This document shows, one piece after another, positions 1 through 59,223 of a stretch of 59,223 nucleotides of DNA (the first letter of the stretch is position 1; each line of letters begins with the position of its first letter). A program made the translations under genes and the position numbers. The notes beneath the pieces are model-generated. The model was given only the letters and a program-made list of their open reading frames with translations, was not told the origin of the DNA and did not search any database. Origin of the DNA: Akkermansiaceae bacterium (GTDB taxonomy: Bacteria > Verrucomicrobiota > Verrucomicrobiia > Verrucomicrobiales > Akkermansiaceae); NCBI GenBank assembly GCA_022510805.1, contig JAFLSS010000006.1:1-59223 (forward strand), read 5' to 3'.

Positions 1-33
1 CGCCGCTCCCCCGCCGCTCCCCCGCCGCTCCCC
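1..33. repeat. Three tandem copies of an 11-bp GC-rich unit
   Basis: Three perfect head-to-tail copies of the unit cgccgctcccc lie at the left edge of the window and probably continue beyond it. The repeat borders the AT-rich restriction-modification island. It could be a simple-sequence junction or the end of a longer array. No function can be assigned. Confidence 0.7.
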
Positions 34-91
34 CCTTACGGCGGACACTGAGAAATGCCAAAATTTGCAGAATCCATATTGCAAAAATAGG

Positions 92-119
92 TTGACTAAG
101 TAGCTCTATGTGGTACAAT
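92..119 (+). promoter_or_regulatory. Sigma70-like promoter for the restriction-modification genes
   Basis: A TTGACT box at 92-97 and a TACAAT box at 114-119 are separated by 16 nt. This is a strong vegetative-type promoter on the coding strand of the restriction-modification pair. Transcription would start near 126, leaving a leader of about 110 nt before the endonuclease gene. Confidence 0.55.
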
Positions 120-236
120 GTAGCCACGCTGAAGAAGATTTTAGACTGTGATCAATGAGGATGGCATTGTCATAAGAAAGGAAGCAGAAGTATTTGACAT
201 ATTTGATGCAACAATCAACTGAAACATCTTATTATC

Positions 237-1001
237 ATGAAATATGAGGATTTAATTTTTAAAATTCCGCAAGAGTCGCCAACATATCGTGAAGACTCTG
301 CCTATGTTGTTCAACAGATCACCGCGATTTTAGATTCACGTAAAGCGGCGAATGATAACAAGATTATCATCAATACGAATTTAAAAATGGGCTTGCCGCT
401 CGAAAATATAAATAAGATAGCAGGCCCCATGATAGAAGCGTGGGCCGGTGAAGTTTTTGCAGGAATTCGAGACGATGCGAACAATAAATATCATCTCATC
501 AATGTAGAGGCACAAGAGCGTCTTGGGATGTCGGATGTTATATTACAATTTAGGAAGGGAGACACTGTGTTGACGGGGAATGTTGATGTTAAAGCAACAA
601 CGAATGATATTGCCAATAGCGGGAAAGGGCCGAATATCACATCATTTGCGAGAATCAGAACAGCGTATGTCAAAGACCCTGATTTTATGTTCATCATCCT
701 TTCGATAAAACACCGTGTTTACTCTGAAAGGAACAAAGAAACGGGGCTGGTGGACGGAGTTATGGAAGTGATTGATTATCATGTTTATGATTTGAAATTT
801 ATAAGTGATGCGGACATCAACTATAACCCTGCACTGGGAACGGGACAAATACAAATCAAGGATATTCACTATGTAACATACCAATACAGGACAACATGGG
901 AGATGTGCCGGTTGCTTGATCAAAAGTATTTGCATAGTTCTCGTAGAACGATAGATGATTTTTACAGAGAAGCTACCAAGAATTTATGGATAAAGAGCTA
1001 A
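237..1001 (+). CDS. Type II restriction endonuclease, HincII/EcoRV-like PD-(D/E)xK fold
   Basis: This 254-residue protein is most likely the endonuclease partner of the DNA methyltransferase that overlaps its 3' end by 16 bp. Residues about 98-140 carry a PD-(D/E)xK-type core: 'SDVILQF' supplies the first acidic residue and 'NVDVKAT' the D-x-K pair, followed by 'GPNITSF'. HincII has a similar arrangement (acidic residue, DVK, then PNI-S) and a similar length (about 258 residues), so an EcoRV/HincII-type enzyme is the best family guess. This is inference from motif memory. Base composition is clearly more AT-rich than the flanking chromosome, a sign of horizontal acquisition. There is no obvious ribosome binding site; the start is the first ATG of the frame. 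The recognition sequence cannot be read from the protein. Confidence 0.7.
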   Translation: MKYEDLIFKIPQESPTYREDSAYVVQQITAILDSRKAANDNKIIINTNLKMGLPLENINKIAGPMIEAWAGEVFAGIRDDANNKYHLINVEAQERLGMSDVILQFRKGDTVLTGNVDVKATTNDIANSGKGPNITSFARIRTAYVKDPDFMFIILSIKHRVYSERNKETGLVDGVMEVIDYHVYDLKFISDADINYNPALGTGQIQIKDIHYVTYQYRTTWEMCRLLDQKYLHSSRRTIDDFYREATKNLWIKS

Positions 1002-1906
1002 AAATAATTTGCGGGGATGCAATTGAGGAGATGAAAAAGCTCCCTGATGGGAGTGTGCATTTGATTGTAACGGATCCGCCCTATAATTTAAACAAAGATT
1101 ACGGGAATAATCAGGATAGGCTCGAATTTGAGGACTACCTTAGTTTTTCGCGTCAATGGCTGACAGAGGCAAAACGGGTTCTTGCAGATAATGGTACTAT
1201 CTACGTGTTTATGGGGATGCGCTATATTTCCTATATATATGGCATATTAGAGCAAGAATTGGGTATGACTTTTAATTCATGGATAACATGGTTTTATACG
1301 CAAGGGATAGGGAAAACAAAGGGTTTTTCGCCGCGCCATGATGATATACTCATGTTCACTAAAAGTCCTAAAAATTTTGTCTTTCATTTAGATGAGATTA
1401 GAGTGCCGCAAAAGTATTATCGTTCGGTTAATAATATGCGGGGGGCGAATCCCGGTAATGTATGGGAGTTTTCACACATGCACTATTGCAACAAAAATAG
1501 GAAGCAGCACCCTACTCAAAAGCCGGAAGGGTTATTTGAACGTATGATATTGGCGTCCTCAAATCCCGGCGATACAGTGCTTGACCCATTTGTGGGAAGT
1601 GGGACAGCATTAAGAGTTTGTCAGCAGACGGGTAGGAACGGAATAGGAGTTGATATCAATCCTGAGTATGTTGAAATGACAAGGGGGCGCCTTGCAGAAG
1701 ATTTCACGGGATTTGATAGCATAGATGAACGCATGAAGCGTGTGCCAAACGATTTGAATGATGATCAAATTCGTGAAGACTATATTAGGAAGCATACGGA
1801 ATGGTTTTTAAAAAATCACCCGGATGCGATAGAGGAATTCATGCAGGAGGTATGGCAAAAGTATGAAAGAAAGGTGCAGAGGAGTGGGCAGCTGAGCCTT
1901 TTTTGA
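986..1906 (+). CDS. DNA methyltransferase, beta class (N6-adenine or N4-cytosine)
   Basis: This 306-residue S-adenosylmethionine-dependent DNA methyltransferase would protect host DNA from the overlapping endonuclease. The catalytic motif IV 'VTDPPYNL' is near residue 30 and the AdoMet-binding motif I 'DPFVGSGTAL' near residue 196. This order (IV before I, with the target recognition region between them) defines the beta class, which makes N6-methyladenine or N4-methylcytosine. 'HPTQKPEGLFERMI' just before motif I is typical of the group. The C-terminus ends in 'GQLSLF'. The start codon lies inside the endonuclease gene, so the two are probably translationally coupled. AT-rich like its partner. 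The methylated base and target site are not predictable by eye. Confidence 0.92.
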   Translation: MDKELKIICGDAIEEMKKLPDGSVHLIVTDPPYNLNKDYGNNQDRLEFEDYLSFSRQWLTEAKRVLADNGTIYVFMGMRYISYIYGILEQELGMTFNSWITWFYTQGIGKTKGFSPRHDDILMFTKSPKNFVFHLDEIRVPQKYYRSVNNMRGANPGNVWEFSHMHYCNKNRKQHPTQKPEGLFERMILASSNPGDTVLDPFVGSGTALRVCQQTGRNGIGVDINPEYVEMTRGRLAEDFTGFDSIDERMKRVPNDLNDDQIREDYIRKHTEWFLKNHPDAIEEFMQEVWQKYERKVQRSGQLSLF

Positions 1907-1948
1907 TCTGGTTGAAGAGGGTGTGGCAGCAAATCAGACACGCACAAC

Positions 1949-2392
1949 ATGAAAGCAAATGTAGAAGATATCAGGAAGATAGCGTTGCGCTATCCTCGCT
2001 TCATCCGCTGGAGCGAGGAGGGTAACTGCTTTGTGGGCTCTATCCCGGATTTGAATGGAGAGTGCACGAGTGGTGATACCCCGGAGGAGGTGGCCGCCAA
2101 TCTCAATGACTGCGCAGAGCTCTATGTAGCTACGCATTTGGAGCTGGGGCTCAAGCTGCCCCAGCCTCGCGCATTTGCTGTTTCTCCCTCTACGTATCGA
2201 GAGGCCGGTGCACAGGGGGATATACAGATGCTTCGCCGGAATTTCGGACTGTCGCAGGCTGATTTTGCTAAGATGCTCGGGGTGTCGAAAAATACTATCT
2301 GTCACTGGGAGCAGGGGACGCGCAGGCCTGATGGCGCATCTGCCCGGCTGCTGCAAATTGCGGAGAGATATCCGGGGGCGCTTTTGGGTTGA
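1949..2392 (+). CDS. HicB-like protein with C-terminal XRE helix-turn-helix
   Basis: A 147-residue protein with two parts. Residues about 15-70 resemble a HicB fold: 'IRWSEEGNCFVGSIPDL' followed by 'GDTPEEVAANLNDC'. Residues about 90-140 are an XRE-type helix-turn-helix ('GLSQADFAKMLGVSKNTI'). In HicAB toxin-antitoxin modules, HicB neutralises the HicA RNase and represses its own promoter. Here no hicA-like gene is present on either side, so this is an orphan, either a free-standing regulator or a domesticated antitoxin. It lies 42 nt after the methyltransferase gene but its composition is closer to the chromosome. It might regulate the restriction genes, but nothing in the sequence proves this. 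Confidence 0.75.
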   Translation: MKANVEDIRKIALRYPRFIRWSEEGNCFVGSIPDLNGECTSGDTPEEVAANLNDCAELYVATHLELGLKLPQPRAFAVSPSTYREAGAQGDIQMLRRNFGLSQADFAKMLGVSKNTICHWEQGTRRPDGASARLLQIAERYPGALLG

Positions 2393-2426
2393 GGGGGGCG
2401 CGCAGTTTGGTTTTTTTTCTGCGCCT

Positions 2427-2448
2427 CCCGGGGTGCCGGGGCTTTTTT
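2427..2448 (+). terminator. Intrinsic terminator after the HicB-like gene
   Basis: A 5-bp GC stem (cccgg/ccggg) with a ggtg loop is followed by a run of six T at 2443-2448. It sits between the HicB-like gene and the convergent purA. Confidence 0.6.
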
Positions 2449-2558
2449 ATTTGTAGGCGGTGGGCGGGAAAAGTGAGCCGCCGCTTCTCCCGGGGCGCCG
2501 GGGGTGGCGCGTGGTGGGGAAGCGGCGGGTGTGGGCGGCGCCGTGGGGGAGCGGGGGG

Positions 2559-3842
2559 TTAGACCCGCTCGATGGGGACGATGATGGTTTGCTCTCGATC
2601 CGGGCCGACGCCGACGGAGCCGACGGGGCAGCCGATGATTTCGCCGAAGCGTTTGACGTAGGCGCGGCAGGCTTCGGGGAGGTCTTCCCAGGTGGTGCAG
2701 TGGGTGGTGTCTTGCTGCCAGCCGGGGAGTTCTTCGTAGATGGGGGTGCAGCGCTCCCAGTCCTCGATGAGGGCGGGCGGGTAGTCAAGCACTTGGTCGC
2801 CCAGGCGGTAGGCGGTGCAGATCTTGATGGTGGGCATTTCGTCGAGGCCGTCGAGGTTGGTCATGGCCATTTCGTTGAAGCCGTTGAACATGGAGGAGAA
2901 GCGGAGGACCACGCCATCTGCCCAGCCGCAGCGGCGGGGGCGGCCTGTGGTGGCGCCGAACTCACGGCCGAGGCCGTGCAGGTAGTCCGCGATTTCGGCG
3001 TCTTCTGTGACGAAGGGGCCGGCGCCGACGCGGGTGGTGTAGGCTTTGCACACGCCCACGACTTTGTGGATGCGGGTGGGGGGCACGCCGGAGCCGGTGC
3101 AGCAGCCGCCGGCGCTGGTGTTGGAGCTGGTGACGAAGGGGTAGGTGCCGAAGTCGATGTCCAGCATGGCGCCTTGGGCGCCTTCGAAGAGGATGGTTTT
3201 GCCGGCGTTGATGGCTTTGTTGAGGATGGGGATGGTGTTGGTGATGTGGGGGCGCAGGATGTCTGCGGCGGCCATGACGGCTTGGAGGGTGTCCTGCGGG
3301 TCAGCGGCGGGCCAGCCGAGGCGGCGCAGTTCGTCATTGGCTGTTTGGATGCGGGCTTTGAGGACGGACTCGAGGCGGGCGGGGTCGACAAAGTCGGCCA
3401 TGCGCACGCCGATGCGGCGCGCTTTGTCGGCATAGGTGGGGCCGATGCCTTGTTTGGTGGTGCCGATTTTGTGCTCGCCGAGGGCTTCTTCCTGGGCGGC
3501 GTCGATGTCCTTGTGGATGGGGAGGACGACGTGGGCGCGGTCGGAGAGGAGGAGGTTCTGCGGGGAGATGGAGACGCCGAGATCACGCAGGTAGGAGATT
3601 TCCTGGACGAGGGAGGTGGGGTTGATGACGACGCCGTTGCCGATGATGTTCAGCTTGCCCTGCCAGAGGATGCCGGAGGGGACGAGGTGGAGGACGTATT
3701 TTTTGCCGTGGGCGATGACGGTGTGGCCGGCGTTGCTGCCGCCTTGGCTGCGCACGACGATGTCAGCTGATTCGGTGAGGAAGTCGATGACTTTCCCCTT
3801 GCCCTCATCTCCCCATTGGGAGCCAATCACGAGTGTGTTCAT
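2559..3842 (-). CDS. purA: Adenylosuccinate synthetase
   Basis: PurA joins IMP and aspartate using GTP to make adenylosuccinate, the first committed step from IMP to AMP, in the cytoplasm. The 427-residue length is normal. The N-terminus carries the GTP-binding P-loop region 'GSQWGDEGKGK' and then 'GGSNAGHTV'; 'IGTTKQGIGPTY' and 'TSSNTSAGG' are further family signatures. The gene starts 16 nt after carA ends on the same strand, so the two are probably cotranscribed. A nucleotide-synthesis grouping with carA makes sense because both serve nucleotide supply. Confidence 0.97.
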   Translation of the reverse strand: MNTLVIGSQWGDEGKGKVIDFLTESADIVVRSQGGSNAGHTVIAHGKKYVLHLVPSGILWQGKLNIIGNGVVINPTSLVQEISYLRDLGVSISPQNLLLSDRAHVVLPIHKDIDAAQEEALGEHKIGTTKQGIGPTYADKARRIGVRMADFVDPARLESVLKARIQTANDELRRLGWPAADPQDTLQAVMAAADILRPHITNTIPILNKAINAGKTILFEGAQGAMLDIDFGTYPFVTSSNTSAGGCCTGSGVPPTRIHKVVGVCKAYTTRVGAGPFVTEDAEIADYLHGLGREFGATTGRPRRCGWADGVVLRFSSMFNGFNEMAMTNLDGLDEMPTIKICTAYRLGDQVLDYPPALIEDWERCTPIYEELPGWQQDTTHCTTWEDLPEACRAYVKRFGEIIGCPVGSVGVGPDREQTIIVPIERV

Positions 3843-3858
3843 AAAGAGATATGAGAAA

Positions 3859-5019
3859 TCAGGAGTTTTTGTATTTGCCTGCTTTGAAGTCCTCGATGAG
3901 GCCGATGAACTCGCCGAAGAAGTAGGTGGCGTCCTTGGGGCCCGGGGCGGCTTCGGGGTGGTATTGCACGCAGAAGACGGGGAGCGACTTGTGGCGCAGG
4001 CCTTCCACGGTGCCGTCGTTGAGGTTGATGTGGGTCACCTCGACCTCTGCCGGCAGGCTGTCGGCATCCACAGCGAAGCCGTGGTTTTGGGAGGTGATGG
4101 CGACCTTGCCGGAGCGGAGGTCTTTGACGGGTTGGTTGCCGCCGCGGTGGCCGAATTTGAGTTTGAAGGTGCGGCCGCCGAAGGCGAGGCCGAGGAGCTG
4201 GTGGCCGAGGCAGATGCCGAAGATGGGCAGTTTGCCGAGGAGTTTTTGGAGTTCGGCGTAGATGGCCGGCAGGGCGGAGGGGTCTCCCGGGCCGTTGGAG
4301 AGGAAGATGCCGTCCGGCTGCAGGGCGAGGACCTCTTGGGCGCTGGTGTGGGCGGGGACGACGGTGACGTCGAACCCATCGCGGCGGAGGCAGCGCAGGA
4401 TGTTGCGCTTCACGCCGAAGTCGAATGCGACGATGCGGTAGCGGATGGGGGGGAGCTCGGCGTAGGTGGTGAGGTCACCGGCGGTTTTGTTGGGCAGTTT
4501 CCAGTCCCGGGATTCGCCCTCCCAGTGGTAGGTGGTGGGAGTGGAGACCTCCGACACGAAGTCACTGCCGGCCATGGGCGGGGCAGCCTGGGCGGCCGCG
4601 ACGGCTTGCTCGGCGGTGAGCTCGGTGGTGAGGCAGGCGCGCTGGGCGCCTTTGGTGCGCAGGAGTTTGGTGAGTTTGCGGGTGTCGATGCCCTCAATGC
4701 CGGGGATGCCGTGGCGGGTCATCCAGTCGGGCAGGGATTCGCGGCAGCGCCAATTGGAGTGCAGGCGTGCTACCTCAGCCACGGCGAAGCCGCGGACCTG
4801 TGGGCAGGCGCTTTCGTTGTCCTCATCGCACACGCCGTAATTGCCGATGAGCGGGTAGGTCATCGTGACAATTTGACCGCGGTAGGAGGGGTCGGTGAGC
4901 ACCTCTTGGTAGCCGGTCATGGAAGTGTTAAAACAGGCTTCACCGGTGGTCGTGCCGACAGCACCGAATGAGCGTCCCTCAAATATAGTTCCGTCTTCTA
5001 GCGCGAGAATTGCTTTCAT
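3859..5019 (-). CDS. carA: Carbamoyl-phosphate synthase small (glutaminase) subunit
   Basis: CarA hydrolyses glutamine and channels ammonia to CarB for carbamoyl phosphate, feeding pyrimidine and arginine synthesis. The 386-residue protein has the N-terminal small-subunit domain ('[12 protein letters not shown]', '[11 protein letters not shown]') and a C-terminal class I glutamine amidotransferase domain with the nucleophile in 'GICLGHQLL' and the His/Glu pair in 'QYHPEAAPG'. The start was set at 5019 because '[11 protein letters not shown]' is the usual N-terminus; an in-frame upstream ATG at 5070 adds 17 unconserved residues. No carB lies in the window. Upstream of purA in a likely two-gene operon. 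Confidence 0.97.
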
Positions 5020-5150
5020 CCCAGATACGTTTAGCCGAGGAAGTTTAGCAAAGGCTGGCGCAAATAGCAAGTCAATAATGAGAGGAGGACACGAATTTCG
5101 AAAAAAGTGTCATTATTGATAAAAAAACGTCATTCGGGCGCGCTGATGGC

Positions 5151-5179
5151 TTGCAATGCGGGTGAGGTTGGCGTATAAT
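5151..5179 (+). promoter_or_regulatory. Near-consensus sigma70 promoter
   Basis: TTGCAA at 5151-5156 and a perfect TATAAT at 5174-5179 are spaced by 17 nt. It would drive the ElaB/YqjE-like cassette, with a leader of about 60 nt before the first start codon at 5246. Confidence 0.75.
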
Positions 5180-5245
5180 GACCGCAGGTGAGCGCGGAGG
5201 CGGTGGCGCCTCTGTGAGTTCAATCACGCAATCATACAGCAATTT

Positions 5246-5587
5246 ATGAGCAACGAAAACAATGACCAGATCTTGGGTGGAGCGCCTGCGCCGGCCCCGG
5301 CTCCTACGTGCGACACGCAGAATCGCCTGAAGGCTGCGCGTGATTTTGCGCGCGAGCAGTATGAGAAGATTCGCCGCGTGACGGCGGATCAGGTGGAGAA
5401 TGTGCGCCACTACACGCAGGATGCCCGCCGCCAGATCAACGAGGGGTGGGATGCCACGCGCGCCAAGGCGAAAGACCTGCACAAGGCGGGTGAGGAATAT
5501 GTGAAGGCGAATCCGACGAGCAGTGTGCTCTATGCGCTGGGGGCGGGGGTGATCTTGGGCCTCCTTCTTGGCAGCAGCCGCCGCTGA
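5246..5587 (+). CDS. ElaB/YqjD/DUF883-like membrane-anchored protein
   Basis: A 113-residue protein with a disordered Ala/Pro N-terminus ('GAPAPAPAPT'), a long charged amphipathic helix (residues about 27-85, rich in Arg, Gln and Glu) and a single C-terminal membrane segment ending 'ALGAGVILGLLLGSSRR'. This layout matches the ElaB/YqjD family; E. coli YqjD binds ribosomes at the inner membrane in stationary phase. Whether that role holds here is inference. It is the first of three consecutive genes that mirror the E. coli yqjD-yqjE-yqjK order. Confidence 0.7.
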   Translation: MSNENNDQILGGAPAPAPAPTCDTQNRLKAARDFAREQYEKIRRVTADQVENVRHYTQDARRQINEGWDATRAKAKDLHKAGEEYVKANPTSSVLYALGAGVILGLLLGSSRR

Positions 5588-5676
5588 TGCGCCGGCTGAG
5601 CGGCTGATTGGCCGGGGCTTTTTCAATCCCCCTCCACCTGCACACAGGCACCTCTTCCCACACACGGACACGAGAT

Positions 5677-6114
5677 ATGGCTGACAAGCAAGACTCAGCA
5701 GAGAACCGGCAGCCCACCCTGCGCGAGCAGAGTGGGGCGGTGGTGTCAGATGTGCGCGCGGCGGTGCTGCACTCAGCGCAGCATTTGGAGGCGCTGGGGG
5801 AGCTGCTCCGGCTGGAGCTGCGGGAGTATGGGCGCCGGCAGGTGCGCCGCGTGGTGACCGGGGCGCTGGGGGTGGCACTGCTGCTCTGTGCTTACATCAC
5901 CGGGTGCTTTTGCGTGGTGGTGGAGCTGCAGCCGCTGGTGGGGCTGCGCCTGGCGTTTCTGGCGGTCATCATCTTCAATGCTGTGGTAGGGGGGGTGCTG
6001 CTGCTGGCGGCAGCGCTGCGCAAGCCTGCAAGCTTGGCGCCCACCACGTGTGAGGAAATTAAAAAGGACATCGAATGCGTCAAAATATATCTGAAAGGAA
6101 ACGAGAAATCCTGA
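5677..6114 (+). CDS. YqjE / phage-holin-like inner membrane protein
   Basis: A 145-residue protein: a hydrophilic N-terminus with an amphipathic helix, then two hydrophobic segments (about residues 55-80 and 88-110) flanking a short loop, then a Lys-rich tail. This is the layout of the holin-superfamily YqjE group usually encoded next to YqjD. The start at 5677 ('MADKQDS') is preferred over an in-frame ATG at 5608. Its stop codon overlaps the start of the next gene (TGATG), indicating translational coupling. Exact function unknown; membrane stress adaptation is the usual suggestion for the family. Confidence 0.65.
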   Translation: MADKQDSAENRQPTLREQSGAVVSDVRAAVLHSAQHLEALGELLRLELREYGRRQVRRVVTGALGVALLLCAYITGCFCVVVELQPLVGLRLAFLAVIIFNAVVGGVLLLAAALRKPASLAPTTCEEIKKDIECVKIYLKGNEKS

Positions 6115-6497
6115 TGCGAGTTGCGAAGACCCGCTTGGGAGTGCTGGACGCATGTGATGCCGCCCGGCAGGGAGTGGGCCGCACGTGGTCGCACTTCATG
6201 CTGCCGCGGAGTGTGATGCGCATGGGCGCCATCGCCGGGGGCGGGGTGCTGGGCGTGTGGATATTTCGGCGCATGCTGAGCCGGCCTGTTCCGGCGCTGC
6301 CCTGCGCTGCAGCAGCTGCGCCGGAACCGGCGGCAGGGCGTCGCTCTGCGCTGGGGTATGTGGCGCTGCAGCTTTTTAGTGTGGTGCTGCTGCCGTGGCT
6401 GCGCCGCTGCGTGGTGGGAGGCGAGCTGGGGGAGGCGCTGAAGAGGCGCTGGGAGCCCTCACGCTTGTTTTTCCGGTGGCTGGGGTTGGAGAAATGA
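6114..6497 (+). CDS. Small basic membrane protein, third gene of the YqjDE-like cassette
   Basis: A 127-residue protein rich in Arg and Ala, with hydrophobic segments near residues 38-52 ('MGAIAGGGVLGVWIF') and 80-97 ('LGYVALQLFSVVLLPWL'). It occupies the position of yqjK in the E. coli cassette but I see no firm homology. The ATG at 6114 overlaps the preceding stop codon (TGATG) and is preceded by 'aaaggaaa', so it is preferred over an upstream in-frame ATG at 6075 that would overlap the previous gene by 40 bp. Confidence 0.6.
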   Translation: MRVAKTRLGVLDACDAARQGVGRTWSHFMLPRSVMRMGAIAGGGVLGVWIFRRMLSRPVPALPCAAAAAPEPAAGRRSALGYVALQLFSVVLLPWLRRCVVGGELGEALKRRWEPSRLFFRWLGLEK

Positions 6498-6531
6498 AAG
6501 ATTTTGAGACAATTAACAGTTTGATATCAAG

Positions 6532-6900
6532 GTGATACCTGCTAAATACAATATCGGAGATTCCGACAAGAGACCGTGGGGGAGCTGGGTGGTGCTGGAT
6601 ATGGCGCCGGGGCTGGTGCTCAAGAAGCTGGTGGTGGATCCGGGGCGGCGAATATCGCTGCAGCGGCATGCATACCGCTCAGAGCGCTGGGTGGTGATGC
6701 AGGGGGTGGCGACAGTGCAGCGAGCGGAGGAGCAGCTGGTGCTGCGGCAGGGGGAAGAGGTGGCGATTCCCCAGCATTGCCTGCACCGCCTGAGCAATGA
6801 GAGCACGGAGCCTATCGTGGTGCTTGAGATACAGGTGGGCGGCGTGCTGAGTGAGGATGATATAGTGCGTTTTGATGATGATTTCGGCCGGCATGAGTAA
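6532..6900 (+). CDS. Stand-alone cupin of the mannose-6-phosphate isomerase type II class
   Basis: A 122-residue single cupin barrel. 'RPWGSWVVLD' near the N-terminus, 'ISLQRHAYRSERWVVMQG' and 'LRQGEEVAIPQHCLHRLSN' follow the pattern of the C-terminal phosphomannose isomerase domain of bifunctional GMP/PMI enzymes (polysaccharide precursor synthesis). The metal-binding His/Glu set (H-x5-E in motif 1, H in motif 2) is present. No guanylyltransferase domain is attached. The start is a GTG at 6532. It could be a sugar-phosphate isomerase or an uncharacterised cupin; the family call is firmer than the substrate. Confidence 0.75.
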   Translation: MIPAKYNIGDSDKRPWGSWVVLDMAPGLVLKKLVVDPGRRISLQRHAYRSERWVVMQGVATVQRAEEQLVLRQGEEVAIPQHCLHRLSNESTEPIVVLEIQVGGVLSEDDIVRFDDDFGRHE

Positions 6901-6938
6901 AAAAGAGGCAAATTTTTGGGCGTAGGAGCTGATTTGGC

Positions 6939-6967
6939 TTGCAATCAGCTTGTTTTCACGCCATATT
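6939..6967 (+). promoter_or_regulatory. Promoter for thrS-infC
   Basis: TTGCAA at 6939-6944 and CATATT at 6962-6967, spaced 17 nt. The predicted transcription start near 6974 lies downstream of an in-frame TTG at 6950, which supports the ATG at 6989 as the true thrS start. Confidence 0.55.
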
Positions 6968-6988
6968 CACACGCAGACAAAGAAAGGT

Positions 6989-8917
6989 ATGTCCGAACAG
7001 AAAGAACGCAAAACGTTAGAGGAACGCAACCAAGCCACCGATTTGGAGAGGCTTCGCCACTCGTGTGCGCACGTGTGTGCAGCCGCCATCTGCCGCATAT
7101 GGCCGGAGGCGCAGCTGGCGGCGGGCCCGGCGGTGGAGAATGGATTTTATTATGATATCGACCTTGATCACAACATTTCGTCCTCAGAGTTTGAGCTGAT
7201 AGAGGCGGAGATGAAGAAGATAGTCAAGGAGAACCAGCCTTTTGAGAAGACAGTGGTGAGCCGGGCGGAGGCGATGCGCCTGGCGGAGAGCGGGGAGTTG
7301 GGATCCACCGGCCCGCGGGCGGTGGCCTCTAAGTACAAGGTGGATCTGCTTTCCCGCATCCCGGAGGATGAGCCGATCTCCATCTACCGCAATGGGGATT
7401 TCACGGATTTGTGCGCCGGGCCGCATGTGCCGCGCACGGGCAACTGCAAGGCGTTCAAGATCATGAGTGTGGCTTCTTCATATTACCAGGGGGATGCCAG
7501 CGGCCCGCGCCTGCAGCGCGTGTATGGCACCTGCTTCCCGAACCGCACACAGCTGGAGGAGCACCTTGCGCGGCTGGAGGAAGCGCGCAAGCGCGACCAC
7601 CGCAAGCTGGGGCGAGAGCTGGGGCTTTTTGCCATAGATGAGATGGTGGGGCAGGGGTTGATATTGTGGAAGCCCAAGGGCGCCATCATCCGCCGCGAGC
7701 TGCAGGAGTTTATCACCGAGGAGCTGGATCGCATCGGCTACTCGCAGGTCTTTACGCCCAACATCGGCAAGCTGGATCTCTATATGACCAGCGGCCACTG
7801 GGAGCACTACAAGGAGAGCCAGTTCCCGCCCATCCCGGATCCGGATGATTTCCGCCGCCTGCGCGATGAGAATGCCACGTGTGCGGATTTGTTCAATGCG
7901 CTGGATACGCGCACGATCAACGGCTTCATGCTCAAGCCCATGAACTGCCCGCACCACATCCGCATCTACGCGAATGACCCGCATTCGTACCGGGATCTGC
8001 CGGTGCGGCTGGCGGAGTTCGGCACAGTGTACCGCTGGGAGCAGAGCGGAGAGCTGGGCGGCATGACTCGCGTGCGCGGGTTTACGCAGGATGATGCGCA
8101 TATCTTCTGCCGCCCGGACCAGATCAAGCAGGAGGTGCAGCAGTGCATCGGCATTGTGAAGCATATCCTGGGCACCCTGCAGATGAATGACTACCGCGTG
8201 CGCCTTTCCCTGCGTGACAAGGATTACACGGATGCCAAGTATGTGGGCACCGTGGAGAACTGGCAGCTTGCGGAGAATGCGCTGCGCGAGGTGCTGGTGG
8301 AGAATGGATTTGAGTACGTGGAGGCGGAGAATGAGGCCGCATTCTACGGGCCGAAGATCGACTTTATCGTGCGCGATGTCATCGGCCGCGATTGGCAGCT
8401 CGGCACTGTGCAGGTGGACTACAACCTGCCGGAGCGCTTTGATCTCTCCTACACCGGGGCGGACAACAAGCCGCACCGGCCGGTGATGATCCACCGCGCG
8501 CCTTTCGGCTCCATGGAGCGCTTTATTGGCCTGCTCATTGAGCACTTTGCCGGCAAGTTCCCCACTTGGCTCGCGCCGGAGCAGGTGCGTGTGCTTCCCA
8601 TCTCGGACAAGGTGGCGGAATTTGCAGAGCAGGTGCGCGCTGCGCTGGCGGAGAAGGGGGTGCGTGTGCGCCTCGATGACGCGCCGGACAAGATCGGCGC
8701 CAAGATCCGCAATGCGCGCATGGACCGCGTGCCGTACATGCTCGTGGTCGGGCAGCGCGAGGCGGAGGAGGGCCTGGTGTCTGTGCGCCACCGAGATCTG
8801 GATGTGGTGGGCAGCATGCCGCTGCAGGAGTTCCGGGAGGCGCTGCTGGCGGAGATCAGCCAGCGCTGCATCGAGCCGGCGCTTCGCCCCGCTACGCCGC
8901 CGCAGCAGAACGCTTAA
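6989..8917 (+). CDS. thrS: Threonyl-tRNA synthetase lacking the TGS domain
   Basis: This class II synthetase charges tRNA-Thr. The 642-residue protein goes almost directly into the editing domain ('LRHSCAHVCAAAICRIWP', with the H-x3-H pair), so the usual N-terminal TGS domain of about 60 residues is missing. The catalytic core has 'MLKPMNCPHH' (zinc cysteine), motif 2 'VYRWEQSGELGGMTRVRGF' and motif 3 'HRAPFGSMERFIGLL'. The C-terminal anticodon-binding domain is complete ('VRVLPISDKVAEFA' through 'YMLVVGQREAEEG'). The ATG at 6989 lies just downstream of a good promoter. infC follows after 98 nt, the classic thrS-infC pairing. Confidence 0.97.
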   Translation: MSEQKERKTLEERNQATDLERLRHSCAHVCAAAICRIWPEAQLAAGPAVENGFYYDIDLDHNISSSEFELIEAEMKKIVKENQPFEKTVVSRAEAMRLAESGELGSTGPRAVASKYKVDLLSRIPEDEPISIYRNGDFTDLCAGPHVPRTGNCKAFKIMSVASSYYQGDASGPRLQRVYGTCFPNRTQLEEHLARLEEARKRDHRKLGRELGLFAIDEMVGQGLILWKPKGAIIRRELQEFITEELDRIGYSQVFTPNIGKLDLYMTSGHWEHYKESQFPPIPDPDDFRRLRDENATCADLFNALDTRTINGFMLKPMNCPHHIRIYANDPHSYRDLPVRLAEFGTVYRWEQSGELGGMTRVRGFTQDDAHIFCRPDQIKQEVQQCIGIVKHILGTLQMNDYRVRLSLRDKDYTDAKYVGTVENWQLAENALREVLVENGFEYVEAENEAAFYGPKIDFIVRDVIGRDWQLGTVQVDYNLPERFDLSYTGADNKPHRPVMIHRAPFGSMERFIGLLIEHFAGKFPTWLAPEQVRVLPISDKVAEFAEQVRAALAEKGVRVRLDDAPDKIGAKIRNARMDRVPYMLVVGQREAEEGLVSVRHRDLDVVGSMPLQEFREALLAEISQRCIEPALRPATPPQQNA

Positions 8918-9015
8918 CCCCACTGCTTTTCCTCACCAAGAAAAAACTCTCCCCCGGCGGCTCGACGCGGGCCGCCACCCCCATACCAAAAGAAACTATA
9001 CAGACCCACACACTC

Positions 9016-9675
9016 GTGCCAGTCCCACAACGCAACAACAATACCGGCAATTCTGCCCGCAACAACCGCCGCGAGCAGTCCAACAAAACTCAGCAAACCC
9101 GTGTGAATGACCGCATCCGCGCGCCGCGTGTGCGCGTGGTCACGGCCGAGGGCGACCAGCTCGGCATCATGCCTACTCGCGAGGCTCTGGCCAGGGCCAA
9201 GGATATGGGCTTGGATCTCGTGGAGGTGGCGCCCAATGCCGACCCGCCTGTGTGCCGCCTCATTGACTACGGCAAGTTCAAGTACATGCTGGCCAAGCAG
9301 CAGAAGAACAACAAGACGAAGGCGGTGCGCATGAAGGAGGTGAAGCTGCGCATCGGCACGGATGTGAATGATTACAATGTGAAGATGGCGCGCACGGAGC
9401 AGTTCCTCGACCACGGGCACAAGGTGCGCTTTCAGCTGCGCTTCCGCGGCCGCGAGAATGCCCACCAGCAGATGGGCCTGGAGGTGATGGCCAAGGTGGT
9501 GGAGGATATGAGGACGATGGCGCGTGTGGACCAGCCAGCCAAGCTGGTGGGCAATACGGTGGGCATGGTGCTGGCGCCGCTGCCGGCCAACCAGCGCGTG
9601 AAGAAGTTCAAGAAGTATGAGGAAGAGGGCTTTGATGCGGAGGATGAAGCCTTTGATGCTGAGGATGAGGATTGA
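9016..9675 (+). CDS. infC: Translation initiation factor IF-3
   Basis: IF-3 binds the 30S subunit, checks the start codon and prevents early 50S joining. The 219-residue protein has a 28-residue Asn/Arg-rich N-terminal extension, then the IF3-N domain ('RVNDRIRAPRVRVV', 'DLVEVAPNADPPVCRLIDYG') and the IF3-C domain ('VKLRIGTDVNDYNVK', 'VRFQLRFRGREN'), and an acidic C-terminal tail rich in Glu and Asp. The start codon is GTG; unusual infC starts are common because IF-3 autoregulates through them. The usual partners rpmI and rplT do not follow; a terminator and the convergent efflux operon do. Confidence 0.96.
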   Translation: MPVPQRNNNTGNSARNNRREQSNKTQQTRVNDRIRAPRVRVVTAEGDQLGIMPTREALARAKDMGLDLVEVAPNADPPVCRLIDYGKFKYMLAKQQKNNKTKAVRMKEVKLRIGTDVNDYNVKMARTEQFLDHGHKVRFQLRFRGRENAHQQMGLEVMAKVVEDMRTMARVDQPAKLVGNTVGMVLAPLPANQRVKKFKKYEEEGFDAEDEAFDAEDED

Positions 9676-9735
9676 TCCCCCGCGTTCTGTGGCCGCTGCT
9701 CGGCCACGCGGCTGAGGCGCGCGCTGCCTCACACA

Positions 9736-9771
9736 AAAACCCCCGGCCTTGGAAAATGGGCCGGGGGTTTT
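9736..9771. terminator. Bidirectional terminator between infC and the efflux operon
   Basis: A perfect 9-bp GC stem (cccccggcc/ggccggggg) with a 10-nt loop has an A run on its left side and a T run on its right side, so it can end transcription of both infC and the convergent RND gene. Confidence 0.85.
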
Positions 9772-9816
9772 GCGTGGGTGGGGGCTGTGCCCCGCCGGGG
9801 GGAAGGGGGCGGCGCC

Positions 9817-12800
9817 TCAGGAGGCGGCGGGTGCCGGCCGGAGCCACTTGGCAAAGATGCGGCAGACGGCCGGCATGACCAGCAGGTTCAGGATGGTGGC
9901 GCTCACCAGGCCGCCGAATTGCACCACGGCCAGCGGGGCGAGCAGCTCACCGCCGGGTTGGTCTTTGGCCCACACGAGGGGCAGGAGGCCGAGGATGGTG
10001 GTGAGAGAGGTCATCATGATGGGGATGACGCGCTCACACGAGCCGGAGCGGATGGCATCTTCGGCGCTGAGGCCGCTTTCCTCAAGGCTGCGGTAGCGGT
10101 TGAGCAGGATGAGCCCGGAGCGGATGGCAAAGCCGATGACGGTGACAAAGCCCACGAGTGAGCTCACGGAGAGGACGGGGGGGATGTAGCGCCCGCTGAG
10201 GACGGAGGAGACGGTGTCCGGCGAGGCGAGGAAGACGGCGACAATGCCGCCCACGAGGCAGAGCGGGATGTTCACGAGGGTGATGAGGGCGCGCCGCATG
10301 CCGCCCAGGGCGCCTGAGAGCAGCAGGACGATGAGCACGCAGACGATGCCGCCCAGGATGGCGAGCCTGTGCCCGGCTTCTTCCCGGCTTTTGATGACGC
10401 CGGCGTAGTCCACTGTGCAGCCGAGGGCATGCATGGCGGGATCCAGTTTTTCGCGGCAGACCTGCACGACATCACCCGGGTTGGAGTCCGGCGCGGGGTT
10501 GCAGGAGATCATGGCCTTGCGCAGCGAGTTGTCGCGCAAGATGAGGTTGGTCACCTCGGTGCGGTAGACTTGGGCAGCATCGCCGAGGCGGATGGCCTTG
10601 CCCCCCGGGGCCACGAGCTGAAGGTTGCGCACGTCATCCGGGCTCATGCGCAGCTCGGGATCGAGGCGCAGGACGATGTTCCAGCGGTCGAGGTTGCGGA
10701 TGATTTCGCCGGTTTTCAGGCCGTTGAGTGCGGCAGAGACCTGCTGTGCGGCATCGGCCATGGTGAGGCCGTAGGTGGCCAGAATCTCGCGGTTGTAGTC
10801 CACGCAGATGGTGTCGACCATCACCTCGCGGTTGGCCCGGGCATCTGCCACCTCAGGCATGGCGGAGAGGATGCGGGCGGCCTGGCGGGCGGCCTCGCGG
10901 ATTTGGGGTAGATCGGAGCCGTAGATGTTGATGGCGATTTCGGAATTGGAGCCGGAGAGGGCGGAGCTGATGCGGTGTGCCAGCGGGTAGCCGATCATGC
11001 CGCTGGTGCCGGGGATGCCGCGGATGACGCTGCGGATGGAGTCCTGAATCGCGCGCTGGTCGTGCGCCAGATCCACGCGCACCAGCAGCTCGGAGGCGCT
11101 CACAGGCTCGGCGTGCTCGTCATTCTCTGCGCGGCCGGTGCGCTGCGCCACGCTGCGCACGCCGTCGATCTTGCCCACCTCCAGCATCACTTGGCGGGAG
11201 ATGCGCTCTGTCTCCGCGAGAGAGGTGCCGGGTACCGTGTTGACAAAGACGGTGTAGCAGTCCTCATTGAAGGGCGGCAGGAAGCTGGTGCCGAATGTGC
11301 TGGCGAGCCACAGCGCCGCGGCTGTGAGCAGCAGGAGGGTGCCGACAATCAGCTTGGGGAAGCGCAGGCAGAACTCCAGGATGGGGGAGTAGGCGAGCTT
11401 GATGAGCCGAGAGGTGGCGGATTCTCCTGAGGTGCGGCCGGCCGGGGTGGCGGCCGGTTTGAACAGCGCGATGCACAGCACGGGCACGAGGGTGAGGGCT
11501 ACCAGCAGGGAGGCCACCATGGCCAGCATGTAGGAGATGCCCAGCGGGCGGTAGAACTGCCCCTCCAGGCCGCTCAGGAAGAGGATGGGTGAGAAGACGA
11601 GCAGGATGATGACGGAGGAGTAGGTGATGGAGTTGACGATTTCTCCCTTGGCTTCCATGAGGACGCTGTAGCGGCTGCGGCGCTGCTCCGGCGGGAGAGC
11701 GGCGTTTTTGCTGAGGCTGCGCCACGCGATTTCAACGAAGATGATGGCGTTGTCCACCACATCGCCCACGGCCACGGCGAGCCCGCCGAGGGTCATGATG
11801 TTGATCGCCATCCCGAAGAGGGGGAAGCAGGCCATGCCCAGCAGCACGGAGAGGGGCATGGTGATGAGGGTGATGAGGGCGGTGCGCAGGTTGAGCAGGG
11901 TGAGGAAGATGATGATCATGACCACCAGGCCGGCGATGAGCAGGGTCTGCTTGCCGTTCTCGAGCGAGAGGGTGATGAAGTCCGCCTGGCGGTAGGCCTC
12001 AGCATGCAGCTGCATGCCCTCGGGCAGCTCACTCCGGGCAAAGGCTGCCACGGCGGCATCCACCTTGCGTGTGAGTTCCAGCGTGTTGGCGCCGGGCACT
12101 TTTTGCACGGAGAGGATGACGGCGTCCTGCCCCCGGTAGCCGGCGTTGCCGCGGCGCGGGGCGCCGGCGAGCTGCACCTGCGCCACATCTTCCACGCGCA
12201 GCACGCCGCTGGGGTGGCCGGGGATGAGGGCGCGGTTCAGGTGGTCGGCCGTGGTGGCGCGGGTGAATTGCTGCACGGGGAGTTCCTGGCCGGAGACATC
12301 TTCCAGATACCCGGCGGGCTCGCTGCTTTGGGCGGTTTCGAGCGCGGCTTTCAGGTCAGCCATGCCGGTGCCAGCCTGGCGCATTTTTTCCGGGTCGTAG
12401 AGCACTTGGTACTCGGGCAGGTTGCCGCCCAGCACAGTGACCTGCCCCACGCCGGGGATGGCGAGCAGCCTGTTGCGCAGGCGGTACTCAGCCACGCGCC
12501 GCTGCTCGAGCGCCGAGGCTTCACCGGTGATGGCGATGAGCATGATCTCCCCCGTCACGGAGACGATGGGCGCGATCTCTGCCTCTACCTGCGCCGGCAG
12601 AGAGCTGCGCACCACAGCCAGGCGCTCCGATACAATTTGGCGCGCGCGGTAGGCATCTGTATCCCAATCAAAGTCCACCCAGACAAAGGAGAGTCCATTG
12701 CCGGAGGAGGAGCGCACTTCTTTGACTCCGGCTGTGCCGCGCATGGCGGATTCGAGGGGGATGCTCACGTACTGCTCCACCTCTTCGGCGCTCAGGCCGC

Positions 12801-12960
12801 CGGCTTCTGTCTGGATGGTGACACGCGGCACCTTGAGCTCCGGGAATACGTCCACGGGCAGTTGCCCCACCACGATGATGCTGATGAGGGAGAGCAGGAG
12901 GGTGGTGAGCAGCACGGCGAGGCGGTTGCGCAGGCAGAAGGAGATGAGGGCGTTGATCAT
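9817..12960 (-). CDS. RND efflux pump inner-membrane permease, heavy-metal (CusA/CzcA) type
   Basis: The 1047-residue proton-driven transporter is the pump of a tripartite system exporting substrate across both membranes. It has the RND plan: an N-terminal TM helix ('FCLRNRLAVLLTTLLLSL'), a first periplasmic porter loop, TM2-6 with the proton-relay acidic segment 'VAVGDVVDNAIIFVE', and a mirrored second half. 'VFPELKVPRVTIQTEAGGLS' near residues 37-56 is typical of the family. The metal-type call is favoured by the His-rich adaptor next door; a hydrophobic/amphiphile exporter is the alternative. The start codon overlaps the adaptor stop by 4 nt (ATGA), so translation is coupled. Confidence 0.88.
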   Translation of the reverse strand: MINALISFCLRNRLAVLLTTLLLSLISIIVVGQLPVDVFPELKVPRVTIQTEAGGLSAEEVEQYVSIPLESAMRGTAGVKEVRSSSGNGLSFVWVDFDWDTDAYRARQIVSERLAVVRSSLPAQVEAEIAPIVSVTGEIMLIAITGEASALEQRRVAEYRLRNRLLAIPGVGQVTVLGGNLPEYQVLYDPEKMRQAGTGMADLKAALETAQSSEPAGYLEDVSGQELPVQQFTRATTADHLNRALIPGHPSGVLRVEDVAQVQLAGAPRRGNAGYRGQDAVILSVQKVPGANTLELTRKVDAAVAAFARSELPEGMQLHAEAYRQADFITLSLENGKQTLLIAGLVVMIIIFLTLLNLRTALITLITMPLSVLLGMACFPLFGMAINIMTLGGLAVAVGDVVDNAIIFVEIAWRSLSKNAALPPEQRRSRYSVLMEAKGEIVNSITYSSVIILLVFSPILFLSGLEGQFYRPLGISYMLAMVASLLVALTLVPVLCIALFKPAATPAGRTSGESATSRLIKLAYSPILEFCLRFPKLIVGTLLLLTAAALWLASTFGTSFLPPFNEDCYTVFVNTVPGTSLAETERISRQVMLEVGKIDGVRSVAQRTGRAENDEHAEPVSASELLVRVDLAHDQRAIQDSIRSVIRGIPGTSGMIGYPLAHRISSALSGSNSEIAINIYGSDLPQIREAARQAARILSAMPEVADARANREVMVDTICVDYNREILATYGLTMADAAQQVSAALNGLKTGEIIRNLDRWNIVLRLDPELRMSPDDVRNLQLVAPGGKAIRLGDAAQVYRTEVTNLILRDNSLRKAMISCNPAPDSNPGDVVQVCREKLDPAMHALGCTVDYAGVIKSREEAGHRLAILGGIVCVLIVLLLSGALGGMRRALITLVNIPLCLVGGIVAVFLASPDTVSSVLSGRYIPPVLSVSSLVGFVTVIGFAIRSGLILLNRYRSLEESGLSAEDAIRSGSCERVIPIMMTSLTTILGLLPLVWAKDQPGGELLAPLAVVQFGGLVSATILNLLVMPAVCRIFAKWLRPAPAAS

Positions 12961-14423
12961 GATTGGTGCTCCTCCTCTTCGTCTTCACCCTCGTGGAATT
13001 TGCCGTCGGCATGGAAGTGCCCTGCTTTTTTGGCGTCCTTTTCGCTGGGCAGGATATACTTGAGCTCATAGGCGCCTTTCACCACAATTTTTTGTCCCGG
13101 GTGCAGGCCGGAGACGGGGGTCATGCCGCGCTTGCTCTCGCCGGCATGCACTTTGATCATGACGTACCGGCCGGGCTCCAGCTCCACGAAGACGGCGTCA
13201 TCTGTCCCGACTTTGACAATGGCGGAATCCGGGATGGAGACGATGCCGGGCGCGGCCGGGGCATCGTAGATATCCAGCCGGCAGAGCTGGCCGGCGCGGG
13301 CCTCCGCCGGCAGTTGGTTTGGCGTGAAGTACAGCTTGCGAGTCTGCGTGGCGGCGTCCACCTGCTCCGCGAGGCGCCACTTGCCTTCCAGTACCTTGTT
13401 TTCGCGACCCAGCGGCAGCACCGCCCGCACGGCGGAGATGCGGGGCAGATCGGAGGCGTAGAGTGTGCCCATGATCTCCATGGCGGCGGGGGAGCTCATG
13501 GTGATGATGGGGGCGCCTTGCTCGCCCCAGCTGTTTTGCGCCACGCCCACGTTGTTCACCACTCCGTCAGCATGCGCCCGCACCACCAGCACCGGCAAGC
13601 CGTTTTCGGTGTCCTGCTTCGCCCCCATGGCGAGCACCTTGAGCCGGCGCGAGGCGATGGTCTTGTCAGTCGTGAGCTGGTTGGCCTCCGCCAATTTGAA
13701 GGTGAGCTGCGCCTCCAGCTCGCCGCTGCGGGAGCCGGCCTCACTCAGCTTTTGCACGCGGGAGCGCAGCGCTTCCACCTCCATCCAGCAGCGTTCCAAA
13801 TTTGCCTGTATCGCCTGCACCTCGCCGATCTGGTTGGCGTAGTCGGGGGAGGTCAGCGTGTAGAGCACATCGCCCGCGCGCACCTCCTCGGCGGTCTTGA
13901 CGCGCAAGTTGATGCGCCCGGCGCAGGGGAGAGAGTAGGTCTCCAGCGCGTGCCCGGGGGTGATGAGGTGCCCGTAGAGAGACTGCGAGAGCGCCAGGTC
14001 GGAAGCGGGGATTTCCTCCACCTGCATGTTGAGAATGTGGCGCGAGCGGGCATCCACCGTCAGCACCACCGCCTCGCCCTCGTGCGCGTGGTCATGCGCG
14101 TGGGCGTGGTCATCCGCGTGGGAGTGGTCATGCGCGTGGGAGTGGTCATCCGCGTGGGAATGGTCATCCGCGTGGGTGTGGTCATCCGCATGGGAGTGGT
14201 CATCCGCGTGGGCGTGGTCATCCGCATGGGTGTGGTCATCCGCGTGGGCGTGGTCATCCGCATGGGTGTGGTCATCCGCATGGGAGTGGTCATCCGCATG
14301 GGAGTGGTCATCCGCATGGGAGTGGTCGTGCGCGTGGTCATGGTCGTGATCCTCGGCAGCGTGGAGGGGGGTGAGCGTAGGCGCGGTGAGGGCGGCTAGC
14401 AGGAGGGAGAGGGTGCGGAGCAT
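12957..14423 (-). CDS. RND periplasmic adaptor (CusB/CzcB type) with His/Asp-rich N-terminal repeat
   Basis: The 488-residue membrane fusion protein links the pump to the outer-membrane channel. After a signal peptide (residues 1-22, ending 'LTPLHA') comes a run of about 90 residues with 34 His, built of hexads such as ADDHSH, then the adaptor body: a barrel-sandwich half ('RINLRVKTAEEVRAGDVLYT'), a helical hairpin (about 170-240), the second lipoyl half ('VVRAHADGVVNNVGVAQN') and a beta-barrel/membrane-proximal part. The tail is again His/Glu rich ('GHFHADGKFHEGEDEEEEH'). His/Asp clusters bind Zn, Ni, Co or Cu, so a metal efflux role is likely. Second gene of the operon, 30 nt after the channel gene. 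Confidence 0.9.
   Translation of the reverse strand: MLRTLSLLLAALTAPTLTPLHAAEDHDHDHAHDHSHADDHSHADDHSHADDHTHADDHAHADDHTHADDHAHADDHSHADDHTHADDHSHADDHSHAHDHSHADDHAHAHDHAHEGEAVVLTVDARSRHILNMQVEEIPASDLALSQSLYGHLITPGHALETYSLPCAGRINLRVKTAEEVRAGDVLYTLTSPDYANQIGEVQAIQANLERCWMEVEALRSRVQKLSEAGSRSGELEAQLTFKLAEANQLTTDKTIASRRLKVLAMGAKQDTENGLPVLVVRAHADGVVNNVGVAQNSWGEQGAPIITMSSPAAMEIMGTLYASDLPRISAVRAVLPLGRENKVLEGKWRLAEQVDAATQTRKLYFTPNQLPAEARAGQLCRLDIYDAPAAPGIVSIPDSAIVKVGTDDAVFVELEPGRYVMIKVHAGESKRGMTPVSGLHPGQKIVVKGAYELKYILPSEKDAKKAGHFHADGKFHEGEDEEEEHQS
14082..14348 (-). repeat. 18-bp tandem repeats encoding His/Asp hexads
   Basis: Thirteen consecutive 18-bp units (consensus product ADDHxH, where x is Ser, Thr or Ala) plus a leading HDH-type stretch lie inside the adaptor gene. 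Units differ mainly at the fifth codon. The in-frame 18-bp period means copy number can change without a frameshift. Confidence 0.9.
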
Positions 14424-14453
14424 CGGCGTGGGAGAGCGAGTGGGGGTGTGTGT

Positions 14454-15737
14454 TTAAAGGTATTGCAGGGCAACTTGGATTTCCAGCAGTTCGGCCAGGC
14501 AGTCCAGGTAAGCAAGGCGCCGCGCGTAGGTTTCGTGGCGGGTGGCGGCGAGGGTGGGGAGGTCGAGCTCACCGAGCTCGAAGAGTTGCTCTTGCTGCGC
14601 GGCGGTTTCCCGGAGCGCGGCGAGCCGCTCGTATTCATTGCGGCAGTGTTGGCGCGCGAGTTTTTGGCGGTGGCCGAGGGCGTGAGCCTGGCTCAGGAGC
14701 TCGTGCCATGTGTCGACCGCGTTTTGCTTGTTCATGGTGCGGTTGCTTTCGGCGCGGGCGATGGCTTCGCGGTTGCGGTTCCAGAGGGGGAGGGTGAACC
14801 CCACTTCGAGCGCGAACTTGTTATCTCCCTCCTCGTGGGACAGCCCGGGTGTCAGGGAGAGATCCGGGTATTGTTTGCGGATTTGGAGGCGCAGCTCTTC
14901 CTCTGAGGTTTGGTAGGTGCAGAGGGCTGCTTGCAGGCGCGGGTGGGCCATGAGTTTAGATTCGGAGGGGAGTTCGACGGGGCTTGGCACGCCCTCCGGC
15001 AGGGCGCCGGCGATCTCGACCTCACCGACCGAGGGGTGGAGGCCGAGCAGGTTCAGCAGCTCCAGGTGCTTGTTCAGGTGGGCGTTTTCGAGCTCCTGGA
15101 GTTCTTTGATGAGGTCATTGTGGCGCTGCGCCGCGGCGTGCCTATCTGCCGCGCCGGCCTCGCCCAAGTCGCACAGGCGCAAGATGTTTTCTTTCTCCTC
15201 GCTCGCTTGCTTGAGGCGTGAGTGGATGAGGTTGAGCTTGGTGTGCGCGATGCGGATGAAAAAGTAGAGGGAGCGCAGGCGCATCAGGTAGGCATTCTCC
15301 TGCGCGAGCAGCTCCAGCCGATCTGCCGTGCTGTAGAGCTCTGCCACCTTGCGCTCGATCCCGGTGCGGCCGCTCACGGGGATGGAGAGCCCGAGTCCGG
15401 CGCCGCGGTCGTATTGCAGGCCTTTCAGGTAGCGGGCGGCATCCAGAGATAAGGAGGGATCCTCCCACAGGCCGGCGTAGCGGGCGGCCGCTTGGGAGCT
15501 CAGGCATTTGAGCCGGGCTTTGTTCAGATCCGGGTTGAGCAGCAGGCCGATATCGCGCATGTGCTCCCAGCTTACGGATTTGCCCGGAGGCACCAGCGCG
15601 AGGGATAATTCTCTCCACTCGGCAGCATTGCCCTGCAGGTTGGGCGGGTCGGGGCGGTAGCCGGTGCATCCGCCGGTGAGCAAAGCGCCGGCAGCCAGGC
15701 AAGCGATGCCTAGCGGCGTGAGTAATCGGTGTATCAT
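14454..15737 (-). CDS. TolC-like outer-membrane efflux channel, lipoprotein
   Basis: The 427-residue outer-membrane factor is the exit duct of the RND system. A lipoprotein signal peptide ends in the lipobox 'LLTGGC'. The mature part is almost wholly helical with two repeated halves, as in OEP/CusC proteins ('ARYAGLWEDPSLSLDAARY' in the first half, 'LSLTPGLSHEEGDNKFALEV' in the second). The ATG at 15737 is preferred to 15743 because it leaves 'aagg' at a proper distance (6 nt). First gene of the channel-adaptor-pump operon. Confidence 0.88.
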   Translation of the reverse strand: MIHRLLTPLGIACLAAGALLTGGCTGYRPDPPNLQGNAAEWRELSLALVPPGKSVSWEHMRDIGLLLNPDLNKARLKCLSSQAAARYAGLWEDPSLSLDAARYLKGLQYDRGAGLGLSIPVSGRTGIERKVAELYSTADRLELLAQENAYLMRLRSLYFFIRIAHTKLNLIHSRLKQASEEKENILRLCDLGEAGAADRHAAAQRHNDLIKELQELENAHLNKHLELLNLLGLHPSVGEVEIAGALPEGVPSPVELPSESKLMAHPRLQAALCTYQTSEEELRLQIRKQYPDLSLTPGLSHEEGDNKFALEVGFTLPLWNRNREAIARAESNRTMNKQNAVDTWHELLSQAHALGHRQKLARQHCRNEYERLAALRETAAQQEQLFELGELDLPTLAATRHETYARRLAYLDCLAELLEIQVALQYL

Positions 15738-15877
15738 ACGCATCCTTTTTCCCCCCTATCCGGGAGTCTGCTCAAGTGTGCCTGATCCCCCCCGGAAAGT
15801 CAAGTCAAATGGCGGCCGGGCAGCGGGATTGAGCATTATTTTGAACAAAACAGGCAGAGCGGTGTCTCATGTTTTGT

Positions 15878-16708
15878 ATGTATAAAACAATCATGGTGTC
15901 GGCACTGGCTGCCTGCGGGGTGGCCGGGGTGTCATGGGCGGAGCCGGAGGTGCAGGTGGAGCTCTATGATCTGCGTTGCGTGTACAAGGATCCGAATGCG
16001 GATCAGAACTCGGTGTTCAAGATCAAGACGCCTCGCTGTCAGGTGAATCTGCTCGTGCGCCCTACGGATCCGAATACCTTTATCAGCGCGGTGCTGGATA
16101 AGAGCTCCCTGAAAATGAAGGATGCCAAGGGCAAAGTGCTTCCTACGGAGGATTTGCCCGGGCTGACGCCGCTTGGGCGCATGGCCGGGGAGGATGCGAG
16201 CAAGGTGGTCACGCTGCAATCAACGAAGCTGCCCAAGGGCGGCAGCCTGACGCTGTCGGGCACGCTGGTGGTGCAGGTGTCGAGCGGCAGCACGGCTCAT
16301 GAGCCGCAGGCTTTTGATGCGACAAAGGGTGGAGTGTTCCACGCGGGGGAGGTGTCCTACACCCTCGCGCCCGGCAAGGCGGATGTCTTCTCCGTCGGCC
16401 TTGCTGAGGGCTGCACAGCGGTGACGATGACCAGCCCTAACCATGCGATGATTCACCAGGTCGAGTTCACCACGCCCCAGGGCGAGGCGGTGCAAAAGTC
16501 CGCCTTTGTTCGCGACGATGTTAAGGCGACTTACTATCTGAACACGAAAATGACGGATCTCCGTATTGTGGTGTCCACATACAAGGAGCCGCGGGTGGTG
16601 AATTGCCCGGTGGATATGACCCTCAACCTGAGTGGCGAGGTGAAGAAAAAAGAGCCCGCTGCTGAGGACGCCGCCGCGGCTAAGCCCAAGAAGAAAGCCG
16701 CCCGATAA
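15878..16708 (+). CDS. Secreted protein of unknown function
   Basis: A protein of about 276 residues with a signal peptide ('MYKTIMVSALAACGVAGVSW', cleavage near the following Ala) and a beta-rich body without recognisable catalytic motifs. The C-terminus is a Lys/Ala/Glu tail ('KPKKKAAR'). An in-frame ATG three codons upstream (15869) is an equally possible start. It stands alone between the efflux operon and a convergent flavoprotein gene. It may be an outer-membrane or periplasmic protein specific to the lineage; I do not recognise a family. Confidence 0.75.
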   Translation: MYKTIMVSALAACGVAGVSWAEPEVQVELYDLRCVYKDPNADQNSVFKIKTPRCQVNLLVRPTDPNTFISAVLDKSSLKMKDAKGKVLPTEDLPGLTPLGRMAGEDASKVVTLQSTKLPKGGSLTLSGTLVVQVSSGSTAHEPQAFDATKGGVFHAGEVSYTLAPGKADVFSVGLAEGCTAVTMTSPNHAMIHQVEFTTPQGEAVQKSAFVRDDVKATYYLNTKMTDLRIVVSTYKEPRVVNCPVDMTLNLSGEVKKKEPAAEDAAAAKPKKKAAR

Positions 16709-16719
16709 GCGAGCGGAGC

Positions 16720-17208
16720 TCAGCTCCCCGCGCCCGGGCTTCCCTCCGGCAGGTTGCGCTTGCCGCTGAGGGAGGTGAGGGTGATGCTGTATGCGGCGGT
16801 GTGCGCGAGGTAGGTGCAGTCGCTCAGCGGGTAATCCGCGTAGCCGCAGTGCGCCAGCAGGCAGCGCAGGGCGTGCCGCTTTGCCTCGCCCTCCACGCGC
16901 CGTGCCGTGCCGTGGCCGATGAGGCTCTCATAACGGGCTGTGATGCCGCGCGGCGTGGGCTCGTAGCAGGAGAAGAGGTCGGCTTCCACACAGACGGTGG
17001 GGTTCTCCTGCAGGGCCTTGATCTTGCGCCCCACCGGGGCGCAGTGGATGTGTATGACCACTTGCCCCGCCACCTCTTCATACCCGAATGACATGGGCAC
17101 CACATACGGCAGCCCCTCGCTCACCATGCCGATGCGTACAGTTTGGCAGCGCCGCAGTATATCCAGCAGTTCCGCTTTGTCGGTGATTTCTCTGTCTTTT
17201 CGGCGCAT
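16720..17208 (-). CDS. NimA-like pyridoxamine 5'-phosphate oxidase family flavin-binding protein
   Basis: A 162-residue split-barrel flavoprotein. 'MRRKDREITDKAELLDIL' at the start, 'VRIGMVSEGLPYVVPMSFGY' and 'HIHCAPVGRKIKALQENP' follow the PNPOx-like/NimA pattern of FMN-binding proteins. Family members include nitroimidazole reductases, but most are uncharacterised, so a resistance role should not be assumed. The start at 17208 is chosen because the conserved 'MRRKDRE' begins there; an ATG at 17253 adds 15 unconserved residues. Confidence 0.85.
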   Translation of the reverse strand: MRRKDREITDKAELLDILRRCQTVRIGMVSEGLPYVVPMSFGYEEVAGQVVIHIHCAPVGRKIKALQENPTVCVEADLFSCYEPTPRGITARYESLIGHGTARRVEGEAKRHALRCLLAHCGYADYPLSDCTYLAHTAAYSITLTSLSGKRNLPEGSPGAGS

Positions 17209-17360
17209 GGCGATAGTGGGGGTGGCGCATCGGCTCTTTCGTGCGCTCTCCATATACTATGTAGCCCCTGCGCGTGTCAAGGCTCATTTTCGCTATCTCG
17301 TGCAGTGCCGCATGAGGAGTGTTAGAAATAGCTGCTGTCGTGTGTGTGTGGATCACGCTA

Positions 17361-17392
17361 AAAAAGCGGCGCACCCTCATCGGTGCGCCGCT
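17361..17392 (-). terminator. Intrinsic terminator for the small CxxC protein gene
   Basis: An 11-bp perfect stem (agcggcgcacc/ggtgcgccgct) with a 6-nt loop is followed, on the minus strand, by a T run. It lies 28 nt beyond the stop codon of the minus-strand gene. Confidence 0.8.
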
Positions 17393-17419
17393 GTGTGTTT
17401 CCTGTATGGGGTAATATAC

Positions 17420-17644
17420 TTACCAGGGCATGCCGTTGGCTTTCATCATGCCGCGGCCTTTGCACCTATTGCAGGTTTGACCACCCACGGTGCCTCTGCC
17501 CTGGCAGAATGAGCAGACGACTACACCATTGTTCTGCTGCTCGCAGGTGACGGCTTTTTTTGCTGAGGTAACCGTGTTAGCCTCTGCTGCGGAGTAAAAA
17601 CCAACAGCCATGGCTGCTGTTGCGATGAGTGCGATGAGTTTCAT
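17420..17644 (-). CDS. Small secreted protein with two CxxCxGxG-type motifs
   Basis: A 74-residue protein with a signal peptide ('MKLIALIATAAMAVGFYSAA') and a mature domain holding 'CSFCQGRGTVGGQTCNRCKGRG', that is, two CxxC-x-G-x-G knuckles as in the DnaJ zinc centre, plus one extra Cys. A zinc- or iron-binding or thiol role outside the cytoplasm is possible. It has its own strong terminator. The start at 17644 gives a clean signal peptide; ATGs at 17674 and 17704 are alternatives. Confidence 0.7.
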   Translation of the reverse strand: MKLIALIATAAMAVGFYSAAEANTVTSAKKAVTCEQQNNGVVVCSFCQGRGTVGGQTCNRCKGRGMMKANGMPW

Positions 17645-17899
17645 TTTTTTGTGATTGTTGCTTGGATCAAACATGCACGCGCCTCTTATGGCGCTACCAT
17701 GCATGCTTTGCTGTAATTGTAGCTAAATGCTATCATTAGTCAATACAAAAGTAGCAAAAACGATAAAAATTGCTTGTGCTGAGAGAAAATTGTGTGTGGA
17801 AATGGCGGGTGGAGATGGGGGGTGGGGCATCGGCCTCGCTCGGTGCGCGGGTGCTTTAGCACAGGCGTACCCACGACGCAAGCCGTATGTGGGTAGTGG

Positions 17900-17928
17900 T
17901 TGACATAAAGGCGGGAATCTGATACGTT
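17900..17928 (+). promoter_or_regulatory. Promoter candidate close to the start codon
   Basis: A perfect TTGACA at 17900-17905 and a weaker TACGTT at 17923-17928, spaced 17 nt. The ATG at 17936 is only 7 nt beyond the -10 box, so the transcript would have almost no leader. Confidence 0.4.
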
Positions 17929-17935
17929 GGCAGGT

Positions 17936-18526
17936 ATGTGGGAGAATATGGAAATGGGCGAAGTTGCATTTGTGATCGGCATGGGCGTGTTTCTGGCGGC
18001 TGTGCCGGGGTTCACCGTGTATGCTACGTGGAAGATATTCACCTCCGCAGCGTATCGCGAGATGGTAGAGGAGATGAATGCCCGTAGTTCTCCCCTTCTG
18101 GGGGTGCTGCTGCTGGGGGCGCTGTGCATCGGCTTTTTTATGCCTGTCATGCGTGTGGTACAGGATTTTTACGTGTACAACACGGCGGGTGTGGAGGGGG
18201 TGGCCACTGTGGTGCGGCAGGTGACGGCGGCAGATGGGGCTCGCTACGCCGAGTGGCGGCTCCCGCTGCCGGATGGCCGCGAGCAGATGCTCACGCGCGA
18301 GTACTCGGACAAGGAGAAAATCAAGCACACCGAAGGGGCGCAGGTGCCTGTGCTCTACCTGCCGGATGCCCCGCAGCGGTGGATTGAAAACGAGCGCTGG
18401 GTGCGCTACCTCGGACCGGGGCTCAAGGTGGGGCTTTACCTGTTTGTCTGCTGCTTTGCGGAGCTGATGGTTATGATCTGCCTGGTGCTCTACCTGCCAC
18501 CGGCGGCGTGGCGCAGGGGGCGCTGA
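17936..18526 (+). CDS. DUF3592-like membrane protein
   Basis: A 196-residue protein with hydrophobic segments near residues 8-30, 52-72 and 162-187. The central soluble part reads 'VEGVATVVRQVTAADGARYA' ... 'EGAQVPVLYLPDAPQRW', matching the DUF3592 pattern (a short beta domain between TM helices). Function unknown. The start at 17936 is used instead of an in-frame TTG at 17927. It ends 8 nt before the convergent lpxB stop. Confidence 0.65.
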   Translation: MWENMEMGEVAFVIGMGVFLAAVPGFTVYATWKIFTSAAYREMVEEMNARSSPLLGVLLLGALCIGFFMPVMRVVQDFYVYNTAGVEGVATVVRQVTAADGARYAEWRLPLPDGREQMLTREYSDKEKIKHTEGAQVPVLYLPDAPQRWIENERWVRYLGPGLKVGLYLFVCCFAELMVMICLVLYLPPAAWRRGR

Positions 18527-18534
18527 GGCAGGGA

Positions 18535-19656
18535 TCAGCCGAGCAGGGAGAGGACGGCCCGGGCGGCTTTGGCAGCGGCGCCGCCTTGCTGGCAGAGGCA
18601 GTCTACGGAGGCGTGCATGCCGGCCAGCACCTCGGCGCGGGTCTCCGGCTGCATGAGCTTCTCCAGCTCTGCGGTGCAGTTGGCCACGTTGAACTCATGC
18701 TGAATGAGCTCGCGGGTCACCGCCTTGTCTGCAAGGATGTTCACCATGCCGATGAAGCGGATGGTGAGGATGAAGCGTGCCAAAATATAGGTGCCCCAAG
18801 CTACCTTGTACACCAGGGCAAAGGGTAGCCCATGCAGGGCGGCCTCGAGAGTGGCGGTGCCGGAGGTGACAAGTGCGGCTTGTGCGCGGTCCATGAGGTC
18901 GTGGTAGTTGCCCACGCGGATGTTGAGCAGCTCCAGGGGAACACCGGCTTTTTGTGCCATTTTGTGCATCATGGCCTCCAACTTGGGGGAGGAGGCAGAG
19001 GTCTCGATGCTCCACTCCGGGTGCAGGGTGCGCAGCTGTTGCACCAGCTTGAGGAATACGGGAAAATGCCGCTCAATCTCGCGCACGCGCGACCCCGGGA
19101 AGAGGCCGATGAGGTGCTTCTCCCGCACGCCCTCGCGGCGCGTGGCGATGATATCATCTGCCAGCGGATGCCCCACAAACTCCGTGCGCAGCCCGGCGGC
19201 CTCGAAGAGCGGCTTCTCAAAGGGGAAAGTGCAGAGCATGAGGTCGAGGATGGCGGCGAGCTTGGGGATGCGCCCCTTGTGCCAGGCCCACACCATGGGG
19301 GCGATAAACCAGGCGATCTTGGTGTGGGGGCAGCGGCGGCGCACCCGCTCGGCAAGGCGTTGATTGAAGCCCGGGTAGTCGATGAGGAGGAGGCAGGCCG
19401 GCCGGTCGGCGGCGATGCGCTCCTCCATCTCCCGCAGGCGGCGCATGAAGAAGCGCGCGTGCTTGAGCACCTCCACCACACCGATGACGGCAGCCTGCTC
19501 GGCCCAGTCTTCGATGCCGGCGGGGGCTACCTCGTGCATGCGGTTGCCGCCCAGCCCCACAAACTCGATATCCGGGCGGTGGCGCAGCATCTCCTGCATG
19601 AGCAGCGCGCCTTGCTTATCGCCACTTTTTTCCCCGGCTACCACATAGATTTTCAT
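18535..19656 (-). CDS. lpxB: Lipid-A-disaccharide synthase
   Basis: LpxB joins UDP-2,3-diacylglucosamine to lipid X at the inner membrane, forming the lipid A disaccharide. The 373-residue protein starts with 'MKIYVVAGEKSGDKQGALL' and has family hallmarks 'YPGFNQRLAERVRRRCP', 'VWAWHKGRIPKLA', 'FVGHPLADD' and 'GLFPGSRVREIERHFP'. It shows that the organism makes a lipopolysaccharide-type outer membrane. An ATG at 19674 lies upstream of a predicted -10 box and is not used. No other lpx gene is adjacent. Confidence 0.96.
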   Translation of the reverse strand: MKIYVVAGEKSGDKQGALLMQEMLRHRPDIEFVGLGGNRMHEVAPAGIEDWAEQAAVIGVVEVLKHARFFMRRLREMEERIAADRPACLLLIDYPGFNQRLAERVRRRCPHTKIAWFIAPMVWAWHKGRIPKLAAILDLMLCTFPFEKPLFEAAGLRTEFVGHPLADDIIATRREGVREKHLIGLFPGSRVREIERHFPVFLKLVQQLRTLHPEWSIETSASSPKLEAMMHKMAQKAGVPLELLNIRVGNYHDLMDRAQAALVTSGTATLEAALHGLPFALVYKVAWGTYILARFILTIRFIGMVNILADKAVTRELIQHEFNVANCTAELEKLMQPETRAEVLAGMHASVDCLCQQGGAAAKAARAVLSLLG

Positions 19657-19662
19657 GCGGAT

Positions 19663-19690
19663 ATGATACCACACCCGCCCGCTGATGCAA
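19663..19690 (-). promoter_or_regulatory. Promoter for lpxB giving a leaderless transcript
   Basis: On the minus strand TTGCAT (19685-19690) and TATCAT (19663-19668) are spaced 16 nt. Exactly 6 nt separate the -10 box from the lpxB ATG, so transcription should start at or next to the A of the start codon. Confidence 0.6.
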
Positions 19691-19721
19691 GAAAAGTCTT
19701 CCCTTTTGCCTGCCGAATAGG

Positions 19722-19727
19722 CATAAT
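19722..19727 (+). promoter_or_regulatory. -10 box for the DedA gene, probable leaderless start
   Basis: CATAAT ends exactly 6 nt before the ATG at 19734. The -35 region (TTCCCT at 19699-19704, 17-nt spacing) is a poor match, so this rests mainly on the -10 box and its position. Confidence 0.35.
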
Positions 19728-19733
19728 GAACTC

Positions 19734-20360
19734 ATGCACGAATGGTTGGTTACTTGGATGCAGTGGGTAGAGGAGTGGGGCTATGCCGGGGTTGTGTTTC
19801 TCATGGCGCTGGAGAGCTCCATCGTGCCGGTGCCGAGTGAGGTGGTGGTGCCGCCGGCGGCGATCTTGGCGGCGCAGCCCGACAGCAGCATGAGCTTTTG
19901 GGGCGTGGTGGCGGCCGGCACGCTGGGTTCCTACATTGGCTCGTGTGTCATGTATGCCGCTGCCTTGTGGGTGGGCCGGCCTTTTGTGCTGCGCTATGGC
20001 AAGTGGTTCCTGATGCCGCCGCACAAGGTGGAGGCGGCAGAGCGCTTTATGCAGCGCTACTCTGCTGTGGGTATCTTCTTCTCGCGTTTTTTGCCGGTGG
20101 TGCGGCACCTGATTTCTATCCCCGCCGGGATCGCGCGGGTGAATTTTGTGGTGTTCAGCGCGGTGACTCTTGTCGGCTCGGCGATGTGGTGTGCCGTGTT
20201 GGCGTGGTTTGGTGATAAGGTGGGGCGGGATCACCCCGGTATTCTCCGCTCTCCAGAGGAGCTGATGGCGGCCATGAAGGATGAGACGGGGCTGTTTATC
20301 GGCGGGGTGCTCATGCTGGCGGGGCTGTATGCGCTCATGCGCTACCTCACGCGAAAATAA
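19734..20360 (+). CDS. DedA/VTT-family inner-membrane protein
   Basis: A 208-residue polytopic protein of the DedA family, members of which act in undecaprenyl-phosphate or phospholipid translocation. Family motifs are clear: 'ESSIVPVPSEVVVPPAA' (re-entrant loop with the conserved E and P residues), 'AGTLGSYIGSCVMYAAALWVG', and 'FFSRFLPVVRHLISIPAG' (the F-x-R-F-x-P-x-x-R motif), followed by terminal TM helices. It is divergent from lpxB, which fits an envelope context. Confidence 0.92.
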   Translation: MHEWLVTWMQWVEEWGYAGVVFLMALESSIVPVPSEVVVPPAAILAAQPDSSMSFWGVVAAGTLGSYIGSCVMYAAALWVGRPFVLRYGKWFLMPPHKVEAAERFMQRYSAVGIFFSRFLPVVRHLISIPAGIARVNFVVFSAVTLVGSAMWCAVLAWFGDKVGRDHPGILRSPEELMAAMKDETGLFIGGVLMLAGLYALMRYLTRK

Positions 20361-20381
20361 GTACGGGAGGAGGGTGGCTGC

Positions 20382-20924
20382 ATGAAAGGATTGCTTTTTT
20401 GCGGGCTGGCGCTGGCTCTCGGAGCTGAGGATTTGCCGCTGGTGTGCACTGGGTTGCAGTATGGCGCGGCCGGGGAGGGCGGGTGCGTGGGCCCTTTGTG
20501 CTACAGGCTGCGCAATGAGGGGACACAGGCGGTGCGCCTGCTGCGCGAGCCGTGTGTGGTCTATGAGCTGGTGGTGGAGACACCGTGCGGGGTGCAGGTG
20601 TTTCACGAGGTGGCGGTGTGCACGCCGGGGCAGCAGGCGGCCGCGCGCCGGAGTCCTCATGTGGAAGTGCTGCCGGAGGCTGAGGTGGAGGTGCGGATAC
20701 CGGCGCTCATGTGGGTGAGCGAGGCCGGGGCTCCCCTCTCAGAGCGCCTGCTGCACGAGGCGGTGAAACTGGCCGTCATCTACCGCCTGTGCGGTGCCTC
20801 GCCGGAGGCCGGTGAGCAAGGGGCTGCGCCGCCGGAGCCGGTGGTGGTGCCGGATAAGTTTTGCGCTGCGGTGGAGGGGGCTCCTACGCGTCGGCCTGAG
20901 CTTGCAGAGGGTGAAGCTTACTGA
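20382..20924 (+). CDS. Short secreted protein of unknown function
   Basis: A 180-residue protein with a short signal-like N-terminus ('MKGLLFCGLALALGAE') and a beta-rich body ('CYRLRNEGTQAVRLLREPC') that resembles an Ig-like fold by pattern, with several Cys. It has one of the better ribosome binding sites in the window ('ggaggaggg'). Its last 41 bp overlap the convergent 993-residue gene. It follows the DedA gene by 21 nt and may be cotranscribed with it. Confidence 0.6.
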   Translation: MKGLLFCGLALALGAEDLPLVCTGLQYGAAGEGGCVGPLCYRLRNEGTQAVRLLREPCVVYELVVETPCGVQVFHEVAVCTPGQQAAARRSPHVEVLPEAEVEVRIPALMWVSEAGAPLSERLLHEAVKLAVIYRLCGASPEAGEQGAAPPEPVVVPDKFCAAVEGAPTRRPELAEGEAY

Positions 20925-23865
20925 GGCGCAGGTAGAGCGGCTCACCCCGCAGGGCGGGCGCGGTGCAGACAGCATTGCCCCAGGCCTCCACCTCGAGGCT
21001 GTAGCCCTTGGCGCCGGGAATCTGCTGCAGAATCTGCAGGTCGGCCTCTCTCTCGGGGCGGTCGAGCGGGTGGGCAGAGATGTGCGGGTGGATGATCACC
21101 CAGCTCAGCTGCCCCTGCGCATCGCGGTACCAGAGGTGCGGTGCCAGGCCGGGCGTGTCGTGGTATGCCAGCGTGTGGCCGCCGCTGCGTGAGATGGCGG
21201 CCCCCAGCTCCACAATCGCTGCGCAGAGAGCCTCCCACTCGGAGGCTGGTGCCTCGTCCCGGGTTTGGTTTTTTTCAGGAAAGACGGGGGTGAGGGTGCG
21301 CAGATCCCACAGGTTCCACCCTTTATTCAGATCCGGGGTGTAGTTGCGCTCTGCCGGGAAGACACAGGGGATGAGCCCTTGCGCCTCTGCCACAGCCAGG
21401 AGTTTGGCGCGATCCGGCATCTTCTCCACGATGTCGGCCAAGCTGCTGCCGTGGTCCGGGTGCTTGTCGACTTCCACCGCGCTCACGGCGTACACGCTGC
21501 CGGCATAGGAAAAGGCGAGATCACAGAACGAGGGTTCATTGCGCGCGACTTTGAGCCAGCGCGCGCCGCTGCTCCGCAGGTGGAAGTCCACCCCGCTATC
21601 GGAGTTTGCCTGCGGGGCGGTTTGTAGGCCGGTGCGGCGGGTCATGCACTCCTGCAGGTAGGCGCCAGCAAAGCGCTGGAGGGGAGTTTGCTGTGCCGGG
21701 TGCGGCGTGAGGCGGCCGCGGTAGGGGTGAAAGAGGCGGAGCTCACTTGCAGACTCGGCATCGGGCTCATAGGTGTCATTCAGCTCCTGGGGCAGGGTCT
21801 CCATGGTCGCCAGCAGGCCGTGGCGCAGCGTGACGACCGCCGCGCCGATGCGGTGCCCGTAGCAGGTGATCATGAAGCAGGGGCGGCGCACTCCCTTGTA
21901 GAGGATGCTGCCGGTCTCCATGCTCATGCCGGGCCATCCCTGCTGCTCCACCCAGAGCTGCTTGCGCTCTGCCATGTAGCGGATGAAGGCAATCTTGCCC
22001 GTGGTCGACACGCCGTTCACCAAGCTGGTGTAGCGGAGGTCTTCGGCGGCGATGCGGGCAAAGGTTTCCCACTCTTGGGTGCAGATGGCATTGCAGACGA
22101 TGCGGCAGGCCTGCGCTTCTGACGGCGGGTTGGGGAGGGGGATCTGGGTGGCATCGCAGATGATGTGCTGCGGGTCCAGCTCGGCACAGGCGGGCTCTAC
22201 CTGCAGCTGCACATCGTAATCCTCACCCTCTCCGTGGCGTCTCAGGCGCACCACGCAGGAGTGGGCGCTGAGCTCGGCGCCGTACTCTGCTTGCTTGCGC
22301 TGAAGAATGGCCTGCTTCTGCTCTTCGGTGTAGGGGTGCTGGGGGGCGTCATCACCGAGGCCGGTGTCGACAAAAAGCAGTTTTTTGGCGCCGCTGTCAA
22401 GGCCCACCACAAAGGTGGCTTCCCCGCGGGTGGGGGCGCCGGGCGGCTCGAGAAGCCGGTAGCCTGCGCGCGCAAAGGCTGACGCCACGACTCCCTGCGC
22501 GAGCGAGTAGGCGGAGAAGCGCGTGTAGGCGTGCAGGCTGCGCTGTGCCAGTTCGCGGCTGTGCTGCAGCGCTGCGATGCGGCCGGAGTCCTGCCACGAT
22601 TCCGCTTCCGGCAGCACCTCATCCGGCGAGACGTAGAGAAAGCCCGCGCACTCCACGACTTCTCCGGGCTCCGGCAGCTTGTCCAGCCCCACGGGCGCGC
22701 CCACAAAGACCTGCACTTCGGCGCTGTCATTATCAGCAAGCGCCTGCACGCTCAGCAGGGCGGCCGGCTGGCCGTCGACGGTGGTGAGCTCGGCTCGCAC
22801 CACCTTGCCGCACAGCTCGGCATAGGGGTGCTGCGGCTCCTGAAAGAGGGTGCGCAGCGAGTCTGTGCGCACGCGCACCGAGAAATCTGCGGGCGGCGCT
22901 TCGCCGTGCTCGCGCTCGTAATCGCGCATCACGCGGTCGAGCAGGGGGCCTTTGCGCATGACCCACTCACGCCGGAGCGTGCGGCAGCGGTCGGCCACGA
23001 GGCTGAGGGTGCACCGGTAGTGCTTGCCGCGCAGAAGCTTGTCCGGGAAAAGCACCGCCTCGAGACATTCGGCATAGAGGGTGCGCCCGGTTTGGTCGAG
23101 CAGCTCGAGCACCGGCGCGCCATCGCAGCGGAGCAGCTCGAGCTCCACTCCGGGGCGCTCTCCATAGTAAAAGAACGGCCTGTGGAAAGCATGCCCGGCC
23201 TCGGTGCTCTCCACCAGCATGAAATGCGTGGGCGGGCCTCCCGCCATGAGGCCGTAGATGCTGCACTCACCCTGCTCGGCATCTTCAAAAAGCCCGCGCA
23301 CTGTGAAGCGCGGGAGGCTGCCATGCTCCAGAACATGGGGGATGATGATGCGGTCAAGCTTGAGCAGAGCCGCCCCGCCGAAGAGGGGGGTGTAGCGGTC
23401 TGCCCTGGTGTGGAGAGAAAGGGGGAGGAACTGGCTCTGCTCCAGCTCATGGGACAGCCAGGTCTGCTGGTGGCGCACTCGGACCGGCCCCAGCAGGTAG
23501 AGCTTTCCCTCCTGCGGCTCGGCGAATACCGAGGCGTAGTAGATGTCGTTTTCCGGGTAGTGCGCCACGCTGTAGTCGCACTGCTCGCGGTGGAGCGCCT
23601 GCAGCTCCATGAGGGAGGGTGCTGCCGGCGCGAAGCAGACGCAGACCGGGCTGCCGCCGAGGGTGGCTCGCAGCTCCGGCTGGTGCGGCACCGGCCGGGC
23701 AAAGCGCGCTGTGAAGCGGCTTGCCGCGTCATACCACTCCTGCTGCTCAAAGCCCATGCTTTGCAAGAGGCGCATCAGCTCGCGCCGGTAGCGGGTCAGG
23801 ACGGTGGTGAGCTCATCTCCTTGTTTCCAGTCGCCGAGTGCGCGTATCGTGATCTGCTTATCCAT
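20884..23865 (-). CDS. Large unrecognised cytoplasmic protein, 993 residues
   Basis: There is no signal peptide and no membrane segment. I recognise no family over the full length. Residues about 600-700 ('NAICTQEWETFARIAAEDLR', 'VSTTGKIAFIRYMAERK') have the look of an NTF2/SnoaL-like fold; this is tentative. The protein ends in alternating charged and hydrophobic stretches with Trp and His pairs ('LSWVIIHPHISAHPLDRPER'). The reading frame is open throughout and codon use matches neighbours, so it is a real gene. Its 3' end overlaps the convergent small gene by 41 bp. It could be a multi-domain stress or assembly protein; no function is assigned. Confidence 0.8.
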   Translation of the reverse strand: MDKQITIRALGDWKQGDELTTVLTRYRRELMRLLQSMGFEQQEWYDAASRFTARFARPVPHQPELRATLGGSPVCVCFAPAAPSLMELQALHREQCDYSVAHYPENDIYYASVFAEPQEGKLYLLGPVRVRHQQTWLSHELEQSQFLPLSLHTRADRYTPLFGGAALLKLDRIIIPHVLEHGSLPRFTVRGLFEDAEQGECSIYGLMAGGPPTHFMLVESTEAGHAFHRPFFYYGERPGVELELLRCDGAPVLELLDQTGRTLYAECLEAVLFPDKLLRGKHYRCTLSLVADRCRTLRREWVMRKGPLLDRVMRDYEREHGEAPPADFSVRVRTDSLRTLFQEPQHPYAELCGKVVRAELTTVDGQPAALLSVQALADNDSAEVQVFVGAPVGLDKLPEPGEVVECAGFLYVSPDEVLPEAESWQDSGRIAALQHSRELAQRSLHAYTRFSAYSLAQGVVASAFARAGYRLLEPPGAPTRGEATFVVGLDSGAKKLLFVDTGLGDDAPQHPYTEEQKQAILQRKQAEYGAELSAHSCVVRLRRHGEGEDYDVQLQVEPACAELDPQHIICDATQIPLPNPPSEAQACRIVCNAICTQEWETFARIAAEDLRYTSLVNGVSTTGKIAFIRYMAERKQLWVEQQGWPGMSMETGSILYKGVRRPCFMITCYGHRIGAAVVTLRHGLLATMETLPQELNDTYEPDAESASELRLFHPYRGRLTPHPAQQTPLQRFAGAYLQECMTRRTGLQTAPQANSDSGVDFHLRSSGARWLKVARNEPSFCDLAFSYAGSVYAVSAVEVDKHPDHGSSLADIVEKMPDRAKLLAVAEAQGLIPCVFPAERNYTPDLNKGWNLWDLRTLTPVFPEKNQTRDEAPASEWEALCAAIVELGAAISRSGGHTLAYHDTPGLAPHLWYRDAQGQLSWVIIHPHISAHPLDRPEREADLQILQQIPGAKGYSLEVEAWGNAVCTAPALRGEPLYLRLSKLHPLQAQADA

Positions 23866-24043
23866 GGTATGTGTCCTCTTGCGTGAGGCTCATGGTAACA
23901 TGTTCGCCCGCGTATTTCAAGCGCAACGTTCTGCTTCGGCACGCGGCTGCGCTTTCCGGCATGCTTGCCTCCGCAAAGGCGCACGCCCTGTCCGGGGGTG
24001 GGCAGGGCGTGGCAGTGAGGGTGGGGAAGCGGCGGGCGCGGCT

Positions 24044-24853
24044 TTATTCGGCCGTGTCCGGCGCGGGTGAAAGCTGCCGCTCGACCATGGCGTAGGCGTT
24101 GTGGTTGTGGATGGATTCGAAGTTCTCCGCCTCGACGCGGTACCAGCTGAAAGCGCTGTGCCGCTCTGTCGCCACGGCAACGTTGCGCACGAGGTCCTCC
24201 ACAAAGACGGGGTGCTCGTAGGCGTGATCCGTCACATACTTCTCATCCGGCCGCTTGAGCAGGCTGTACACCTGGCAGCTGCCGCAGGCTTCTATCATGT
24301 CGATGAGATCCTCGATCCACACGGGCGCGCCGGAGAAGCGCACGGAGTAGGTGACCACGCCGCGCTGGTTGTGCGCGCTGTGCTCGCTCATGGCTTTGGA
24401 GCAGGGGCAGAGCGTGGTGATGGGTACTTTGATGGTGAGGGTAAAGGCGCTTGGCTTGTCGCGCTCGGCATCAATGACAAAGCGGACATCATAATCCATC
24501 ATCCCCTCGCGCTGGGTCACCGGCGCTTTTTTGAGGCGGAAAAAGGGGAAGTCGATCTCCACGTGGGCGCGCTGGGCTGAGAGCTTGCTGAGCAAGCGGT
24601 CCGGCAGGCGCACGGCGGAGTGGACATCCAGGTAGCGGTTGTGCTCTTGCATGGCCTCAATGAAGCGGCTCATGTGGGTGCCCTTGTACTGCTGCGGCAG
24701 ATCCACCATGAGGGCGATGCGCGCCACGGTGGATTGCGTGCGGTGCTCCTTGTCGCGCACGATGATGGGGTAGCGAATGTCGCGCACGCCGACGCGGTCG
24801 ATGGAGATGTGGCGCGTGTCGTGCTCGCTTTGGGTGTCGCGTAGCTCCTTCAT
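24044..24853 (-). CDS. folE2: GTP cyclohydrolase FolE2
   Basis: FolE2 (type IB GTP cyclohydrolase) converts GTP to 7,8-dihydroneopterin triphosphate for folate and some modified tRNA bases, using metals other than zinc. The 269-residue protein carries family motifs 'DRVGVRDIRYPIIVRD', 'GTHMSRFIEAMQEH', the metal-site cysteine region 'ITTLCPCSKAMSEHSAHNQR' and 'RHSAFSWYRVEAENFESIHN'. It stands alone; the next folate function in the window is the FolB domain at about 49.6-50 kb. Confidence 0.96.
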   Translation of the reverse strand: MKELRDTQSEHDTRHISIDRVGVRDIRYPIIVRDKEHRTQSTVARIALMVDLPQQYKGTHMSRFIEAMQEHNRYLDVHSAVRLPDRLLSKLSAQRAHVEIDFPFFRLKKAPVTQREGMMDYDVRFVIDAERDKPSAFTLTIKVPITTLCPCSKAMSEHSAHNQRGVVTYSVRFSGAPVWIEDLIDMIEACGSCQVYSLLKRPDEKYVTDHAYEHPVFVEDLVRNVAVATERHSAFSWYRVEAENFESIHNHNAYAMVERQLSPAPDTAE

Positions 24854-25029
24854 AGCGGGAGTCGGAGAGTGAGGGGAGTGGTGGAGAGTGCGGGAAAAAA
24901 AGAGGGAGCTTGCAGATAGATCACTACAAGCTCCATGTCGTCAACAGACGCTGTGCATTGCCGCCCTTGGCGGCGCACCTCTCTCTTCCCGTGTGGTGTG
25001 TTGTGCCAAACGGGTTGTGTGCGTGGAAA

Positions 25030-25275
25030 TCAGGGCAGCAGATTCACGGCGCGTGCGCGGCGGATCTCGCGGGTGATCTTGCGGTGTGTCTTGGCGGAAA
25101 CACCTGTCACGCGGCGGGGAAGAATCTTGCCGGTCTCAGAAGTGAACTTGGAGAGGAACTCCGGGTTGCACATGTCGATGGCACCGGCGGGGATGTCGAT
25201 GCGGCGACGCGGCATGGACTTGTTGCAGGTGCGGAAACGGATGCGACGCTCTACGCTTTTGAACTCAGTAATCAT
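25030..25275 (-). CDS. rpsR: Ribosomal protein S18
   Basis: An 81-residue small-subunit protein. 'FLSKFTSETGKILPRRVTGV' and 'HRKITREIRRARAVNLLP' are the conserved S18 core. It lies 28 nt after rpmG on the same strand; rpsF and rplI, common partners elsewhere, are not adjacent. Confidence 0.96.
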   Translation of the reverse strand: MITEFKSVERRIRFRTCNKSMPRRRIDIPAGAIDMCNPEFLSKFTSETGKILPRRVTGVSAKTHRKITREIRRARAVNLLP

Positions 25276-25303
25276 AGTTGATGTTTCGTTGGAAAGGGTA
25301 GGT

Positions 25304-25477
25304 TTAGCGCATCTCGCGGTGCAGCGTGCGGCGCTTCAGGTACGGATTGAACTTGATTTTCTCCAGACGGCCGGGAGTGCGCTGGCTCTTCTTGTTGCGG
25401 GTGGTCACGTAGCGAGAAGGAGTCTTGCCCTCTGCTTTGGCCTCTGTGCATTCGAGGATGATGATGTCTCTAGGCAT
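25304..25477 (-). CDS. rpmG: Ribosomal protein L33
   Basis: A 57-residue open frame on the minus strand starting at ATG 25477 and ending in TAA. It reads '[18 protein letters not shown]', then '[19 protein letters not shown]' and '[16 protein letters not shown]', a full L33. It has a single Cys rather than two CxxC pairs, so it is a zinc-free type. It sits between the DksA-like gene (35 nt) and rpsR (28 nt) in what looks like one operon. Confidence 0.95.
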
Positions 25478-25512
25478 GGTTGCGTGTTGTTGACTTGAGG
25501 CGGTATTCTACA

Positions 25513-27135
25513 CTATTCTTCGTCTTCGTCAAGCATAATCGTAGATTCGATGACTTTTTGTAGTCCGGAAAATCCGACATCGCCTGAATTTTTGTTGCGA
25601 TAGTTGGAGAATGAGCCGTATTTTTTCTCGTATTCTTCCTGGCATTTCACGGTGAGGCGGCAGTAGGGGCGCGCCTGCAAACGCTTGCGCGGGATGGGTT
25701 CCAGCGAGATTTCGCAGACTCCGTAGGTGCCTTTTTCGATGCGCTGCAGGGCGGCGTCGATCTCAAAAAGCTGCTCGCGGTCTTTGTCGAGGCGCAGGAT
25801 GGTGATATCGCGCTGCTCGGCCTCGCTGCCCGCATCGCCGATATGCTGGCCGGAAGAGGAGGAAACATTGGAATCCCCGCTGCGCAGGTGGTCACGCGTG
25901 ACGTTGTGCATGTTGGGCAGCAGTTCATCGCGCATTTGCATGAGCACTTTTTTCTGCTCGGCCAGGAAGGCTTTCCAGCCGGGTTCTGCACGCAGGAGGG
26001 CGAGGGTGCTCTTGATCTTTTTGCGGCGCTCGCTTTCTTTGGTGAGGGCGGCGGTGTCTCCGCTCGGCTTGGCAGCCGGTTTCGGAGCTGTAGCAGCGGG
26101 CTTGGCCGTGGTGGCAGGCTTCGGAGCTGTAGCGGTGGGTTTGGCCGTGGTGGCAGGCTTCGGAGCTGTAGCAGCGGGTTTGGCCGTGGTGGCAGGCTTC
26201 GGAGCTGTAGCGGCGGGCTTGGCCGTGGTGGCTGGTTTCTTGACAGCTGCGGCGGGCTTGGCCGGGGTGGCCGGCTTCTTGACAGCTGCGGCGGGCTTGG
26301 CCGGGGTGGCCGGCTTCTTGACAGCTGCGGCGGGCTTGGCCGGAGTGGCCGGTTTCTTAGCTGCGGCGGCGGGCTTGGCCGGGGTGGCCGGTTTCTTGAC
26401 AGCTGCGGCGGGTTTGGCCGGAGTAGTCGGCTTCTTAGCTGCGGCGGCGGGCTTGGCCGGAGTGGCAGGCTTCTTAACAGCGGCGGCGGGCTTGGACGGA
26501 GTGGCCGGCTTCTTGACAGCGGCGGCAGGCTTGGCCGGAGTGGCCGGTTTCTTAGCTGCGGCGGCGGGTTTGGCCGGGGTAGTCGGCTTCTTGACAGCGG
26601 CGGCGGGTTTGGCCGGGGTAGTCGGCTTCTTGACAGCGGCAGCGGGCTTGGCCGGAGTGGCAGGCTTCTTAGCTGCGGCGGCAGGCTTGGCCGGGGTAGT
26701 CGGTTTCTTAGCTGCGGCGGCGGGCTTGGCCGGAGTAGTCGGTTTCTTAGCTGCGGCGGCGGGCTTGGCCGGAGTGGTCGGTTTCTTAGCAGCAGCGGCG
26801 GGCTTGGCCGGAGTAGTTGGCTTCTTAGCAGCAGCGGCGGGCTTGGCCGGAGTTGTCGGCTTCTTAGCTGCGGCGGCAGGCTTGGCCGGAGTGGTCGGCT
26901 TCTTAGCTGCGGCGGCGGGCTTGGCCGGGGTGGCCGGTTTCTTAGCAGCGGCGGCGGGCTTGGCCGGAGTAGTCGGCTTCTTAGCTGCGGCGGCGGGCTT
27001 GGCCGGAGTAGTCGGCTTCTTAGCTGCGGCGGCAGGCTTGGCCGGAGTGGCCGGTTTCTTGGCGGCCGGGGAAGGCTTGGCCGGGGTGGCCGGTTTCTTG
27101 GCCGGGGTGGGTTTGCTGGATTTCGAGGTCGCCAT
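25513..27135 (-). CDS. DksA/TraR-type protein with a long Lys/Ala/Pro-rich N-terminal repeat tail
   Basis: A 540-residue protein. Residues about 18-360 are some 26 copies of a 13-residue unit (AKPAAAAKKPTTP and variants). The C-terminal 160 residues are DksA-like: a coiled coil ('RRKKIKSTLALLRAEPGWKA', 'KKVLMQMRDELLPN'), 'DITILRLDKDREQLFEIDAA' and 'RIEKGTYGVCEISLEPIPRK'. DksA binds the RNA polymerase secondary channel and alters initiation at ribosomal and other promoters. The canonical CxxC-x17-CxxC zinc site is reduced: first and last Cys remain, the second is Ser and the third Thr. The tail resembles histone-H1-like and AlgP proteins, suggesting nucleic-acid binding. The ATG at 27135 gives 'MATSKSSKPTPAKK'; an upstream ATG at 27186 adds 17 residues. 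rpmG-rpsR follow. Confidence 0.85.
   Translation of the reverse strand: MATSKSSKPTPAKKPATPAKPSPAAKKPATPAKPAAAAKKPTTPAKPAAAAKKPTTPAKPAAAAKKPATPAKPAAAAKKPTTPAKPAAAAKKPTTPAKPAAAAKKPTTPAKPAAAAKKPTTPAKPAAAAKKPTTPAKPAAAAKKPTTPAKPAAAAKKPATPAKPAAAVKKPTTPAKPAAAVKKPTTPAKPAAAAKKPATPAKPAAAVKKPATPSKPAAAVKKPATPAKPAAAAKKPTTPAKPAAAVKKPATPAKPAAAAKKPATPAKPAAAVKKPATPAKPAAAVKKPATPAKPAAAVKKPATTAKPAATAPKPATTAKPAATAPKPATTAKPTATAPKPATTAKPAATAPKPAAKPSGDTAALTKESERRKKIKSTLALLRAEPGWKAFLAEQKKVLMQMRDELLPNMHNVTRDHLRSGDSNVSSSSGQHIGDAGSEAEQRDITILRLDKDREQLFEIDAALQRIEKGTYGVCEISLEPIPRKRLQARPYCRLTVKCQEEYEKKYGSFSNYRNKNSGDVGFSGLQKVIESTIMLDEDEE
26064..27110 (-). repeat. 39-bp tandem repeats, about 26 copies
   Basis: The repeat tail of the DksA-like gene is a 39-bp tandem array, one unit per 13 residues, with only a few codon differences between units. 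Period-preserving expansions or contractions would stay in frame. Four units at the 3' end of the array form a sub-type (AKPAATAPKPATT). Confidence 0.92.
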
Positions 27136-27320
27136 AATTGATTGAGTGAGATATTGGTATAGTGGGGTTTGCCGGAGCCTCCGCATCCGGTGTGCTCTGA
27201 TTACCTCCTGCTACTACCATAAAGCCGAGGATGTTTCAAGGCTAAATTGCATCTTACTCAAACTTTGTTGGGTACTTGTGTGGTGTGTTGTTTTTCTCCG
27301 GATGCCTTCGGGAATACCGC

Positions 27321-27349
27321 TTGACTCCATTCGATTTTGAGCGTATGCT
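27321..27349 (+). promoter_or_regulatory. Promoter for the M42 peptidase gene
   Basis: TTGACT at 27321-27326 and TATGCT at 27344-27349 with 17-nt spacing. The ATG at 27358 is 8 nt beyond the -10 box, predicting a leader of at most a couple of nucleotides. Confidence 0.55.
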
Positions 27350-27357
27350 CAATGGTG

Positions 27358-28488
27358 ATGAACACAAAACTTTTTAAGGAGTTGTGCGAGGCGACGGGCG
27401 CGCCCGGCTTCGAGTATGAGATTCGTGAGATGATTGTCCGCGAGATGACGCCGCTTTCCGATGAGGTGAGTATCGACAACATCGGCAATGTGACCTGTCT
27501 GATCCGCGGCAAGAGCTCGGAGAAGCGCATCGCGTGTGCGGCTCACATGGATGAGATTGGCTTTATTGTGCGCCATATCGATGATCAGGGCTTTATCCGC
27601 ATTCTTCCGCTGGGTGGGTTTGACCCCAAGACTCTCACGGCGCAGCGCGTGGTGGTGCATGGCACGAAGGATCTGCCCGGCTGCATGGGTGTGAAGCCTA
27701 TCCATGTGATGACGCCGGATGAGCGCACAAAGATGCCGGCTGTCACCGATTTTGTGGTGGATCTCGGCATGCCCAAAGAGGAGGTGGAGAAGTATGTGTC
27801 CATCGGTGATTCCATCACCCGCATCGGGGATCTCATCGAGATGGGGGATTGCCTGAATGTGAAGAGTATTGACAACCGCGGCGGCTGCTACATGCTCATT
27901 GAGGCGGTGCGCGCCATCCGCGCGGCGAAGCTGCTGCCGGATTATGATCTCTATGCCATCTTCTCCGTGCAGGAGGAAGTGGGGCTGCGCGGCGCCCAGG
28001 CGGCGACTCTCAAGGTGCAGCCGGATTTCGCCTTTGCGCTGGATACGACGATTGCGTTTGATACGCCCGGCTCCGGCGCGTTCGACAAGTGCACGGTGCT
28101 CGGCAAGGGCGCTGCGGTGAAGGTGTACGATGGTACGCTCATCACGGATTCGCGCATGGTGAAATACATGACGGCTCTTTGCGAGGAGAAGCAGATCCCG
28201 CACCAGCTGGAGCTGCTCGCTGCCGGTGGCACAGACGCCGGCGCGCTGCAGAAGTATACGGCCGGCGGCAGCATCACCGGGGCGGTGTCCATCCCGGTGC
28301 GCAATGTGCACCAGAGCATCGAGATGGCGCATAAGGTGGATGTGCAGGCCTGTGTGGATCTGCTCGCCGCCTGCCTCACTTCGCTCTCCCGCTGGGATTG
28401 GTCGTGGAAGCGCGTGGAGCGCAAGCTGGCGCCTGCTGCCAAAGCGGCTGCCCCGAAAGCTAAGAAAGGCTGCGCTAAGCGCAAGTGA
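27358..28488 (+). CDS. M42-family metallopeptidase (glutamyl/deblocking aminopeptidase type)
   Basis: A 376-residue di-metal aminopeptidase of the M42 group, which form large tetrahedral complexes that trim peptides in the cytoplasm. Metal and catalytic residues are visible: His/Asp in 'CAAHMDEIGFIV', Asp in 'SIDNRGGCYMLIEAV', the Glu pair in 'VQEEVGLRGAQ', Asp in 'FALDTTIAFD' and His in 'VHQSIEMAH'. The C-terminal 25 residues form a Lys/Ala tail ('PAAKAAAPKAKKGCAKRK') not needed for catalysis. The start at 27358 fits both the family N-terminus and the promoter; ATG 27352 and GTG 27355 are alternatives. Confidence 0.93.
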   Translation: MNTKLFKELCEATGAPGFEYEIREMIVREMTPLSDEVSIDNIGNVTCLIRGKSSEKRIACAAHMDEIGFIVRHIDDQGFIRILPLGGFDPKTLTAQRVVVHGTKDLPGCMGVKPIHVMTPDERTKMPAVTDFVVDLGMPKEEVEKYVSIGDSITRIGDLIEMGDCLNVKSIDNRGGCYMLIEAVRAIRAAKLLPDYDLYAIFSVQEEVGLRGAQAATLKVQPDFAFALDTTIAFDTPGSGAFDKCTVLGKGAAVKVYDGTLITDSRMVKYMTALCEEKQIPHQLELLAAGGTDAGALQKYTAGGSITGAVSIPVRNVHQSIEMAHKVDVQACVDLLAACLTSLSRWDWSWKRVERKLAPAAKAAAPKAKKGCAKRK

Positions 28489-28537
28489 TCAGCGGCCGGT
28501 GGGCGCGCGTTCTCTGGCGCGCCCGGCCCAACACAAG

Positions 28538-28565
28538 GGCGCCCCTGCCATGGAGCCGGGGCGCC
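28538..28565. terminator. Terminator candidate between M42 peptidase and nth
   Basis: An 8-bp stem (ggcgcccc/ggggcgcc) with a 12-nt loop lies between two convergent genes. The T tract after it is short, so termination strength is uncertain. Confidence 0.45.
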
Positions 28566-28589
28566 TTTGTATTGGGCAGGAGGGCGGGT

Positions 28590-29216
28590 TTAGGCAGGAG
28601 TGCCGCTGAGGCGCGCGCAGATGGCGCAGGTGGGCTTGCAGCCGCGCGCGGGGCAGTAGGTGCGCCCCCATAGGACAAAGCGCAGGTGTAGCGCGCCCCA
28701 GGTGCTGATGGGGAAGCGTTTTTTGAGATCTGCTTCCACTTGGTTGACATCTTTGCCCCGTGAGAGCCCCCAGCGCCGCGCGAGGCGGAAGATGTGCGTA
28801 TCGACCGGGAAAGCCGGGTGGCCGAAGGCTTGGTTCATGACGACAGAGGCGGTTTTGTGCCCCACACCCGGCAGAGCCTCGAGTTCCTCGAAGGTGCAGG
28901 GGACTTGGCCGCCATGCCTTCGGAGCAGGAGCTGCGCCATCTCGACGAGGCGGTGCGCCTTGGTGTCCGCCAGCCCGCAGGTGGAGATGAGGGCGCGCAC
29001 TTCCTGCGGGCTCATGGCTGCCAGCGCTGCGGCATGGGGCGCTGCTGCAAATAGCCCGGGTGTCACGAGATTGACCCGCGCGTCGGTGCATTGGGCAGAG
29101 AGCATGACCGCGACGAGCAGGGTGAATGCATCTGTGTGGTGCAGAGGCACCTCCGGGTGGGGGAAGGCTTTTTCGAGTTCTTCTGCTACTATCCGGGCTT
29201 TTTCGGCTATTTTCAT
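28590..29216 (-). CDS. nth: Endonuclease III-type DNA glycosylase/AP lyase
   Basis: Nth removes oxidised pyrimidines and cuts at the abasic site. The 208-residue protein has the helix-hairpin-helix 'LPGVGHKTASVVMNQAF' with the catalytic Lys, and the catalytic Asp in 'FPVDTHIFRLARRW'. The iron-sulfur loop near the C-terminus is unusual: 'CPARGCKPTCAIC' has spacing 4-3-2 rather than the standard C-x6-C-x2-C-x5-C, and the canonical last Cys is absent. The start at 29216 gives the usual N-terminus; an ATG at 29243 is an alternative. Confidence 0.92.
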   Translation of the reverse strand: MKIAEKARIVAEELEKAFPHPEVPLHHTDAFTLLVAVMLSAQCTDARVNLVTPGLFAAAPHAAALAAMSPQEVRALISTCGLADTKAHRLVEMAQLLLRRHGGQVPCTFEELEALPGVGHKTASVVMNQAFGHPAFPVDTHIFRLARRWGLSRGKDVNQVEADLKKRFPISTWGALHLRFVLWGRTYCPARGCKPTCAICARLSGTPA

Positions 29217-29348
29217 GGGGCGGGGGAGGGGGGATAAACTCACACGCCACGGAGGCTTGCCCCCGTGGCGTGTGGATGCCGCCGTGTGCTGTGCCCGCTC
29301 TCTCGGGGGGCTTAGCTCCGGCGTGTGGCCTGTCGGTTCACTCCGTTG

Positions 29349-29555
29349 TCAGCGGCGCACATTGCTCAGCGGGCCGAGCACGGCATCACCCTCTGTCTTG
29401 GTGAGGATGCTCCAGGATTTGGACACATCGGTGCTGCCCTTGGGGGCAACGACGGTGCGGTTGCTGGCGGGAACAGACGGCACGCTGCGCTGGCAGCTCG
29501 GGAGGGCTGCGGCGCTCAGCGCGACAAGGCTCAGGAGGGAAAGAAGACGGGTCAT
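29349..29555 (-). CDS. Small lipoprotein
   Basis: A 68-residue protein with a lipoprotein signal peptide (lipobox 'ALPSC') and a 47-residue mature part without recognisable motifs. It is the last gene of a three-gene minus-strand group that starts with two coiled-coil envelope proteins. Confidence 0.65.
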   Translation of the reverse strand: MTRLLSLLSLVALSAAALPSCQRSVPSVPASNRTVVAPKGSTDVSKSWSILTKTEGDAVLGPLSNVRR

Positions 29556-29578
29556 TGGGAAATGAGGATAGGGTGGAA

Positions 29579-30442
29579 TTAAAGACCAAGGGGTTTTTGG
29601 CGGAAGATGCGGTCACCGATCTGGATGCGCACGCCGCGGGGCAGCGTGGATTCATCATACTCAGCCACAACTTGGCCACCGCTCACGCTCACCACGCGCA
29701 GAGTGGTGATGGCGACACCATTGCGCTGCACCAGCAGGCGGGCAGGATCCCCGGCATAGAGACCGCTGTTTTCACCGGCCTTGAACACCACAAAGTGCCA
29801 CTGCGGATCCACGGCGTCCACGGTGAACTCCTCGCCGTTCTTGCGGTAGGCGTCCATGAAGCGCTCGTTGATCTCAAGCTTGTTGGTGAGGTCGACTTCC
29901 AGACCGGCCACCTCGCTGGTGAGCGAGACACGCTCATTTTCCTTGGCGGAGAGCTGGGTCTTGGTGTCGTCGTACTGCGTGTTGAAATCCTTGACATGCT
30001 CCTCGAGCTTGGAGGCGGCGTCCTCCGGCGCAGTATCAGCCAGGAGGGGCACGCTGTGGATGGCGGCGACGATGCGGTCATTCTCCTCTTCCTGCTCCTT
30101 GAAGCGGCGCTTGGCCTCTTCAACGCGGTTTCTGATCTCCTCCAGCTTCACCTTGTTTTCATCCAGCGCGTATTTGGCGGCATCCAGGTCTTCCTGTGCC
30201 TTGCGGGCGAGCACAAGCGCCTGCTCATTGGCTTTCACCGCTTCGGCGCGCTTGCGAGCCACATTGGCCGCCTGAGAATCGAGCTCCGAATTCGTGAGGG
30301 TCATGCCGGACGGCTCCGAGCCCAGACCAACCCGGGCGTCTACCAGCATGCGCGTCGTCTTAGTTTGCGTGGCTGCATACTGATAGCCAAAAACCATCAG
30401 CCCGGCCGCTAGGACAGGAGGAATATATGAAGTGATTTTCAT
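29579..30442 (-). CDS. Membrane-anchored coiled-coil protein, C-terminal beta domain (second of pair)
   Basis: The 287-residue protein has an N-terminal hydrophobic anchor (residues 5-22), a long coiled coil of about 140 residues rich in Glu, Lys and Arg, and a C-terminal beta domain ('WHFVVFKAGENSGLYAGDPA', 'GVRIQIGDRIF'). The last part shares its pattern with the neighbouring gene, so the two are probably paralogues. The pattern recalls the FlgT C-terminal domain ('GDRI/V' ending); this is inference. Likely periplasmic, membrane tethered. Function unknown. Confidence 0.75.
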   Translation of the reverse strand: MKITSYIPPVLAAGLMVFGYQYAATQTKTTRMLVDARVGLGSEPSGMTLTNSELDSQAANVARKRAEAVKANEQALVLARKAQEDLDAAKYALDENKVKLEEIRNRVEEAKRRFKEQEEENDRIVAAIHSVPLLADTAPEDAASKLEEHVKDFNTQYDDTKTQLSAKENERVSLTSEVAGLEVDLTNKLEINERFMDAYRKNGEEFTVDAVDPQWHFVVFKAGENSGLYAGDPARLLVQRNGVAITTLRVVSVSGGQVVAEYDESTLPRGVRIQIGDRIFRQKPLGL

Positions 30443-30463
30443 AGGGGTAGGCAGGGAAAGGGG

Positions 30464-31342
30464 TTATTTCTGAGAGTTGGGGCGCACGGCGATGACGCGG
30501 TCTCCCGGGTGCACGGCTTCACCGACAACGAGGGTGCTGTAGACAACATCGCAGCTGGAGCGGTTGTTTTCGACCAGGGTGACATTGAGCTCGCAAATCT
30601 TCTTGTCACCGCGCATGACAGCCAAGCGCGAGCCGATCACCACACCGCCGTCTACGCCTTTGTCGATGATGACGTAGTCCCAGTTCCTATCAGCGGTGAT
30701 GACGCGGCTCTCCAGCTCCACGGGGGAGATGCGTGCGCGGCGGTCGCGGGCGATGCCCTCAGCCTTGGCGATGGCGGCGGTGAGGTCATCACGGCGTGCC
30801 ACAAGCACCTCTACACTAGCTGTTTCTTGCGCGAGATTCTGATCCAGTTCTTCTTTCTTGACATCCAGCGAGTGGAGATTGGACGCAATTTTCTCAAACA
30901 GCTCGGGATCACCCGCGCTCATATCCTCCGCATCGGCGCCCACCTTTTCAAGCAGTTCCCGCAGGTCATCGCGTGAGGAAATGCTTTTGATGATCTCATC
31001 GAGGTGCTCTTTTTGCTTCTGAGCAAGGCCTGCAGTTGTTTCATATTCTTGCTCGAGGGAAGCAGTTTCCTGCTTGACACGCTCCGTTTCTTCCTCCACG
31101 CGGGTGCGCTCTTCCTCGGCGTCTGCCTTGCGCTTCACGAGCCACTCGTTGCGCATCTTGGCATATTCGGCGATGTATTCATCCATGAATACTTCCTTAT
31201 TCTTGTTGGTAGCGTTCTCCAGCTGGGTGCGGAGAGCCGCCACCTCACCATTCGAGGAGACAACTGCTGTGTGTGTTTTGTAAAACACGTATGAGGCAAA
31301 ACCAAACAGCACGAGAGCGACGATTAAGATATATTTCCACAT
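30464..31342 (-). CDS. Membrane-anchored coiled-coil protein, C-terminal beta domain (first of pair)
   Basis: The 292-residue protein has an N-terminal TM helix ('ILIVALVLFGFASYVF'), a coiled-coil region from about residue 30 to 200 and a C-terminal domain with 'WDYVIIDKGVDGGVVIGSRL' and 'HPGDRVIAVRP'. It starts 21 nt before the second paralogue on the same strand. An envelope scaffold or tether role is plausible; nothing catalytic is visible. Confidence 0.75.
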   Translation of the reverse strand: MWKYILIVALVLFGFASYVFYKTHTAVVSSNGEVAALRTQLENATNKNKEVFMDEYIAEYAKMRNEWLVKRKADAEEERTRVEEETERVKQETASLEQEYETTAGLAQKQKEHLDEIIKSISSRDDLRELLEKVGADAEDMSAGDPELFEKIASNLHSLDVKKEELDQNLAQETASVEVLVARRDDLTAAIAKAEGIARDRRARISPVELESRVITADRNWDYVIIDKGVDGGVVIGSRLAVMRGDKKICELNVTLVENNRSSCDVVYSTLVVGEAVHPGDRVIAVRPNSQK

Positions 31343-31375
31343 TGCGAGAGTAAATTGGAACTGTACGCTATTCTT

Positions 31376-31402
31376 TTTATACTACCAGACTCAGCTTGGC
31401 AA
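31376..31402 (-). promoter_or_regulatory. Promoter candidate for the coiled-coil operon
   Basis: On the minus strand TTGCCA (31397-31402) and TATAAA (31376-31381) with a 15-nt spacer, about 33 nt upstream of the first start codon. The spacer is shorter than ideal. Confidence 0.4.
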
Positions 31403-31437
31403 TCAAAAAATATCTGCCGGACACATTTTTTTTAGGC

Positions 31438-31473
31438 AAAAACAAAGCCGCCCACCTCAGGCAGGTGGGCGGC
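31438..31473 (-). terminator. Terminator after pnp
   Basis: An 11-bp perfect stem (gccgcccacct/aggtgggcggc) with a 5-nt loop, followed on the minus strand by a T-rich run. It lies just past the pnp stop codon and separates pnp from the coiled-coil operon. Confidence 0.85.
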
Positions 31474-31495
31474 TGGGGTAAGATGTTGACAAAAA

Positions 31496-33646
31496 TTAGG
31501 CGTTATCCTCTTTATTGTCAGCCTCTTTTGCCTTGCGGTCACGCGCTGCGGCGCGCATGGACATCTTCACGCGGCCTTTGTCATCAATGCCGATGCATTT
31601 GGCCGTGACAATATCGCCCACTTTGACCACGTCCTCGGTCTTTTGGGTGCGTCCCTCTGCGAGCTCGGAGATGTGGATGAGGCCATCCTTGCCGGGCAGC
31701 ACTTCCATGAACGCGCCGAATTCCTTGGTGGAGACAATCTTGCCTTCGTAGGTTTCGCCGACTTCGATTTCCTTGAACATGCGGCCGATGAGGAAGAGCG
31801 CACGCTCCACACCCTCTTGGCGGCTGCCGTAGATGCGCACGGTGCCGTCTTCCTCGATGTTGATCTCCGTGCCGGTCTCGGCCTGGAGGGCTTTGATGTT
31901 CTTGCCGCCGGGCCCGATGAGCTCGCCGATGCGGTCTGCCGGGATGTTGGTGGACTCGATGCGCGGCGCTTTCGGGCTGAGCGACTGCGGCGCCGGGATG
32001 CAGGCATTCATGGTGTCCAGCACGTCCAGGCGGCCCTTGCGCGCCAGGTGGATGGCGTCCTCCAGGATGTAGAGCGGGATGCCCGGGAGCTTGAGGTCGA
32101 GCTGGTAGCCTGTCACACCCACCGAGGAGCCGCAGAGCTTGAAGTCCATGTCGCCGTAGAAATCCTCAGAGCCGATGATGTCCAGCAGCGTCTTGTAGCG
32201 CTGCGGCTCGCGGTCGCCCTCCTGGGCAAACTCAGTCACCAGGCCCACGGAGATGCCGGACACGGGGCGCTTGAGCGGCACACCTGCTGCGAGCAGGGAC
32301 ATGGTGCCGGCGCACACGGATGCCATGGAGGTGGAGCCGTTGGACTCCATGATCTCGGAGGACACGCGGATGGCGTAGGGGAACTCGTCCTCACTGGGCA
32401 CCACGGGAGCGATGGAGCGCTCAGCCAGGGCGCCATGGCCGATCTCGCGGCGGTTCTGCCCGCCGAAGCGGCCGGTCTCGCCCACGGTGAAGGGCGGGAA
32501 GTTGTAGTGGAGGATGAAGCGCTTCTCATCCACCGAGCCGGTGTAGTTGTCCAGGTACTGCTTCTCCTCCATGGGGGCGAGGGTGGCCAGGCAGAGAGAC
32601 ATGGTCTCACCGCGGGAGAAGAGGGCGGAGCCGTGCACCACGTCCGGCAGCACATTCACCTCTGCCGAGAGGGGGCGCAGCTGCTTGATGGCGCGGCCGT
32701 CAGCCCGCTTGTCGTGCTCCATGATGGAGATGCGGAACGCCTTTTTCTGGATGTACTCGAACACCTGCTCCACGTCGAAATCCGTGGCCTCGGGATGCGC
32801 CTCTTTGATGGCGGCTTCCACTTCATCGCGCAGGGCGCCCACTTGCTTCTGACGCTGAATCTTGTTCGGCGCGTAGATGGCTTCCTCGATGCGGTCGCCT
32901 GCGATCTTGTAGCCGATTTCGAGCAGCTCCGGCTTCGCCAGCGTGAGCTCATACTCGCGCGTGGGCTTGCCGCAGATGCTGCGCAGCTCTTCCTGTGCCG
33001 CGCAGATCTTGGCCACATTTTCCTGAGCCACGTGGAGGGCTTTGATGAACTCCTCCTCCGGCAGCTCCTTGGCGGAGCCTTCGATCATGATGACCTGGTC
33101 TTTCGAGCCGGCGTAGATGAGGTCCAGATCCGATTCCAGGCGCTGGGAGTTGGTGGGGTTGATGACGAACTCCCCGTTGATGCGGCCCACGCGCACCGCG
33201 CCCACAGGCTCGGCGAAGGGCAGATCCGAAATCACGCAAGCGGCAGATGCGCCGTTGATGCTCAGGATGTCCGGCTCGTTCTCACCATCTGCCGACAAGA
33301 GCAGGGTGATCACCTGGGTGTCGTAAAAATAGCCTTTCGGGAACATGGGCCGCAGCGGACGATCCGTCAGGCGGCACGTCAAAATCTCTTTTTCGGTCGG
33401 GCGTCCCTCGCGCTTGAAATAACCGCCCGGGAACATGCCCGCCGCAGCGGCTTTTTCCTTGTATTCAACCGATAACGGGAAGAACGTCTGCCCTTCCTTG
33501 ATTTTTGTCGCGCTCACCACGGTGACCAGTACAACGGTGTCTCCGCAGCGCACGGTGACGGCGCCATCTGCCAGTCGAGCCACTTTTCCTGTTTCGATTG
33601 TGATCGGGCTGGCACCCACGGCGCACTCAACTTTATGTATACTCAT
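31496..33646 (-). CDS. pnp: Polyribonucleotide nucleotidyltransferase
   Basis: PNPase degrades RNA 3' to 5' by phosphorolysis in the RNA degradosome. The 716-residue protein has two RNase PH domains ('VLVTVVSATKIKEGQTFFP', 'MSLCLATLAPMEE', 'FSRGET'), a KH domain ('IGELIGPGGKNIKALQAETG') and an S1 domain ('GETYEGKIVSTKEFGAFMEV'). Length and order are standard. A 152-nt leader separates a strong promoter from the start. In many bacteria pnp is autoregulated through its leader, and the leader length here would allow this. It is not next to rpsO. Confidence 0.97.
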   Translation of the reverse strand: MSIHKVECAVGASPITIETGKVARLADGAVTVRCGDTVVLVTVVSATKIKEGQTFFPLSVEYKEKAAAAGMFPGGYFKREGRPTEKEILTCRLTDRPLRPMFPKGYFYDTQVITLLLSADGENEPDILSINGASAACVISDLPFAEPVGAVRVGRINGEFVINPTNSQRLESDLDLIYAGSKDQVIMIEGSAKELPEEEFIKALHVAQENVAKICAAQEELRSICGKPTREYELTLAKPELLEIGYKIAGDRIEEAIYAPNKIQRQKQVGALRDEVEAAIKEAHPEATDFDVEQVFEYIQKKAFRISIMEHDKRADGRAIKQLRPLSAEVNVLPDVVHGSALFSRGETMSLCLATLAPMEEKQYLDNYTGSVDEKRFILHYNFPPFTVGETGRFGGQNRREIGHGALAERSIAPVVPSEDEFPYAIRVSSEIMESNGSTSMASVCAGTMSLLAAGVPLKRPVSGISVGLVTEFAQEGDREPQRYKTLLDIIGSEDFYGDMDFKLCGSSVGVTGYQLDLKLPGIPLYILEDAIHLARKGRLDVLDTMNACIPAPQSLSPKAPRIESTNIPADRIGELIGPGGKNIKALQAETGTEINIEEDGTVRIYGSRQEGVERALFLIGRMFKEIEVGETYEGKIVSTKEFGAFMEVLPGKDGLIHISELAEGRTQKTEDVVKVGDIVTAKCIGIDDKGRVKMSMRAAARDRKAKEADNKEDNA

Positions 33647-33797
33647 TTTCTTATTTTCGTTTGCTTCTTCATGTCGGCTCCTTGCTGCACCTCAGAAAAC
33701 CGGAGCCGACCGCTGTTTTCCTCGGTTGGGGGCAGGGTCAAACTGCCCCGGACTTCGGCGCGTGGGGTTGGGGCCCAGCGCGCGCCAAAGCTACCCT

Positions 33798-33825
33798 ATT
33801 ATACCCCTTTTTCAACGCTTTGCAA
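33798..33825 (-). promoter_or_regulatory. Near-consensus promoter for pnp
   Basis: TTGCAA (33820-33825) and a perfect TATAAT (33798-33803) on the minus strand, spacer 16 nt. The transcription start near 33791 leaves a leader of about 145 nt. Confidence 0.75.
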
Positions 33826-33949
33826 GCAAAACCATCTGATTCTTTTGTGCTTCCTGTTAATTGAGTGAGTACCAACAGTCAAGGCTTTCTTTGCCGCGCG
33901 GTGGATTCTTCCGCCCTGCTGAGGGGCGGCTGTGCGGGTGAACGAGGGC

Positions 33950-33977
33950 TTGACTTTTTGAGGGGCTGTGTTATTCT
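33950..33977 (+). promoter_or_regulatory. Promoter for ispE giving a leaderless transcript
   Basis: TTGACT at 33950-33955 and TATTCT at 33972-33977, spacer 16 nt. Six nucleotides separate the -10 box from the ispE ATG at 33984. Confidence 0.6.
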
Positions 33978-33983
33978 GAGCAC

Positions 33984-34823
33984 ATGAGCACCTATTCTGC
34001 TCCGGCAAAGATTAATCTTTCGCTGCGTATCAAGGGCAAGCGGGAGGACGGATATCACGATATTGACACCATCATGGCCAGATTGGATTTGGCGGATGAG
34101 CTGTTTTTTCACAACTCGCGCACCACGACCTTGCTTTGTGAGGATGAGCGGATTCCGACGGATGAGAGCAATCTCGTCATCAAGGCTGTTCTGGAGTTTG
34201 AGAAGCACTACGGGCGCAAGGCGAAGCAGCGCATCACCCTCACCAAGCGGGTGCCGGCCGCGGCCGGGCTGGGCGGCGGGTCTTCCGATGCCGCCACCAC
34301 GCTGCTCGCTCTCAATGAGCGCCTCGGGACTCAGTATGATGCCGAGGAGTTGAGCGCCATGGCCGCCGCCGTGGGCAGTGATGTGGCGTTCTTCCTCAAC
34401 CCGGTCATCAGCCGCTGCACCGGGCGCGGCGAGCAGGTGCGCCCGCTGACTCCCTTTGCCGGGTGGAGCAGCCCCATCGTGCTGCTCAAGCCCGCATTCG
34501 GGGTGTCGACTCCGCAGGCGTATCGCGATTTGGCGAACTCTCGCCGCTTGCGCCATGTGCCTTATGACACGCAGACAGTGAATGGCCTGCGGATGAGCAA
34601 TGATCTGGAGCGCCCCGTGTTTGCCAAATTCCCCTTCCTCGGGCTGCTCAAGGTGTGGATGCTGGAACGCCCCGGGGTGAAAGCGGCTCTCATGAGCGGC
34701 AGCGGCTCTTGCATGTTTGCCCTCACGGAGACTCCTGAGCAGGCTCAGCAGCTGGCGCAGGATGCGCTGGCGGAGGTGGACGCTACGCTCTTTACATATT
34801 GCGGCATGGTGAATCCCCAATGA
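33984..34823 (+). CDS. ispE: 4-diphosphocytidyl-2-C-methyl-D-erythritol kinase
   Basis: IspE phosphorylates CDP-methylerythritol in the non-mevalonate isoprenoid pathway. The 279-residue GHMP kinase starts 'MSTYSAPAKINLSLRIKGK' and has the ATP loop 'VPAAAGLGGGSSDAATTLL', the catalytic-region 'GSDVAFFL' and the third GHMP motif 'AALMSGSGSCMFAL'. The stop overlaps the next start by 4 nt (ATGA), coupling it to a siroheme decarboxylase-like gene. Confidence 0.96.
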   Translation: MSTYSAPAKINLSLRIKGKREDGYHDIDTIMARLDLADELFFHNSRTTTLLCEDERIPTDESNLVIKAVLEFEKHYGRKAKQRITLTKRVPAAAGLGGGSSDAATTLLALNERLGTQYDAEELSAMAAAVGSDVAFFLNPVISRCTGRGEQVRPLTPFAGWSSPIVLLKPAFGVSTPQAYRDLANSRRLRHVPYDTQTVNGLRMSNDLERPVFAKFPFLGLLKVWMLERPGVKAALMSGSGSCMFALTETPEQAQQLAQDALAEVDATLFTYCGMVNPQ

Positions 34824-35884
34824 GACAAGGCGACCTTGCAGACCCCATCAATCGGCGCATTCTGCATGTGGCTGAGGATCAGATGGTAGGCTTTTATGAG
34901 CGGCCGTTTGAGGCGCTGGCGGCGCTTTGCGGCTTGCCGGAGGCGCTGGTGCTGGAGCGGGTGCGCGCCATGCTGGCGGAGGGTACTATCTTGCGCGTGC
35001 GCCAAGTGCTGCCCTCCACCACCCTCACGCGCAGCTGCCTCATTGCGTGGCGCGTGCCGGAGGCGGGGCTGGACGCCGCGTTTGACTGGCTGGCTCAGCA
35101 TGACCCCGCCACCGGCCACATTGTCATCCGCCGGGCGCATGACCCCGCTTTCCCCGGCGCGGCGTACCGCTTGTGGACCACGCTGCGCCTGCCGGCCGGT
35201 GCAGATTTCGAGGGGCACTGCCGCGCCCTGGCTGCGCAGATCCACGCGCCGGAGTATGTGTGCATGCCGGTGGTGGGCATGTTCACCCTCTCCGTGGGGC
35301 ACGTGAGGCGGGCCGGCCTGGCGCCGGGCACTCTGCTGCCGGAGCCGCCCAAGATGCAGCGCCCGCCTTGCCCGGAGCTCTCAGCGCAGGAGCTGGCCGT
35401 GCTGGCCGCTCTGCAGGATTCCCTGCGGCCGGAGGAGCTGCAGCCTGAGCCTTGGGTGGCGCGGGCGCAGACGCTGGGTATGGCGCCGGCGGAGTTTTGC
35501 CGCGTGGCGCAGGCGCTGGTGGAGAAGCGGGCGCTGGGGCGCTTTGCTGCGGTGCTCAACCACACGCTGCCGGCTAATCCGCACTCCGGCACGGGGAAGA
35601 GCGCGCTTTTTGTCTGGGCGGTTGAGCCCGGCTATGAGGAGGCCGCGGGCGCTCTCTGCGGCCGGCATGTGTGCATGACGCACTGTTACTGGCGCTCCGG
35701 GGGTGAGCCTCTCGGCGGTGTGCAGGTGATGGGGGTGGCTCATGCGCCCACTACGGAGGGGCTGCTGGCGCACAAGGAGGCCATCGACTCCGCGCTGCGC
35801 CGGAGCGGCATCCCGCTGCGCTACACCACCCATTTGTACACAGAGCGAGCCCTTGTCAAGCCCAGCCGCGTGGAGCCGCGCTGA
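34820..35884 (+). CDS. Two-module Lrp/AsnC-like protein, probable siroheme decarboxylase (AhbA-AhbB fusion)
   Basis: A 354-residue protein made of two similar modules, each a winged helix followed by an AsnC-type ligand domain. The first module has 'ERPFEALAALCGLPEALVLE' and 'LRVRQVLPSTTLTRSC'; the second has 'RFAAVLNHTLPANPHSG' and 'ALFVWAVE'. The AhbA/AhbB (NirD/L/G/H) proteins have this fold and decarboxylate siroheme in the alternative haem or haem d1 pathway; they are often mis-called Lrp regulators. A fused A+B arrangement is inferred here. The start ATG at 34820 overlaps the ispE stop, so the two are cotranslated although the pathways differ. Confidence 0.7.
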   Translation: MRQGDLADPINRRILHVAEDQMVGFYERPFEALAALCGLPEALVLERVRAMLAEGTILRVRQVLPSTTLTRSCLIAWRVPEAGLDAAFDWLAQHDPATGHIVIRRAHDPAFPGAAYRLWTTLRLPAGADFEGHCRALAAQIHAPEYVCMPVVGMFTLSVGHVRRAGLAPGTLLPEPPKMQRPPCPELSAQELAVLAALQDSLRPEELQPEPWVARAQTLGMAPAEFCRVAQALVEKRALGRFAAVLNHTLPANPHSGTGKSALFVWAVEPGYEEAAGALCGRHVCMTHCYWRSGGEPLGGVQVMGVAHAPTTEGLLAHKEAIDSALRRSGIPLRYTTHLYTERALVKPSRVEPR

Positions 35885-36038
35885 GCGCCCGCTGCGCTGC
35901 CTTTTCCCGCTGCGCCGCCCTTTTTTGATTTGCTTTTTGAAAGAGGGTGTTATATAACTCCTGTTGAGCAGATGCTGTTTAATCTAACCGACCGAAAGTA
36001 TGATACCCCGCCCCCATCATGCAGCCGCGCGCAGGCAA

Positions 36039-36443
36039 ATGAGCGTTTCTCGCCTGTGCTTTCTCTTCTTTTCTGCCCTCTTGTCTCTACTCTTGTTCTC
36101 CTGTGAACAAGAGCGCGCTGTGGCCGACATGCCTTCTCCTGATGCGGTGCATGAATTGGTGGCCGAGAAAGTGAATAGGCTTGAGGGCAAGAGAAGCGGC
36201 CCCAAGAGAATAACGGGCAAAAAGTGTCGTGAGCTCCTCCGGCTCTTGCCCTCATATCATCAATGCCGCGTGATAGGCGAAAACAGAGATCGCTCGGCCA
36301 CCATGATTCAGGTGGGCGCTGCGTATAATGGCGTATATCTTGAAATAACACTCCCTGTCGGAAGCGGGCGGGTGTATGCTGCTACTGTGAGCGCAGACGC
36401 TTGGAATAGGATATGTCATATCCTGAATGAGGCGCAGCAATAA
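36039..36443 (+). CDS. Lipoprotein of unknown function
   Basis: A 134-residue protein with a lipoprotein signal peptide ('MSVSRLCFLFFSALLSLLLF', lipobox LFSC) and a small mature domain ('GKKCRELLRLLPSYHQC'). It starts at 36039; an ATG at 36000 adds 13 residues. A weak promoter-like pair (TTTGCT and TATATA) lies at 35929-35956. First of three consecutive secreted proteins. Confidence 0.65.
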   Translation: MSVSRLCFLFFSALLSLLLFSCEQERAVADMPSPDAVHELVAEKVNRLEGKRSGPKRITGKKCRELLRLLPSYHQCRVIGENRDRSATMIQVGAAYNGVYLEITLPVGSGRVYAATVSADAWNRICHILNEAQQ

Positions 36444-36472
36444 ATCCCCCGCTGAGGATGATAAGTTTGATG

Positions 36473-37060
36473 ATGAAGTCGGCCTTTTCGGCTGGGATCC
36501 GCCGCGCAGGGAAATGGTGCCTCCGCCTGATGCCGGGTGTGGTGTTGTGGGCGGCGGTGGCTGGGGAAGAGGCGGGGCACATGGTGACGGAGGTCTCGAA
36601 AACGCTGTATGCGGATACTCGGTTCGGCTGGGAATGGGTGAGTGTGTCGACTTTTTATTCCGATTGTGATTTTTGTGAGCACCGTTTCGAAGCCCGCAAA
36701 AGCGCGGAATCGGAGAGCGAGGGTGCAGCGGAGGTGTTGGTGCGGAAAAGCGCAAAATCTCTGCAGTTTTTGCAGGCTGTTCACTGCCCGCAATACTCTG
36801 TCGTGTTTTTCAGCGCGCCTTATCTTACTCCGGGAGGTAATGTTATCTTGGGCTGGAAAATAGCTGAGGGGAAGAAGCCTGTCTTAATTTTTCGCAGCCC
36901 GCATGGTTCCCCTTTCTGTTTGTTTTCGGAGCTTCAGGATGTGCGGGCAGAGGGAGCTTTGATCACAGGCCGGCTCATGGTTACGCCTGTGCCGGATCGC
37001 AGCCAGGTATTGAAGCTGGATTTCTGCCTTTCAGAAGATACTGAGGAGTTGGAGGACTAG
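36473..37060 (+). CDS. Secreted protein of unknown function
   Basis: A 195-residue protein with an N-terminal signal segment ('AGKWCLRLMPGVVLWAAVAG') and a beta-rich, Cys-containing body ('FYSDCDFCEHRFEARKS'). I recognise no family. It begins 29 nt after the lipoprotein gene and is probably cotranscribed. The ATG at 36473 is chosen among three near-adjacent in-frame ATGs (36458, 36470, 36473). Confidence 0.6.
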   Translation: MKSAFSAGIRRAGKWCLRLMPGVVLWAAVAGEEAGHMVTEVSKTLYADTRFGWEWVSVSTFYSDCDFCEHRFEARKSAESESEGAAEVLVRKSAKSLQFLQAVHCPQYSVVFFSAPYLTPGGNVILGWKIAEGKKPVLIFRSPHGSPFCLFSELQDVRAEGALITGRLMVTPVPDRSQVLKLDFCLSEDTEELED

Positions 37061-37222
37061 GCCGGGTAAATGGGGGGCTTCTGATCTGTCCATCCCCGGG
37101 GCGCGCTGTGCCTACCTGAAAAACACGGGGCAACTGTGCCTTGATGAAAAATTTGAACACGTGGGCCGCAACAAGTGTCTAACGGATCAATCAGCAATTT
37201 TAACCATAAAGTGGAGCAGATG

Positions 37223-38101
37223 ATGTTTCATCATTTCAGGAAGTTGATAGGCGCGGCGGTGATTTCTGCCGTGTTGGGCGGGCTTGCATCGAGTCGTGGT
37301 GCGGAGGAGTGCGCGGGCTTGTGCCCGGAAAGTGTGCTTGTGTCTCTTTATCAGGGTTGTGTGGAGGCCGGGGGATCGCATGTGGATGATGCTTTCGATA
37401 AGGTGCTGGATGAGGTCAAGCGCTGTATCGCGTGTATTTATGACCGGAAGATGCACGAGCACGGGGGGATCAATGATTGGAAATTTGAGGATCCTTTTAT
37501 CCGCAAGCTCTACGAGGAGGCGCGTGAGAATGTTTCATGGATGTACAAAGATGCGTCACGTTATCCGGAAGACAAAAAGAAGAAGGAGTTTGTGAATTAC
37601 TTTGTGTATGCGATGGCGGAGGAACTGATGCACGAGTTTGATGCAGATGTTTATGAGTCGCCTGTTGTTGGGGTTAAGTGGGTTGAGTTGCGCTTGCAGG
37701 GGAATGAGAAGAGTGCCGCTCTGGTGTACCACCGGGATACGGGAAAGACGACGGTGAGTTATGAGCGGGATGAAAACATGCCCGCGCAGCCGGAGCGTGT
37801 GGTGATGATTGAGTCCCTGCACGGGCATATACCGCAGGGCGCTACTCCTTATTTTCAGCTGCCGAAAGATGCCGATATCGTCTCCTGCTGGGTGCAGCAA
37901 ACAGGTGACCACATGTTTTTATGGCAGGTGCAGAATGTGTATCACTGCTGTGCGCATACTGTTGTCGAAGCAAAGGATGGGACGCGCCGGCATTACAAAT
38001 TCTGGCGGGATGGGCAGGAGATGCAGAGCTCTAGTGACAAGCTGCTGCCGGAGCAGGATGCCTCAAAGTTCCTAAAGGTGTTTTTTTCGGTGCAGGAATA
38101 A
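37223..38101 (+). CDS. Secreted protein of unknown function
   Basis: A 292-residue protein with a signal peptide ('MFHHFRKLIGAAVISAVLGG') and a mature part with Cys pairs ('ECAGLCPES', 'YHCCAH') and a helical stretch ('DEVKRCIACIYDRKMHEHGG'). The ATG at 37223 has 'ggag' 6 nt upstream, one of the clearer ribosome binding sites here. No known domain is seen. It ends shortly before the convergent eno. Confidence 0.65.
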   Translation: MFHHFRKLIGAAVISAVLGGLASSRGAEECAGLCPESVLVSLYQGCVEAGGSHVDDAFDKVLDEVKRCIACIYDRKMHEHGGINDWKFEDPFIRKLYEEARENVSWMYKDASRYPEDKKKKEFVNYFVYAMAEELMHEFDADVYESPVVGVKWVELRLQGNEKSAALVYHRDTGKTTVSYERDENMPAQPERVVMIESLHGHIPQGATPYFQLPKDADIVSCWVQQTGDHMFLWQVQNVYHCCAHTVVEAKDGTRRHYKFWRDGQEMQSSSDKLLPEQDASKFLKVFFSVQE

Positions 38102-38176
38102 ACCTTGAAAAGGGCGCTTGCTGCCTGGCGGCACCCCGCCCGGTGGGGGACAGGAGCTGCCGGCGGCGGGGGCGGA

Positions 38177-39484
38177 TCAGCGGATCCCGAAGGTGGCGCT
38201 GCGGCCGAGCTCTTCCTCGATGCGCAGCAGGCGGTTGTATTTGGCGAGCCGCTCAGAGCGGGAGAGCGAGCCGGCTTTGATGAAGCCGGCCTGGGCTGCC
38301 ACGGCGAGGTCGGCGATGAAGGAATCCTCAGTCTCGCCGCTGCGGTGGGAGATGATGGTGGTGTAGGCGTGGCGGGTGGCGAGTCGGATGGTGTCGAGAG
38401 TCTCGCTCAGGGTGCCGACTTGGTTGGGCTTGATGAGGATGGCATTGGCCACGCTGCGAGCGAAGCCGAGATTCAGGAAGTGCGTGTTGGTGACAAAGAG
38501 GTCATCCCCCACGAGCATGCAGCGCGCGCCGAGCTCGCGCGTGAGCTGCTGCCAGCCCTCCCAGTCATTTTCTCCGCAGCCGTCCTCGATGGAGCAGATG
38601 GGGTATTGCGCCGTGAGGTCGGCATAGTAGGCGGTGAGCTCAGCAGCCGTCAGGCGGCGGCCGCCGCCCTTGCGGAAGACGTAGCGTTGGTCGGCCCCGG
38701 GTTCGTCGAACTCGCTGGCCGCGGCGTCGATGGCGAGACTCACCTCATCCCCTGCGCGGTAGCCGGCGCGGGAGATGGCCGCCATGATGGCATCGAGCGC
38801 GGCATGCACGCCGGGGAGTTGGGGGGCGTAGCCTCCTTCATCGCCCACGCCGGTGGAGAGTTTTTTGCTGCGCAGCACATCTGCGAGCGCGTGGAAGATT
38901 TCGCTGCCGCAGCGCAGCGCTTCCCGGAAGCTGGGCAAGCCGTGCGGCACGATCATGAATTCCTGGAAGTCGATGGGCGCATCGGAGTGGACACCGGCGT
39001 TGAGAACATTCATCATGGGCACCGGCAGGGAGTGGGCATCTGCTCCCCCCAGGTAGCGAAAGAGCGGCAGCCCCACAGCCCGTGCAGCAGCGCGCGCCGC
39101 CGCCAGAGAAACCGCCAGCAGCGCATTGGCGCCGAGGCGCGCTTTTTGCTCGGTGCCGTCGAGCTCAATCAGGCGCTGGTCGAGCTCCCGCTGGTGGGTG
39201 ACATCCATGCCGAGCAGGGCGGGAGCCAGCTCGGTGTGCACGTGCTGCACGGCTTGCTCTACACCGCGGCCGCCGTAGCGTGAGCGGTCCGCATCGCGCC
39301 ACTCGTGGGCTTCGTGCTCGCCGGTGGAGGCGCCGCTGGGGACAGCGGCTCGCGCGCAGACGCCGCCGCCGAGCTCGACTTGGGCTTCAAGGGTGGGGTT
39401 GCCGCGGGAGTCGAGGATCTCGCGGGCGGAGACGCGCACGATCCGGGTGCGCTGCGGAATGAGGGCAGGAGGGGTGGAAATCAT
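38177..39484 (-). CDS. eno: Enolase
   Basis: Enolase interconverts 2-phosphoglycerate and phosphoenolpyruvate in glycolysis. The 435-residue protein has '[18 protein letters not shown]' at the N-terminus, '[17 protein letters not shown]', the metal-binding acids in '[10 protein letters not shown]' and '[15 protein letters not shown]', the catalytic Lys in '[16 protein letters not shown]' and '[20 protein letters not shown]'. Length is normal. It has its own promoter and no operon partner. Confidence 0.97.
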
Positions 39485-39493
39485 ACGCCACCC

Positions 39494-39523
39494 ATGCTAG
39501 CACAGGCGCGCGCGCTTGCTCAA
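39494..39523 (-). promoter_or_regulatory. Promoter for eno, very short leader
   Basis: TTGAGC (39518-39523) and TAGCAT (39494-39499) on the minus strand, spacer 18 nt. The start codon is 9 nt beyond the -10 box, predicting a leader of 2-4 nt. Confidence 0.45.
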
Positions 39524-39576
39524 GCTTTGGTAGAAAACGGGTAGGCGCCCACCCCCGGGGAGGGGGCGGCGCGGGG

Positions 39577-41415
<1,839 letters not shown>

Positions 41416-41522
41416 CCGCATTTTTGCGTGGTTGGAAAGCGAAAACACCGACATGTATGCAGCGGGGCGCGGGGCGGCGGCGGAAATCTCTGCGCGCGTT
41501 TCTCTCTTTTTCAATATTCACT

Positions 41523-41551
41523 TTGACTTGGATCTGAAAAAGGTGTAGGAT
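41523..41551 (+). promoter_or_regulatory. Promoter for the Sel1 protein gene
   Basis: TTGACT at 41523-41528 and TAGGAT at 41546-41551, 17-nt spacer. The ATG at 41564 is 12 nt beyond the -10 box, giving a leader of about 6 nt. Confidence 0.5.
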
Positions 41552-41563
41552 GAAAGCACGAAT

Positions 41564-42961
41564 ATGAAGCAAGGACTTGTGACATGGGGTGCTGTAGCCG
41601 CCGGCCTGCTGGCCTGCGGCGTTTCTCAGAGCGCGGCTGAGGGTGCCACCTCGGCAGCCTTGGTCAGGGGGGAGGCGCCGGCTCAGCAGGAAGATGCGGA
41701 GGCTCTGGTGCGCAAGGGGATGGACTGCATGGCGCAGCATGATGACGCGCAGGCGGTGCAGTATTTTGCCAGGGCTGCGGAGCTGGGACATGCTGCTGCG
41801 CAGTATAATTTGGGTGTCATGTGTATCCAAGGCCGGGGGATGGAGCGCCATGTGAAGCGCGGGGAAGAATGGCTGCTCAAGTCTGCCCGGCAGGGGGATG
41901 CCTACGCCATGGAAGAGATGGCGCTGCTGTGCCTGAGTGAGGTGATGGGTGAGCCGAATGTGGGGGAAGCCGTGCGCTGGCTCACTGCTGCGGCGGAGAA
42001 GGAGAACGCGAGCGCCCAGCTGCGCCTCGGGCTCATGCTGGTGCAGGGGCAGGGCATTGCCAAGGATGAAGCGGCCGGTGCGGCGCTGGTGCGCAAGGCG
42101 GCGCAGCATGGGAGCGCGGCGGCGCAGCATGTGCTGGCCAATCTGTATTTGTCAGGCGTGGGCATGGAGAAAAATGCGGATGAGGCAGTCAGGCTTTTGG
42201 ATCTCGCAGCGCAGCAAGGGAATGCTGAAGCGCTCTTCCAGCTGGGGATCATGTATCTCAAGGGGGAGGGTATCCCCAAGGACCTGCGCAAGGCTATCCG
42301 CTGGCTTGAGATGGCCGCCTCTCAGGGCCACCCCGGCGCGGAGCTGCTGATGGCTCTCTCCTTCAATGAGCTGTCCAACCGCCCGGAGCCGGCGTATCTG
42401 CGCCGCCTCGGGATGGAGAAAAGCCCGGATGACGCTGTGGCGTGGGTGGAGGATGAGGCGGCCAAGGGCAATGCCAATGCCTGTGTGGTGCAGGCTCTGG
42501 TGCGTTTGACGGAGAGTGAGGACGCCGCGGCGCGCAAGGCTGTGGCGGAGCAGCTGAGCAAGGCTTGTGCCGATGGTGAGGCGCAGCCGGTGCTGCTCTC
42601 GGAGGCTGCCATGGTGGTGGGGCTCATGAGCTTGTCCGGCGATGGGGTGGAGCAAAATACGGATGCCGCGCTCGGGCTTTTCATGAAGGCGGCGGAGCAG
42701 GGCAACAAGAAGGCTGCTTTTTTCCTGTCATTGGCTGAGAAGATCGGCTTTGGCGAGGGACTGCCCGGCGCGAACCGGAGCGAGCTGAAGCTGGGCGCGG
42801 CGGTGTCTCACCGCCTCTCTTCCCTTTTTGATGACTACATGCTGGCCAATGATGCGCGCACGCGTGCGCGCATGCTGCAGGAGATCATGAAGCTCGATGA
42901 GAATGATGAGAGCGCCGGCAAGGGGAGCAAGGGCTACAATATGGGCCCCGCGGTGCGCTGA
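41564..42961 (+). CDS. Secreted Sel1-repeat protein
   Basis: A 465-residue protein with a signal peptide ('MKQGLVTWGAVAAGLLACG') and about nine Sel1-type alpha-alpha repeats from about residue 45, for example 'AQYNLGVMCIQGRGMERHVK' and 'ALFQLGIMYLKGEGIPKDLR'. Sel1 repeats mediate protein-protein contacts in envelope or signalling complexes. It is not linked to a recognisable partner; the neighbours are thiC (divergent) and a HAD phosphatase (convergent). Confidence 0.88.
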   Translation: MKQGLVTWGAVAAGLLACGVSQSAAEGATSAALVRGEAPAQQEDAEALVRKGMDCMAQHDDAQAVQYFARAAELGHAAAQYNLGVMCIQGRGMERHVKRGEEWLLKSARQGDAYAMEEMALLCLSEVMGEPNVGEAVRWLTAAAEKENASAQLRLGLMLVQGQGIAKDEAAGAALVRKAAQHGSAAAQHVLANLYLSGVGMEKNADEAVRLLDLAAQQGNAEALFQLGIMYLKGEGIPKDLRKAIRWLEMAASQGHPGAELLMALSFNELSNRPEPAYLRRLGMEKSPDDAVAWVEDEAAKGNANACVVQALVRLTESEDAAARKAVAEQLSKACADGEAQPVLLSEAAMVVGLMSLSGDGVEQNTDAALGLFMKAAEQGNKKAAFFLSLAEKIGFGEGLPGANRSELKLGAAVSHRLSSLFDDYMLANDARTRARMLQEIMKLDENDESAGKGSKGYNMGPAVR

Positions 42962-42980
42962 GTATTGAGAAAGCCGGGGC

Positions 42981-43661
42981 TCACCAGCCCAGCAGGCAGC
43001 TGAGGACAAAGCGCAGGCGGTTCGGCTGCGGGGTGCGGATGATCTCTGCCCCCTGCGGCGCTTGGCGGCACAGCTTGGCCGCGGGATTCACCAGCACGGC
43101 GTGCCGGCAGATGGAGAGCATGGGCAGGTCGGCCGTGCTGTCGGTGTAGCCGGTGTGGGCGTGGGTGATGCCCACAGCCGCGAGGCGGGTGAGCTTGGCC
43201 GCGGCGCGGTTGTTGCCCGGGGCGGGGATGGCCGGCATGAGCGGCACGCGGCGCCCGGTGGGCACGGGGGTGGAGATGGTGCGCTCAAAGCCGAGCGCCT
43301 GCCCCACGAGCGGGGCCCACCAATCCGGCGAGGCGGAGCAGAGGATGGTGGTGTGGCCGGCGGCCTGGTGCGCGCGCAGGCGGGCGAGCACGGGCTCATA
43401 TACCGCGGGCAGCAGCTCTTGCTCGACAAAGGCGCGGCACTCTGCCTCCAGCACCTCGCGGCGCATGCCCCACGCGTAGATGAGAAAAAGACGCTTCATG
43501 CGCTCTAGGCTCAGCAGCTTCAGCCCACACAGCACCAAGCCCGGCAGCACCGGCAGCAGGTACAGCCGCCGCCACCCGTGCCGCCGCAGCACCCAGCGCG
43601 CAAAGCGCAGCTGAGAATCGCCGGCAAAGAGGGTGCCGTCCATGTCAAAAAGTATTGTCAT
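42981..43661 (-). CDS. HAD-IB phosphatase, phosphoserine-phosphatase-like
   Basis: A 226-residue HAD-IB hydrolase. Motif I 'LFDMDGTLFAGDS' has both catalytic Asp, motif II is 'TTILCSASPDWW' and motif IV 'GYTDSTADLPML'. A hydrophobic segment after motif I ('LYLLPVLPGLVLCGLKLL') is typical of the SerB-like subclass whose substrates are small phosphates or phospholipids. Last gene of the five-gene minus-strand group; its start overlaps the rhomboid 3' end by 17 bp. Confidence 0.85.
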   Translation of the reverse strand: MTILFDMDGTLFAGDSQLRFARWVLRRHGWRRLYLLPVLPGLVLCGLKLLSLERMKRLFLIYAWGMRREVLEAECRAFVEQELLPAVYEPVLARLRAHQAAGHTTILCSASPDWWAPLVGQALGFERTISTPVPTGRRVPLMPAIPAPGNNRAAAKLTRLAAVGITHAHTGYTDSTADLPMLSICRHAVLVNPAAKLCRQAPQGAEIIRTPQPNRLRFVLSCLLGW

Positions 43662-44406
43662 GCCAATCGCGGAAGGAGTGGCGCATGCGCCAGATGGTCA
43701 TGATGATGGCCGCCAGGATGATGCCCCCCAGGTGGCCGGCTTCGCCGCCGGCGTTGTTGCCGTTGGTCAGCACGGTGACCACGGCAAAGGCGAGGATGAG
43801 CAGGGCAAAGGTGCGCATGGTGAGGGTGACGGGAGGGATGAGCAGCGTGATGCGCATGTAGGGGTACATGTATGCCACCGCCACAAGCACACCGAAGATG
43901 CCGGCGCTGGCGCCCACCATGGGGACGAGCTGCCAGAACTCCAGACCCGGGGTGCCGGTGTAGGTGGCCAGCGCGTTGGTGGTGTAGGCAAGCTGCACCG
44001 GGTCGACCGAGCTGTAGAAGAAACCCAGCCCTGCCAGCAGGGAGGAGAAGAGCGCACCCGCCACACCGCACGCCAGGTAGAAGACCAGGTAGCGCTTGGG
44101 CCCGAATCGCTCCTCAACCAAGGGGCCGAATTGGTAGAGCACCCACATGTTGAAGAGAATGTGGATGACGCCGGCGTGCAGGAATTGGTAGCTGATGAGC
44201 CGCCAGAGCTCGCCCTCCATGAAGCAGGTGTACCACGAGTACGCGCCGCGGATGAACAACACGCTTTCTGTCTCGGCGGCCCTGCTGTAGGGGATGCCGA
44301 AGATGGCCGGCATGGAGGGGAGGACGGCGCCGAGCAGGAAGACGGCTACATTGGAGAGGATCAGCCCTTGGGTGATGCTGAGGCTGCGGGTTGGAAGCTG
44401 GCTCAT
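43645..44406 (-). CDS. Rhomboid-family intramembrane serine protease
   Basis: A 253-residue protein with about six membrane helices. The catalytic Ser lies in 'VGASAGIFGVLVAVAY' and the catalytic His in 'GGEAGHLGGIILAA'; the TM2 motif 'FLHAGVIHILFNMWVLYQFG' fits the GlpG-type fold. It probably cleaves membrane-protein substrates. Start set at 44406 ('MSQLPTRS'). It lies 34 nt after the DtxR-like gene. Confidence 0.9.
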   Translation of the reverse strand: MSQLPTRSLSITQGLILSNVAVFLLGAVLPSMPAIFGIPYSRAAETESVLFIRGAYSWYTCFMEGELWRLISYQFLHAGVIHILFNMWVLYQFGPLVEERFGPKRYLVFYLACGVAGALFSSLLAGLGFFYSSVDPVQLAYTTNALATYTGTPGLEFWQLVPMVGASAGIFGVLVAVAYMYPYMRITLLIPPVTLTMRTFALLILAFAVVTVLTNGNNAGGEAGHLGGIILAAIIMTIWRMRHSFRDWHDNTF

Positions 44407-44440
44407 AATGATCGGGGGGAAAAGAGGCTGTGGGGGAGGA

Positions 44441-44833
44441 TCAGGTGGTGGGCGGGTCAGGGAGGCGCTCGCTGATGGTGCGGATGTCTTCCGGGCTGAG
44501 GATGTGCTCCAGCAGGCAGGCGGTCTCATTGGCCTTTTCGCGGCTCAGGCCGGCTACCTCGTGCATGAAGCGGCGCAGAATGCGGTGGGAGCGGATGACT
44601 TTCTCGGCGTAGTCCTCGCCTTTTGGGGTGAGCTCGATGGGGGCGTACTGCCGGTAGACCACCAGCCCCATGTCTGCTAGGTGGCGCACCGCAGCGGTGA
44701 CGCTGGGTTTTTTCACATTGAGCCGCTGGGCGATGTCGTTGACGCGTGCCGCGCCGCGCTCCTGGCAGAGCAGGCCGATGGCCTCCAGGTAATCCTCCGC
44801 GCTGCGTGTCAGTTTGAGCTCATCCGGGTTCAT
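44441..44833 (-). CDS. DtxR/MntR-family metal-dependent repressor, short form
   Basis: A 130-residue protein with an N-terminal winged helix ('TRSAEDYLEAIGLLCQERG', 'VNDIAQRLNVKKPSVTAAVR', 'LADMGLVVYRQYAPIELTPK') and a dimer/metal domain ('RSHRILRRFMHEVAGLSREK', 'NETACLLEHILSPED'). The length suits the MntR-like class without an SH3/FeoA domain. It should sense Mn or Fe. Its start overlaps the end of the rRNA methyltransferase gene by 4 nt. Confidence 0.88.
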   Translation of the reverse strand: MNPDELKLTRSAEDYLEAIGLLCQERGAARVNDIAQRLNVKKPSVTAAVRHLADMGLVVYRQYAPIELTPKGEDYAEKVIRSHRILRRFMHEVAGLSREKANETACLLEHILSPEDIRTISERLPDPPTT

Positions 44834-46050
44834 GATTGTTTGTCTAGGGTGGTCACGCACTCGAGGTGCTTGGTTTGCGGGAAGAGGTCGAACGGCTGCA
44901 CGGAGCTGATGCTGTAGCCGGCGGCGGCGAAGGCGACGAGATCGCGCACGTGGGTGGCGGGGTTGCAGGAGACATAGACAACGCGCCGCGGGACGAAGTT
45001 GAAAAGCTGGCGCAGAAAGACGCCATCACAGCCCTTGCGCGGCGGGTCGATGACGATGGTGGTCTCAGCCGCCGGGAAGCTGACCTGCTCGAAGATGGCC
45101 TCCGCGCTGGCCGCGAGGAATTGCGCGTGGCGGATGCCGTTGGCCTCAGCATTGGCGCGCGCCCAGTCGGCGCTGGATTCGCTGACTTCTACGCCCAGCA
45201 CTTGCTCGAAATGCTTGGCGAGGCTGAGGGCAAACAAGCCGCTGCCGCAGTAGGCATCCACCAAGTAGCGCGAGCCGCCGGCCACAGCCTGCTGCGCCAC
45301 ATAGTCAGTGAAGGTCGGCAGGATGGACGGGTTGTTTTGGAAGAAGTCCCCGGCGAGGAAATGGAAGCGGAGATCCCCCACTTGCTCGCAGCAAACGGCG
45401 TGCGGGTTTGTGAGCACGCAGTCCTCGCTCACGCGCATCAGGAGGGTGGCGCCGCGCTTGTATGCCCCGGCGGCTTGCTGCACCTGCCGGCGCAGGGCGG
45501 GCAGCGCCTCGTTGATGGGCTCCATGGCAATGGGGCATTGCTTCACATCGCACACCTCGCTGCGGCTGCCCGTGCGCAGGAAGCCGATGTTGCCCATCTT
45601 GGCGTCCTTGGGCTTGTGAAAGTGCGGGGTGATTTTGGAGCGGTAGGCATAGAGCCGGGGGGAGGGGATGGCGGGATTCACCGGCTGGTCGAGCCCGGCT
45701 TGCAGGCGCAGCAGGTCGGCCACCTGGGCTGTTTTCCACGCCAGTTGTGCCTCATAGCGCAGGTGCTGGTACTGGCAGCCGCCGCAGTAGCCAAAGGCGG
45801 GGCAGAGCGGCTCTGTGCGGTCGGCAGAGGGGGTGAGCACGCTCACCAGATCCGCATAGGAGCAGTTCTTGTCATTGCGGTAAATGCGGGCTCTCACGCG
45901 CTCGCCCGGCAGGGTGAACGGCACAAACACGACCCACCCGTCCACGCGCCCTACGCCATCCCCCTGGTTGGTGAGGGAGTCGATGTCGAGCTCGAGTTCT
46001 TGATGATACGCAAAGGGGTGGGGAACAAAGCGGCGCGGTGGTGTGTCCAT
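44830..46050 (-). CDS. 23S rRNA (uracil-5-)-methyltransferase, RlmD/TrmA family
   Basis: The 406-residue enzyme makes 5-methyluridine in rRNA or tRNA. It has an N-terminal TRAM-like domain ('DIDSLTNQGDGVGRVDGWVV'), an iron-sulfur motif ('CPAFGYCGGCQYQH'), the AdoMet loop 'LVDAYCGSGLFALSLAKH', 'TTIVIDPPRKGCDGVFLRQL' and the catalytic Cys in 'VVYVSCNPATHVRDL'. RlmD, RlmCD or TrmA cannot be separated by eye. An ATG at 46122 would overlap the upstream gene, so 46050 is used. Confidence 0.92.
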   Translation of the reverse strand: MDTPPRRFVPHPFAYHQELELDIDSLTNQGDGVGRVDGWVVFVPFTLPGERVRARIYRNDKNCSYADLVSVLTPSADRTEPLCPAFGYCGGCQYQHLRYEAQLAWKTAQVADLLRLQAGLDQPVNPAIPSPRLYAYRSKITPHFHKPKDAKMGNIGFLRTGSRSEVCDVKQCPIAMEPINEALPALRRQVQQAAGAYKRGATLLMRVSEDCVLTNPHAVCCEQVGDLRFHFLAGDFFQNNPSILPTFTDYVAQQAVAGGSRYLVDAYCGSGLFALSLAKHFEQVLGVEVSESSADWARANAEANGIRHAQFLAASAEAIFEQVSFPAAETTIVIDPPRKGCDGVFLRQLFNFVPRRVVYVSCNPATHVRDLVAFAAAGYSISSVQPFDLFPQTKHLECVTTLDKQS

Positions 46051-46084
46051 AGGTGCGGGGCTGGGGGGAGAAAGCAAGGGGAAA

Positions 46085-46747
46085 TCAGAGCGGAGAGGAG
46101 GATGAGGTGTGGATCTTCCCATCCATATCCATCGGCAGGGTTTTGGGGAGGCTCAGGTCACGCAGGCCATGCTGGCGCGCGGCGCCTTGATCCACCGCCG
46201 GGGGATATGGTGTCCGCATGGGCGTAGGGGGGGAGTAGGGTGTGCCTGTGGCGTGAGCCGGCGGTGTGTAGGGCTTTGCGCCTGCGGTTTTGCGCGCGGT
46301 GCCCGCAGCCGGGGAAGAGGCGGGGGTGTTCTTGGCCGGGGTGCGGCGTTCCTCCTGCATCTGGGCCTGCAGCATCTGGATGGCTGCGGCTTGTTGCGCG
46401 GGGGAGGGGCGGGGATTGCCCTGCCGGCGCGGCGGCTCCTTGTCCGCAGCGGGCTCCTGCTTCACCTCTTTGTCAGCATCCTGAGCGGCAAGAAACGACG
46501 CGGGCTTGTCCTCCGGGAGCGTGGAGAAGCTCCCTGCCTGCGGGTCTTCACCGGGAGGGGTGTTGAGCTGTTCGATTTCTTGGTGAATATCCATCATCAC
46601 CTCATCCTCCGGCGCGTCTTTGGACGGTCCGGCCTGGCTGACTTGTGTCTGCACCTCGAAGCTGGGCAGGCCGAGCCATGCGCACGAGGGCAGCACGAGC
46701 GCACAACAAACAAACAGTCCTGAGGCAAGACGTTTCACTCTCGCCAT
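46085..46747 (-). CDS. Proline-rich lipoprotein
   Basis: A 220-residue protein with a lipoprotein signal peptide (lipobox 'LVLPSC') and a low-complexity, Pro/Ala/Gln-rich mature part containing a likely helix ('PAQQAAAIQMLQAQMQEERR'). No enzymatic motif. First gene of a group continuing with the rRNA methyltransferase (34 nt), DtxR-like regulator, rhomboid and HAD phosphatase. Could be an envelope spacer. Confidence 0.65.
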   Translation of the reverse strand: MARVKRLASGLFVCCALVLPSCAWLGLPSFEVQTQVSQAGPSKDAPEDEVMMDIHQEIEQLNTPPGEDPQAGSFSTLPEDKPASFLAAQDADKEVKQEPAADKEPPRRQGNPRPSPAQQAAAIQMLQAQMQEERRTPAKNTPASSPAAGTARKTAGAKPYTPPAHATGTPYSPPTPMRTPYPPAVDQGAARQHGLRDLSLPKTLPMDMDGKIHTSSSSPL

Positions 46748-46984
46748 GGTATCACGCGCCCACCGGCGAAGCAAGCCTTAAATGCCTCCCGCGCGCGCGA
46801 AAGTGCGCAGCCGGCGCCGGAGTGGCCCCCCGGGGGGATGGGTGGCGCGCTGCATGCTCTCCTCCCCTCTGCCGAATTGCCGGCGGCGAGTCAGCCGCAC
46901 TACCCCGCAGGAGAAAAAACTGTAAGTTATTGAACCCGGCGTGGGGAGGGGGAGTCAACCTATGCGAGTTTTCCCCATTTTGCC

Positions 46985-47278
46985 ATGAAAAATCGAAATA
47001 TCACACGCTACACATACGAAAACACAGATTTTCAAGGATGGAGAGTCAGTATACAGCGCTGCGGGCGCATCATCACACGCTATTTTTCAGATCTGCAATA
47101 TGGCTCAGAAGAAGAGTCATATAGGCATGCCGTAGATTACCGGGATGAGGTGTTTGAGCAGATGGCGAAGCACCGCCACGACCTGCCGGAATTCATGGAT
47201 GCCGAGCTGGCGCACCTGCAGGACCTGCTCCGGCAGAAAGAGAGCGGCTCTACCGCTTCTTATCGGCGGCAGGGTTGA
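46985..47278 (+). CDS. Small AP2-like DNA-binding candidate
   Basis: A 97-residue protein. 'GWRVSIQRCGRIITRYFSD' followed by 'YGSEEESYRHAVDYRDEV' resembles an AP2/ERF-type three-stranded sheet plus helix, as in homing-endonuclease and plant DNA-binding domains. The rest is a charged helix. AT-rich compared with neighbours. The last 29 bp overlap the convergent gene. The family call is from pattern only. Confidence 0.6.
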   Translation: MKNRNITRYTYENTDFQGWRVSIQRCGRIITRYFSDLQYGSEEESYRHAVDYRDEVFEQMAKHRHDLPEFMDAELAHLQDLLRQKESGSTASYRRQG

Positions 47279-47645
47279 AGGCTTTCTCCAGCAGCTTGGA
47301 TAACGCTGCGCAGTGGTAGCACTTGGCCTTCTCCAGCCGCTGCAACTGCACAAAAAGCAGCTCTATTTCCTCAATGAGCGGCTGCTTGAGATCCGGCGTA
47401 TTGTCGATGTAGCGCCAGAGCTCCTTCTCGCCGATTTCTCCATTGAGCGCGGCAAGCTTGCTGAGCACCTGCCCCAGGGGCTCCACAGCGGCGGCAGCCG
47501 AGGTGGCATCACTGATGCCTGTGAGAATCTGCACTTCCTCGCGCAGGCCACCGGCTATCTGCTCATAAGCTTCTTGCTCAGAGAGCGCCCCCGCGAGGGG
47601 CGCCGCGCAGAGCATCAGTCCTATCATCATGGAAAGCAGCCTCAT
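47250..47645 (-). CDS. Small secreted helical protein
   Basis: A 131-residue protein with a signal peptide ('MRLLSMMIGLMLCAAPLAGA') and a mostly helical mature part ending 'KCYHCAALSKLLEKAF', with one CxxC pair. Function unknown. The start at 47645 gives the clean signal peptide; an ATG at 47720 is an alternative. It is divergent from pyrH. Confidence 0.6.
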   Translation of the reverse strand: MRLLSMMIGLMLCAAPLAGALSEQEAYEQIAGGLREEVQILTGISDATSAAAAVEPLGQVLSKLAALNGEIGEKELWRYIDNTPDLKQPLIEEIELLFVQLQRLEKAKCYHCAALSKLLEKAFNPAADKKR

Positions 47646-47764
47646 GCCCTGCATTTTAGTAGGGCTGAGGCGTGGAGTCAACTGCCAAATTAACTCGCTG
47701 CCATATTTTAGGCTCGCCATGGCGAAGATAATGTGGCATACTCACAGGAAATCAAGCATCTTTC

Positions 47765-48496
47765 ATGAGCGGAGAAGCCACTGTACCCTACAAAAGAATC
47801 CTGCTGAAGCTGAGTGGGGAGGCCTTGCGCGCCCCGGGCAGCAAGGATAATATTTCCCCGGAGATTGTCGCGCGCATTGCGCGCGAGATCGCTGAGGCGC
47901 AGCAAAAAGCGAACCTGCAAATTGCCGTCGTAGTGGGCGGGGGTAACATCTGGCGCGGTGCCAAAGCCAGCGTGCGCGGGATGGACCGCCCCACGGCTGA
48001 TTATGTGGGCATGCTCGCCACGGTGATGAATGCTCTCTCCATCTGCTCTGCTGTAGAGGAAGCCGGCGTGCCCTGCCATGTGATGAGCGCCATCGAGATG
48101 AAAAACGTGGCTGAGCCCTATGTGCGCAACATCGCGCGCAAAATGCTGCGCAAGGGGCAGGTGGTCGTCTTTGCCGCCGGCACGGGTAACCCGTTTTTCA
48201 GCACTGACACCGCGGCTGCGCTGCGCGCCTGTGAGGTGAATGCCGAGGTGGTGATGAAAGCCACCTCTGTGGATGGTGTGTATACGGCTGACCCCAAGGT
48301 GGACCCCACGGCGACGCGCTTTGATGCGATCTCCTATGAGGAGTGCATTGCGCGTGAGCTGAAGGTGATGGACCAGACGGCATTCACCCTCTGCAAGGAC
48401 AACCGCAAGCCCATCATGGTGTTTGATATGCACAAGCCGGGCAATATCACCCGCGCACTCATGGGTGAGCGCATCGGCACCATCATCAGCCTCTGA
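47765..48496 (+). CDS. pyrH: UMP kinase
   Basis: PyrH phosphorylates UMP to UDP. The 243-residue protein begins 'YKRILLKLSGEALRAPGS' and has 'VVVGGGNIWRGAKASV', 'MDRPTADYVGMLATVMNAL', 'VFAAGTGNPFFSTDTAA' and 'TVPD'-type end sequences of the amino-acid-kinase fold. It leads a pyrH-frr-bactofilin operon. Confidence 0.97.
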   Translation: MSGEATVPYKRILLKLSGEALRAPGSKDNISPEIVARIAREIAEAQQKANLQIAVVVGGGNIWRGAKASVRGMDRPTADYVGMLATVMNALSICSAVEEAGVPCHVMSAIEMKNVAEPYVRNIARKMLRKGQVVVFAAGTGNPFFSTDTAAALRACEVNAEVVMKATSVDGVYTADPKVDPTATRFDAISYEECIARELKVMDQTAFTLCKDNRKPIMVFDMHKPGNITRALMGERIGTIISL

Positions 48497-48545
48497 CCCC
48501 TCTCTCTCCTTTTTCTCTAACCCTCAACCCCCTCACATAACCACA

Positions 48546-49112
48546 ATGGACGAAGAAACTCTCCTCCTGGAAACCGAAGCCTCCATGGAAGAAGCTCTGA
48601 ACCACATGAACACCGACTTCGGCGGTGTGCGCACGGGCAAGGCCTCTCCCTCTCTGGTGGATAATATGGATATTTTCGTGGCCTCATACGGCACGAGCAT
48701 GAAGCTCAAGGCGATCGCCGTCGTCTCCACGCCGGATGCCCGCTCCATCCTCATCCAGCCGTTTGATCCCAGCACGCTCAATGACATCAAGAAGGCCATC
48801 TCTGAGAGCCGCCTGAACATCACCCCCGTCATTGACGCCCGCTCGGTGCGCCTCCCCATCCCTGAGCTCTCCGGCGAGCGCCGCAAGGAGCTGGTGAAGT
48901 ATGTCAAGAGCATCGCGGAGGATACGCGTGTGCGCGTGCGCGCTGCCCGCAAAAGCGGCATGGACGGCGCCAAAAAGCTCAAGGCGGACAATGTGCTCAC
49001 CGAGGACGGCCTGCGCTTGGCTGAGGACAAGGTGCAAAAGCTTACCGACAAGTACGTGAAAAAGATTGACGAACTTGTAGAGGCTAAGGAAAAAGAAATT
49101 ATGACAGTTTAA
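48546..49112 (+). CDS. frr: Ribosome recycling factor
   Basis: RRF splits the post-termination ribosome with EF-G. The 188-residue protein has 'FGGVRTGKASPSLVDNMDIF', 'TPDARSILIQPFDPSTL', 'RLPIPELSGERRKELVKYV' and the C-terminal helix 'IDELVEAKEKEIMTV'. The start at 48546 follows pyrH by 49 nt and has no Shine-Dalgarno, so translation may depend on coupling or A/U richness. Confidence 0.97.
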   Translation: MDEETLLLETEASMEEALNHMNTDFGGVRTGKASPSLVDNMDIFVASYGTSMKLKAIAVVSTPDARSILIQPFDPSTLNDIKKAISESRLNITPVIDARSVRLPIPELSGERRKELVKYVKSIAEDTRVRVRAARKSGMDGAKKLKADNVLTEDGLRLAEDKVQKLTDKYVKKIDELVEAKEKEIMTV

Positions 49113-49125
49113 CCTACTTACGACA

Positions 49126-49449
49126 ATGAGCATCCCTTCGAATACGAACGTGTTGGCTGCCGGCATCGAGATCGTCGGCTCCATTTATTTCCAGAATGAT
49201 ATGCACATCGACGGCAAGGTCGATGGCAATATCCAGTCGGATTCCGGCAAGGTGACCATCGGCGAGCAGGCCAACATCAAAGGCGATATCAACGCCGGTG
49301 TGGTGCATGTGTATGGCCATGTGGTCGGCAAGGTGACCAGCGAGCGCTGCCACCTGAGCAAAGACTCTGTGGTCACCGGCGATATCAAGACCGGCGTGCT
49401 CTCCATGGATGAGGGCGCCCGCCTCTCCGGCCTGGCCGAGATTGGTTGA
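49126..49449 (+). CDS. Bactofilin
   Basis: A 107-residue polymer-forming protein of the bactofilin (CcmA) family, which makes beta-helical filaments involved in cell shape. Repeated beta strands are visible: 'DMHIDGKVDGNIQSDSGKV', 'GDINAGVVHVYGHVVGKV', 'VTGDIKTGVLSMDEGARL'. It starts 13 nt after frr and shares the operon. Confidence 0.9.
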   Translation: MSIPSNTNVLAAGIEIVGSIYFQNDMHIDGKVDGNIQSDSGKVTIGEQANIKGDINAGVVHVYGHVVGKVTSERCHLSKDSVVTGDIKTGVLSMDEGARLSGLAEIG

Positions 49450-49483
49450 TGCCCGCGCCCGGCGCGGCAAGCTGCCGATTATG

Positions 49484-49517
49484 AAAAAGGGAAGCAGGTT
49501 CTCCTGCTTCCCTTTTT
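49484..49517 (+). terminator. Terminator after the pyrH-frr-bactofilin operon
   Basis: A 10-bp stem (gggaagcagg/cctgcttccc) with a ttct loop, flanked by five A and five T. It is a strong intrinsic terminator. Confidence 0.88.
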
Positions 49518-49558
49518 GTCGGTTGGGGGAGGCGGGGCGCTTGGCCGGCGCCCGGGAA

Positions 49559-50554
49559 TCAGCGGCGGCAGTGGGCGGCCGCTGAGACAGATGCCGTGTT
49601 GGGGAGGATGAATTTGTGCAGCTCGACACAGGCTTCTGCGGCTCCCCACTCCTGCACGCAATGGGCGGCAAGCTTGTGTGCCAGCGTTTCCAGCAGGCAG
49701 GTGGGCTCTGCCTGCGCGAGGGCGATGAGCCGCTGCGAGAGTGCATCGTAATCAATGGTGCGTGAGAGCTCCTCCTGCATGTCGCCAAAGGATGCCGGCG
49801 GGGTGATGCGGATAGTCGCCTCCACGCGCTGCGGCGTGGCGCGCTCCTCCTCCGGCACGCCCAGGCAGCACTCAAAGCTGAGGCGGTGCAGGCAGAGGCT
49901 ATCCCTCGGCGGCAGGGGGGCGGGCGCCGGGGTGCAGCGCTGCATGAGCTGCCGGAGCATGCCCAAGTGCGGCACCACGAGATCCGGCGCTGCCTCGTGC
50001 AGCTGGGCGGCGTTGTTGTAGCCGGTGAGCACGCCGATGCCCAACACTCCGGCGGCATGGGCGGCGTGCATATCATGCTGCATATCGCCAATAAAAGCTG
50101 TCTCTTCAGCCCGCAGGCCGTGCTGCTGCAGGAGGCGGTGGATATGGGCCTCTTTGTTGAGGATGCCAGTGTGGATGCCCTCGAAGAAGTCGTAGAGTCC
50201 CAGCTCTTGCGCTTGGGAGATGAAGGCTTTGGAGTCCATGCTGCTCAGGATAAAGCAGCGGATGCCGCAGGCGCGGCAGTACTCCAGAAACTCGCGGGCA
50301 TGCGGCAGCACTGTCACGCGGCTTTGCGGCTTGTCCAGCACGCGCCGGTAGTGGGCTTCGATCTCCTCAAGCGGGACACCGGGTGTTTTCCACGCGTAGT
50401 AGGCCGGGTAGGGCAGTTGAAACTCCGCGCGGAAGCTCGCGGTGTCCAGCGGCGGCAGGCCATAGTGTGTCAGCACATAGTTGGTGCACTCGATGGTGAG
50501 GGTCAGGTCATCACACAGGGTGCCGGACCAGTCAAAAAGAATATTGCGGAACAT
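49559..50554 (-). CDS. HAD-family hydrolase fused to dihydroneopterin aldolase (FolB)
   Basis: The 331-residue protein has two parts. Residues 1-205 are a Gph-like HAD domain: motif I 'LFDWSGTLCDD', motif II 'FILSSMDSKAF', motif III Lys in 'GILNKEAH', motif IV 'FIGDMQHDMHAAHAAG'. Position D+2 of motif I is Ser instead of Asp, so full phosphatase chemistry is uncertain. Residues about 215-331 are a FolB domain: 'GVPEEERATPQ', 'TIDYDALSQRLI', 'CLLETLAHKLA' and 'CVELHKF'. The catalytic Glu, Tyr and Lys are all present. FolB converts 7,8-dihydroneopterin to 6-hydroxymethyl-dihydropterin. A HAD domain on the same chain could remove phosphate from dihydroneopterin phosphate, which is inference. Third gene of the nadB operon, 23 nt after the barrel protein gene. 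Confidence 0.88.
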   Translation of the reverse strand: MFRNILFDWSGTLCDDLTLTIECTNYVLTHYGLPPLDTASFRAEFQLPYPAYYAWKTPGVPLEEIEAHYRRVLDKPQSRVTVLPHAREFLEYCRACGIRCFILSSMDSKAFISQAQELGLYDFFEGIHTGILNKEAHIHRLLQQHGLRAEETAFIGDMQHDMHAAHAAGVLGIGVLTGYNNAAQLHEAAPDLVVPHLGMLRQLMQRCTPAPAPLPPRDSLCLHRLSFECCLGVPEEERATPQRVEATIRITPPASFGDMQEELSRTIDYDALSQRLIALAQAEPTCLLETLAHKLAAHCVQEWGAAEACVELHKFILPNTASVSAAAHCRR

Positions 50555-50577
50555 GGGGGGGAGATGAGGGGGCGGGG

Positions 50578-51612
50578 TTAGGGCTTGGTGCCCGTGGTGG
50601 AGGCGCTGGAGCGCGGAGCTGTGCGGATGTTGTTTTTGATGCCGTACTTGCGGATGGCGTGCTTGAGAGCAGGATTCACAAAGGGGTTGTCCTTGCCGTA
50701 TTTGGCCCATGGCCCCCCCGGCACGAGCGAGAAATCCACAAAGCGCCAATGCACCACTGCGCTGCCGCCCTTGATGCCCAGGTAGTCCCGCACCGCGGGG
50801 GAGATGTCGATGCCGGCGCCGTGATTGGCCGTGTTGCGCGGGCGCTTGCCTTGGAACACATATTCCCAGTCGTCCGTAATAAAGGGGCCGCAGTCCTCCC
50901 ACTGCGCGAAGCAGTAGCGGCCGTTGTAGTAGATCTGCACCCAGGTGCCGCGGCACACGGATTCATACTTCCCCTCTTTGTCCCGCCTGTACCAGGGAAT
51001 CACGCGCGGTGCCTCGGGCTTGGGGCCGCCGCGCTGGATATCATTGTACGGCAGCGCCACGTAGAACGGATTGAGCTGCGGGGTGAAGCCGCGCGGGGCG
51101 TAGGTGACCGGGTCGCGCTTGGCGGGATCCGGGTCATCATAGCCGCCGTAGTTATCATCCCACGCGCTGTCCCAGCTGCTGGCGGTGTTGGGGGTGGGGT
51201 TGCGCTTGGTCGCCAGCTCGCCGATGTAGAAATAGGTGGCCGTGATGTCGAAATGCCAGGGAAATGTGCCGGGGCGCGGCGGCGTGGGGCGTTTTTTCGG
51301 ATCCGGGAAATTGCTGCGTTTGCTCTGGTCGATCAGCGGCTTGATGGGGCCGTTTTTGATGGAGAGCTCGCGCAGCTTGTCATGGGAGACCACACGCTGG
51401 CGCGTGGAGGTGCCGGAGGTGGTGATGGGGCGCGCCGTGGGCTGCTTGGGCGCCACCAGCACCTTGCTGCCGCCGGCGGTGGCGTTTTTCTCTGCTGCGG
51501 CAGGCTCGCCGGCCGGGGGCGGGCTTGATTTGCCGGTGAGCCCTACGGCTGCTTCGCTCTGATAACACAGGGCGTGGCTGAGAAGCAGGAGACTGGCGAG
51601 GAGGCGGGACAT
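50578..51612 (-). CDS. Secreted double-psi beta-barrel (RlpA/expansin-like) protein
   Basis: A 344-residue protein with a signal peptide ('MSRLLASLLLLSHALCYQSE'), a Pro/Ser/Lys-rich linker (residues about 30-130) and a C-terminal domain with 'FYVALPYNDIQRG', 'CRGTWVQIYYNGRYCFAQWE' and 'HGAGIDISPAVRDYLG'. The 'CFAQWEDCGPF' and 'IDISPAVRDYLGI' features resemble the double-psi beta-barrel of RlpA and expansins that bind peptidoglycan or polysaccharide. Lies 24 nt after nadB. Confidence 0.7.
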   Translation of the reverse strand: MSRLLASLLLLSHALCYQSEAAVGLTGKSSPPPAGEPAAAEKNATAGGSKVLVAPKQPTARPITTSGTSTRQRVVSHDKLRELSIKNGPIKPLIDQSKRSNFPDPKKRPTPPRPGTFPWHFDITATYFYIGELATKRNPTPNTASSWDSAWDDNYGGYDDPDPAKRDPVTYAPRGFTPQLNPFYVALPYNDIQRGGPKPEAPRVIPWYRRDKEGKYESVCRGTWVQIYYNGRYCFAQWEDCGPFITDDWEYVFQGKRPRNTANHGAGIDISPAVRDYLGIKGGSAVVHWRFVDFSLVPGGPWAKYGKDNPFVNPALKHAIRKYGIKNNIRTAPRSSASTTGTKP

Positions 51613-51636
51613 AGGTGGCGGGGGCAGGGGTGGGCT

Positions 51637-53235
51637 TTAGCCGTTGTGCAGGATGGTGGGGTGGGGGTGGCTCTGCTTGTCCGGCGCGTCGAGGGTGTAG
51701 TGCAGGCCGCGGGATTCTTGGCGGCGGATGGCGCAGTCGATGATGAGGGAGGCGGTGAGGGCGAGGTTGCGCAGGTCGAGGATTTCGGGGGTGACGCGGT
51801 AGCCCCAGTAGTATTCCTGGATTTCGCGGTTGATGTTGCGCAGGCGTGTTGCAGCGCGCTGCAGGCGGTGATTGGTGCGCACGATGCTGACATAATCTGT
51901 CATGGTGCGGCGCACCTCATCCCAGCAGTGGTAGAGGATGGCCAGGTCATCTTGCGGCACGCGGTCGCCATGCCACCATTCGGGGATGGGGTATGACTCC
52001 GGCGCGTGCGCGAGCGGCAGGCGCTTGAGCATGCAGGAGAGTGCGCGCTTGGTGATGACCACGCACTCCAGCAGGGAGTTGCTGGCCAGGCGGTTGGCGC
52101 CGTGAAGCCCGGTGCAGCCGCTCTCTCCGGCCACAAAGAGCCCGCGCAGGGAGCTCTGGCCGTTCGTATCCGTCTTCACCCCGCCGCATTGGTAGTGGGC
52201 AGAGGGGACGATGGGAATCATATCCACCTCGGCGTCGATGCCGTAGGACTTGCAGGTCTCGTAAATGTAGGGGAAGCGCTCCGCCATGAATCCCTTGGGC
52301 TTGTGGCGCATGTCGAGATACATGCAGGGGTGCCCTGTGTGCAGGATTTCGCTGTTGATGGCTCGCGCCACGATATCGCGCGGGGCGAGGCTCTTGCGCG
52401 GGTCGTATTTGTGCATGAATTCCTGCCCATCCGGGCCTTTCAGGATACCGCCCTCGCCGCGCACCGCCTCGGAGATGAGGAAGGTGAGCCCCTCACGATC
52501 TGTGCTCTTGGGGTTGTAGAAGGTGGTGGGGTGGAACTGCACAAACTCCATGTTGGAGATGTGAGCCCCCGCGCGCCAGGCCATGGCGATGCCATCTCCC
52601 GTGGCGGTGGTCGGGTTGGTGGTGTACATGTAGACCCGCCCGGTGCCACCCGTGGCGAGCAGCACGCGGTCGCTGCGGAAAATCTCCACCTCACCGCTGG
52701 CGGGGTCGAGCACGTAGGCCCCCAGCACGCGGTCTTCTGTCACGCTGCCCAGCTTGGCCGTGGTGATGAGGTCGATGGCGATGCGGTGGTCCAGCAGGGT
52801 GATGTTGGGGTGGCGCATGGCGCACTCCAGCAGCTTGGTGCTGATCTCCAGCCCCGTGGTATCCTTGGCGTGCAGAATGCGGCGCTTGCCGTGGCCGCCC
52901 TCGCGCCCCAGCTCAAACTCGCCATCCTTTTCCTGGTCGAAGTCCACCCCCCAAGCCAGCAGCTCGCGGATGGCCTCCGGCGCTTCTGTCACAATCGTGC
53001 GCACGGCCTCTTCATCGCACAGGCCGGCCCCGGCGTCCAATGTATCGGCAATGTGCTCCTCAAAGCTGTCATTCTTATCTGTCACCGCCGCAATGCCGCC
53101 CTGCGCCTTGGCTGAGCTCGACTCCAGCGGGTCGCTCTTGCAAAGCACGATCACCCGCCCATGCTCGGCCGCCCTCAGCGCAAAGCTCAGCCCGGCCACT
53201 CCGCTACCAATGACAAGAAAGTCTGTTGTAATCAT
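51637..53235 (-). CDS. nadB: L-aspartate oxidase
   Basis: NadB oxidises aspartate to iminoaspartate for quinolinate and NAD synthesis. The 532-residue flavoprotein has the FAD-binding 'VIGSGVAGLSFALRAAE', 'SSAKAQGGIAAVTDKND', 'LATGGTGRVYMYTTNPTTAT', 'VPSAHYQCGGVKTDTNGQSS' and 'SGCTGLHGANRLASNSLLEC'. The length is normal. nadA and nadC are not in the window. First gene of the minus-strand nadB operon. Confidence 0.97.
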   Translation of the reverse strand: MITTDFLVIGSGVAGLSFALRAAEHGRVIVLCKSDPLESSSAKAQGGIAAVTDKNDSFEEHIADTLDAGAGLCDEEAVRTIVTEAPEAIRELLAWGVDFDQEKDGEFELGREGGHGKRRILHAKDTTGLEISTKLLECAMRHPNITLLDHRIAIDLITTAKLGSVTEDRVLGAYVLDPASGEVEIFRSDRVLLATGGTGRVYMYTTNPTTATGDGIAMAWRAGAHISNMEFVQFHPTTFYNPKSTDREGLTFLISEAVRGEGGILKGPDGQEFMHKYDPRKSLAPRDIVARAINSEILHTGHPCMYLDMRHKPKGFMAERFPYIYETCKSYGIDAEVDMIPIVPSAHYQCGGVKTDTNGQSSLRGLFVAGESGCTGLHGANRLASNSLLECVVITKRALSCMLKRLPLAHAPESYPIPEWWHGDRVPQDDLAILYHCWDEVRRTMTDYVSIVRTNHRLQRAATRLRNINREIQEYYWGYRVTPEILDLRNLALTASLIIDCAIRRQESRGLHYTLDAPDKQSHPHPTILHNG

Positions 53236-53258
53236 CTTCCTACCTCTTTTCGCCCGTC

Positions 53259-53287
53259 ATTCTACCACATAGTCGCGCGCGCGTCAC
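53259..53287 (-). promoter_or_regulatory. Promoter candidate for nadB
   Basis: On the minus strand TAGAAT (53259-53264) with GTGACG (53282-53287) as -35 and a 17-nt spacer. About 16-18 nt of leader precede the start codon, with 'gaggtagga' as a plausible ribosome site. Confidence 0.4.
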
Positions 53288-53320
53288 GCGAAAATTCACC
53301 GCCGCAGAGCCGCCGGAGCG

Positions 53321-53356
53321 AAAAAAAAGCCGGGCTCTGCAAGGGAGAGCCCGGCT
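53321..53356 (-). terminator. Terminator for the Pro-rich lipoprotein gene
   Basis: An 11-bp perfect stem (agccgggctct/agagcccggct) with a 7-nt loop, followed on the minus strand by eight T. It lies 36 nt past the stop codon. Confidence 0.88.
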
Positions 53357-53392
53357 TGTTCTGCTCGGGGAATCGAGAGGTCGCGCAGCGCT

Positions 53393-54346
53393 TTATCGCC
53401 GGCGCCCGCCGCCGAGGTGGCCGCCGCCGCCGTTGTGGCGCGAGGGGCTGCTCGGTGCGGAGGAGTGGCGCGCCGGGGCGGAGCTGCCGGAGGGTGCCGG
53501 CATGATGGCGCGGCCGCTGCTGCCCGAGGGTGCAGGCATGATGGCGCGGCCGCCGGAGGGCGCAGGCAGGGTGCGGACTCCGCCGCCGCTGCTGCCCACC
53601 GAGGGTACCGGCATGATGGCCCTGCCGCCGGAGGGCGCGGGCAGCGTGCGCGGCGTGTTCGGTGATTTGACCGCGGGCACCGGGGAGACCACGCGGCCCG
53701 GGGCTGAGGGCAGCGGATTCGCCTTGGGGGTGCGGTGCTGCGGGAAGGAGGGCGTGGGGGCTACCTTGTGCCCGGGCGTGGCGGGCAGCGTGCGCGGCAT
53801 GCCGTGGCTGCTGCCGGAGACAGAGGGGAATGCCCCACGGTTCGGCTGGTTGTGCCCGGGCGCGGAGGGACGCCACGCGTTATTGTGTCCGGGGGTAGAG
53901 GGACGCCACGCGTTGTTGTGCCCGGGGGTAGCGGGGCGGTGCGGCGCAGGCGGCGGCTTGATGCCGCTGCTCGGCCGCCTGGCCGGGCTGTGCCCTTTCG
54001 GGTAGCGCGGCGGCGCCGACACGCGGTGGATGCCCTTCGGGTAGTGGTAGTGCCCGCTATACCAGGATGCCGGGCTCCAGTGAGGCACGAAGCAGAGCGC
54101 CGTGAGCGCTGCGATGGTGAAGATGGCGGCGCCCGTCGAGGTGTAGCCATATACGGGACGTCCGTTGGAATAGCCGAAAATGGGGAAACCGTCGGCATCG
54201 TAGCTTGCATCGGTCCATGCGACGCCGGTGCTCACCGTCCCTCCCGGGCTGCTGAACGTTGCGTATCCCGCGCTCGGTGCCACGCAAGAGCTGTACATGA
54301 CCGATACCCCTGCTATGAGCGCCATGGTTGCGTAGTGTAGTTTCAT
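53393..54346 (-). CDS. Lipoprotein with long Pro/Gly/Ser/His-rich repetitive tail
   Basis: A 317-residue protein with a lipoprotein signal (lipobox 'MYSSC'), a short Gly/Tyr-rich part ('VYGYTSTGAAIFTIAALTAL' has a hydrophobic stretch) and a tail from about residue 100 built of imperfect repeats such as 'TLPAPSGGRAIMPAPS' and 'RPSTPGHNN'. It ends in 'GGGGHLGGGRRR'. Probably surface or periplasmic. The rich proline content suggests an extended structure. Function unknown. Confidence 0.7.
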   Translation of the reverse strand: MKLHYATMALIAGVSVMYSSCVAPSAGYATFSSPGGTVSTGVAWTDASYDADGFPIFGYSNGRPVYGYTSTGAAIFTIAALTALCFVPHWSPASWYSGHYHYPKGIHRVSAPPRYPKGHSPARRPSSGIKPPPAPHRPATPGHNNAWRPSTPGHNNAWRPSAPGHNQPNRGAFPSVSGSSHGMPRTLPATPGHKVAPTPSFPQHRTPKANPLPSAPGRVVSPVPAVKSPNTPRTLPAPSGGRAIMPVPSVGSSGGGVRTLPAPSGGRAIMPAPSGSSGRAIMPAPSGSSAPARHSSAPSSPSRHNGGGGHLGGGRRR

Positions 54347-54517
54347 CGTCGTGTGTGATTGTAATGTCGTTTTTTTGTCTCACGAAGGAGGAGCCGGAGC
54401 CCGCCCTACATACGATGGTACGTGCGATTTCTACTTTTGTCTACTCTAAAAAAGTAAATTAATATTTAAAAAGAAAAAATAATAATTTCGGAAATTGAAG
54501 CATTTGATGAGATGTGC

Positions 54518-54545
54518 TTGCAATAAGGGAGATGTGTGCTAAAAT
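54518..54545 (+). promoter_or_regulatory. Promoter for the uracil-DNA glycosylase gene, leaderless
   Basis: TTGCAA at 54518-54523 and TAAAAT at 54540-54545, spacer 16 nt. Exactly 6 nt separate the -10 from the ATG at 54552. Confidence 0.6.
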
Positions 54546-54551
54546 AGCGCT

Positions 54552-55340
54552 ATGCCGACACTCCGAGATATTGTGACAAAAGGCCTCAGCCACCTGCCGG
54601 AAAATGGCCGGCGCACGCTGGCTGTGGATGCGGAGGCGCGGCAAATTCTGCGCAGTTGGATGCAGGGGCGCAAGACCACGCCGCGCCAAGAGGCGGCACA
54701 GCCGGCGCCGGAGTCGGTGGAAGACAAGCTGGCATACCTGCGCGAGCGGGCCGAGCACTGGGCGCCGGCGCGGCGGCTGGGCAGCCTGCGCGACACGATG
54801 GTTTTCGCCGTGGGGAATCCGCACGCGCGGCTCATGCTGGTGGGAGAAGCGCCGGGGTATGACGAGGAGCTCCGGCGCGAGCCGTTTGTGGGCAAGGCCG
54901 GGCAAAAGCTCAATGATATCTTGCGTGCGATGGGGCTTGCGCGCGCGGAAATATACATCTCCAACATCTGCAAATTCCGCCCCTCTATGGGAGCCAACCA
55001 AGGCACGGCCAACCGGCCGCCCACGCCGGAGGAGATCTCTGCGTGCCTGCCGCTGATTCAGGCAGAGATCCGCGCCATCGCGCCGGAGTGCATCGTGTGC
55101 CTGGGCGCCACGGCAGCCAAGGGCTTGCTGGGGAGTGAGGGAAGTGTGGGCAGCCTGCGCGGCGCATGGTGGGAAACACAGGGCGTGCCGGTGCGCGTGA
55201 CCTACCACCCGAGCTACCTGCTGCGCAATGAGGCGCTCAGCGCCCGCCGCGCGGTGTGGGAAGACATGCTGGCGGTCATGGAGCGCCTGAGCCTGCCCAT
55301 CAGCCCCAAACAGCGCGCCTTCTTCCTCCCCAAAAACTGA
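54552..55340 (+). CDS. Family-4-like uracil-DNA glycosylase without the canonical Fe-S cysteines
   Basis: The 262-residue enzyme removes uracil from DNA. Motif A is 'LVGEAPGYDEELRREPFVGK' and motif B 'HPSYLLRN', as in the family 4/5 glycosylases. 'GNPHARLMLVGEAPG' is preceded in family 4 by a CxxC pair; here the segment is 'LGSLRDTMVFAVGNP', with no Cys. The later cluster Cys are shifted ('NICKFRPS' instead of 'KCRPP'). So the protein either lacks the 4Fe-4S cluster or binds it differently. An N-terminal extension of about 65 residues precedes the core. Confidence 0.85.
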   Translation: MPTLRDIVTKGLSHLPENGRRTLAVDAEARQILRSWMQGRKTTPRQEAAQPAPESVEDKLAYLRERAEHWAPARRLGSLRDTMVFAVGNPHARLMLVGEAPGYDEELRREPFVGKAGQKLNDILRAMGLARAEIYISNICKFRPSMGANQGTANRPPTPEEISACLPLIQAEIRAIAPECIVCLGATAAKGLLGSEGSVGSLRGAWWETQGVPVRVTYHPSYLLRNEALSARRAVWEDMLAVMERLSLPISPKQRAFFLPKN

Positions 55341-55370
55341 AACAACCAGCCCCCTTATTTTATACACGCC

Positions 55371-56081
55371 ATGAGACTAGGATGGATGCGACAACTGGTG
55401 ATCCCGGCGGCAGCGCTGCTGCTGGTGGCTTGTGCTGTGCACCGCGAGACCTCAGCCCTGGCGCGCCAGGCTGCTGCCGGCGATGCGCAGGCGCAATATG
55501 CCTATGGGGTGACCCTCCTCGTGACTGAGCAGGGCAAGCTCAACCGCCCCCGGGCTGCCTATCCGTGGCTGATGAAAGCCGCGCAGCAGGGCTTGCCGAA
55601 TGCACAGGCCCTCGTGGGGCTCTGCCTCCAGCGCGGGTGGGGCGTGGAGCCCAATGAGCAACAAGCCGTCGAGTGGTACAAAAAAGCCATCCACCAAGGG
55701 CAGAGCGGAGCGGCCATGCAGCTGGCTGAGTTGTCCGCCTCGCACGCCGCGCCGGAAGCCGCCGGCGCCTGGCTGGAGGAGGCCTTGGCCAAGGGACCCG
55801 GCACCCCGGAGGCGCACCTGATGCTCGCCACGCTCTACCTGCGCCAGGGGCTGCCCACCAAGGCTGTGCGCCACCTGCGCTACGCCGCGCTGGATGGCAA
55901 CGCCGAAGCCGCCTACCGCATGGCCTCCTGCTATGAGGAGGGAGTGGGCGTGCCGCGTGATACGCGACTCATGATAGGCTGGCTCACCAATGCCGCAGAT
56001 CTCGGCTACAAACCGGCGAAAGCCCGGCTGGAGGAGCTGCTCCGCTCCACCCTCCCGCAGCCGGCGCCCGCTGCTCCCTGA
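55371..56081 (+). CDS. Sel1-repeat lipoprotein
   Basis: A 236-residue protein with a lipoprotein signal peptide (lipobox 'LVAC') and about four or five Sel1 repeats, for example 'AQYAYGVTLLVTEQGKLNRP' and 'NAQALVGLCLQRGWGVEPNE'. The C-terminus is Pro/Ala rich. It is 30 nt after the glycosylase gene. A weak -10-like TTTATA lies 6 nt before its ATG. Confidence 0.85.
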   Translation: MRLGWMRQLVIPAAALLLVACAVHRETSALARQAAAGDAQAQYAYGVTLLVTEQGKLNRPRAAYPWLMKAAQQGLPNAQALVGLCLQRGWGVEPNEQQAVEWYKKAIHQGQSGAAMQLAELSASHAAPEAAGAWLEEALAKGPGTPEAHLMLATLYLRQGLPTKAVRHLRYAALDGNAEAAYRMASCYEEGVGVPRDTRLMIGWLTNAADLGYKPAKARLEELLRSTLPQPAPAAP

Positions 56082-56143
56082 GCCTGCTCCGCCGCAGAGG
56101 TGCGGGGGCACCACCGCCTCTTGAGGGGACTGCAAGCAGCAAA

Positions 56144-56174
56144 AAGCCCGCGCTCCATTGGAGAACGCGGGCTT
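56144..56174. terminator. Bidirectional terminator between the Sel1 and GreA-like genes
   Basis: A 9-bp stem (aagcccgcg/cgcgggctt) with a 13-nt loop, A-rich to the left and T-rich to the right, between two convergent genes. Confidence 0.8.
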
Positions 56175-56209
56175 GTTTTCAAAGAAAAACGCTAGCTCGG
56201 GAGGCGCGC

Positions 56210-58159
56210 TTAGTCCTGCGCGGGGGTGTCCGGGTAGATGAGCTCCGCCGGGGCAGGGGTGATGGACTTGATCGTCATCTTCACCTGCTCACCGCCGATC
56301 TCAAGCGGGAGGCGCAGAGTGTCGCCCACCTTGTGACCCAGCAGACGCGCACCCAGCTTGGAACTGTAGGCGATCACGCGGTTCTCCGGATCCGAATCCC
56401 AAGCGCCCAAGATGGTGTAGACCACTTTTTTCCCGGTCTCAGTGGCAAAGGTAACCTGAGTCCCCATGCCTGTTTCCTCACATGTGGCAGTGCGGAAATC
56501 GGTGGGCTGAGCCTGGGCGAGCAGGCGGGAGAGCTCCTCCGAGCGGCGCATGAGCACCTGGCGCGTGGCTTTGGCATCTTGGTAGCCGCCGTTCTCACGC
56601 AGGTCACCCTCAGCGCGGGTGATCTCAAGATCATGCTTATTCTTGGGAATCTTCACATTCACCAGCTCCTCATACTCCGCCTTGCGAGCCGCAAAAGAGC
56701 GGAGCGATACATAGAGAGTCTGGCGCACTCTGGGCGCGTTGCGGGTGAGCGCGATGTCCTGCAGGCCGGGGTGGACTTTCATCATGTTTGCCAGCAGGAA
56801 ATTGCGATCCAGATCCGGCAGCATGGACGAATCATAGAGCGCCTTGGCAAAGGGACGCGCCTCCGGCATGGTGAGCCCGGACACCAGATCCGGCGCCAGC
56901 TCCTTATCCTCGAGCAGGAGATTGCGCAGGCGCAGCGCGCGGTTGGGCGCGCCGTCTGCACTATCGCGCTCAATCGCGCTGATGATCGCAGAGCCGAGCG
57001 GCATCTTGGCGTGATCCAAAATATCCTTGGCCACCTGGTGGCGCTCCTTGCAGATCCAGATCAACACGCTGGGCTGCAGAGTCTGGCGGGAGATGCCGTT
57101 GAGCACCTCCTTAAACAGCTCTTCCTTGCTGCCGTGGGAGATGATGAAAAGCGCCGCGGATGAGGTGACACTCGAGCCGCCGTAGAGGAACAGGTGTGTC
57201 ACATACTCCTGCCATGACTCCGGGTAGGCCTCCATGACCGCAGAGTAGACCTGCTGCTGGCGCGAGGGTGTGAGCCCTGCGATGTATTTGACCAGCTCTT
57301 CAGCCGGGATGCTGCTCAACTTGTTGGCCAGAGTGGTGAGCCCGCTCTCGCCGGCCTCACTCGGCTGGGCTTCGTGCCCGCTCTCGCCGGCTTTATTGGC
57401 GGCAGCCAGGGCGAGAATCTCATCGCGGATGATGATCAGCTCCAGCACGTGCTGCGGCTCCATGTGGTCGCGCACAATATCGCGCTCCATGGTCGCAATC
57501 AACTCGGCTGTGAGAGCCTCTTCCCCGCGCAGCGCCTCATCGAGGTGCGCTTGGTCGAGAATGCGTACACAGGTCTCCAGCGAGGTGGCGCTCTTGTAAT
57601 CCTCCAGCAGAGCTTCCGCAGCGCTGTTCGCCTGGCGCAGGACAATGGCCTCACCGCGCTTGGTGGGCATGCGGAACAGGGGGGACTGGCTCATGGCCGT
57701 GCGGGCTTTCTCCCACCAGGCTTTCCACTGGTCGGCGGGGATGACACGCCCGGAGAGGAAGCTCTCCATATTCTCGGGAGTCATGGGCAGCACTTCGTTG
57801 ATGCCCTCGCGAAGCGAAAGATTGTGCTCCATCACAAAAGTGATAAATGAGAGCATGGTCTCTTTGTCCTCTGCCTGCTTGCGGCAGCCCTGCGGGTCAT
57901 CATAGCAGGTGATGAGGAAATGCCCCTCAGGAATGGGGGTGAGCTGATTGTAAACAAGCTTCAACCCCAGCTGCATACCAGCCTTTTTTTCGAAATTGAT
58001 CTTGACAATTTGCTGCTTGTTCAGATTCCAATCAACCACCTTGCCGACACCCCATACTTGGTGCTGGACATACTTGCCCGGTGAGAATTTATTCAGACGA
58101 TTTGCAATGTTTTCAGGAAGCTTGCCTGCATTGACGAATTTGACGAGATCTCCATGCAT
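56210..58159 (-). CDS. GreA-type transcription factor with a long N-terminal extension
   Basis: A 649-residue protein. The C-terminal 160 residues match GreA: the coiled coil 'ITRAEGDLRENGGYQDAKAT' retains the tip acids (D and E of 'GDLREN'), followed by 'GMGTQVTFATETGKKVVYTI' and 'SSKLGARLLGHKVGDTLRLP'. GreA triggers transcript cleavage in the RNA polymerase secondary channel. The first 490 residues are a large helical region; near residue 25 'GKYVQHQVWGVGKVVDWN' looks like a Tudor/CarD-like strand pattern. Chlamydiae have a GreA of about 715 residues with a similar extension. The start may instead be the ATG at 58216. It is divergent from rpsL. Confidence 0.85.
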   Translation of the reverse strand: MHGDLVKFVNAGKLPENIANRLNKFSPGKYVQHQVWGVGKVVDWNLNKQQIVKINFEKKAGMQLGLKLVYNQLTPIPEGHFLITCYDDPQGCRKQAEDKETMLSFITFVMEHNLSLREGINEVLPMTPENMESFLSGRVIPADQWKAWWEKARTAMSQSPLFRMPTKRGEAIVLRQANSAAEALLEDYKSATSLETCVRILDQAHLDEALRGEEALTAELIATMERDIVRDHMEPQHVLELIIIRDEILALAAANKAGESGHEAQPSEAGESGLTTLANKLSSIPAEELVKYIAGLTPSRQQQVYSAVMEAYPESWQEYVTHLFLYGGSSVTSSAALFIISHGSKEELFKEVLNGISRQTLQPSVLIWICKERHQVAKDILDHAKMPLGSAIISAIERDSADGAPNRALRLRNLLLEDKELAPDLVSGLTMPEARPFAKALYDSSMLPDLDRNFLLANMMKVHPGLQDIALTRNAPRVRQTLYVSLRSFAARKAEYEELVNVKIPKNKHDLEITRAEGDLRENGGYQDAKATRQVLMRRSEELSRLLAQAQPTDFRTATCEETGMGTQVTFATETGKKVVYTILGAWDSDPENRVIAYSSKLGARLLGHKVGDTLRLPLEIGGEQVKMTIKSITPAPAELIYPDTPAQD

Positions 58160-58522
58160 ACAGGAGCCAATGATACCACAGCTGATCTCAAGGTCAACCC
58201 CAATGTGTGAATTCATGGGAATGAATTTGTAGAAAAATGACAAAAGATGACATGTTGAGATATCACCACACGCGCTCGTGCGCGCGAGAGGCCGCAGGGA
58301 GCACCACCTCAAATATAGAAAAATTACAAAATTACGCAGAAAAGGCTTGCCAAACGAAAAAGATTGATTAAAATACTTGCGCCGTTCTCCGCGCTTAACT
58401 GCGCGTAGTAGCGAAATTTTTATCGGGTCCGCCGCCGGAAAAACGGCAAATTTCCCCTGGTGATGGGAGGTTTGCACGATGATGGCAAGGCCCTGAAACT
58501 AAAAAACAAGAAGAAGGATAAC
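58160..58522. other. Divergent control region between the GreA-like gene and rpsL
   Basis: This 363-bp AT-rich gap contains no gene. It carries the rpsL promoter (plus strand) and about 140 nt of rpsL leader. An in-frame ATG at 58216 could extend the GreA-like gene into it. Confidence 0.7.
58348..58375 (+). promoter_or_regulatory. Promoter for rpsL-rpsG
   Basis: TTGCCA at 58348-58353 and TAAAAT at 58370-58375, spacer 16 nt. It would drive the ribosomal protein str operon, with a leader of about 140 nt before rpsL. Confidence 0.55.
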
Positions 58523-58924
58523 ATGCCGACCATCAATCAGCTCGTCCGCAAAGGACGTATCGTGCCGGAAGAGAAGTCGAAGTCTCGCGCTCTTCACAGC
58601 TGCCCGCAGCGTCGCGGGGTTTGCCTCCAGGTGATGACCCGTACGCCCAAGAAACCGAACTCCGCTCTCCGTAAGGTGGCTAAAGTCCGCCTGACCAATG
58701 GTGAAGAGGTGATCGCCTACATCGGCGGTGAGGGCCACAACCTGCAAGAGCACTCCATCGTGCTGGTGCGCGGTGGCCGTGTGAAGGACTTGCCGGGTGT
58801 GCGTTACCACATTGTTCGTGGTGCTCTGGACTGCCTTGGCGTTGACAAGCGCCGCCGTGGCCGCTCGAAGTATGGTGCCAAGCGCCCCAAGGCCGGTGCC
58901 GCAGCTCCCGCTAAGAAGAAATAA
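58523..58924 (+). CDS. rpsL: Ribosomal protein S12
   Basis: A 133-residue decoding-centre protein. '[20 protein letters not shown]' at the N-terminus, '[20 protein letters not shown]' and '[20 protein letters not shown]' are conserved. The streptomycin-related Lys residues (in 'KKPNS' and 'GRVKDLPG') are the wild-type form. The C-terminus has an Ala/Lys tail. ATG at 58523; upstream in-frame ATGs give a longer, non-conserved N-terminus. Confidence 0.98.
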
Positions 58925-58958
58925 TCTCTACTGACTCAACCTTTTACATATTCATATC

Positions 58959-59223
58959 ATGGCCCGTCGTAAACGCGTCTATAAGAAGATTGAACACCGC
59001 GACTCGCGGTATGACTCCGTGCTCGTTGGAAAGCTTATCGGCAAGGTGATGCTCGCCGGCAAGCGCTCCCTGGCTGAGCGTATTGTCTACAAGGCGATCG
59101 ACCTCGCCAACGAGGGTACTGACATGGTGAGCCCGCTCGAGGTGCTGACCCGCGCCATCGAGAATGCGAAGCCCCGTGTGGAGGTGAAGAGCCGCCGCGT
59201 GGGTGGCGCCACCTACCAGGTGC
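58959..59223 (+). CDS. rpsG: Ribosomal protein S7 (5' part, runs off the window)
   Basis: The first 88 codons of S7: '[20 protein letters not shown]', then '[20 protein letters not shown]' and '[20 protein letters not shown]', the conserved helix and RNA-binding core. It begins 34 nt after rpsL in the usual str-operon order. The gene is cut by the window edge. Confidence 0.97.

Follow-up and report, generated by a model that had tools for sequence, protein, structure and literature searches.

A HAD-FolB fusion protein

The window, i.e., the whole stretch of 59,223 nucleotides which was analyzed, encodes on its minus strand a protein of 331 aa in which an N-terminal HAD domain is joined to FolB, dihydroneopterin aldolase (Table 1). 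FolE2, the source of dihydroneopterin triphosphate (DHNTP), is encoded in the same window, not adjacent to the fusion gene. An ORF of 344 aa sits between nadB and the HAD-FolB gene. The three genes share one strand with gaps of about 23 nt, and an operon is possible; the 344 aa ORF is without a Pfam or NCBIfam match. A separate ORF of 755 aa has C-terminal GreA/GreB domains preceded by a long N-terminal part for which a tudor-like match is weak at most.

Table 1. Positions in the window of the fusion gene, its domains and motifs, and of other genes mentioned in the text.
Feature	Position	Strand	Evidence
FolE2 (GTP cyclohydrolase IB)	24044..24853	(-)	PF02649, E 2.5e-92
HAD-FolB fusion protein, 331 aa	49559..50554	(-)	single open frame (ATG at 50554, stop at 49559); Pfam
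HAD domain, residues 1-205, phosphoglycolate-phosphatase-like fold	49940..50554	(-)	Pfam HAD_2; nearest solved fold 2ah5, E 4.5e-15
HAD motif I DWSGT, residues 8-12 (nucleophile Asp8; Ser10 replaces acid/base Asp)	50519..50533	(-)	DWSGT in 125/125 orthologues; DxDGT in 12/12 paralogues
HAD motif III, Lys134	50153..50155	(-)	invariant in 125 orthologues
HAD motif IV GDMxHD, residues 156-161	50072..50089	(-)	invariant in 125 orthologues
Linker, residues 206-217, low model confidence	49904..49939	(-)	pLDDT <50 at 209-216
FolB domain, residues 218-331 (catalytic E237, Y269, K314)	49562..49903	(-)	Pfam FolB; 1nbu alignment; invariant in 14 fusions
ORF of 344 aa	50578..51612	(-)	
nadB	51637..53235	(-)	
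ORF of 755 aa, C-terminal GreA/GreB domains	56210..58477	(-)	

The frame is uninterrupted from ATG to stop, as the original prediction had read it, and no frameshift is seen in loci of the same genus. Pfam detects HAD_2 at residues 5-174 (E 1e-21; 78 bits, cut-off 23.8) and FolB at residues 222-318 (E 1.3e-15; 58.3 bits, gathering cut-off 31.8), i.e., Pfam membership in the FolB family is met. An AlphaFold2 model calculated from an alignment of 14 fusions shows both domains well folded (mean pLDDT 87) and joined by a linker of low confidence at residues 209-216. The best solved match of the HAD half in Foldseek is 2ah5, a phosphatase-like HAD. Pfam, model and Foldseek together place D8, S104, K134 and D157/D161 on a Rossmannoid core, and membership in the HAD superfamily is met.

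The HAD motifs claimed in the original prediction are present; they comprise the nucleophile D8, T12, S104, K134 and G156-D157-M-x-H160-D161. What it overlooked is Ser10. In HAD phosphatases a second Asp of motif I is the general acid/base which deprotonates water (PMC8069645). At this position the window protein and all of its 125 orthologues examined have Ser, and the canonical signature DxDxT/V is not met by any of them; all 12 next-best HADs examined within the order possess DxDGT. GDMxHD, D16, N25 and K134 are invariant in the 125 orthologous HADs. The invariance of the nucleophilic Asp, the Lys and GDxxxD is as expected of a working HAD. As nucleophile and metal ligands never vary, one expects an active enzyme which uses another acid/base, although activity data do not exist, and the chemistry could also be altered or the enzyme weakened. 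Inferred candidates for acid/base are D16 and H160, both invariant. The equivalog models for phosphoglycolate phosphatase are not met, with 60 bits against a cut-off of 225 for NF009695 and 35 bits against 180 for TIGR01449.

In the FolB half E237, Y269 and K314 align with the catalytic Glu, Tyr and Lys of the Mycobacterium tuberculosis FolB (1nbu), in agreement with what had been predicted, and are invariant in the 14 fusions. Thereby the residue criterion for a dihydroneopterin aldolase is met. The FolB half is nevertheless divergent, because neither NCBIfam FolB model reaches its curated cut-off: the equivalog TIGR00525 scores 36.2 bits (cut-off 72.15) and TIGR00526 42 bits (cut-off 45).

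Conservation and linkage of HAD and FolB

Within the genus 57 genomes have a FolB match, and in each of them it falls inside a single open frame no shorter than 326 aa. Reading through 15 of these loci, that of the window among them, showed HAD plus FolB. In the order draw described below, HAD and FolB matches are 27-48 nt apart on one strand in 22 genomes of the genus. A frameshift or an assembly artefact as the source of the fusion is ruled out by this conservation across the genus. One genome of the genus, G041, has two FolB matches in frames of 333 aa (G041:C2:123039 and G041:C6:30131), a duplication or a mixed assembly.

Four genomes of the genus remained without a match, G104 and G117 in the order draw and G027 and G047 in a first draw. 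All four keep FolE2 and FolK. The surveyed stretch of the G104 chromosome contains a 40-kb block of N (C1, 1,736,001-1,776,000; L253-L255). When the 14 kb surrounding the G052 fusion were compared with the readable 140 kb of G104, no match was obtained; FolE2, FolK and PTPS of these two genomes are at similar positions. Due to the block of N the apparent absence from G104 cannot be read as a loss, and that from G117, G027 and G047 should perhaps likewise not be used as such. A switch to a PTPS which bypasses FolB was considered for the genomes without the fusion and rejected, as their full-length PTPS matches are of the QueD type (CxxPHGH).

To evaluate linkage, a HAD profile and FolB were run against 152 genomes drawn evenly from the order. 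A score gap separates the orthologous HADs, at 200-370 bits, from the next paralogues, none of which exceeds 80 bits. Both orthologous HAD and FolB are present in 98 of the 152 genomes, and in 85 of these 98 the HAD precedes FolB on the same strand at a distance of no more than 2 kb. The original prediction asked whether the HAD domain is conserved. The fusion is general in the genus, and outside of it the HAD is either fused to FolB or directly upstream in 63 of 77 genomes. The control behaves differently: of the 32 next-best HAD paralogues located in FolB-containing genomes, 31 do not share a contig with FolB, and the remaining one is 1 Mb from it. One genome of the order has the HAD without FolB; 46 have FolB without an orthologous HAD, and there other phosphatases must carry out the step. 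In five loci from such FolB-only genomes no obvious phosphatase was recognized beside FolB when the translations of neighboring frames were read by eye. A contig scan for the HAD yielded at least 80 loci; among the matches listed all named ones are Verrucomicrobiota.

The exception is family f3: in 11 of its 12 genomes the HAD is not linked to FolB. In its loci L074-L076, L094 and L097 the orthologous HAD is located away from FolB; in L074 it carries a Nudix domain. In family f8, relatives from the same class, the orthologous HAD stands alone, and no FolB was found on the fetched stretches (L202-L206). In L202 and L204 it adjoins a LOG-like gene and lies opposite a long ORF which by eye resembles a homocysteine methyltransferase/MTHFR fusion.

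The Nudix domain of the relatives

Many orthologous HADs carry a C-terminal Nudix domain (PF00293, E 3.7e-20) with an intact Nudix box; Pfam and alignment agree that the criterion GX5EX7REUXEEXGU is met. In one clade, represented by L070 (G093) and L090 (G090), HAD, Nudix and FolB follow each other within a single ORF of 502 aa. These two ORFs are the strongest evidence for fusion in the data set. In G137, G140 and G153 HAD and FolB are in open frames of the same length, 499-502 aa, and these are probably of the triple type as well. The 125 distinct HADs comprise 56 of HAD-Nudix type and 24 single HADs, both groups having FolB on the fetched stretch as well, 17 HAD-FolB fusions, 2 HAD-Nudix-FolB chains and 26 without FolB on the stretch. 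These loci were partly chosen for adjacency; the unbiased figure for linkage is that of the 152 genomes. On a HAD tree the label HAD-FolB requires at least nine changes, of which at least four are forced by well-supported branches. Thus, fusion (or fission) occurred repeatedly, even though some branches are long and their placement is unsure.

A close relative of this Nudix domain apart from the HAD was not found in 97 genomes. In sequence it is closer to NudI than to NudB, its nearest solved relative is NudI, and the NudB equivalog NF006961 is not met (27 bits, cut-off 103). Its assignment to DHNTP consequently rests on linkage. The identity of the extra domain as FolK was considered and rejected: a single-sequence model of E. 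coli FolK gave no match, and the domain is a Nudix domain.

A proposed role in folate biosynthesis

In E. coli and L. lactis it is established that a Nudix enzyme removes pyrophosphate from DHNTP (PMC5526541, PMC1971073). The last phosphate of the resulting dihydroneopterin (DHN) monophosphate is ascribed to a 'non-specific phosphatase' without a named dedicated gene (PMC1971073, PMC6451014), and no report of such a gene was found in the open-licence literature searched. In the genome under study FolE2 is present and FolE was not found in a genome search; therefore, the FolB substrate here derives from FolE2. A separate folB, for which the original prediction proposed to look, does not exist, i.e., the fusion is the sole FolB. 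FolK is present in one copy on another contig, PTPS in one copy of the QueD type. Five Nudix proteins are encoded, and no close orthologue of the HAD-attached Nudix domain of the relatives was found. The two dephosphorylation steps ahead of FolB are without an assigned gene in this genome.

We propose that the HAD is a DHN monophosphate phosphatase. We consider this the best explanation and a probable one, for which comparative genomics gives good support, with the reservation that no activity has been demonstrated and the substrate is inferred from comparative genomics. The original prediction had named the HAD partner as a candidate for this step. Of the conditions which it set as refuting, a frameshift and a lack of the fusion in related genomes do not apply. 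Fusion, linkage and the presence on the same HAD of a Nudix domain which would fill the other step speak in its favor, as do the set of FolE2, FolK and a single FolB without FolE and the invariant nucleophile, Lys and GDxxxD; hydrolysis of DHN monophosphate itself remains an inference from linkage. Against it stand the Ser of motif I, the lack of a neighboring FolB at the HAD in families f3 (11 of 12 genomes) and f8, the 46 FolB genomes without this HAD, and the closer relation of the Nudix domain to NudI than to NudB. The fusion protein would then be a bifunctional enzyme of folate biosynthesis. Its HAD domain would remove the phosphate from 7,8-dihydroneopterin 3'-monophosphate, probably with Asp8 phosphorylated transiently in the manner usual for HADs, D157/D161 binding Mg, and a residue other than a second Asp as acid/base. 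DHN would be passed to the attached FolB, by a physical channelling which is inferred, and be cleaved to 6-hydroxymethyl-7,8-dihydropterin and glycolaldehyde. In the relatives the Nudix domain of the same chain would first take pyrophosphate off DHNTP, the FolE2 product; in this genome an unrelated enzyme or one of the five other Nudix proteins would have to take over that step. The HAD-Nudix-FolB chain matches three consecutive reactions, DHNTP to DHN monophosphate (Nudix), DHN monophosphate to DHN (HAD) and DHN to hydroxymethyldihydropterin (FolB). Substrates and order of the reactions are deduced from the linkage and were not determined biochemically.

Other explanations must be weighed. 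The HAD could have a broad or house-cleaning phosphatase function, or it could be a weakened module of regulatory or structural use, its link to FolB being without catalytic meaning in the folate pathway. The missing second Asp of motif I and the 46 genomes of the order in which FolB occurs without this HAD are compatible with such a role. Yet none of the other catalytic motifs varies in the 125 sequences, the fusion is repeated, the linkage is strong and specific to FolB, and the HAD is also linked to a Nudix domain which fits the preceding step; we regard a house-cleaning or merely structural function as unlikely. It is also conceivable that a HAD without an attached Nudix domain, as in the window, removes not just one phosphate but converts DHN triphosphate entirely to DHN. 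Akkermansia-type fusions indeed lack the Nudix domain, and the genome yielded no close orthologue of it. The five other Nudix proteins could perform the first step, however, and HADs of this type usually act on monophosphates, which leaves very little room for this proposal.

A different division of labor would have the FolB half cleave DHN monophosphate directly and release glycolaldehyde phosphate, which the HAD then clears. The motif DWSGT recalls phosphonatases, which have DWAGT and act on phosphonoacetaldehyde. The HAD resembles phosphoglycolate phosphatases, whose substrate, like glycolaldehyde phosphate, is a small C2 phosphate. Further, an annotation as DHN-monophosphate aldolase exists for Pyrococcus PF1278 (PMC5041015). 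Against direct cleavage, the catalytic residues of the FolB half are those of ordinary DHN aldolases, the standalone FolBs of the order, even those without an orthologous HAD, share the motifs of the fused FolB, and a conserved cap lysine as in phosphonatase is not visible in the alignments. We consider direct cleavage quite improbable. Returning to the HAD as a DHN monophosphate phosphatase, a wider generalization can be formulated to which we would give an even chance: a DxS subfamily of HADs throughout Verrucomicrobiota may be dedicated to DHN monophosphate, operate with a non-canonical acid/base, and form one-chain or operon HAD-Nudix-FolB assemblies that carry the FolE2 product through three successive steps of folate biosynthesis.

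A phosphatase which is repeatedly fused to, or placed beside, the next enzyme provides a concrete gene to assay in the phylum to which the gut symbiont Akkermansia belongs. In the HAD-Nudix-FolB chain two poorly assigned folate steps would be united in one protein, and the DxS motif would test how a HAD phosphatase works without the general acid/base Asp. No earlier report of a FolB fusion with a phosphatase or a Nudix domain was found in the open-licence literature searched. Known domains are present in a combination unreported there, with an unusual HAD motif.

With the phosphoglycolate phosphatase-like HADs of subfamily IA (2ah5, NF009695) the HAD half shares the fold and motifs II-IV; along its full length it is about 24% identical to 2ah5. 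It differs by the Ser in place of the second motif I Asp in all members of the group, by the GDMxHD signature and by scores far below the equivalog cut-offs. The FolB half has the domain (PF02152) and the Glu/Tyr/Lys residues of dihydroneopterin aldolases, yet bears an N-terminal HAD and remains under the NCBIfam FolB cut-offs. The Nudix domain of the relatives has the Nudix box and the presumed reaction in common with the DHNTP pyrophosphatases FolQ and NudB; in contrast to these, it is fused to a HAD and has NudI, not NudB, as nearest solved relative, and the window protein is without it. The step proposed for the HAD is the one attributed to the 'non-specific phosphatase', except that here a specific candidate gene is put forward, whereas none is named in those accounts (PMC1971073, PMC6451014). 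Fusions of folate-pathway enzymes are common, e.g., FolK-FolB of Bifidobacterium longum (PMC1971073).
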